Below, piece after piece: positions 1 to 28,879 of a DNA stretch of 28,879 nucleotides. The DNA is from a virus, in the IMG/VR virus record IMGVR_UViG_3300050019_000233, positions 1-28,879 of that record. The stretch is one strand, 5' to 3'. Each line of letters opens with the position of its first letter. The stretch's first letter is position 1. The notes beneath the pieces were generated by a model that saw nothing but the letters and a program-made list of their open reading frames with translations, did not search any database and was not told where the DNA came from. A program made the position numbers and the translations under genes.

Positions 1-148
1 ACCTTGACCACGAAGGGAACTCGTTTCTAAAGCTGACGGTCACGTTGATCACTGAGTCAATTGTGCCGATCGTCGTTAATAGAAGCGAGGTCTGATCAAA
101 CTGATTACTGTTCTCTGAATAAGAGAAGTAATTAGTTTGATGAAAAAA
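1..148 (-). CDS. Partial reading frame at left edge, probable structural protein fragment
   Basis: On the minus strand a frame is open from just after a TGA at 149-151 to the window edge. It reads protein-like, with segments such as NQFDQTSLLLTTIGTID and VTVSFRNEFPSW. I see no ATG, GTG or TTG near its upstream end that would make a convincing start, so it is either the remnant of a broken gene or continues from the decayed gene at 208-819 after another frame change. The product is not recognised. A place in the tail or baseplate cluster is suggested only by the neighbour. Confidence 0.35.
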
Positions 149-229
149 TCAATAGTAAATCCAGGAGACAGGTTCGGTCGGTTAACTGTTAGGCTCTTAC
201 CCGCGTGTCATCGAAGCACGCCGAATCCG
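140..229 (+). pseudogene. N-terminal remnant resembling a phage HNH/AP2 homing endonuclease
   Basis: A 29-codon frame starts at ATG 140 and ends at TAG 229. Residues 8-17 read PGDRFGRLTV. The pattern G-x-RFGRLTV is typical of the extreme N terminus of phage HNH/AP2-type homing endonucleases. Nothing of the catalytic part follows, so this would be a decayed relic. It overlaps the ends of two minus-strand remnants, which fits an old insertion between structural genes. Chance similarity is possible because the match is short. Confidence 0.3.
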
Positions 230-819
230 TAGAGTTCCTGGTCAAGCAATCCGTTCTCAGGAGAGAGTCGGAACTCACGCTCGACCGGGATCTTTGACCT
301 CAACGACTGTTCCAGCGTCATTCTGGAACCCTCCTGATGTTCCTGATGTCAGCCCGGATGAGTCGACCGCTAAGCCGCTGAGCTTTTTTCCTTTAGCTGG
401 AACACCGTCTTGTGACGCATATTCGCCTCGTGTCATCCTGTACCGTGTTATCACTTTTGAGCTTTCTATGGTATGATAAACTTGTTTGACGAGATAAAGT
501 CCTTCCCACTTGTCACCTTGTCCGCGCTGGAACTTTCCAGATACGATGTCTCCTACTCCGATGTATGGATAGTTTGAAACCGTGAACGCGTCCACCGATC
601 GGAGTGTTCCACAACGGGTCAAGGTTTTCTGTGGAACGATCTACCTCGAAGAAATTCGGAGGAGTTCTGGACGAGTGCTTTCGTACCGCCTCATCGTAGA
701 TCTTCAATGCCGTCTGAGTGTCTTTGAGACCGAAGACAACAGGGTCAACAGGAAATTCAGGCCGTTCAACGTAGCGCATTGACGTCAAACGTGTCCTGTG
801 CAGCTTTCTTGATTTCCAT
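208..819 (-). pseudogene. Decayed phage structural (tail/baseplate/neck-type) gene with frameshifts
   Basis: Three minus-strand frames join into one protein-like sequence of about 190-200 residues. Frame one runs from ATG 779 (or from ATG 819, see below) through EVDRSTENLDPLWNTPI. Removing one G near 598-600 continues into VDAFTVSNYPYIGVGDIVSG, and removing one G near 284-286 continues into VEREFRLSPENGLLDQELYG and a TGA at 208-210. From ATG 819 the sequence begins MEIKKAAQDTFDV, matching the start of the gene at 15620-15940, but that frame stops after 17 codons at 766. A third one-base change would link it. The middle part, with a GDIV segment and alternating beta-like residues, suits a virion protein, but I cannot name the family. 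Neighbouring genes are intact, so decay is likelier than general sequencing error. The latter is not excluded. Confidence 0.6.
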
Positions 820-834
820 GGTGACATAACTACG
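781..834. repeat. 54-bp dispersed repeat, copy 1 (leader plus first 13 codons)
   Basis: This stretch matches 15902-15955 at 52 of 54 positions, in the same orientation. It covers about 15 bases of leader and the first 13 codons of a minus-strand gene beginning MEIKKA. In copy 2 the codons lead into an intact gene. Here they run into a stop at 766 and into the decayed structural gene. Confidence 0.85.
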
Positions 835-857
835 AGGTTATCGTTTCTATGCATTAT

Positions 858-872
858 GGCCCTTGCGGGTCT
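858..872. repeat. Left inverted repeat of TnpB element A
   Basis: GGCCCTTGCGGGTCT. It matches the reverse complement of 2065-2078 apart from one substitution and one missing base. It may be a terminal or subterminal structure of the element, or a transcript structure. Confidence 0.45.
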
Positions 873-922
873 ATTCCAAAGCCTAGCAAATTATGTGTAG
901 TCTTTATGCCAGTATTTACTAT

Positions 923-2065
923 ATGCTTCGCTCCTTCAAATACCGGCTCTATCCGACCTATGATCAGCGGATAAACCTGTCGAAAAACATCGGTGCTTGT
1001 CGTTGGGTTTACAACTGGGCTCTGGAGACGAAGACAAAAGCGTGGATGGCAGAAAAGAAGAGGTTGAGCCAGTTTGATTTGTGCAAGCTTCTTGTCGATG
1101 AGAAGAAAAACCAAGAGTGGCTATGCGAAGCTAACTCTCAGAGTCTTCTTGGCGCAATTGCAAATCTTGACAAAGCATATAACGCTTTCTTTAGGAAGGT
1201 CTCTAAGTTTCCTAAGTTCAAGTCGCGTCACCGCGCAAAGCAATCGTTCACCGTGTTTCAGGGGGTCAAGATTGACCATGATAAAGGAACTATTTCACTT
1301 ATTAAACATGGAAAAATAGAAATCGCCTCCGACCCGCGACGATGGACAGGTCAGATTAAGTCAGCCACTGTGAGACGTGATCCAGACGGAAGATGGTACG
1401 TTTCTGTCCTGGTTGATGACGGCGTCAAGTTGCCAAAAACGCAGCCCGTCACAGACAGGATAGTTGGAGTCGATCTTGGTCTTATCTCTCTAGCGACTGT
1501 GTCAACAGGAGAAAAGATCGCGAACCCCAAGTTCTTGAACAAGTCAATCAAGAAGATACGGCGAGCCCAGCGAGTTGTCTCGCGCCGAAAACGGGGGTCC
1601 AAGAGGAGAGACAGAGCCCGTTATCGCCTAGCCTGCGTTCACTCCCACGTAGGAAATCAGAGGAATGATTTCCTCCACAAACTTTCTCATAAGTTAGTTG
1701 CCGAGAACCAAGGCCTAGCTTTTGAAGATCTAGCGGTTAGTAATATGGTTAAAAATCACAGGTTGGCGCGTTCGATTCAGGACGCGGGTTGGAGTACACT
1801 AGTCAAGTACTGCAAATATAAGTCAGTCTGGTCAGGAAAACCGTTTATTCAAATCGGGAGGTTCGAACCGTCTAGCAAATTATGCTCGTGCGGGGTTATT
1901 AACCGATCCCTTTCCTTGTCAGACAGGACGTGGACGTGCCAAAGTTGCGGTTCTACTCATGATCGTGACATTCTTGCCGCGCAAAATATCAAAAGGATGG
2001 CCCTTCATCCTCAAGTCTCTTTACGGGCGGACAGCCCGAAATCTACGCTCGCGGAGAGTTTGTAA
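923..2065 (+). CDS. tnpB: RNA-guided endonuclease TnpB (IS200/IS605-IS607 type), intact
   Basis: TnpB proteins are RNA-guided RuvC-type DNA nucleases carried by IS200/IS605 and IS607 elements. This 380-residue protein has the family N terminus (FKYRLYPTYDQ, residues 5-15), RuvC-I with GVDLGL (Asp184), RuvC-II with FEDL (Glu268), a zinc finger with Cys321, Cys323, Cys339 and Cys342, and RuvC-III in HDRD at 346-349. All three acidic motifs are present, so it should be active. I chose ATG 923 because the family motif starts right after it. ATG 893, in frame, would add ten unusual residues. The stop lies inside the right inverted repeat. The downstream primase starts 54 bases later. Confidence 0.92.
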   Translation: MLRSFKYRLYPTYDQRINLSKNIGACRWVYNWALETKTKAWMAEKKRLSQFDLCKLLVDEKKNQEWLCEANSQSLLGAIANLDKAYNAFFRKVSKFPKFKSRHRAKQSFTVFQGVKIDHDKGTISLIKHGKIEIASDPRRWTGQIKSATVRRDPDGRWYVSVLVDDGVKLPKTQPVTDRIVGVDLGLISLATVSTGEKIANPKFLNKSIKKIRRAQRVVSRRKRGSKRRDRARYRLACVHSHVGNQRNDFLHKLSHKLVAENQGLAFEDLAVSNMVKNHRLARSIQDAGWSTLVKYCKYKSVWSGKPFIQIGRFEPSSKLCSCGVINRSLSLSDRTWTCQSCGSTHDRDILAAQNIKRMALHPQVSLRADSPKSTLAESL

Positions 2066-2104
2066 GACCACAAGGGCCGAACTCATCGAAACGAGAACCT
2101 CATC
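1995..2104 (+). ncRNA. Putative omega RNA scaffold of TnpB element A
   Basis: TnpB guide RNAs normally overlap the 3' end of tnpB and run past it. Here GGATG/CATCC (1995-1999 and 2006-2010) forms a hairpin whose loop contains GCCCTT, and GGCCCTT at 1999-2005 is complementary to AAGGGCC at 2072-2078, giving a possible pseudoknot. CTC/GAG pairing follows near 2082-2096. The limits are guesses, and the guide would be the bases just downstream. Confidence 0.35.
2065..2078. repeat. Right inverted repeat of TnpB element A
   Basis: AGACCACAAGGGCC. Its reverse complement pairs with 858-872, and AAGGGCC also complements the hairpin loop at 1999-2005. The tnpB stop codon ends at its first base. Confidence 0.45.
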
Positions 2105-2119
2105 GGAGGATGTCAACAC

Positions 2120-3154
2120 ATGAAGCTGAGTGCTCAAAGGCTTAGATCACTTGTCGACGGAACGTTCACGATAGTTCCACAGAGGTGCACGCCGAATGAG
2201 ATCGTCTTTCTGTGTCCTGTTCCCGGGTGTAAAGACGAGTCTGGAAATAGAAGCGTCAACGTTCAGACGCTTAAGACAAATTGTTGGAAGTGTGGTAACG
2301 CTGGTAATTTTGTTCCGTGGGCAGCGCGTCTTGGTTATGACTTCGACATGTCCAACATGGACCTGTACGAGACGAGACAGATCGATGACTTGTTCGGAGA
2401 TCTCGACTCGATCTATGCCACAAAGAGAAGCGTGATCGCGTACGTGAATGATGTCCAACTTCCAAAAGGATTCGTTCCACTAAAGGATGATCCAGACTGC
2501 GGTTATGCCAGGTTGATCGAGAAAATGGCGATCCGAAAGAATCTTGATCTAGAGACATTTATTGAAGCTGGAGCAGGGTTCACGAGAGACGAACCGTACT
2601 GGGAACCATTCTGTATTTTTCCGGTTTACGAGTGGGGAAAGGTGGTTTACTACCAAGGCAGAACGTACACAGATCCAAAAATAGATCCTGTCACTGGAAA
2701 GAAACCGTCGACAAAACAGTTTCCAAGCAGGAGAGACATCAAACTTGGATCGCGTTACTGGGTCTACAACATCGACAAGCTTCGCAAGCGAGGGAGAATC
2801 GCCATCGTGGTGGAGTCCATTTTCAACGTGCTCAGCCTCGAACGAGCGCTCGGACATGATACTGACATTGTCCCGATTGCCATCTTCAAACACAAGATTA
2901 GTGCCGAACAACAAGCGAAGATTCTGACTGCAAACGGAGTCGAAGAACTGTGCATTCACATGGATCCAGATGCTATCGCATCAGCTTGGGAGAGCTGCGG
3001 AAAGCTCGCGAACTTGCTCAAGGTGACTGTCGCGGACAAGATGCCGGACGGAATCGACATTAACGATGACGTCGACGAAGGGTTGAGATGTTTTGATAGG
3101 AGAAGACCGTTTTCAACCCTTAATGACCTAGACCGAATGGCATCCGAACTCTAG
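2120..3154 (+). CDS. DnaG-type DNA primase
   Basis: This would synthesise RNA primers for phage DNA replication. The 344-residue protein starts with a zinc-binding domain (Cys32, Cys37, Cys55, Cys58; LCPVPGC and NCWKCG), followed by a central region of primase type and a TOPRIM fold with the conserved Glu232 (IAIVVESIFNV) and the DxD pair Asp282/Asp284 (HMDPDA). The length suits a short phage primase without a helicase domain. An SD-like GGAGGA lies nine bases before the ATG, which is unusual in this window and may derive from the preceding TnpB element. The last nine codons overlap, antisense, the end of the GIY-YIG gene. Confidence 0.88.
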   Translation: MKLSAQRLRSLVDGTFTIVPQRCTPNEIVFLCPVPGCKDESGNRSVNVQTLKTNCWKCGNAGNFVPWAARLGYDFDMSNMDLYETRQIDDLFGDLDSIYATKRSVIAYVNDVQLPKGFVPLKDDPDCGYARLIEKMAIRKNLDLETFIEAGAGFTRDEPYWEPFCIFPVYEWGKVVYYQGRTYTDPKIDPVTGKKPSTKQFPSRRDIKLGSRYWVYNIDKLRKRGRIAIVVESIFNVLSLERALGHDTDIVPIAIFKHKISAEQQAKILTANGVEELCIHMDPDAIASAWESCGKLANLLKVTVADKMPDGIDINDDVDEGLRCFDRRRPFSTLNDLDRMASEL

Positions 3155-3862
3155 TTTCCATCCTCGACGAGACGCAAACGTATAGACTTTTGCGTCTCTC
3201 GACGATCTCAACTCTGCGAGATTTCCGTAGTTCCTAGAAATGTCAGAGCACTCAGTTTGACTTCTCTGTCGCGTTTTCATGTGCGCGCAGCAAAGAACTA
3301 TCCAATTTTTTCTTCTTGCGTAGGCGTACAAATGACCATCTTGTGATCTCCACCAGTCAACTTTTGTTGAAAAATTTTGAGCTGACTTAAGGCAGTCGTC
3401 AAACGAATACTTGTGTACCTCTTGGAAAGGTCCTAAGATTCCGCAACTTTTTCTCCTGTTTATCATCTTGAACGACTTGCTAAGCTCGTCCCACCAGTAA
3501 GTTTCTCTTGTTCCTGCGTCATGTGCAGACACTCCTTTTTCTATGACTTCATACTCAAATTTCATCTTCTTTATCTTGTCTCGTAGAGGACCTGAATTTT
3601 TGTGCCCTTTTTCTCTAGCTGACAGGTTTCTTGAGATTCCAACGTAAGCTGTCCTATCTGAAAACTTGTAGGCGTAAACGGAGAAAACGACTGAACTTGG
3701 TCCTTTGGTCATGTGAGCACAGCACCCGTCTATCCATCCTCTTCTAGATGCATACCCGTACAGGAAGTTTTCACTGCTCAGCTGCCACTCAGACCTTGTA
3801 GCATACCGACGGGCAGAACTTAGGCATTCTTCAAAAGAGTGAGAAATTGGTTTGCGCCTCAT
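3128..3862 (-). CDS. GIY-YIG homing endonuclease with repeated DNA-binding modules
   Basis: GIY-YIG endonucleases cut DNA at a recognition site and spread their own gene between phage genomes. The 244-residue protein has a degenerate GIY-YIG core around residues 60-125 (VYAY at 62-65, YVG at 73-75, Glu120 in the expected place of the metal-binding acid). Three copies of a 40-residue module flank it, at about 10-51, 154-195 and 207-242, each with a pattern like Y-A-x-R-R-x-W and ending near C-x-H-M. Such modules probably bind DNA. It lies opposite to the primase and overlaps its 3' end by 27 bases, as a free-standing intergenic homing gene would. It has no SD. Confidence 0.8.
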   Translation of the reverse strand: MRRKPISHSFEECLSSARRYATRSEWQLSSENFLYGYASRRGWIDGCCAHMTKGPSSVVFSVYAYKFSDRTAYVGISRNLSAREKGHKNSGPLRDKIKKMKFEYEVIEKGVSAHDAGTRETYWWDELSKSFKMINRRKSCGILGPFQEVHKYSFDDCLKSAQNFSTKVDWWRSQDGHLYAYARRKNWIVLCCAHMKTRQRSQTECSDISRNYGNLAELRSSRDAKVYTFASRRGWKLEFGCHSV

Positions 3863-3904
3863 GCGTTAACTACAGCACAATGTTAGATTCAGATTCTTTC
3901 ACCT

Positions 3905-4504
3905 ATGCAAACATCTCCTGAGCTAGAGCTCGAGAACCTCCGCAAGTCAATCAAGCCCACCAAGCTTCGTATCGCGATCGTCAAGACCGACGAACAGTAC
4001 GAAGGAATCGTGGTCATGCCCAGCAACAGCAACCAGCAGCACAAGCTAGGAATCGTCATTGCGGCTGGTGCAGAGATCACTACCGGAGTTGAAATCGACG
4101 ACATCATTGTCTACCAGGTCAACGCGATGTTCGAAGCAGGAATCACACACCTAATCAACGAAACTTCCGTGCTCTTCATGCACCAGGGAGATGCGATCGG
4201 AAAACTCACCAGCAAGATTGTCACAATCGACTCGTTCCAGATCCTTGGTGATTTCATCCTCCTCGATGAGGTACGGATTCAAAAAATCGGAAACCTTTAT
4301 CTTCCAGACTCTGCCCTTCCTCCTCCAGAATTCCGCGTGCTTCAACTTGGAGCCACAGTAAAAAACTCCGACGACCCACTGGTCCAGTCGATTGAAATCG
4401 GAGACGAGGTCTATATCGATCGCACGCGCGCCACAGGAATCCGCATTGGCATGAAGACTTTCTTCTACCTTCCAAAGACTTACCTCCACGGTAAGAAAGT
4501 CTAA
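3905..4504 (+). CDS. GroES-like co-chaperonin with two tandem Cpn10 folds
   Basis: Residues 15-98 follow the Cpn10 pattern: IKPTKLRIAIVK, a gap where the mobile loop sits, GIVVMPSNS, GIVIAAG, DDIIVYQ and a C-terminal VLFMHQGDAIGKL. Residues 105-197 repeat a weaker version (FQILGDFILLDEV, LYLPDSALPPPEF, VLQLGAT, IGDEVYID). Phage co-chaperonins such as T4 gp31 replace GroES so that the host chaperonin can fold the major capsid protein. That role is inferred here. At 199 residues it is about twice the length of GroES. It is followed by a convergent kinase gene with a 4-base overlap and a strong hairpin. Confidence 0.65.
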   Translation: MQTSPELELENLRKSIKPTKLRIAIVKTDEQYEGIVVMPSNSNQQHKLGIVIAAGAEITTGVEIDDIIVYQVNAMFEAGITHLINETSVLFMHQGDAIGKLTSKIVTIDSFQILGDFILLDEVRIQKIGNLYLPDSALPPPEFRVLQLGATVKNSDDPLVQSIEIGDEVYIDRTRATGIRIGMKTFFYLPKTYLHGKKV

Positions 4505-4926
4505 GCCGCAGGATAAATCGTGTCACGTTTTATCTCTTCTAGGATAAAACGTGACGTGCCGTGCGCCTTTGCACGCTTTACGAAGCTCTGCATGCGACGA
4601 ATACGGTTGTCAAGCGTTTGAGTAACTTTTCCTCCGCGAGATAGAAGACGTTCCACCACAACAGATCGATCTTCTACGATAACATAAAGTATCCAGGTTA
4701 GTTCTTGATATTTTTTCAAAGTGGTAGACACTTTGATCGTCAAGTCCATTACTATCGGCAACCTCTGATGCGTTGCGTCGATGAGACGCGCTTCAAGTTC
4801 ACACCTCGGTATTTTGTCGGTGTCTAGATGGCAAACGTGCGGAAGCTGGCGGCATACCCAGCTTTTACCGGAGCCAGGAGGTCCAACCACGAGATGAACG
4901 GTTTTATTTTTGCCGTGCGGAATCAT
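4501..4926 (-). CDS. P-loop kinase/NTPase (small, polynucleotide-kinase-like)
   Basis: A 141-residue protein with a Walker A motif, GPPGSGKS at residues 15-22, followed by an LDTDKI segment near residues 34-39 typical of AAA_33-type kinases, and a basic C-terminal region rich in Arg (RRMQSFVKRAKAH). The fold suggests a small-molecule or nucleic-acid 5'-kinase. The substrate is not visible. It starts one base after the stop of the upstream HNH gene, so the two are probably co-transcribed. Its 3' end overlaps the GroES-like gene and contains a 13-bp inverted repeat as coding sequence. Confidence 0.7.
   Translation of the reverse strand: MIPHGKNKTVHLVVGPPGSGKSWVCRQLPHVCHLDTDKIPRCELEARLIDATHQRLPIVMDLTIKVSTTLKKYQELTWILYVIVEDRSVVVERLLSRGGKVTQTLDNRIRRMQSFVKRAKAHGTSRFILEEIKRDTIYPAA
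4522..4555. terminator. Strong 13-bp hairpin between convergent genes, possible terminator
   Basis: GTCACGTTTTATC (4522-4534) and GATAAAACGTGAC (4543-4555) form a perfect 13-bp stem with an 8-base loop. It starts 18 bases after the GroES-like stop codon and lies inside the last codons of the convergent P-loop gene. No T tract follows on either strand, so it is not a standard intrinsic terminator. It may protect mRNA ends or slow polymerase. Confidence 0.5.
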
Positions 4927-4927
4927 T

Positions 4928-6088
4928 TTATTGCGCTACGGACACAAACTTGATGTTTGAGTTAGCGAATGGTTTTGACGGGTCGATCCGTCGAATAGAC
5001 GCGCGCGCAGAGCGTTTTATAGAAGAATAGTCGTTAGAGCATGCCGGAAGCTCTAATTTTAGTCCTGTAGAAGCGCATCTTCCAAGCTGAAGTTTCCACA
5101 TGTTTTCAATCCCATCAACTGTCACGTCTGTCCCTCTAATCGACGGAAGACTTGTGAAATAGACAAACGGGTTAGAGTGGTACTCTCGCCTGCAATAAGT
5201 GGGAGATATGCGTCTGCCAGAAGTATTGTGGTTGACCGCTGCACAGAACTCATTGAATTGGCCAAGAGTAAATCTATTTTTAGCACAGTTAACGATATAT
5301 GAGACAAACTGAACGTTTCCTACACTGTACGGGCGAGTAGAATCGATCCTGTCTAATGACGCTAGTACTTGGCATGGCGAGTTTTGATCAAACGAGATCT
5401 TCCATCCGGTTAAAGCGCACCGATAGTTTTGGAGTTTCCATAACTCTTCAAGGTATTCTCTAGAAAGTGACGTCCACGTAGACCGCACTCTGCGCATGAA
5501 GTTTGAGCTAAGATGCTGAACTTCGTACGGACATGGAAGTGTTTTATCAATGACTGCACGGCACATCGCGATCAGATCGTCATCCTTGAATAGGCGCCTC
5601 CCGTAGTTGGCCATCTGAGTGACAAACCTTACGTTTCCAACCACGTAACCGACACTGTTATCGATTCGATCTGGGCTGGGGCGGCGCAGAGGATTGTCTG
5701 AGGAAGAGTCAAGGCAAAATTCCCAACCGGTGAACGGACACGCATACTTTTGTGACACCATCGCGTCACGGACATGAGGCTCAGTAACGTTGATCTCGAA
5801 TTTTTCCTTGCGCCGGCGATGGTTAATGGATTTTACAATTCGCGTCCAAGGAGCATTTATTCTACACTCTCTAGTAGTATCGGCGCATTTATGGCTACAA
5901 AAGCGGCTCGTGGATGACGGATTTACGAATGTGTTTCCACAGCAAGCGCAGCGTCTTGGCGAATAATCCAGCGCCATCTTTCTGCGCCCTGATGCTGCGC
6001 TTCCGCACCTTTTGCAGCAATAGACGGTTTTAGACACACGGCTGGAAAACGAAATCCCACATTCCGGACACGTTTTGTTGAATGGCAC
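4928..6088 (-). CDS. Endonuclease with N-terminal zinc ribbons and three HNH-like domains
   Basis: The 386-residue protein opens with two treble-clef or zinc-ribbon motifs (Cys7/Cys10 with Cys25/Cys28; Cys47/Cys50 with Cys64/Cys68). Three HNH-like units follow at about 113-160, 220-270 and 330-386, each with C-x-x-T-G, a DRID-type motif and GNV-x-FV. Units one and two have DRID (140-143 and 246-249). Unit three reads RRID, so its first acid is replaced and it may be inactive. This family of HNH proteins cuts DNA and is common in phages as homing endonucleases. It lies between a virion gene and a kinase, consistent with a mobile gene. An alternative is a virus-encoded restriction-like nuclease. 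Confidence 0.72.
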   Translation of the reverse strand: MPFNKTCPECGISFSSRVSKTVYCCKRCGSAASGRRKMALDYSPRRCACCGNTFVNPSSTSRFCSHKCADTTRECRINAPWTRIVKSINHRRRKEKFEINVTEPHVRDAMVSQKYACPFTGWEFCLDSSSDNPLRRPSPDRIDNSVGYVVGNVRFVTQMANYGRRLFKDDDLIAMCRAVIDKTLPCPYEVQHLSSNFMRRVRSTWTSLSREYLEELWKLQNYRCALTGWKISFDQNSPCQVLASLDRIDSTRPYSVGNVQFVSYIVNCAKNRFTLGQFNEFCAAVNHNTSGRRISPTYCRREYHSNPFVYFTSLPSIRGTDVTVDGIENMWKLQLGRCASTGLKLELPACSNDYSSIKRSARASIRRIDPSKPFANSNIKFVSVAQ

Positions 6089-6103
6089 ACGTTTAAGAAC
6101 AAA

Positions 6104-6126
6104 AATGGCGCCTCAAGGGCGCCATT
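6104..6126 (-). terminator. Rho-independent terminator of the minus-strand gene at 6149-6577
   Basis: AATGGCGCC and GGCGCCATT form a perfect 9-bp stem with a TCAAG/CTTGA loop. On the minus strand it is followed by TTTTTGTTCTT. It lies 22 bases past the stop codon of the virion-type gene. Confidence 0.85.
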
Positions 6127-6148
6127 GAAGCTTAGCAAGACCAGCAGG

Positions 6149-6577
6149 TTAAACCAGCGTGTCAGGGTTGCCGTAGTTCGGCGCTTTGTCACCGGCGGAC
6201 AGACCTGCATCGTAACCCCAGCCGCGACGACCCGTGACCACGATGTCCCATTGGGCACCGGAGAGGTTGGACGGATTGCGCTGTGTGAGCTGGATGTTGG
6301 CAGTGGTGTTGCCAGAGCCGAAGAAGCCGACCTTCTTGGAGAGAAGATTGAGCGACACGGTCTTCAGGCCTTTCGGCACGACGGTGATCGGTGTGCTGAC
6401 GGCCACGAAGGCGCCAGATGGGTTTGTCTGTTCCTTGACGACGAAATACAGGCTGTTTGCGCCTGTATTTTCGACCATCAGGTCGATGTTGCCGAGACGT
6501 CCATTGTCACGCACTGCGTAACCAGCGAGCGTTGTGGCGTCTGTGCCAAACGGGATTGTGGAGGCTTGATTGCTCAT
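6149..6577 (-). CDS. Probable virion (decoration/fibre-like) protein
   Basis: A 142-residue, beta-rich protein with many Thr, Asn and Gly and no charge clusters. It contains NTGANSLYFVVKEQ and VVPKGLKTVSLNLLSKKVGFF, like a jelly-roll or Ig-type beta sandwich. It is a single-gene unit: it has its own terminator (6104-6126) and an upstream gap of 82 bases. Its codons look more GC-rich than those of its neighbours, as is common for highly expressed structural proteins. The leader has CCTCCT before the ATG rather than an SD. A decoration or head-tail surface role is inference only. Confidence 0.55.
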   Translation of the reverse strand: MSNQASTIPFGTDATTLAGYAVRDNGRLGNIDLMVENTGANSLYFVVKEQTNPSGAFVAVSTPITVVPKGLKTVSLNLLSKKVGFFGSGNTTANIQLTQRNPSNLSGAQWDIVVTGRRGWGYDAGLSAGDKAPNYGNPDTLV

Positions 6578-6659
6578 GAGAGGAGGGTTGAGTTATTGTT
6601 TGATTAACGAACGATTAAGGTAGCAAACAACTTCTCAACATCCCCAGCGTAACAGCAGT

Positions 6660-7715
6660 TCAATCTTCCCAGACAAAGCTCATTGCCAAATCCACGATCT
6701 CACTATGTGACAACTCTTCTGGAAGACCTACTAGAGGACGCTCTCTTACGAATCTCTCTAAAAGTTTCTTCGGGTCTTCCACAAACTCTCCAGAGCTTCC
6801 TTCAACCGGCTTCCTTTTCTCACTGTAAGTCAACTTCGCCTCTCCCAGTTCCGACAGTGGGTGAGCGTAGAATTGTTCTGTTTCTTCTATCGAAGAGATC
6901 TGGACCCAATACCGGTGCTCTTCTGTCGGCTTTGCTGTCTCTAAAAAGTCCTTGAATGAAAGCGTCCTGTACTCTGGAAATGCCGTCATCGGAATGAAAT
7001 CAACAGACAGCGTGTCTGTGTCGAAAATAGCCACCTGCTTAGGCTGGTTAGCCTCGCCAAAGTCCTGTTGGAACGGGGATCCGATAAACCACGACTTACC
7101 TTTTATGAGGCACTGGTGGACGTGAACATGTCCAAGAAAAGATGCGTCGAACAGGTCGAGTGTCACAAGACTGATTCCATCGCTGCAAGACTCTCCAGAA
7201 GCGTATCGCGCTCCTTTCACATCTCCATGCGCGAACAGCACAAGTTTTGAGCTAGGATCATTTTTTCTAAGCGCGGCGGCCATGTCGGTTAGACGAGCAT
7301 TAAGCGCGGCGTAGTCTTCGACAAAAGACGCATAAACGAACGCGCACTTTCCTCTTTTTACGGTTCCGCTTCCAACATGCGAGAAGTACGGCTTAAATAG
7401 TCCGTCGGCAGAGATTCGTCCGTCCTTCAAAAGCTGCTCGTGGTTACCGGTCAACTTAATGAATCCTGGGCACTTCTTTGTCAGAGTTGACAATCCATCT
7501 GTGACCACGTCCAATGTGGCCCTATAGATGAACGTGCGGTCATCGGTAGTGTCCCCGAGGTCGCACAGATGAGTGCACTCGTGGTCTTCGGCAATCCTTA
7601 ACAGATCATCGTAGCATTTCTTGACTCGATAGCGCTGAAGAGGAAGGCTAGGATCGTGGCGACACCGCTCACTTCCCTCCGTTGCCTGCAGGTCAGTGTA
7701 AAGCAGAAGCTTCAT
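6660..7715 (-). CDS. SbcD/Mre11-like metallophosphoesterase (T4 gp47-like nuclease subunit)
   Basis: Mre11/SbcD proteins pair with an SMC-like ATPase (SbcC, T4 gp46) to process DNA ends for recombination. All metallophosphoesterase motifs are visible in 351 residues: YTDLQ near 6-10 (Gln instead of the usual His), DLGD at 52-55, GNHE at 90-93, AHGD at 162-165 and GHVHVH at 195-200. ATG 7715 is chosen because motif I starts six residues later and because it gives a 4-base ATGA overlap with the dUTPase stop. A longer upstream extension in the same frame would run through dUTPase sequence. No SbcC partner lies in this window. Confidence 0.85.
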   Translation of the reverse strand: MKLLLYTDLQATEGSERCRHDPSLPLQRYRVKKCYDDLLRIAEDHECTHLCDLGDTTDDRTFIYRATLDVVTDGLSTLTKKCPGFIKLTGNHEQLLKDGRISADGLFKPYFSHVGSGTVKRGKCAFVYASFVEDYAALNARLTDMAAALRKNDPSSKLVLFAHGDVKGARYASGESCSDGISLVTLDLFDASFLGHVHVHQCLIKGKSWFIGSPFQQDFGEANQPKQVAIFDTDTLSVDFIPMTAFPEYRTLSFKDFLETAKPTEEHRYWVQISSIEETEQFYAHPLSELGEAKLTYSEKRKPVEGSSGEFVEDPKKLLERFVRERPLVGLPEELSHSEIVDLAMSFVWED

Positions 7716-8191
7716 GAGCCAGAGCTTCCAAAACCGCCTGCGCCACGACTCGTGTTTTCGTCGATTTTTGTTACCTGGCGCATGACGTAGTATGGTCCAT
7801 GCGGATGGATGATGCCCTGCGCGATCTTCATTCCTGCGTCTATTTGTATGACGCCTGGGGTTAACATCGTACAAATCACATGCGGAATTCCCCGGTAGTC
7901 CTGGTCTACAATACCTGCAAAAACAAGCATGCCTTTGCTACCAAGTCCAGACTTGGTACAGATCTCCATGTATGTCCCTTCTGGGAGGGACAACTTGATG
8001 TTGAGCGGGTGTTTTGCAACGCTCCCAGGCGCTAAATGCATATCGTTTGTGGCAAACAGGTCAAAGCCCGCGTCGGTGTCATGCGCTTTGGCAGGAAGCT
8101 TTCCTCCGTCTAAAACCTCACAGTCGATGTAAATTACGCATATGATGCGGCCGACCGCACTTTGAGTGCTGACAATTTGTTCCATAGTCAT
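7712..8191 (-). CDS. dut: dUTPase (dUTP diphosphatase)
   Basis: It hydrolyses dUTP to dUMP and pyrophosphate, keeping uracil out of phage DNA. All five trimeric-dUTPase motifs are present in 159 residues: I AHDTDAGFDLFA (36-47), II KSGLGSKG, III GIVDQDYRG, IV GMKIAQGII and V RGAGGFGSSG at the C terminus. It overlaps the upstream 80-aa gene and the downstream SbcD-like gene by 4 bases each, so the three are translationally coupled. Confidence 0.95.
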   Translation of the reverse strand: MTMEQIVSTQSAVGRIICVIYIDCEVLDGGKLPAKAHDTDAGFDLFATNDMHLAPGSVAKHPLNIKLSLPEGTYMEICTKSGLGSKGMLVFAGIVDQDYRGIPHVICTMLTPGVIQIDAGMKIAQGIIHPHGPYYVMRQVTKIDENTSRGAGGFGSSGS

Positions 8192-8430
8192 CGAGAACCT
8201 TCAAATTGGATTTCAAGGTTTCTGGGGATGAAAACGCGCTGCCGTTCTTTACACAAGTGCAGCGCTCCATCTATTTCATGCGGCATTTTACATACGACCT
8301 CTGGTCTGACCACCGACAGCTTATCGTGGTCGAGATTCCTCCAAACTGTCTTGGAGTTAGACCGTCTCCGTCCAGTGGAATCGGCTGGCTTCGCTACCTC
8401 GTATCCGTAGCTCTGGCGTGCCGATAGCAT
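8188..8430 (-). CDS. Hypothetical protein upstream of dUTPase
   Basis: An 80-residue basic protein with no recognised domain. It ends in an ATGA overlap with the dUTPase start, which supports it being real. Its ATG (8430-8428) and the ATG of the truncated tnpB on the other strand (8429-8431) share the palindrome CATG. This means the TnpB element abuts its very first codon and may have cut off a longer N terminus or its promoter. The promoter of this operon would have to lie inside the TnpB element. Confidence 0.5.
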
Positions 8431-8971
8431 GTCCTATCGCGCCCACAAAATAAGACTCTACCCGACTCCAGAACAAGAGAGATCGTTCGTGCAATCTTGC
8501 GGAGCGGCCAGATTTGCCTACAACTGGGGCTTGGCTAGGTGGACCGAACTCTACGCAAAAGGAGAGAAAGTCGACAAGTTCAGTCTCCGTCGAGAATTTA
8601 ACGCGTTGAAGAAAACTGAGTTCGCGTGGGCAAGAGAAGTTACCTCGCGCGCCCCGATGAATTCGCTACTCCAGCTAGGTGACGCGTTTACGCGTTTCTC
8701 TAAGAAACAAGCTGGCCGTCCGGTCGTCGCCGACCGTTTCTTTCCATCGTCAAAACGTTGCCATGCTTGCGGAAAAATCAACCATGCGTTGGAATTAGAA
8801 CGAAACTGGACTTGTTCTTGCGGTACGTATCATGATCGTGATTTCAACGCAGCCATGAACCTAAAACTATTTCCTATGTTGGAAACCGCGGCTAGATTGG
8901 CCGTGTCAGCCTGTGGAGACTTGGACGGCCGGTCGACGAAGCAGGAATTTAACCCCTTAATTGGAGGATAA
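8429..8971 (+). CDS. Internally deleted TnpB-like protein, predicted nuclease-dead
   Basis: This 180-residue protein equals residues 1 to about 97 and about 308 to 390 of the full-length TnpB at 17380-18552. It keeps the N terminus (RLYPTPEQ), the zinc finger (CHACG and CSCG) and the RuvC-III HDRD motif. The part carrying the RuvC-I Asp and RuvC-II Glu is missing, so it cannot form the normal nuclease site. The deletion is in frame and the rest has no stops, so the shortened protein may still be made. It may be a recent deletion relic, a competitor of the full-length TnpB, or a guide-RNA-binding regulator. The sequence does not decide which. Its last codons GGA GGA TAA form an SD for the next gene. 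Confidence 0.75.
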
Positions 8972-8978
8972 AAACTTG
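8858..8978 (+). ncRNA. Putative omega RNA scaffold of TnpB element B
   Basis: These 121 bases match 18439-18559 at 116 positions, while the coding sequence just upstream differs at many third positions. Such extra conservation suggests selection on RNA. GGCCGT and ACGGCC can pair around an inner GTC/GAC stem. In element C the change to ATGGCC keeps pairing as a G-U wobble. The guide would be read from the start of the next gene. Confidence 0.4.
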
Positions 8979-9305
8979 CAGCCTGAACAAGACAAGATCA
9001 TCCAGCTTCTACTCCGTCACCAAAAAAGTGAGACCGGGGAGGAGCGCCAGCTTGAGAGCTTTCTTGACCGCCTGTTGATGAGGATCTACTCATCGGCATC
9101 TTTGACTGTCTACATGCATGACGCAAAGGTTGTTGGAACAACGATCGAGCTAACCTTCAACGAGATACCCGCAGAAATCGTGCCGAAGATCATAGCATTG
9201 ATCGGAGTTCCAGGAGTCGAACCTGTCAGCTACCGTGGAGAAAACCACCATCTCTTCACAGGTTTTCGTTTTACACCTGACAAAAGGTATCTGGAGGAGT
9301 TGTGA
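8976..9305 (+). CDS. Hypothetical protein with start supplied by the TnpB element
   Basis: A 109-residue protein with a charged helical N terminus (EERQLESFLDRLLMRI) and no recognised domain. I chose TTG 8976 because GGAGGA lies seven bases upstream and because codons before it belong to the repeated TnpB tail. A TTG at 8961 is also in frame. The original start was probably replaced when the element inserted. It overlaps the next gene by 4 bases (GTGA), forming a two-gene unit behind the truncated tnpB. Confidence 0.6.
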   Translation: MQPEQDKIIQLLLRHQKSETGEERQLESFLDRLLMRIYSSASLTVYMHDAKVVGTTIELTFNEIPAEIVPKIIALIGVPGVEPVSYRGENHHLFTGFRFTPDKRYLEEL

Positions 9306-9601
9306 GCAAGACAGTAGAGCGCCTAATAGGTTCATTCATCGAACCTGCGTCATCTATCCACCCGTTGGCAGAGATAGTCGAACTTAAGCTTCAGAAGAGC
9401 GCAGAAGTGAGACTATTTCTGTCAAGTCTCCAAGAAGATCCTCCGGTAAGAGGACTGAGAGTCCTCCGAGTGACAGAAAATAGCGCAGAATGCGCCTGTC
9501 CTTTCAGCACTAAGGACCACGAAAGTCCAAGCTATCTTCACTCAGAGGTGAGGTTCCGCGTTAACCTTGCTGATGAGCAATGCTCGATTCTGCCCTTTTG
9601 A
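9302..9601 (+). CDS. Hypothetical protein
   Basis: A 99-residue protein starting at GTG 9302, which overlaps the previous stop by 4 bases and has GGAGGAG just upstream, one of the few good SDs here. The middle is rich in Leu and Val. Two cysteines (CAC) and a histidine (KDHESPSYLHSE) occur near residues 64-80, which could be a small metal site. No family is recognised. The 3' end overlaps the convergent gene at 9561-9809 by 41 bases. Confidence 0.6.
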   Translation: MSKTVERLIGSFIEPASSIHPLAEIVELKLQKSAEVRLFLSSLQEDPPVRGLRVLRVTENSAECACPFSTKDHESPSYLHSEVRFRVNLADEQCSILPF

Positions 9602-9809
9602 GCAGTGGATTGTCCAGTTTAGACGCCGGTTCCAGGTAAGCTAACCGGCCTGATAAGTAGTCCATGATGATCTTGCGCGCGAATAGGTTCACGGACGTTA
9701 TGCCGACAATCGGCACAGACTCAAAGTCTTTGATCAATGTTGCGTCAGAGCTCGTCGGAAGACGAAAAATGTACACGCCTGTTTTATTTTCACGAGGTTT
9801 CTTTGCCAT
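9561..9809 (-). CDS. Hypothetical small basic protein
   Basis: An 82-residue protein beginning MAKKPRENKTG, with a hydrophobic and charged middle (VNLFARKIIMDYLSG) that may form a helix. No domain is recognised. It has its own candidate promoter at 9844-9875 pointing leftward, with a TTGTTTAC box and ATAGTG 17 bases further. It converges on the gene at 9302-9601. Confidence 0.55.
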   Translation of the reverse strand: MAKKPRENKTGVYIFRLPTSSDATLIKDFESVPIVGITSVNLFARKIIMDYLSGRLAYLEPASKLDNPLLKRAESSIAHQQG

Positions 9810-9843
9810 TTGGATTTAGACTAGAACGCATTCTGTATACAGG

Positions 9844-9875
9844 CACTATGAACTGGAATCTTAATTTGTAAACAA
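9844..9875 (-). promoter_or_regulatory. Candidate phage promoter (TTGTTTAC box) for the gene at 9561-9809
   Basis: On the minus strand TTGTTTACA is followed after 17 bases by ATAGTG. The same spacing and a nearly identical second box (ATAGTC) are found at 22121-22152. The site lies in the 70-base divergent gap before the portal gene. A 10-bp palindrome CTGTATACAG (9833-9842) lies next to it. Confidence 0.4.
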
Positions 9876-9879
9876 CAAA

Positions 9880-11694
9880 ATGCCCGCATCAAAATCTATC
9901 GCAGGTGGAGTTCTCAAAGCAATGGGCTTGACCGGTTCTCCGTTGCCCAGCTCTTCTATCGCTCCTAGGATCAAGGATCCATCAACGGATGTTGAAATTC
10001 AACAGTTTGTAAACCTTGGCCAGGTTACAAACTCTGAGATATGGAACTCCTACAATCTGTCAATGGTTCGGCCGACGACCTATACGGCTATGCTCCAGAC
10101 TTGGAGAGAAATGGCCTCATGGGAGCTCGTGGCTGCTGCCCTTGTTCAAGTTGTCGATGAGGCGATTCAAAGAGACGACTCAAAACCAGGAAGCATCTGG
10201 TATGAATGCGAAGACCGAAAGGTTGAAGAAGACCTCAACGGAATGCTTGGCCTTTTGAACGTGGAGGAGATAATCCCGTCTCAGTTCTGGTTCCTGTCAG
10301 CACTTGGAAATGCGTTTGAGAAGCTGGAGTACTCGCGCGGAGACGGTGTGACCGGCCTCAGCTTTGTCGATCCTCAAGAGGTGCGCCGCTATTGGCTTCA
10401 GAAGAATCGCCAATGTATCGGCTTTCGTTGGGACAAGCAGCTTCCGGCTGATAAAGATAACTTCTGGCTTCTCAATCAGGACGAGAAAATCCAGAGGGTC
10501 GACGTCGGGTCAGGAAATTCTTCAACGGAAAAACTCTGGTACCCGTGGGATTTTGTTCATTTTCGAAGGATGTACCGCTACCGTGAGTCAGAGCACGGTG
10601 AGCCGATTTTTGACGAGGCACAGGGAATCTACAGAAAGATGAGAATCGCTCTTGACCAGATGGTTGTGCACCGCGCTCAGGTGCAACCTGACCGGTACGT
10701 TGTGAACGTGGACGTCGGTGAGCAGCCTCCTACCGAGCAGATGAAAACCATGCAGCGCTGGAAACAAGCGTTTCGGTCGAAGATGTCGTTCGGTCAAGGA
10801 AAGTCCGGATCTGGTTCATCTGACCCGACTGACTTTTCAAGTTTCTACAACGCGCTCGGACTTGACTCTGTCTTGTGGGTCGCGCGTCCAAAAGGGTTCA
10901 ACCACGCGATAGAAAAACTGGCGGGTACACCATCTGTCCCTGACATCTACGACGTTGAACTTCTCACCAATCTATTCTTCTCTGTCATAGGAATGCCAAA
11001 AGAGTGGCTTGGCCTAAAGGGAGAAGGAGAGAGCAAGGCGGTGAGCGGAAAAGCTTTGCTTGCCCAGGACATAAGGTTTCTGCGAAAGATCAAGGCTCTG
11101 CGCCGCCCAATTGTCACTGGGTACGAGTGGCTAGGCAATTTCCATGCGATCCTTAAAGGGCATAATGTGTCTCAGTTAACAATTAAGGCGAAGATGTCAG
11201 AGATCGGATCGCTAGACGAACAGATAAGGATGGAGATGCTCAAGTCTCAAGCCGAGACTTTGAACGAGCTTGCCGACGTCATGAAGGCGTACAATCTTCC
11301 GCGCGAAGCATGGGTTGAGGTTATCTTCAAGAAATACATGCATCTGCCAGATGACTTGATCAACACATTCATCACGGCTCTTCCTGACCAGATCCAACAA
11401 GAAGGAACACAAGGAAAATCTGTCACCACGGCAAAAGCTCTCCTTGAGGTCCAAGAAAAACTGGGTGGAAACACCCGTGCTGACTGGCTCATCAAGGAGC
11501 TCAAGGAGCTCTCCCATGGAGAGTTGAAAAAGGCAAAGAAGACACGCGTGATGGTCGAGAGCATCGTCAGAGACGTCAATAAAATAATCAAACCGGGTGA
11601 CTCGATCGTTTCGTCGTTCGGACCCGTCGACAGAGACGGCATCGCAGAAAGCGCTCAAGGGCCTGGATACCGCCGATTTGACTACACAAAATGA
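9880..11694 (+). CDS. Portal protein (T4 gp20-like)
   Basis: The portal is the dodecameric ring at the head vertex through which DNA enters and leaves. The 604-residue length fits. The region near residues 360-420 carries the family-type stretch around LLTNLFFSVIGMPKEWLG, a GEGESKAVSG turn and DIRFLRKIKALRRPI, corresponding to the helix-rich wing and stem region of gp20-type portals. A long charged helical C terminus follows. It is first in a plus-strand virion cluster and overlaps the baseplate gene by 4 bases. There is no SD, only an A-rich leader (ACAACAAA). Confidence 0.85.
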   Translation: MPASKSIAGGVLKAMGLTGSPLPSSSIAPRIKDPSTDVEIQQFVNLGQVTNSEIWNSYNLSMVRPTTYTAMLQTWREMASWELVAAALVQVVDEAIQRDDSKPGSIWYECEDRKVEEDLNGMLGLLNVEEIIPSQFWFLSALGNAFEKLEYSRGDGVTGLSFVDPQEVRRYWLQKNRQCIGFRWDKQLPADKDNFWLLNQDEKIQRVDVGSGNSSTEKLWYPWDFVHFRRMYRYRESEHGEPIFDEAQGIYRKMRIALDQMVVHRAQVQPDRYVVNVDVGEQPPTEQMKTMQRWKQAFRSKMSFGQGKSGSGSSDPTDFSSFYNALGLDSVLWVARPKGFNHAIEKLAGTPSVPDIYDVELLTNLFFSVIGMPKEWLGLKGEGESKAVSGKALLAQDIRFLRKIKALRRPIVTGYEWLGNFHAILKGHNVSQLTIKAKMSEIGSLDEQIRMEMLKSQAETLNELADVMKAYNLPREAWVEVIFKKYMHLPDDLINTFITALPDQIQQEGTQGKSVTTAKALLEVQEKLGGNTRADWLIKELKELSHGELKKAKKTRVMVESIVRDVNKIIKPGDSIVSSFGPVDRDGIAESAQGPGYRRFDYTK

Positions 11695-12425
11695 GCTACG
11701 TTTCTCTAGACGCCTCTCTCAACCTGTCAATAAAGACAGTCTCCACTGGTAAACAGGGAATCGCGTCTGTTCAAGCCACGGTTACCGACTCTCGTCCTTT
11801 CATCCCAACTAAGCTTGTTGGTCTGTCTGTACACTGGGGAGATGGATCAGCTGAGCATGTAATCGACAATCAAGTCTCGCCATACGTTATATCGCTGTCT
11901 CATGCGTACGGACCCGGATCCTACACCATACGCATAAGAGCAAAAAACTACCAGCTTCCTATTTCAGACACGATGGTGAAGACGTTTGACGTTGAAGTCG
12001 CAGGCACGCAGACACAGATTATCAGAGGCACAGATGCTGGAGTCCAGCCAATAATCTATGGGCCGATTCTACCGCGTGAGAGTTATCCTAACACTGACGA
12101 TTGGAAGTGGCACATGAGTCAAGACAGCGTGCTTCTTGAGTCATCCGCTAAACTTCTTCTCACCACGTCGGCAGGAGAGATGCTGATGAATCCTGGATAT
12201 GGAACAAATATCAGACGGATGGTTTTTAATCAATCTGACCCGTCTCTCAGGGACGCGGTGTTACAAGAGATAAGACGTGCATTTTCAGCCTTTGAACCGA
12301 GAGTAAACGTTGTTTCTGTAGACGTACAGGGCTTGAGTTCTAAGGAAGTAGCGGTTAAAATTCAGTTGGTATCCAACCTGGACCAGCGCGATTTTCAAAT
12401 CGCAACCACGATAATAAAAACATGA
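11691..12425 (+). CDS. Baseplate wedge protein: PKD-like domain fused to a gp25/GpW-type domain
   Basis: The gp25 family forms the inner baseplate wedge of contractile tails. The C-terminal part (about 145-244) has the family pattern: LLTTSAGEMLMNPGYGTNI, then SLRDAVLQEIRRAFSAFEP and RVNVVSVDVQ. Usual gp25 proteins are about 130 residues. This one has 244 because residues 1-100 form a PKD-like Ig fold with WGDGS (49-53) and HAYGPGSYTIRIRA (71-84). Such a fold may bind carbohydrate or another baseplate protein. It overlaps both neighbours by 4 bases (ATGA), so it is coupled to the portal and HU-like genes. Confidence 0.82.
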   Translation: MSYVSLDASLNLSIKTVSTGKQGIASVQATVTDSRPFIPTKLVGLSVHWGDGSAEHVIDNQVSPYVISLSHAYGPGSYTIRIRAKNYQLPISDTMVKTFDVEVAGTQTQIIRGTDAGVQPIIYGPILPRESYPNTDDWKWHMSQDSVLLESSAKLLLTTSAGEMLMNPGYGTNIRRMVFNQSDPSLRDAVLQEIRRAFSAFEPRVNVVSVDVQGLSSKEVAVKIQLVSNLDQRDFQIATTIIKT

Positions 12426-12754
12426 ACCAGACCGTTGTCAAGCGAGCCGATTTTATCAGGAACATCGTAAAAAATCGTGGCCTAACATATGCTCAGGCGT
12501 CATCCGCGTTTGATGCTGTCATGCAGACACTTGAAGACGGAATCTGCGCTGGATCAAAGATCCAACTAGGAAAGATCGGGGCTATCGTTCCTGTGAGGTT
12601 GGAGCCTCGTCCTGTTCAAATGCATTTTAAGAGGCAGGGAAACAAGGTCATCCACCAAGAGAGGACTTATTTTCTAGGGTCTAGGATAAAGTTCAAGTTC
12701 AGGCTGTTCAAGGCATTTCTTCAGTCGAAAACTCTCGGGTGGAAACTTGATTAA
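12422..12754 (+). CDS. HU/IHF-like DNA-binding protein
   Basis: The 110-residue sequence follows the HU/IHF layout: an N-terminal helical pair (ADFIRNIVKNRGLTYAQAS and FDAVMQTLEDGI), then a beta segment with KIQLGKIGAIVPV and the arm region (RPVQMHFKRQGNKVI) with many basic residues. The match is weak at single residues but good in order. HU-like proteins bend and compact DNA. In a virion operon it could be packaged with DNA or act in head completion. It starts at an ATGA overlap with the gp25-like gene and has no SD. Confidence 0.55.
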   Translation: MNQTVVKRADFIRNIVKNRGLTYAQASSAFDAVMQTLEDGICAGSKIQLGKIGAIVPVRLEPRPVQMHFKRQGNKVIHQERTYFLGSRIKFKFRLFKAFLQSKTLGWKLD

Positions 12755-12774
12755 CGGTACAAGTAATTAGAAAT

Positions 12775-14319
12775 ATGTCTTCTGGGATCGTACTCATCCA
12801 ACCAATCTCCATTCCGCAGTCGGCCGCAGAAGACTTCGCTGGAGGTGACGTGCGCCACGTTTCATCGATAGCCGACGCAATAACTGGCGATGCGCTGTCT
12901 AAGTCAACGCGCCAACTTGCGTACCGAGACGTCCTTCTGTCAATGAAGGTAAATGAGCTGATTGAGGCCGTCAACAACAAGGACCAGTTTATCAACCTTC
13001 CTACTGTAGCGACGACGCTGCCGGCGGGAGCGGTTCAGGTCCTCACCAATTTTAGGATTCCTCCAGGTTTTGAAGCGCGAGTGCTGAACGCTGTCGTGTC
13101 GTCGGTTCCTGCGTCGTCGATTAAGCTGACGATCGGATACAACAGCAACTTGTTTGGATCGACTGCATTTAGCACAGAGGCGGTTGTGACTCTGTCGGAG
13201 TTTGTATCAGGCACGTCATTCTACGGAACCGGCGAGTTTGTTGTTCAAGTCACAAACGTCAGCTCAAGGACGGCGACGTGCACGGCATCAATCGCGTTAA
13301 CGATGCGCCCAGTTGCAGCACAGTCAGGAGGAATTATTGGACCTGGAGCTGTTGGTCCAAAGGGAGACAAAGGCGATAAAGGAGACAAAGGAGACCAGGG
13401 AAATCCAGGATCTCCAGGTTCTTCCGGTCCTCTTGGCGCATCATGGAGAGGTCCATGGGATGCAGGAAGCAACTTCTCTGCACGTGACATGACCGAGTGG
13501 ATGGGATCATCTTGGTTTGCAAAGGTTCCAAACGTTAACGTTCAGCCTCCAGGTGACCCGTTGACAGGTTCATCTACGTGGGATCTTGTTTCGTCTATTG
13601 GAGCACAAGGAACGGTAGGACCACAGGGATCACGAGGCGATAAGGGCGACCAAGGCAACGCCGGAATGAACGGTTCAAACGGCGGACAGGGCGACCCAGG
13701 CATTGGATTCACAGGAGCTGGAAGTTACCAGAGTGACTTTACGTATGGACCCTATGAAGTCGTGTACTACGACGTAGGCATCAACAGGTTTTCCTATTTT
13801 TCTACAACGAATATAGGCACAAACACTCCTCCACCAACCGATGGTTGGTCACCGTTGTTTGGGCCAATCGTGGGGGCTGCTTATTCTCGCTGTGTCGGCT
13901 CAACGTCCACAATTACTGGATCTGGGTTTTTATCGACTTCAGCCATCGGGCTGTATGGCACGATCCCGAGCGGGTCAAACACTTCTCAGATGCCGTGGAT
14001 AGAGTCGTCCGTAAATGGAGGCCCTCCTGGTTTTGGTTTTAACGGAATTAGCCACATCAGGTCGACAAAACGCGCCATGTTTCGTGGTCTTTTGACGATC
14101 AATCTTCCGACAGTGTCAGACGGTCTCAGCCAAAATTGGACAACCGACGACGTTGATATTCATGTCTCTAACCATGGCACAATCGCGTTGAACGGAAGCG
14201 TCATGCCGGCGGTTGAAGTTGTGTCTCTCGACGGGGCTTCATTCACCGTCACAAACAACTCTTTGCCGCAGTCACAGGTACAAATCACAGTCAGTGGACA
14301 AAAGCTATGGCCTGAATAA
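12775..14319 (+). CDS. Collagen-like tail fibre/appendage protein
   Basis: In the 514-residue protein an N-terminal alpha/beta region (1-185) is followed by Gly-X-Y repeats near 195-220 (GPKGDKGDKGDKGDQG) and again near 280-310. Between and after them are two modules of carbohydrate-binding type with W-x-G-x-W and a spaced aromatic pattern (SWRGPWDAGSNF near 223; GAGSYQSDFTYGPYEVVYY near 320). The C-terminal 150 residues are beta-rich and probably form the receptor-binding tip. Collagen-like segments form triple helices in phage fibres. It closes the portal-baseplate operon and converges, four bases apart, on the paralogous fibre genes. Confidence 0.8.
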   Translation: MSSGIVLIQPISIPQSAAEDFAGGDVRHVSSIADAITGDALSKSTRQLAYRDVLLSMKVNELIEAVNNKDQFINLPTVATTLPAGAVQVLTNFRIPPGFEARVLNAVVSSVPASSIKLTIGYNSNLFGSTAFSTEAVVTLSEFVSGTSFYGTGEFVVQVTNVSSRTATCTASIALTMRPVAAQSGGIIGPGAVGPKGDKGDKGDKGDQGNPGSPGSSGPLGASWRGPWDAGSNFSARDMTEWMGSSWFAKVPNVNVQPPGDPLTGSSTWDLVSSIGAQGTVGPQGSRGDKGDQGNAGMNGSNGGQGDPGIGFTGAGSYQSDFTYGPYEVVYYDVGINRFSYFSTTNIGTNTPPPTDGWSPLFGPIVGAAYSRCVGSTSTITGSGFLSTSAIGLYGTIPSGSNTSQMPWIESSVNGGPPGFGFNGISHIRSTKRAMFRGLLTINLPTVSDGLSQNWTTDDVDIHVSNHGTIALNGSVMPAVEVVSLDGASFTVTNNSLPQSQVQITVSGQKLWPE

Positions 14320-14322
14320 AGG

Positions 14323-14958
14323 TCACGAAACATTTTGACACACGGCGGTACATCCTGTTGAAGTTCCTAGACCGCCTGACCAGCTCACCGCTGTTATGGA
14401 CATGGTTACCGTAACCTGAGATCCTACAGAGTAGTTGTTGGCACCAGCTCCGACGCCGTGGACATCGCGCCCAAATCCAGATCCGCCTGACCTTTTAAGG
14501 TGAGCTGTGCCTTCTACTGTGCCAATGCCATCTAACACAGCGGTCTGCGTCCCTGTAATATCAAAGTTGCCGCCGTCGTTAACATGAATATAGGTGGTGA
14601 CAGACAGCTGCCATGTCCCTGGTGTCAACACTACTGACAGTGACGCAGCAACTCCTCCAGCTGATGAGATCGAATAGCTGTTCGGGATAAGCGCTGGCCT
14701 AGGAGCTCCTGTCGCACCCGTTGCTCCTGTCGCACCCGTTGCTCCTGTTGCTCCAACAGGGCCATTCTGCGACACGATCCAAATAGAACCGTTCCAAATA
14801 ACGTCTCGTCCAAGGTCAGTGTCATAGTAGTTGAACCACGTAGCTGGGTTTATAGGACGCTGAGATGTGGGGCCTCCTCCTGCCAAAATAGTCACAACCT
14901 GCGGCACGAGCCCAGGATCCTGCGTGAGAAGTGCAACGTTAGCTTGATTTGTGGCCAT
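14323..14958 (-). CDS. Collagen-like fibre protein, paralog 1
   Basis: The 211 residues have three parts: an N-terminal module with WFNYYDTDLGRDVIWNGSIW (near 42-61), a short Gly-Ala-Thr repeat (GATGATGATG) and a C-terminal beta domain with SGFGRDVHGVG. The whole layout matches the next upstream gene (14971-15591), so the two arose by duplication. The repeats are nearly perfect 18-base units in the DNA around 14700-14750, a likely spot for slippage. The protein probably forms a trimeric fibre or spike. The receptor is unknown. Confidence 0.72.
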   Translation of the reverse strand: MATNQANVALLTQDPGLVPQVVTILAGGGPTSQRPINPATWFNYYDTDLGRDVIWNGSIWIVSQNGPVGATGATGATGATGATGAPRPALIPNSYSISSAGGVAASLSVVLTPGTWQLSVTTYIHVNDGGNFDITGTQTAVLDGIGTVEGTAHLKRSGGSGFGRDVHGVGAGANNYSVGSQVTVTMSITAVSWSGGLGTSTGCTAVCQNVS

Positions 14959-14970
14959 GGTTAAATTACG

Positions 14971-15591
14971 TTAAGAAATTTTCTGACAGACTGCTGTACA
15001 ACTTATCACAGTTCCTGTTCCATTTATCCATGTTGCTGTGTTTATGTTTAGCGTCGTTGTCCTCTGGGACGATACGGTACCACTGGCGACATTGACTCCA
15101 ACGGCATAAACGTCACGACCGAATCCACTCCCTCCTGTGCGTTTCAGGTGAGTCGACGGAGGATATGTCGATGCAACTCCAACAAGATCAGCATACTGCA
15201 CACATTGAATTTCAAAATTTCCTCCATCGTTCCTGTGAACGTAGTGGGTAACAGACAGCTGCCATGTTCCTGCCGACAGCGTTACCGGAATTGACGCTGA
15301 ATTGCCGCCTAATGCTGTGAGAGAGTACCTGTTCGCAGGAGGCTGAGCAGAGTCAGGGGCCATTCCTCCGTTTGTTCCTGCGGCACCTTGCGCTCCAGTT
15401 GCTCCAGTGGGACCGACTGCTCCTGTTCTCCATCGAGACCCATCCCAGACGACGGTGTAACCTAGGTCCGTGTCAAAGTAATGAAGCCACAACTCCGCGT
15501 TCGCTGGCCTATTCGCCGTAGGACCACCTGAATACTGCTGAGGCGTTTTAGGCGGTTCTGCCTGGCGAGTTGTGAAAATTGCTTCTGACAT
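14971..15591 (-). CDS. Collagen-like fibre protein, paralog 2
   Basis: This 206-residue paralog of 14323-14958 shares the N-terminal LWLHYFDTDLGYTVVWDGSR module, a shorter collagen-like part (GPTGATGAQGAAG) and the C-terminal beta domain (HLKRTGGSGFGRDVYAVG). The C-terminal domains share the pattern GTWQLSVT-x-Y-x-H-x-NDGGNF, with divergence elsewhere, as expected if the tips recognise different surfaces. Twelve bases separate the two genes, and 28 separate this one from the acidic protein upstream. Confidence 0.72.
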   Translation of the reverse strand: MSEAIFTTRQAEPPKTPQQYSGGPTANRPANAELWLHYFDTDLGYTVVWDGSRWRTGAVGPTGATGAQGAAGTNGGMAPDSAQPPANRYSLTALGGNSASIPVTLSAGTWQLSVTHYVHRNDGGNFEIQCVQYADLVGVASTYPPSTHLKRTGGSGFGRDVYAVGVNVASGTVSSQRTTTLNINTATWINGTGTVISCTAVCQKIS

Positions 15592-15619
15592 CAGCTAAAT
15601 AGCTGACTTGGCTCCAAGC

Positions 15620-15940
15620 TCACTCCGCAGGAGGAGGCGGGAGCATGTCATCGACTTCCGGTTTGATTTCCGGAGAAATGTCAGCTTCAGGATCAGCGTC
15701 ATCGATTTTTTTATCGATCTCGTCGTCTGAACCACGGGCATCTTCATCTTTTTTCTTCTTGCTGTCTTCGCCAGGACCAGGAAGACGATCGACGTGCCAT
15801 TCAAACGAGCGCCTAAGTTCGTCAGCGACAGCGCCTTCTCCACCGGCGCGCAGAGCGTCAGCAAGTGTTTTGAGCTCAAGATAGGACAGTTTTGCGGTAT
15901 AGACGTCAAATGTGTCCTGTGAAGCTTTCTTGATTTCCAT
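15620..15940 (-). CDS. Small acidic protein with disordered C terminus
   Basis: The 106 residues begin MEIKKASQDTFDVYTAKLSY and form a helical first half, then a highly charged tail (KKKKDEDARGSDDEIDKKID) ending in PPPPAE. No family is recognised. Placed first in a fibre operon, it could be a chaperone or adaptor. Its leader and first 13 codons are duplicated at 781-834 in front of a decayed gene, so this N-terminal cassette has been copied between loci. Confidence 0.6.
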   Translation of the reverse strand: MEIKKASQDTFDVYTAKLSYLELKTLADALRAGGEGAVADELRRSFEWHVDRLPGPGEDSKKKKDEDARGSDDEIDKKIDDADPEADISPEIKPEVDDMLPPPPAE

Positions 15941-15955
15941 GGTGACATAACTACG
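15902..15955. repeat. 54-bp dispersed repeat, copy 2
   Basis: It matches 781-834 at 52 of 54 positions. It spans the leader and first 13 codons of the gene at 15620-15940. Conservation of the untranslated part as well suggests a recent copying event or a shared expression signal. Confidence 0.85.
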
Positions 15956-16011
15956 TTCTAAGTTTTGTGCGCGCGCTAGATCTTCTAAAGACCTTGTCCA
16001 ATCCTAGTAAA

Positions 16012-16191
16012 ATGAATCACAGGATGGCTGTCGAAGCGCTTAGGCACGCATCTTATGTTAAAATGCATGACAGATCAGGACGCCAGATCTTGTCAGAGCA
16101 TGATGTTAGCGCAGCAGAAGAGTCGGGAATCGAGTTCAAATTCACACGTCGTGGTAAAGAATTATTGGCGGGTTACACTGAGAGGAAATAA
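16012..16191 (+). CDS. Small hypothetical protein
   Basis: A 59-residue basic protein starting at ATG 16012 (MNHRMAVEALRHASY), divergent from the acidic protein gene. A GTG at 15967 in the same frame would add 15 residues (ALDLLKTLSNPSK) that also look protein-like, so the start is uncertain. No domain is recognised. It ends four bases before the GTG of the glycosyltransferase, suggesting co-transcription. Confidence 0.5.
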   Translation: MNHRMAVEALRHASYVKMHDRSGRQILSEHDVSAAEESGIEFKFTRRGKELLAGYTERK

Positions 16192-16194
16192 CTT

Positions 16195-17316
16195 GTGCAA
16201 CTCGTGAGCTTCGTAGAACCGATGACCATATCGGTGCAAAGGTCAACAGGACAACAAGTGGTCAACTTCCAGGCGAACACTCCGTACGTCATCTCAAACG
16301 CGAACTTCAAGAACCTGTATCAGGACGTTAAGAAGAACATTTTCAAGGTAACTGTCTATGACTGGAGGATGCCTAATTTCAACATAGCGGCGGTAAGAAA
16401 GGGCGAACCAATCCTTTACTTCAACGGGTCTGGAGGATTTGGAGACCAGATAACATCTTGGCCAGTCGCCAACATCTTGCATAGATTAGGATTTGAGGTT
16501 CATGTCATGGCTGAACTTGGTCTAGAGTCTTGCTGGTGGCATTTTCCATGGGTGAAGTCGATCGTGCCATCTCCAATCAGTCAAGGACAGTTAGAGATGT
16601 GGAAAAATATGGCGTTCATGGAGGCTGTCGTCAACTTTGATGAACACCCAGATCAACTTCATCCAGTCGACGTCCAACTTAAAAAGTTTGGAATCGACCC
16701 GACAACGATCGACCCCGCTCTCAAATGCGTAACCCCTGTCTTCACACCTGGAGAACTTCAACAAGCTGAACGTGTAAGAGGAGGAGTTTCAAAACTTGGA
16801 ATCTACCAGCTTGCGTCAACTAGCCCTATCAGGTCACTTGGAATAGACCAGTCAATCTCCACGTTGAGTGCTCTTGCGACACGATTCCCAGACGTTGCTT
16901 GGATTGCTATCTACGACACGTTTGTCTCCACCGAGCTTGTTGAAAAAGCCAAAGCGTTGGGACACCGAAACGTGAGGATTCTATCGTTCGAAAGTCTGCG
17001 CGTGTTGTGGGCCACAATCGCTGTAGCAGACGTTTGTGTAGGTCCTGACAGTTTGGTCGTCCATGTTGCCGGTACGATGGGAACTCCTATGGTGGGAATG
17101 TGGGGTTCGCTTCCTCCGTCTTCTCGAGTAAAGTATTACAAAAATCACGTCCCGATCTGGCACCAGAATGCCTGCCAATTCTCGCCCTGCTTCATTTCCA
17201 CGCACGCATTCCCGCCGTACTGTCCTCCGACTCAGGAGGCTAGGACTACTTGCGCCGTTATCGGAGCTATCAGTCTGGACGAAGTCGGTGACGCCGTTGA
17301 AAAGATAATCAGCTAA
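16195..17316 (+). CDS. GT9-like (heptosyltransferase-type) glycosyltransferase with N-terminal extension
   Basis: GT9 enzymes such as WaaC/WaaF transfer sugars from nucleotide donors, mostly to lipopolysaccharide. The 373-residue protein shows the two-Rossmann layout: GSGGFGDQITSWPVANIL (near 79-96) in the first half, and in the second half CVGPDSLVVHVAGTMGTPMV with WGSLPPSSR, the usual donor-binding region. The first 65 residues do not belong to that fold and look beta-rich. The C terminus has several Cys and His residues (HQNACQFSPCF). In a phage it could modify the host surface or glycosylate a virion protein. The setting between fibre and neck genes suits either. It has an SD (AGAGGAAA) and a GTG start. 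Confidence 0.75.
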   Translation: MQLVSFVEPMTISVQRSTGQQVVNFQANTPYVISNANFKNLYQDVKKNIFKVTVYDWRMPNFNIAAVRKGEPILYFNGSGGFGDQITSWPVANILHRLGFEVHVMAELGLESCWWHFPWVKSIVPSPISQGQLEMWKNMAFMEAVVNFDEHPDQLHPVDVQLKKFGIDPTTIDPALKCVTPVFTPGELQQAERVRGGVSKLGIYQLASTSPIRSLGIDQSISTLSALATRFPDVAWIAIYDTFVSTELVEKAKALGHRNVRILSFESLRVLWATIAVADVCVGPDSLVVHVAGTMGTPMVGMWGSLPPSSRVKYYKNHVPIWHQNACQFSPCFISTHAFPPYCPPTQEARTTCAVIGAISLDEVGDAVEKIIS

Positions 17317-17319
17317 AAA

Positions 17320-17351
17320 TTGTTTACATTAGTGGAATAACTGCCAAGTTC
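17320..17351 (+). promoter_or_regulatory. Candidate promoter box upstream of TnpB element C
   Basis: TTGTTTACA starts three bases after the glycosyltransferase stop. At the spacing seen in the two better sites the second box reads AAGTTC, a weak match. It would drive tnpB C and the neck gene. Confidence 0.3.
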
Positions 17352-17379
17352 TTTAAGGCATGGTCAACGGCACACATAA

Positions 17380-18552
17380 ATGCATCTCTCCCACAAAATT
17401 CGGCTCTATCCGACTCCAGAACAAGAGAGTCAATTTGTGCAATCTTGCGGAGCGGCCAGATTTGCCTACAACTGGGGGTTGGCCAGGTGGACTGAGCTCT
17501 ACGGAAAAGGAGAGAAAGTAGACAAATTTAGTCTACGGCGAGAGTTCAACGCGTTGAAGAAAACCGAATTGGCGTGGGCCAATTCGGTCACTTCCCGCGC
17601 CCCGATGAACGCACTTCTAAATTTGGGAACGGCCTTCCATAATTTTTTCAAGAAGAAAGCAGGTTACCCTACCTTCAAAAAGAAGGGAAAGTGTCAGGAC
17701 AGCTTCATGATTGAAGGAGCCTTTGTCAAGTTCGAATCAAAGAAACTGCTCGTCACTAAAATCGGTTGGGTCAAGTGCGCTGAAGAGTTTCGTTTCAAAG
17801 AAAACGTTTCAATTTATTCGTTAGTAATCAAGAGGATAGCCGACAGATGGTACGGCGTCGTGACTGTTAAACTCGAAGATAAACCCGCTGAAATTGCCGA
17901 TAAACAAAGCGATTCCGTCGGCGTAGATTTGGGTTTGACGACGTTTGCAACCTTGTCTAACGGGATGAAGGTCGAGCATCCGCGTTTCCTCAAGAATTCG
18001 TTGAAGAAATTGAAACGGTTGAACCAAAACTTGGCACGAAAAACAAAAGATTCTGCCAACGGGCGGGATGCGAGAATTCGGTTGTCACGCTGTTATGCGT
18101 CGATAGCAAATAAACGCAAGACGTTCATCGACAAACTCGTTAAGTACTTGTTTGACAATTTTAATAGGGTCGTCATTGAAGACTTGAACGTTGAAGGAAT
18201 AGCTCAGTTCGGAAACTTGGCGAGGTCGGTTTATGATTCGGCGTGGAGACTTTTTAGGACGACTTTGGAATTGAAATTCAAAGGAACTTCGAAGGAAGTT
18301 ATCGTCGCTGACCGTTTCTTCCCATCGTCAAAACGCTGCCATGCATGCGGAAAAGTTAATCATGCGCTGACGTTGGCTGACCGAGACTGGACTTGCTCCT
18401 GTGGAACGCGCCACGACCGTGACTTCAACGCGGCGATGAACCTAAAACTATTTCCTATGTTGGAAAACGCGGCTAGATTGGCCGTGTCAGCCTGTGGAGA
18501 CTTGGATGGCCGGTCGATGAAACAGGAATTTAACCCCTTATTTGGAGGATAA
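17380..18552 (+). CDS. tnpB: RNA-guided endonuclease TnpB, intact
   Basis: The 390-residue protein has the TnpB N terminus ([10 protein letters not shown]), RuvC-I GVDLGL (Asp183), RuvC-II IEDL (Glu267), a zinc finger (Cys320, Cys323, Cys339, Cys341) and RuvC-III HDRD (345-348). It is therefore a plausible active RNA-guided nuclease. It is the full-length relative of the truncated copy at 8429-8971, with runs of near-identical DNA at both ends but many silent differences between them. It is more distant from the TnpB at 923-2065. The final GGA GGA TAA acts as SD for the neck gene. It separates the glycosyltransferase from the neck gene as a free-standing mobile gene. Confidence 0.92.
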   Translation: MHLSHKIRLYPTPEQESQFVQSCGAARFAYNWGLARWTELYGKGEKVDKFSLRREFNALKKTELAWANSVTSRAPMNALLNLGTAFHNFFKKKAGYPTFKKKGKCQDSFMIEGAFVKFESKKLLVTKIGWVKCAEEFRFKENVSIYSLVIKRIADRWYGVVTVKLEDKPAEIADKQSDSVGVDLGLTTFATLSNGMKVEHPRFLKNSLKKLKRLNQNLARKTKDSANGRDARIRLSRCYASIANKRKTFIDKLVKYLFDNFNRVVIEDLNVEGIAQFGNLARSVYDSAWRLFRTTLELKFKGTSKEVIVADRFFPSSKRCHACGKVNHALTLADRDWTCSCGTRHDRDFNAAMNLKLFPMLENAARLAVSACGDLDGRSMKQEFNPLFGG

Positions 18553-18559
18553 AAACTTG
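18439..18559 (+). ncRNA. Putative omega RNA scaffold of TnpB element C
   Basis: This is the partner of 8858-8978, with 116 of 121 bases identical, far more than in the coding region just before. It contains the same GGCCGT hairpin, with a wobble pair in place of a Watson-Crick pair. The guide would begin after the TTG, inside the neck gene. Confidence 0.4.
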
Positions 18560-19303
18560 GCTGACATCACGCCATCTCCAGACACCCTGCCAGCGGTTGG
18601 TTTTAACGAAGACCAGCTGACCAATTACATCCTTCGTAGGCTGGGCAGCCCAACTTGGGAAGTCGAGTTGACAAAGCAGCAATGCCTTGACGCGATACAG
18701 GATGCACTTAACTTCTACTCGATTTGGCGCCCACTGATCCGCTACCAGGCGCTCAAATTAACGAGCAACGTCAATGAGTACTTGAAAGGGGTTGACCTCG
18801 GCCTCAACGGAGCTCCTGGTCTAGGAATTGTCGACGTAAGTTTCGTCGAACCGAATCCTATTGCGCAAGCATACTTCGACAATTTGATATTCCCAGCTCC
18901 CATGATGCGGACTGGCATGGATGAGTATGACACTTTTCTCCGCTGGAGAAAGACATGGATGAGAGTCACGTCAGTAAGACCTGACTGGCTATACGATGAC
19001 GCCCGCCAGTGCCTCTACATCCATAACCCGGTGTCCCGCTACCACTGTGGACTCACAATCTACTGCGCCCACACTCTGAGCAAGCTACCTTTTTACGGCG
19101 CTGATTGGGTCAAGCGGTACGCAACCGAGAAAGCGAGACAGACTTACGGCGAGGTTCTCGCAAAGTACTCTGGAGCGTTACCTTCTCCTGTTTCAAACAT
19201 GCAACTCGACACGCAGAAAAGAGACAAGGCGGAAGCTGAGATTGCAAAGCTTGAAGCGGAGATAAAAGCGGCCCAAGAGTTTGCGCCATTTGACACCGAC
19301 TAG
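18557..19303 (+). CDS. Probable neck/head-completion protein (gp13-like)
   Basis: The N-terminal region reads LTNYILRRLGSPTWEVELT followed by a helix CLDAIQDALNFYSIW. This pattern (LG-x-P-x-x-x-VEL, then I-x-x-A-x-x-Y) is typical of T4-like neck proteins that join head and tail. The middle is beta-rich, and the C-terminal 45 residues form a charged helix (KRDKAEAEIAKLEAEIKAA). With TTG 18557 as start the protein has 248 residues. The GGAGGA seven bases before and the TTG itself belong to the repeated TnpB tail. An in-frame TTG at 18542 lies in that tail too. The family assignment is tentative. Confidence 0.6.
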   Translation: MADITPSPDTLPAVGFNEDQLTNYILRRLGSPTWEVELTKQQCLDAIQDALNFYSIWRPLIRYQALKLTSNVNEYLKGVDLGLNGAPGLGIVDVSFVEPNPIAQAYFDNLIFPAPMMRTGMDEYDTFLRWRKTWMRVTSVRPDWLYDDARQCLYIHNPVSRYHCGLTIYCAHTLSKLPFYGADWVKRYATEKARQTYGEVLAKYSGALPSPVSNMQLDTQKRDKAEAEIAKLEAEIKAAQEFAPFDTD

Positions 19304-19314
19304 GGATAACCGGG

Positions 19315-19500
19315 CTACTTAGCAGCAGGAGCTGGTGTCACATTCTTCGGGTTCGACATCGTCGGAACTTGAAAAATCACGTTGGTGATGAGCAACTCGT
19401 GAACGTCATCTGGCCAGCAGATGGCGACTCCTTCGAAGACGCCTTTCCGTCCGTTTGAGAGCTCGATGATGACCTGTTGTCGTGGAACTTTTTTGCTCAC
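19315..19500 (-). CDS. Small hypothetical protein
   Basis: A 61-residue protein, starting at GTG 19500, which overlaps the upstream stop by 4 bases. Residues 9-30 (QVIIELSNGRKGVFEGVAIC) have the look of a small beta barrel such as an Sm-like or SH3-like fold, but this is only an impression. The C terminus is rich in Pro and Ala. It is the last gene in the leftward helicase operon. Confidence 0.5.
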   Translation of the reverse strand: MSKKVPRQQVIIELSNGRKGVFEGVAICWPDDVHELLITNVIFQVPTMSNPKNVTPAPAAK

Positions 19501-19829
19501 AGGTCAGGCGACTCCGTTAGGGCGCTGGTTGGCAGCGACTGAACTCTTTCAACGCGAATGTAGACAGGATCTCCAACTCGCGGCATGATGAATCGGTGAG
19601 GCCAACCGTTGGTAGCTGCCGTGTCATTACGATTTGCCGTAAAAACGACAGCGACAGGAGTCCTGCTTCTAGAGCTGACAAGCTCTATGATAAAACGGTC
19701 TCCTTTGTCTGGCCTGTCCATCCCTCCTACGGCGCGCGCCAGCTCAAACAGGCTTACAGTGACCTTGTTATGATCTTTTTGAGAAGCGCACGAGAACGTC
19801 ACTCTCGGCGCATTTTCAATCCTCGTCAT
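19497..19829 (-). CDS. Hypothetical protein
   Basis: A 110-residue protein starting at ATG 19829 (MTRIENAPRVTFS). ATGs at 19856 and 19865 are in frame but would lie deeper in the acidic tail of the upstream gene. The sequence is beta-rich with RVTFSCASQKDHNKVTVSL and a later GDPVYIRVERV. No family is recognised. It overlaps the upstream gene by 14 bases and the downstream one by 4. Confidence 0.55.
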   Translation of the reverse strand: MTRIENAPRVTFSCASQKDHNKVTVSLFELARAVGGMDRPDKGDRFIIELVSSRSRTPVAVVFTANRNDTAATNGWPHRFIMPRVGDPVYIRVERVQSLPTSALTESPDL

Positions 19830-20085
19830 CTTCGTCGTCTTCGTCAGCGTCTTCATGCTTAACAAGAACCTCGCCAGGCTCTAGTCCAGACTCCGACTCA
19901 TCAGGAGAGAACTCCCCATCAAACTCACCATCAGTCAGAAAGACGTGAACGTCTTGGTACGCCTTAATTTGGTTGTCAAGAGCAATGTAATCAGGATCAT
20001 CATCGCTGAGTAACGCCTGTGCATCCCAGCATTCGTTGATGAGGCGTTGGATATGCGTGACGGTCTTTTTTATTGATTTAGACAT
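19816..20085 (-). CDS. Small acidic protein
   Basis: An 89-residue protein starting at ATG 20085 (MSKSIKKTVTHIQRLINE), with a helical first half and a very acidic tail ending DEDDEDDED. A longer upstream frame exists but lies over the 20070-20375 gene in another frame and has poor composition. The acidic tail could mimic DNA or bind a basic partner. That is a guess. It overlaps the upstream gene by 16 bases. Confidence 0.6.
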   Translation of the reverse strand: MSKSIKKTVTHIQRLINECWDAQALLSDDDPDYIALDNQIKAYQDVHVFLTDGEFDGEFSPDESESGLEPGEVLVKHEDADEDDEDDED

Positions 20086-20375
20086 ACAATGACAGGCGCA
20101 ATGTCGAGGTAACGGCGGAAAAGTTTGAGGGTTTGACTTCTTTTGAAGAAAACGTCGGTTGGACGAACTAAGATATAGTGCTCGTGCGTGCAAGTCACCT
20201 GGATATAGCCTGAGCTCCTCTGGTCTCCAGACCACAACGTCGCGAACTTTTGCACGTTTGTCAACGTTGCCCAGTTGAGCATTAGATTTTCTCCTGATGC
20301 GAACATAACTTCTCTGTCCGGCCAACTCTTGATAACAGAGTAGACTTTTTCAGGAATCAATGAGTCAATGTGCAT
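20070..20375 (-). CDS. Hypothetical protein
   Basis: A 101-residue protein (MHIDSLIPEKVYSVIKSWPD) of mixed alpha/beta composition with no recognised domain. It overlaps the 46-residue frame upstream by 11 bases and the acidic protein downstream by 16. This tight overlapping chain supports it being expressed with the helicase. Confidence 0.55.
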   Translation of the reverse strand: MHIDSLIPEKVYSVIKSWPDREVMFASGENLMLNWATLTNVQKFATLWSGDQRSSGYIQVTCTHEHYILVRPTDVFFKRSQTLKLFRRYLDIAPVIVCLNQ

Positions 20376-20505
20376 GAGATCTCTTTTCTGGCAAGTTGTC
20401 TTGAAGATTTCTTGTCACGGCGTAACGGCGCCGGTGAGGAGTGTCTTTCGACTTTCGACAACCAGCGTAACCTGTCATCTCCCTCTTTGTCGCGAGTGGT
20501 TTCAT
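20365..20505 (-). CDS. 46-residue basic protein between helicase and next gene
   Basis: A short frame fills the 126-base gap after the helicase. Its ATG (20505-20503) overlaps the helicase stop as ATGA, and its TGA (20365-20367) overlaps the next gene's start by 11 bases. The peptide is rich in Lys, Arg and His (residues 21-33 include DTPHRRRYAVTRN). The exact fit argues for a real gene, but its length allows chance. Confidence 0.4.
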   Translation of the reverse strand: MKPLATKREMTGYAGCRKSKDTPHRRRYAVTRNLQDNLPEKRSHAH

Positions 20506-22100
20506 TTATTTCTGCCATCCTTTATCGCGTCTTTGAACCAATTCGGGAACATGTATTCAGCCTTTCTAAAGAGAGTCCAAAAATCGTCGTCAAGGATGTA
20601 CGTCACCGAATGGTCTGTAGAACTCCGGGTTGACCTACCACAGGTTTGGATGATGGCCTTGACCGTTTCACAACTGTACCAGGATGGATCGCGTTCTGCT
20701 TTCGCTTTGACCTGCGCGTCACCCAAACTTGCATAAGGTATTTTTGGCAGAATTTGCCAACGGCACATGTCGTCCTTGAAGTCAAACCCTTCCGTCATCG
20801 ACGGAGTGATCAGGATCCCGCCCGGCATCGACGAGTGAAGTGCACAAGCGTCCTCGCGCTCAGTTGCTTTACGCGGGAAGATCAACCGGTGTGCGTGTGG
20901 ACCAACGCTCAAGCGCCGATAGATTTTGTCACAGATGTCATAGGAGTGACCGTGGATGATGCCTCGGGTGTCCGTGTGCTTGTTGACGATCTTCTCGACT
21001 GCGAGTAGGAGTGCTGGCATGGTTTGCTCTTGGCACCTCCGTGACATCGAACCAACCCCAAACACAATGATCGGCCTGTTTTCAACCGGGAAATCGCTGG
21101 CCAGTCTGCACATTGGAGTCTGATCAGGGTCGAGTCCAAGTGACCGGCAGAAGATCTGTTTCTCTCCTGGATACGCAGATGCGTAGACGCGTAAAGATGC
21201 GCCATCATCGACCATCTCTTTCTTAAAAGGTGCGGCAAAAAGCGGGCGAGCGATATACTCAACTTTTCCGCTCTTGGTCTCCTCCTTCCAAAACACCCAG
21301 TCGTCTGGTTTTGAGCGAGCGTCTTCAATGGCGCGTCTAATCTTACTAATATGCTGGTCAAGTGCCCACACGTCTCTGGCAAGATCATCTTTGCCCTGAC
21401 CCTCAGCCAGCATCCTCAAAACAGTGAGTCGGTCGTCCGTTTCCTTAAGGTAGACTTCAGCCAACCAGTCGAGCAGTTCGAACAGGTTCCCCATTGGCGG
21501 AAACTTCGATAAAGTCGGCGCAAACTTTTCAAGCATGTCTTCTGACACTTTTAGGTCGACGAACGAAATTATGTTGCGCTCTAGGCCGTGACATTCATCT
21601 AGTGCCAACACCTGCCGTTTCTCTAGCTTTCCAACGTAACGCCTTTCAGAGAAAAAGTACGCATAATTCGTGACGGCAATCGTTGAGCTTAAAAATGCAG
21701 CTTTCGCTTGTTTGTAAGGGCATGAAGACGACCCACACTTCTTAAGCGAGCCAAATCCGCAATTAGCGTTAGTCGAGCACTCATACTCTACCGAAGACTT
21801 AAGCGACCGCATGTGACCAAGTCCAGGTAGAAAACGGGGGATGTCAGCCTCGAGTTGGTTTTGTAGCAACTTCTGCGCCGTAAGATAAAAACCTCCGCCC
21901 ACACCCTCCAATTCAGGCACCTCCGCTTTGGCCCAGTTACAGACCGTTGATAACACTAGCGATTTTCCACAACCCGTCGGTCCTTGAAAGATGATGTCGC
22001 GATACCCAGCCCGCACAGACTTCTCGATGAACAAAAGAGCCTTCTCTTGGCCAAGTCGCATCTTCTCAAGCGGGAAATAGTCTAAGATACTTTTGGCCAT
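20502..22100 (-). CDS. DinG/Rad3-like DNA helicase with predicted iron-sulphur cluster
   Basis: A superfamily 2 helicase acting in replication, repair or recombination. The 532-residue protein has Walker A GPTGCGKS (40-47), a set of four cysteines at 108, 114, 122 and 127, spaced as in XPD/DinG iron-sulphur domains, a DECH box (168-171) and a motif VI segment GRSTRSSTD near 490. XPD-type enzymes unwind 5' to 3'. The start at 22100 is preceded by a divergent intergenic gap of 111 bases. It leads a leftward operon of six overlapping genes. Confidence 0.85.
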   Translation of the reverse strand: MAKSILDYFPLEKMRLGQEKALLFIEKSVRAGYRDIIFQGPTGCGKSLVLSTVCNWAKAEVPELEGVGGGFYLTAQKLLQNQLEADIPRFLPGLGHMRSLKSSVEYECSTNANCGFGSLKKCGSSSCPYKQAKAAFLSSTIAVTNYAYFFSERRYVGKLEKRQVLALDECHGLERNIISFVDLKVSEDMLEKFAPTLSKFPPMGNLFELLDWLAEVYLKETDDRLTVLRMLAEGQGKDDLARDVWALDQHISKIRRAIEDARSKPDDWVFWKEETKSGKVEYIARPLFAAPFKKEMVDDGASLRVYASAYPGEKQIFCRSLGLDPDQTPMCRLASDFPVENRPIIVFGVGSMSRRCQEQTMPALLLAVEKIVNKHTDTRGIIHGHSYDICDKIYRRLSVGPHAHRLIFPRKATEREDACALHSSMPGGILITPSMTEGFDFKDDMCRWQILPKIPYASLGDAQVKAKAERDPSWYSCETVKAIIQTCGRSTRSSTDHSVTYILDDDFWTLFRKAEYMFPNWFKDAIKDGRNK

Positions 22101-22120
22101 TGTCAGGGTAGAACAAGTTT

Positions 22121-22152
22121 TTGTTTACTTTTTCTGTTATAAGGCGATAGTC
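22121..22152 (+). promoter_or_regulatory. Candidate phage promoter before the 22.2-25.5 kb operon
   Basis: TTGTTTACT followed after 17 bases by ATAGTC, with a T-rich spacer. It has the same geometry as the site at 9844-9875. It lies 60 bases before the ATG at 22212 in the divergent gap. Confidence 0.4.
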
Positions 22153-22211
22153 ATGACCATGATCAGCCAAAGAACCACGTGATGAGGTTGCGCCATAGTT
22201 AAACAAAGCTT

Positions 22212-23036
22212 ATGCCAAAGGACCTCTTAAAATTCCTGTTCGAAGATTCGTTCAAACCGACTAGCGATGAGTCAATCTCTGACTTCTTCGAGAAGCTCAG
22301 TGAGATCGAGAACCTTGAAGTCAAGTCAGGACCTCTCAAGAAAGCATTGAAGGCATTGGGTTACGCTGGAGACGTTTGTGCGAAACCCGATGACACTGCT
22401 GAGATCTGTGTTGACAACGCAAAAGACTACTCTGAGCTGGTTGGTTTGATCAAGAGCCCAGACAGCCTTCTTGCTCTTGCCGAACTCGGTTGGGTTCCTA
22501 TCTTGAAAGATGACGATCAGGATGCACTGGCTGCGAAGCCTAACTTTGTGATCGGTTTCATCTCCATTTCTGATCCTACGCCGTCTGACGACGACAAGAT
22601 CGCTGACCTTGAGAAGCTTCTCAAGGACGCCAACGATGCCCAGCTTGATGACAAAGAGGACGGCATAGGCGCTGATCTCGATGCTGGAAAGCTTCCAGAC
22701 GGAAAGAAGAAAGACCTGACAGTTCCAGTTGTAAAGGATCCGAAGAAAGCGATGCACGAAGAAAAGTCAGACGAGACTCTCACCAACGACGCGAACTACG
22801 TCTGCACAACGCTTGAAGCTCAGGGACTTGACAGCGAACTCAAGGGTGATCCAGACACCGCAGAGGAAACTCTCGTCACGTGGATGAACGCTGATGAAGA
22901 AGATGCTCTCCCAGGTTTCTGGAACTTATTCTCCAACATGGAGCAAGAGGACCTCAAGAAGGTCGCTGCCAAGGTGATCGACATGCTTGGCATTGCTGGA
23001 AGACGCTACGGAAAGAATCCACAAACTGGTCGCTGA
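22212..23036 (+). CDS. Acidic protein of unknown function
   Basis: A 274-residue, strongly acidic protein. The first 100 residues look globular (LLKFLFEDSF, LKKALKALGYAGDV). The middle is a long Asp/Lys-rich, probably disordered region (DDDKIADLEKLLKDANDAQ), and a second short globular part follows (VCTTLEAQGLDSELKGD). A scaffold or prohead-core role would fit the composition, as would a DNA mimic. Neither is shown. It starts the plus-strand cluster and shares strong codon similarity with the next gene. Confidence 0.6.
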   Translation: MPKDLLKFLFEDSFKPTSDESISDFFEKLSEIENLEVKSGPLKKALKALGYAGDVCAKPDDTAEICVDNAKDYSELVGLIKSPDSLLALAELGWVPILKDDDQDALAAKPNFVIGFISISDPTPSDDDKIADLEKLLKDANDAQLDDKEDGIGADLDAGKLPDGKKKDLTVPVVKDPKKAMHEEKSDETLTNDANYVCTTLEAQGLDSELKGDPDTAEETLVTWMNADEEDALPGFWNLFSNMEQEDLKKVAAKVIDMLGIAGRRYGKNPQTGR

Positions 23037-23040
23037 TCTC

Positions 23041-23541
23041 ATGCGCATCTACACCGACTACGAATCCTGCGGGTACTTTAACCACCCGTATCTCATCTCA
23101 GTGCTTGAGGCATACTCAGGCACCTCGATCGTTGCGTGGTACGGAAACATCGAGCGTCAACTCGTCGGCATGGAGGAAGAGTATAAGTCGATCAAGAATC
23201 AAGAGTACGCAGACAAGATCCACACCTTCCTCCAGACGTGGCGTGACAATCCTATCCCAGGTTCAATCAACGTCGAAGTGCTTCAGGTCCTTGAAGCTGC
23301 CTGCGCACAGAATGCGGTCGATCCTTGGAAGCTTGCCAACTACTTTTCGAACCTTCGCGACCAGATGCGCAAGCTGATTGCGTCACAGGAAGAACTTCCA
23401 CTCGACACTCAGCCGCAACCGACAGGTCGCCGCAAGTCGAAGCCACAACCTCCGTCCGATTTCGGTCCAACGGCAGAAGCTCCAGGCGATGAAAATGCAG
23501 GACCTTCAAACGTAGAAACAGTGACAGTTCCTACAGCATGA
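23041..23541 (+). CDS. Hypothetical protein with Pro-rich tail
   Basis: A 166-residue protein from ATG 23041, four bases after the previous stop. A TTG at 22987, or the next TTG at 22993, would add a plausible amphipathic helix (LLEDATERIHKLVADL) but overlap the upstream gene by about 50 bases. The helical core is followed from about residue 125 by a disordered Pro/Gln tail (QPQPTGRRKSKPQPPSD). No family is recognised. It overlaps the nucleotidyltransferase-like gene by 4 bases. Confidence 0.6.
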   Translation: MRIYTDYESCGYFNHPYLISVLEAYSGTSIVAWYGNIERQLVGMEEEYKSIKNQEYADKIHTFLQTWRDNPIPGSINVEVLQVLEAACAQNAVDPWKLANYFSNLRDQMRKLIASQEELPLDTQPQPTGRRKSKPQPPSDFGPTAEAPGDENAGPSNVETVTVPTA

Positions 23542-24122
23542 AAGCAAAACAAGTCGTGGACTTGATGCTGAGTGGACTACCGATTTCGCGCATCAGAGAA
23601 AACATCGGAAACTCTAACCTAACAGCTGTACTGGAGGAGGTGGCCGCTATCTTTGCTCGGCGTGACGTGCCTTACTCCATCGTTGGAGGTTATGCTGTTC
23701 AGCACTATGGATACGTGCGAACTACGCAGGATCTTGATCTAGTTGTCAAGGAACTAAACTTCGCACGGACAGCACTTTTATCGTCTGACAAGTTTAAACC
23801 AGTTCAAGGTAACGAAAAACGTTTGATACATAAGGCGACTGGAGTCGAGATCGACCTGTTAATCGCAGGTTCAAAGGGTGGTCCAACGGCATTGCCTTAT
23901 CCTAATCCAGTAGAAAGCACCGGCATCCAATTCATCACACTTCCAGGGTTAATCTCACTCAAGCTCAGCGCAGGTCGCTATAAAGACTTAGGAGACGTCG
24001 TCGAGTTGATCAAAGTGAACAACCTTTCAAGGTCATTTAGTGCTGAAGTAGACCCGTCTATGTCAGCCAAGTTCATAAAAATGTGGGAAGCTGCTCAGGA
24101 CGAGTCTAACGCTAGCCATTAG
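23538..24122 (+). CDS. Nucleotidyltransferase-fold protein (MNT/AbiEii-like)
   Basis: The 194-residue protein has the core of the DNA polymerase beta-like superfamily: VGGYAVQHYGYVRTTQDLDLVV (in two parts, residues 49-59 and 60-70), with GG at 50-51, Asp65/Asp67 and a third acid Asp106 in VEIDLLIAG. All three metal-binding acids are present, so it may transfer a nucleotide to a protein, RNA or small molecule. Relatives include the toxin side of abortive-infection and toxin-antitoxin pairs. A phage copy might act against the host or modify tRNA. It is coupled to the upstream gene by an ATGA overlap. Confidence 0.75.
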   Translation: MKAKQVVDLMLSGLPISRIRENIGNSNLTAVLEEVAAIFARRDVPYSIVGGYAVQHYGYVRTTQDLDLVVKELNFARTALLSSDKFKPVQGNEKRLIHKATGVEIDLLIAGSKGGPTALPYPNPVESTGIQFITLPGLISLKLSAGRYKDLGDVVELIKVNNLSRSFSAEVDPSMSAKFIKMWEAAQDESNASH

Positions 24123-24154
24123 CGTATCCAGATGAGTTCTGTAGTCCATACCAC

Positions 24155-25015
24155 ATGAACGAAACCATCCAAACGCCAGAAAACGAAACCAAGAAGCGCT
24201 CTCATCGACGCTTCTTCGAACTGAGCAAAACAAATGACAACGACTGCAATCTCACAGAGTTGAATGCAGCGCAGGCCGTTGGGCGCCTTTACGTAACGCA
24301 TAACGACTGGCTTGGACACGTGAACCGTTGGGCATATATCTGGAAGCAACTTACCACTGGTACTTGCCGGGATAGCGTGTCAATCCTCGACGCCGGGTGC
24401 GGCAACATGAATCTCACAGAATTCCTGTGGAGAAACCGTTGTCCAGCCAAGTTCGAATACTGGGGGCTAGAGTTGAGGGCGACGCCGAATTGGCTTCCCG
24501 CTGAAGATACCCACTGGCAGATCCCGATCAACCTGGTGAAGATGGACATGCTCGATGACGACCCGACGAAATGCGAAGGGTGGCCGGGCCAGTTTGATGT
24601 CGTCGTAAACTTGGAGGTGTTTGAGCATCTTCCACGCGAGCGCGCTCCTGAACTTGTCGAGAAACTGTTCCAGTGGACCAAGCCGGGCGGCACCTGCTTC
24701 TTCAGCACACCGAACGCTGGCGTGTCAGACTCGACAGCCGACAACCACATCGGTCCAGACGGGGTCAGCCGCGAGTGGACATATGATGATAAGCTAGCAC
24801 TGGTCAAGCGCGTCGGTTTTGAGGTGGTTGACACCTACGGCGTGTTCTGCGGCGTTACTCATCTTCCAGAGGATGTACGCGCTCGGTTCAAGACAGACCC
24901 ACTTCTCGCGCAGGCAAAGAAGTTCTTGTCGCATGCCGCGTTTACGACCATTGTGTCCTGCGCGTATCCGGCCCACAGCAATAATGCGCTATTCCACTTG
25001 AAGCGTCCTCTTTAA
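24155..25015 (+). CDS. SAM-dependent methyltransferase (class I)
   Basis: The 286-residue protein has the Rossmann methyltransferase motifs: motif I VSILDAGCGNMNLTEFL (75-91), an acid at the end of strand two (YWGLEL), FDVVVNLEVFEHLP (147-160) and KPGGTCFFSTPN (near 175). The pattern resembles small-molecule and sugar methyltransferases (UbiG/Methyltransf_11 types) more than DNA methylases, as there is no NPPY/DPPY motif. The substrate is unknown. Codons are richer in G+C than in the surrounding genes. It follows the nucleotidyltransferase and precedes NADAR. Confidence 0.8.
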   Translation: MNETIQTPENETKKRSHRRFFELSKTNDNDCNLTELNAAQAVGRLYVTHNDWLGHVNRWAYIWKQLTTGTCRDSVSILDAGCGNMNLTEFLWRNRCPAKFEYWGLELRATPNWLPAEDTHWQIPINLVKMDMLDDDPTKCEGWPGQFDVVVNLEVFEHLPRERAPELVEKLFQWTKPGGTCFFSTPNAGVSDSTADNHIGPDGVSREWTYDDKLALVKRVGFEVVDTYGVFCGVTHLPEDVRARFKTDPLLAQAKKFLSHAAFTTIVSCAYPAHSNNALFHLKRPL

Positions 25016-25023
25016 GGTCCATC

Positions 25024-25524
25024 ATGCTGGAATATGACGACTTCTTCACTGGAGTCCTTCATTCTTCGTCGTGCATCTGCGGTTTCGTAGGAGACTGTAG
25101 ATGGCTTAGCAATTTCTTTCCGTGCACCGTTGAATGGGAAGGCTTGTCATACCGGTCGTCTGAGGCGGCGTATCAGGCATCGAAATTCTACGCCGAACAG
25201 CGGGATGTCTTCACAAAAATTTCTGCGCGTGAAGCAAAGCAGCTAGGACGCAAAATGGAGTTGTCTCGATCCGCTCAAGGAATTTGGGATTGTAAAAGAG
25301 AGCGGGTGATGAGAGGCGTCGTGCTTAGCAAATTCACGCAGAATGCTGACCTTAAAGAGAAGCTATTAGCGACAGGAAAGCGCTATCTTGAAGAGACCAA
25401 TTGGTGGAACGACGTCACGTGGGGAGTCTGCAAAGAAGTAGGACAGAACCTTCTAGGAGAGATCCTAATGGACACGAGGGCGCATCTCAACGGAGAAACA
25501 AGTCTGACACTTATCAAGGATTGA
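25024..25524 (+). CDS. NADAR (YbiA/DUF1768) family protein
   Basis: NADAR proteins cleave N-glycosidic bonds. Members remove ADP-ribose from guanine in DNA and thus reverse DarT-type ADP-ribosylation. The core starts at WLSNFFP (27-33), followed by the family's SSEAAYQASKF (45-55, usually EHAYQ), an AKQLGRK segment, VVLSKFTQNADLKEKLLATG and the C-terminal WG-x-x-x-x-x-GQNLLGEILMDTR. All main motifs are in place in 166 residues. The first 25 residues are an extra N-terminal piece with two cysteines. It starts eight bases after the methyltransferase stop. A counter-defence role is inferred from the family. Confidence 0.85.
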   Translation: MLEYDDFFTGVLHSSSCICGFVGDCRWLSNFFPCTVEWEGLSYRSSEAAYQASKFYAEQRDVFTKISAREAKQLGRKMELSRSAQGIWDCKRERVMRGVVLSKFTQNADLKEKLLATGKRYLEETNWWNDVTWGVCKEVGQNLLGEILMDTRAHLNGETSLTLIKD

Positions 25525-26026
25525 GGATCATTCTGGCCTGTCCGTTGACCGTAAGTTTTAACTTGCGATTCAATGTGTTGTTGACCAGCACAAATGAGTA
25601 GATTCCTTCTGTCGCGTAGGTGGTCGGCGACATATCTCTTACAGCAATCGCTGGAGCAACGGCATTTACTCCACCCACGATAAGAGGAGGCTCCTGGAGA
25701 GCCTGAGAGCCTGGCGTGACCGGAGGGTTGAACCCTCTGAAGAGACCAAGGTATGCGAGACCGTAATCGGCGTTATCCAGCATGATGTCAGATGGAGGAA
25801 ACACGCAGAGACCTTGGTCATTCGGCGTGACTACTACGCTTCCGTCTGTAAACGGGTTGACGACTTCGACGAGTTGAAGCTGCAGCAAACGCATAACCAT
25901 TTGCATCGGTGCGGTCACGTTGATGGAACCAACAATCACCCAGCGTTGCTGCTCCAGCAAAATGGTTGGTGCTGAAACTGGAAGGTCAAGCTGGTTGTCT
26001 AGCTCTAGGTCTGTGAGGAATGACAT
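25514..26026 (-). CDS. Hypothetical protein, probable virion component
   Basis: A 170-residue beta-rich protein with repeated hydrophobic strands (WVIVGSINVTAPMQMVMRLL; GIYSFVLVNNTLNRKLKLTV) and few charges, typical of structural proteins. No family is recognised. It overlaps the convergent NADAR gene by 11 bases and is preceded, seven bases away, by the 239-residue gene. Confidence 0.55.
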   Translation of the reverse strand: MSFLTDLELDNQLDLPVSAPTILLEQQRWVIVGSINVTAPMQMVMRLLQLQLVEVVNPFTDGSVVVTPNDQGLCVFPPSDIMLDNADYGLAYLGLFRGFNPPVTPGSQALQEPPLIVGGVNAVAPAIAVRDMSPTTYATEGIYSFVLVNNTLNRKLKLTVNGQARMILNP

Positions 26027-26033
26027 AAACTAC

Positions 26034-26750
26034 CTACTTCTTATCTGACGCTGCTTTGTCAACCTTCTGCAATTTATGGATCATTCTACGAACGATCTCG
26101 CGTCCTGTTGACGACGTATTTTTGAACTTTTCCTTTATGACATCTTCGTGCACGTGAAGAGCAAAGTCAGCCTTGTTCAGGAGTGCCATCACGTCGGAAA
26201 TGTTGGTTGCACCTGCTTGGACACGGTTCTCCAACTTCTCAGTGTGACTTCCGATAATCGTCATCATCGCCATGAGCTCAGACGTGTTGAGATCTTCTCG
26301 AAGCGCCGCGTCAAGAAGTTTCTTCTCTAGGACGTCTCGCACGCGAAGAGACGACACCAACCGTCCGTAGTCTTTAGTCAGCAAAAGGTTGCTGATCAAC
26401 TCTGCGCGTTCCTGCTGGTTGAAAATGTACCGCTGGATCTCCTTCTGCTCTCCGGCCAAACTCTCTCCTGTCATGATTCCGTTCACGACGTTTTCTAACG
26501 TGCTTAGAAGAGGATCGTCTATTCCTGCTCCTTCCTTTTCGGCGCCAGCTCCAGCGTCATACTCCTTCTCGTTGTTCCGCGTAAGCGCCAGCGCAACTGA
26601 CCTGTCGATATTATCGCGGGTCATAACGTCGTTCACAAGGTCACCCGCAGCGTTCTTGAGCGGCCCACTTAGACCATTCAATTGGAGCGATCTCACGTAG
26701 TCTGTGAGAAAACGCACTTGAATCGGTTTTATGAATTTTGGAAATGCCAT
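26034..26750 (-). CDS. Hypothetical helical protein
   Basis: A 238-residue protein starting at ATG 26750 (MAFPKFIKPIQVRFLTDYV). A longer frame upstream has poor composition and runs through the promoter-like region. Residues 100-220 are mostly helical with heptad-like Leu spacing (RLVSSLRVRDVLEKKLLDAAL), so coiled coils are likely. The basic C terminus ends AASDKK. It might be a terminase small subunit or another packaging or scaffold protein, but I see no diagnostic motif. Confidence 0.6.
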   Translation of the reverse strand: MAFPKFIKPIQVRFLTDYVRSLQLNGLSGPLKNAAGDLVNDVMTRDNIDRSVALALTRNNEKEYDAGAGAEKEGAGIDDPLLSTLENVVNGIMTGESLAGEQKEIQRYIFNQQERAELISNLLLTKDYGRLVSSLRVRDVLEKKLLDAALREDLNTSELMAMMTIIGSHTEKLENRVQAGATNISDVMALLNKADFALHVHEDVIKEKFKNTSSTGREIVRRMIHKLQKVDKAASDKK

Positions 26751-26790
26751 CGACCTAATAAGCAGAACAAGGTGGTGAGAGCCCAGTTGT

Positions 26791-26832
26791 AAAAAGTGAA
26801 TAAACCTATCCTTGAAAATAGTTTCACTTTTT
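26791..26832. repeat. 10-bp inverted repeat upstream of the DUF932 promoter box
   Basis: AAAAAGTGAA at 26791-26800 is the exact reverse complement of TTCACTTTTT at 26823-26832, with 22 bases between. It directly abuts the TTGTTTAC box. It may be an operator, or a weak terminator for either strand. Confidence 0.45.
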
Positions 26833-26863
26833 TGTTTACATAATCTAGTAGACATGATCCTAT
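26832..26863 (+). promoter_or_regulatory. Candidate promoter box before the DUF932 gene
   Basis: TTGTTTACA preceded by a T run. The second box at a 17-base spacing reads TCCTAT and is a poor match. TATCTA three bases further is an alternative. It lies 76 bases before the ATG of the DUF932 gene. Confidence 0.35.
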
Positions 26864-26914
26864 CTAGGGTCAAGACGATCCTATTCAGTTCTAATCATCA
26901 ACTCAAACAATCCT

Positions 26915-27847
26915 ATGCCCGCAGAAATATCAGCAGTCGATTACATGGCCTCCGGTAACAACATCGTGCCGTGGCACAAGCTCGGAACCGTCGTTGACGG
27001 TCTCATGACCTCTGAAGAGGTCCTCGCCAAAGCCCGCCTCAACTGGGAAGTCAAGAAGATGCCCATTCAGGTTGTCGGCGGAAAAACCATCGCGCGTCAG
27101 TTTGCGACAGTTCGTGAAGACACCGGCGACGTTCTCGGTGTCGTGGGTCAGATCTACACGCCGATCCAGAATACGGACGGCTTGGACATCCTCGACCCTG
27201 TAATCGGCAAAGACGCAGCGTATGAAACCGCTGGATCTCTGCGCGGCGGCAAGATCGTGTGGTTCCTCGCGAGCATGAAGAAAGATTACTTCCTCGGGTC
27301 GAAAAACGACAAGATGAAGCAGTATTTCCTCGTGTATCTCTCGCACGACGGTTCGAAACCTGTCTCCGTGCGGTTCGTTAACACGCGCGTCGTTTGCATG
27401 AACACGCTTTCCGCCGCGACTCACGAGACTCCCGCTTTGGTGACGCTTCGCCACACGGTGAACTACGCCAGTAAGCTCGAACAGGTCCACCGCATCGTCG
27501 GACTCGCGGACAAACACGCGCAGGAGTTTGAGAAGATCTTCGCCACGCTCAGCCGCAAGAAGATGAGCGAGACCGCTGCTCGCGACTTCACCAAGGAAAT
27601 CTTCCCTGGCGACAAAAAGCAGAGCCGAGACATGCAGGAGCAGCTGTTCACGCTCTTCAAGTCCGGAATCGGCAACGAAGGGAAGACGCGGGCGGACATG
27701 ATGAACGGTCTCACAGAAATGATCACTCACCATAAACGCGTCCGCGCTAAAGGCGAACAAGCCATCGCCGCATCTCGGTTTGAGAACGCGCTGTTCGGCT
27801 ACGGACTGACTGTCGAAAACAAAGCGATGGAACTCCTCCTGAACTAA
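26915..27847 (+). CDS. DUF932 (phage/plasmid-like) protein
   Basis: DUF932 proteins are widespread in phages and plasmids, and their function is unknown. The 310-residue protein has the family order: an N-terminal VPWHKLGTVVDG, then LNWEVKKMPI, VVGQIYTPIQNTDG, GGKIVWFLASM, VRFVNTRVVCMNTLSAA and a C-terminal helical part ending FENALFGYGLTVENKAMELL. It appears complete. G+C, especially in third positions, looks higher than in most of the window, which may reflect strong expression or separate origin. It has its own upstream region with an inverted repeat and a promoter-like box. Confidence 0.85.
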   Translation: MPAEISAVDYMASGNNIVPWHKLGTVVDGLMTSEEVLAKARLNWEVKKMPIQVVGGKTIARQFATVREDTGDVLGVVGQIYTPIQNTDGLDILDPVIGKDAAYETAGSLRGGKIVWFLASMKKDYFLGSKNDKMKQYFLVYLSHDGSKPVSVRFVNTRVVCMNTLSAATHETPALVTLRHTVNYASKLEQVHRIVGLADKHAQEFEKIFATLSRKKMSETAARDFTKEIFPGDKKQSRDMQEQLFTLFKSGIGNEGKTRADMMNGLTEMITHHKRVRAKGEQAIAASRFENALFGYGLTVENKAMELLLN

Positions 27848-27853
27848 GTGTGA

Positions 27854-28339
27854 CCTCGAGCTGCCACTCACCTGGCGGCTCCGTGCTCATCCTTAACCAA
27901 CTTCTCCTCGACGTCGAGCATCTACGAACGTGCAAAGTACCTCCAATCGCAGCGAGACGTACAGGGAAAATCTGTCCATGTGATTTGTTTAGGAGACCAT
28001 GACCCCAGTGGAATCGACATGTCTCGCGATATCGAAGATCGCCTTAACCTGTTCAGCGATGGTTACGTGGCGGTCCATCGCGCCGCACTCAACATCGACC
28101 AAGTTCGGCGTTTGAACCTTCCAGAAAACACTGCGAAGCTCACGGATAGCCGCGCAGAATCTTACGTCGAAAAGTTCGGACCTCACAGCTGGGAACTCGA
28201 TGCCATCGAACCCAATACCCTGGCCATGCTTGTTGAGCACCAAATCCGCAGCCTGATAAATAAGTCTCAGTGGGAAAAAGATCTCGCTGAGCAAGACAGT
28301 GAACAGGAACAACTGCAAGACATCATCGACAAGCTGTGA
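27854..28339 (+). pseudogene. 5'-truncated TOPRIM-like gene
   Basis: The frame is open from 27854, right after a TGA, and reads into IYERAKYLQSQRDV, VHVICLGDHDPSGIDMSRDI and on to a normal C terminus at 28339. The GDHDPSG motif resembles the metal-binding DxD region of TOPRIM-like and Spo11/TopVI-A-like phage proteins, which normally carry another 100 or more residues before it. No ATG, GTG or TTG occurs between 27854 and the GTG at 27980, and that GTG is directly before the motif. The N-terminal half has therefore been lost, perhaps when the DUF932 gene or its end was recombined in. A short protein from GTG 27980 (119 residues) might still be made. Confidence 0.6.
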
Positions 28340-28566
28340 AAAGAACCAAAACCAAGATCATCAGTGATCTACTCTTCTGCGTCGCATTGACTTCGATCTT
28401 CGGTGAGCTTCTTGGACGAGCAGCCGGAATGATTGACATCTCAGGTTTCTGGTTCGGTGCGCTGTGGATTTCGTCCAGGGTGGCGGGCGCGCTGCTCGGA
28501 CTCTATGCCTGGTCCGTTCTTTGTCCGATCAAGTCAACTGACTTCCACAAGGTTGAGAAAGTCTGA
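28336..28566 (+). CDS. Small membrane protein
   Basis: A 76-residue protein from GTG 28336, overlapping the previous stop by 4 bases. Residues 8-26 (IISDLLFCVALTSIFGELL) and about 38-65 (FWFGALWISSRVAGALL and following) look like two membrane segments, with a basic start (KRTKTK) that would lie in the cytoplasm. The size and topology resemble small phage accessory or lysis-related membrane proteins, without a decisive motif. Confidence 0.55.
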   Translation: MKRTKTKIISDLLFCVALTSIFGELLGRAAGMIDISGFWFGALWISSRVAGALLGLYAWSVLCPIKSTDFHKVEKV

Positions 28567-28666
28567 CAGCAACGCGCAAAAAACCCCGCTCGGTTGACAA
28601 GCTTACGGCGCTAACCAGCTGATCTGGAACCGGGTTTGTTTCAATCCACGACTCAATCGCACGCAT
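28529..28666 (-). CDS. Short minus-strand reading frame in the right-end gap, possible gene remnant
   Basis: From ATG 28666 a 45-residue frame reads MRAIESWIETNPVPDQLVSA and ends at TGA 28529, overlapping the membrane protein gene tail to tail. The same frame is open and protein-like upstream (KNLFGTFLRFGENRLI) back to about 28747 without a start. A second frame with a good look (DLTALRDAMTAATAAGA) precedes it. The two may be one small gene broken by a frameshift. No family is recognised. Confidence 0.35.
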   Translation of the reverse strand: MRAIESWIETNPVPDQLVSAVSLSTERGFLRVAVRLSQPCGSQLT

Positions 28667-28879
28667 GATCAGTCTATTTTCGCCAAAACGGAGGAACGTA
28701 CCGAACAGGTTTTTGCACCGGCTGCCGTCGCGGCGGTCATCGCATCACGCAGAGCAGTGAGATCCTTGATTCTGACGTGATAGAGCTAAGCGTTACGCTT
28801 AGTACAAGTCAACACCTTTTTGATTTATTTTAAAATTATTTTTCGGGGCGTTTTGACGACCATCTAACCATGCGCTACG
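28567..28879. other. Right-end region without an assigned plus-strand gene (313 bases)
   Basis: It holds the minus-strand frame described at 28529-28666 with its possible upstream part, a 17-bp palindrome at 28786-28802, and an AT-rich stretch near 28815-28850 (TTTATTTTAAAATTATTTTT). I see no tRNA or complete plus-strand gene. Confidence 0.5.
28784..28812 (-). promoter_or_regulatory. Candidate leftward promoter with a palindromic operator
   Basis: On the minus strand TTGACT (28812-28807) is followed by the perfect palindrome CTAAGCG-TAA-CGCTTAG (28802-28786), which fills the spacer up to a weak second box TTAGCT (28789-28784). A repressor bound to the palindrome would block polymerase. The AT-rich stretch upstream could act as an UP element. 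It would drive the minus-strand frame at 28529-28666. Confidence 0.4.

Follow-up and report, generated by a model that had tools for sequence, protein, structure and literature searches.

The TTGTTTAC box that recurs between genes of an uncultured virus is most likely the upstream half of a T4-type early-gene promoter. For the observations as a whole, the explanation we hold with good confidence is a set of T4-type early promoters that would be read by the host RNA polymerase and, in related genomes, would often yield leaderless mRNA, alongside a separate late-type box. Enrichment, placement, conservation and two-box spacing are observed directly; transcription starts, timing and the protein that reads the box are deduced from them. 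TTGTTTAC would then supply the core of the -35 element, and host polymerase carrying its main sigma factor would read the promoter early in infection.

The window, meaning the whole 28,879-base virus record that was analysed, codes for a portal of the T4 type and a gp25 baseplate protein, along with a helicase, a dUTPase, and NADAR and DUF932 proteins. Megablast with window bases 1-25000 matched no phage record, and the portal is 22-24% identical to those of the four phage records found by protein search. Relatives were gathered with the portal as query; G002, of 224,954 bases, has a portal 67-69% identical to that of the window. Gene calls come from a simple gene finder of our own rather than a standard program, and it misses small genes.

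The first-pass annotation had placed TTGTTTAC at four positions in the window, and it occurs at exactly these (Table 1). All four copies lie outside called genes and each faces an ORF, as had been stated. Dinucleotide shuffles give an expectation of 0.69 copies (sd 0.90) and reached four in 1 of 100 cases. By the ORF list, the next start lies 58, 52, 83 and 75 bases from the boxes at 9868, 17320, 22121 and 26832, respectively. Our gene finder missed the ORF at 9561-9809 and placed two starts further in (17437 and 26945), so its calls leave just one window site with a start within 100 nt. The box at 26832 falls inside a mechanical TTG-start ORF (26034-26873), the called start of that gene being 26750. 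A second box, ATAGTG or ATAGTC 17 bases past TTTACA or TTTACT, had been described at two sites and is present at 9868 and 22121; in promoter register these read CATAGT and GATAGT after 16 bases. A [C/G]AnnnT hexamer stands at spacer 16 in three of the four sites, and the second box of the fourth, at 26832, reads TGATCCTAT. The box is unlike the T4 late element, as had also been remarked: TATAAATA has no exact match in the window, and its one-mismatch matches number 5 against 7.4 expected.

Table 1. Candidate promoter elements in the window
Element	Position	Strand	Context
-35 element TTGTTTAC	9868..9875	-	upstream of small gene 9561-9809 (-), divergent from portal gene
-10-like CATAGT	9845..9850	-	spacer 16
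-35 element TTGTTTAC	17320..17327	+	after glycosyltransferase gene, upstream of tnpB gene 17380-18552
-10-like CAAGTT (weak)	17345..17350	+	spacer 16
-35 element TTGTTTAC	22121..22128	+	between helicase gene 20502-22100 (-) and gene 22212-23036 (+)
-10-like GATAGT	22146..22151	+	spacer 16; ATAGTC of the first-pass annotation is 22147-22152
-35 element TTGTTTAC (in TTTTTGTTTACA)	26832..26839	+	upstream of DUF932 gene 26915-27847
-10-like TCCTAT	26858..26863	+	spacer 17, TGA ahead; compare TGATACTAT in T4; T4-trained model score 20.1
Late-type TAGTTA	22196..22201	+	first base 16 nt before start of 22212-23036; in G002, TAGTTA lies 19 nt ahead of the orthologous start
Late-type TAATTA	12764..12769	+	first base 11 nt before start of collagen-like gene 12775-14319
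Late-type TAGTTA	15948..15953	-	first base 13 nt before start of 15620-15940

The window carries three tnpB-like genes (893-2065, 8429-8971 and 17380-18552 (+)), the second of which lacks a central OrfB_IS605 match. Long repeats, 83-90% identical, are common to the second and third genes, which thus seem to be separate insertions of a single element, one of the two being shortened. The third stands directly behind a TTGTTTAC box, and the counterpart box in G002 precedes a DNA helicase gene.

The box recurs throughout the genomes of relatives. G002 holds 36 copies of TTGTTTAC against 4 of the reversed word, and TGTTTACA is its most over-represented 8-mer (43 against 2.3 expected). With a position model derived from G002 sites, matches and control matches are 4:0 in the window, 43:1 in G002, 21:3 in G030, 4:0 in G047, 34:2 in G052 and 48:1 in the box-rich G049; the G002 count arises partly by construction, and the reversed-word count and the counts in other genomes are independent of it. 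The same model gives 7:2, 2:1, 1:0, 5:0 and 5:1 in the box-poor relatives G016, G015, G032, G056 and G048, and 8:3, 0:0 and 1:0 in the distant T4-like genomes G039, G044 and G045. The box lies upstream of genes far more than inside them in G002 (34 of the 36 copies outside called genes) and in G052 (32 of the 34 model matches intergenic); in G049, 27 matches are intergenic. This preference for intergenic DNA does not extend to G016 and G015, where most copies of TTGTTTAC fall within genes and the word is no promoter motif. Counts of TGTTTACA were also considered as a sign of conservation in many records and set aside, because in G016, G015, L067, L062 and L054 nearly all copies are within genes.

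Conservation of individual sites is evidenced by both synteny and alignment. Each of the four window sites is matched by a box at the corresponding junction of G002, namely beside the portal gene, after the glycosyltransferase gene, beside the helicase gene and before the DUF932 gene. Across the 12-base box region, 10, 10, 11 and 12 positions are identical between window and G002; the ungapped flanks match at 34, 35, 36 and 41 of 145 positions, about chance level. The DUF932 box is 83 nt from the start in both genomes. The portal-side box has a counterpart in G002, L001, L004 and, as GTGTTTAC, in G030, and the glycosyltransferase junction keeps its box in G002 and G030. The helicase-side box (22121) has counterparts in G002, G030, G047, G052 and G060, the last being near-identical there to G030. 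In total, 5 of 35 helicase loci have a divergent box within 250 nt; among the 30 without one, G016 has the word in the opposite direction. Chance or base composition is hardly credible as the source of this pattern: four sites are few for the window, and chance does account for G016 and G015, whose copies fall mostly within genes, but the shuffles, the reversed-word and model controls, the same-junction conservation and the results of a model trained on T4 (below) all stand against it.

The box is one part of a two-part element. Aligned copies give a consensus of a T-rich tract, GTTTACA, 16-17 nt and a -10 hexamer; in the clade G precedes TTTAC, A or T follows it, and the upstream tract is rich in T beside the box, with only a weak A preference further up. 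A fit to 63 intergenic sites (4 from the window, 40 from G002 and 19 from G030) finds a [T/C]AnnnT-like hexamer past TTTACA at 16 nt (50%) or 17 nt (36%), which together hold 86% of the weight. Its log-likelihood is 93.6, compared with a maximum of 33.7 in 30 shuffles and with 42.2 and 47.3 in displaced windows. The second box of G052, TGGTATATT, is the clearest (32 sites; 144.7 against a maximum of 32.3 in 20 shuffles) and belongs to an extended -10, with TGG preceding the hexamer. For G030 alone the -10 is marginal (31.8 against a shuffle maximum of 29.3), and the fit found none in G049 (28.1 against 32.6 in shuffles).

The genomes divide by the word found near -35 of their starts. TTTAC is in excess there in G002 (21 observed against 2.1 expected), G052 (14 against 2.1) and G030 (7 against 1.0), and the figures for TTGAC in the same genomes are 0 against 1.5, 4 against 4.3 and 3 against 0.7. 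In the box-less relatives it is TTGAC that is found near -35: 12 against 1.9 in G016, 7 against 1.0 in G015, 5 against 1.4 in G056, 5 against 0.7 in G048 and 3 against 0.8 in G032. The distant G039 (14 against 2.5) and G049 (8 against 1.8) also have TTGAC; in G049 it takes this place rather than TTTAC, with little anchoring to starts.

A different function, that of an operator for a phage regulator, is very unlikely. TGTTTACA is near-palindromic, and of 98 intergenic sites 14 have a second GTTTAC or GTAAAC within 25 bp, the expectation being about 7.9. However, this pairing excess is weak, the box keeps a fixed distance from the -10 and, in G002, G052 and G030, from start codons, and a suspected small binder protein has no supporting fold match. 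The small gene divergent from the portal gene (9561-9809 (-)) is conserved in 9 of the 14 records compared, box-less genomes among them, and in G052 three GTTTACA repeats stand ahead of its counterpart. Its product resembles a ribbon-helix-helix protein by eye; Pfam RHH_1 matches one of six copies scanned at E 0.11, the predicted model has no PDB match below E 4, and no claim is made for this identity.

Published descriptions provide the closest parallel to the two-part element. According to the available portion of PMC1524935, GTTTAC spans -36 to -31 in T4 early promoters, and their sigma-type -10 is preceded by GT-rich sequence; at -33 the preference in RB49, RB43 and Aeh1 is for G, and at -12 RB49 accepts either T or C. 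The same source describes an A-rich UP-like sequence at -40 to -44 as frequent but not universal, and reports that Alt modifies the polymerase alpha subunit in T4, that RB43 apparently has no Alt and that Alt is not strictly required. The clade shares with T4, and with the early promoters predicted for RB69, RB49, RB43, Aeh1 and 44RR, the GTTTAC -35 element and a -10 hexamer that follows it after 17-18 nt. G052 also shares the extended TG before the -10, non-structural genes lie downstream in both cases, related genomes have a GTTGAC-type variant as the T4-type group does, and G002 and G030 have T or C as the first -10 base, as in RB49. The split of the clade between TTTAC and TTGAC parallels the published preference of RB49, RB43 and Aeh1 for G in place of T.

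A two-box model trained on T4 sites alone provides a test independent of the clade. T4 itself has 44 occurrences of GTTTAC-N17-19-TAnnnT against 20 in reversed controls, many with TGTGGTACTAT or similar. In G002 the T4-only model picks out 20 sites, every one intergenic (control 1), and in G052 it picks out 27, of which 25 are intergenic (control 5). One of the four window sites, at 26832, is over the threshold (control 0); G047 has 1 (0), G049 has 7 (0) and G030 only 2 (0). Other relatives give 5 (2) in G016, 2 (2) in G015, 1 (0) in G032, 0 (1) in G056 and 2 (0) in G048, and the distant genomes give 16 (7) in G039, 0 (1) in G044 and 0 (0) in G045. T4 scores 73 matches with 31 in its control, so the threshold of this model is loose in AT-rich DNA. 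Taken together, the published GTTTAC match, the results of the T4-only model and the T-or-G parallel lead us to read the box as a T4-type early -35 element. The early pattern of T4, the T4-only model and the non-structural genes downstream likewise point to an early-promoter class read by host RNA polymerase, with no new recognition system. The first-pass annotation had called the box a candidate phage-specific promoter: the promoter-like element stands, and the phage-specific part, if it means a new recognition system, is unsupported, given that the box matches the T4 early -35 in the available text of PMC1524935 and that the T4-only model finds many of the relatives' sites. The findings suggest that this T4 element extends well beyond the cultured T4-like phages, the window's portal being 22-24% identical to those of the four phage records found, and that it occurs in genomes of 49 to 68% GC. 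Our literature search turned up no description of the box in a clade of this kind and none of leaderless T4-like phages.

The clade also differs from T4. Its upstream tract is T-rich where that of T4 is A-rich at -40 to -44, and the clade boxes lack an A-rich UP-like tract of the T4 type. Alt (phrog_802) has no match in any of 11 non-T4 records, which may be incomplete genomes, with T4 as a positive. These two differences would suit convergence, in which the boxes are ordinary promoters of a host whose main sigma factor prefers TTTACA and share no ancestry with the early promoters of T4; the canonical spacer would suit it as well. Searches for the host with tnpB returned four scattered genera and those with the ligase only diverse matches. 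Convergence is nevertheless unlikely: the G before TTTAC, the A or T after it and the TGG before the G052 -10 all match T4, the box is common to genomes of 54% and 68% GC, and the window has T4-type portal and gp25 proteins.

Recognition by a phage-encoded activator or sigma factor, as by MotA at T4 middle promoters, would make the genes behind the box middle rather than early, and we consider it quite unlikely. T4 middle promoters have a TGCTT box at -30, 11-13 nt from the -10, and are used with MotA and AsiA. The spacing of 16-17 nt in the clade is of the -35 to -10 type, unlike that of a Mot box, and G052 has a strong canonical extended -10. The MotA and AsiA families each have no match in 10 records, a weak negative in that T4 was absent as a positive control. 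Spacing and missing families together disfavour a MotA box and with it a middle promoter. Several observations suit a phage factor: in G002 and G030 conservation is higher in the -35 part than in the -10, though the core is fixed by site selection; some boxes are paired, in G030 at two places beside HTH genes; and G002 has a second sigma gene (199834-200742 (-), locus L153; Sigma70_r2, E 4.8e-13; FliA-like by eye). This sigma was rejected as the reader of the box, having no match in the eight other records compared. A phylogenetic profile, limited to called genes and hence missing small ones, yields three proteins common to G002, G030 and G052 and absent from the five box-less records G016, G015, G032, G056 and G048. 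None looks regulator-like by eye, two have collagen-like repeats, and the profile was set aside as a source of a box-specific factor.

A PHROGs scan of 28 box-gene proteins (20 of the 28 box genes of G002, and 8 from G030) matched families for 14, none structural, and left 14 without a match. The families include DNA helicase, NAD-dependent ligase, topoisomerase, RNA-binding protein, protease, phosphoesterase, ATPase, methyltransferase and two HTH proteins. This content is compatible with early transcription by host holoenzyme, which would serve DNA metabolism and other non-structural functions, and it fits the earlier suggestion that the box may serve one timing class.

A separate box precedes other genes. 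It was defined as TAnTTA, TTCTTA or TTCTAA with its first base 9-15 nt ahead of a start codon, and its counts (expected in brackets) are 31 (1.8) in G002, 68 (1.9) in G016, 47 (1.1) in G030, 32 (0.6) in G015, 14 (1.0) in G032, 18 (2.3) in G052, 32 (1.6) in G056, 16 (0.7) in G048, 28 (1.8) in G049, 5 (0.4) in G047 and 3 (0.2) in the window. The distant G039, G044 and G045 have 3 (2.3), 1 (0.3) and 0 (0.8). Among 19 genes behind such boxes, the larger ones having been chosen, 5 are structural (a head-tail adaptor, two tail fibres, a baseplate wedge and a portal). From gene content we infer that the TTGTTTAC class is early and the TAnTTA class late. Like T4 late promoters (TATAAATA, gp55), the latter has a short -10-only box and occurs in a clade with a gp55-like sigma gene; it differs in its sequence, TAnTTA or TTCTTA, and in its place 9-15 nt before starts, and the TTGTTTAC sites of the window are outside this class. 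G030 has GTTCTTTAGAAC-like inverted repeats near starts (L107 ~8016 (-), upstream of L104:7204-8439 (-) and L105:6908-7861 (-)), perhaps a variant of the TTCTTA late-type box.

The late-type box, which also abuts start codons, may be read by a gp55-like sigma factor. A protein of about 340 aa in G002, G030, G016 and G032 is a candidate: phrog_234 matches it in G030, G016 and G032 (E 8.4e-7 to 5.2e-4), and the G002 protein is homologous to these. The specificity of phrog_234 is limited, as it also matches in 7 of 14 control genomes, and phrog_12791 has no match in 9 records. The predicted fold has a mean pLDDT of 61.6; most of the 50 matches listed are titled RNA polymerase holoenzyme or sigma, the best (E 0.32) having a non-sigma title and the first sigma entry an E of 0.58. 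The protein has no PDB sequence match and, as a query, found no phage match.

The position of start codons is an unusual feature of the relatives. A called start lies 4-10 nt past the fitted -10 at 18 of 40 sites in G002, 13 of 32 in G052 and 6 of 19 in G030 (37 of 91 together), compared with 3 of 27 in G049. For T4 the corresponding count is 0 of 42, and 28 of 42 starts lie 25-44 nt past the -10. Transcription normally begins about 7 nt past the -10, so a start codon at this place predicts an mRNA that begins at or next to it. Judged from this spacing, leaderless mRNAs are predicted in the relatives, their promoters often being placed so that transcription would begin on or beside the start codon. 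Within the window, none of the four sites has a called start 36-42 nt past the start of the box; with starts further down, its sites would have short leaders, and the leaderless reading rests on the relatives.

Shine-Dalgarno motifs are few in the clade, a further difference from T4 along with the start codons often close behind the -10 in G002, G052 and G030. Shine-Dalgarno 4-mers precede 7-21% of clade genes, compared with 55-61% in the distant G039, G044 and G045 and 139 of 232 in T4. Shuffles give 9-11%; G016, G015 and G032 do not exceed this level, G002 does so slightly (12 against 9%), and G030 (18 against 11%) and the window (21 against 9%) do so to some extent. G049 and G056 have a few Shine-Dalgarno-like words near position -10. 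We lean slightly towards a scenario in which a T4-like lineage moved most of its expression to leaderless mRNA, its early and gp55-type late promoters having slid onto start codons and Shine-Dalgarno motifs having been largely given up, to match a host that translates leaderless mRNA. A likeness exists in Thermus phage phiYS40, most of whose middle and late transcripts lack a leader according to the available part of PMC3594737; the likeness is drawn from that description. In Deinococcus-Thermus, as far as the available text of PMC12340547 describes, the -10 region adjoins the start codon and yields leaderless mRNA; those are cellular genes of one phylum, whereas the clade has phage genes with a T4-type -35. 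If the leaderless reading is true, a simple rule would allow transcription starts, gene starts and timing classes to be read from the sequence of these genomes, which would also show in a natural setting how a large lytic phage works with few ribosome-binding sites.

Other features of the translation apparatus were observed in the relatives. In G002, 35 predicted tRNA genes are clustered with a tmRNA (Rfam RF00023, 95 bits) in loci L037 and L038 (~54-63 kb). tRNA genes with a CUA (amber) anticodon occur at L041:12581-12656 in G002 and L107:3447-3523 in G030. Pairs of coding-like pieces joined by TAG readthrough number 0 in the window, 1 in G002, 3 in G016 and 11 in G030, where TAG recoding is possible.
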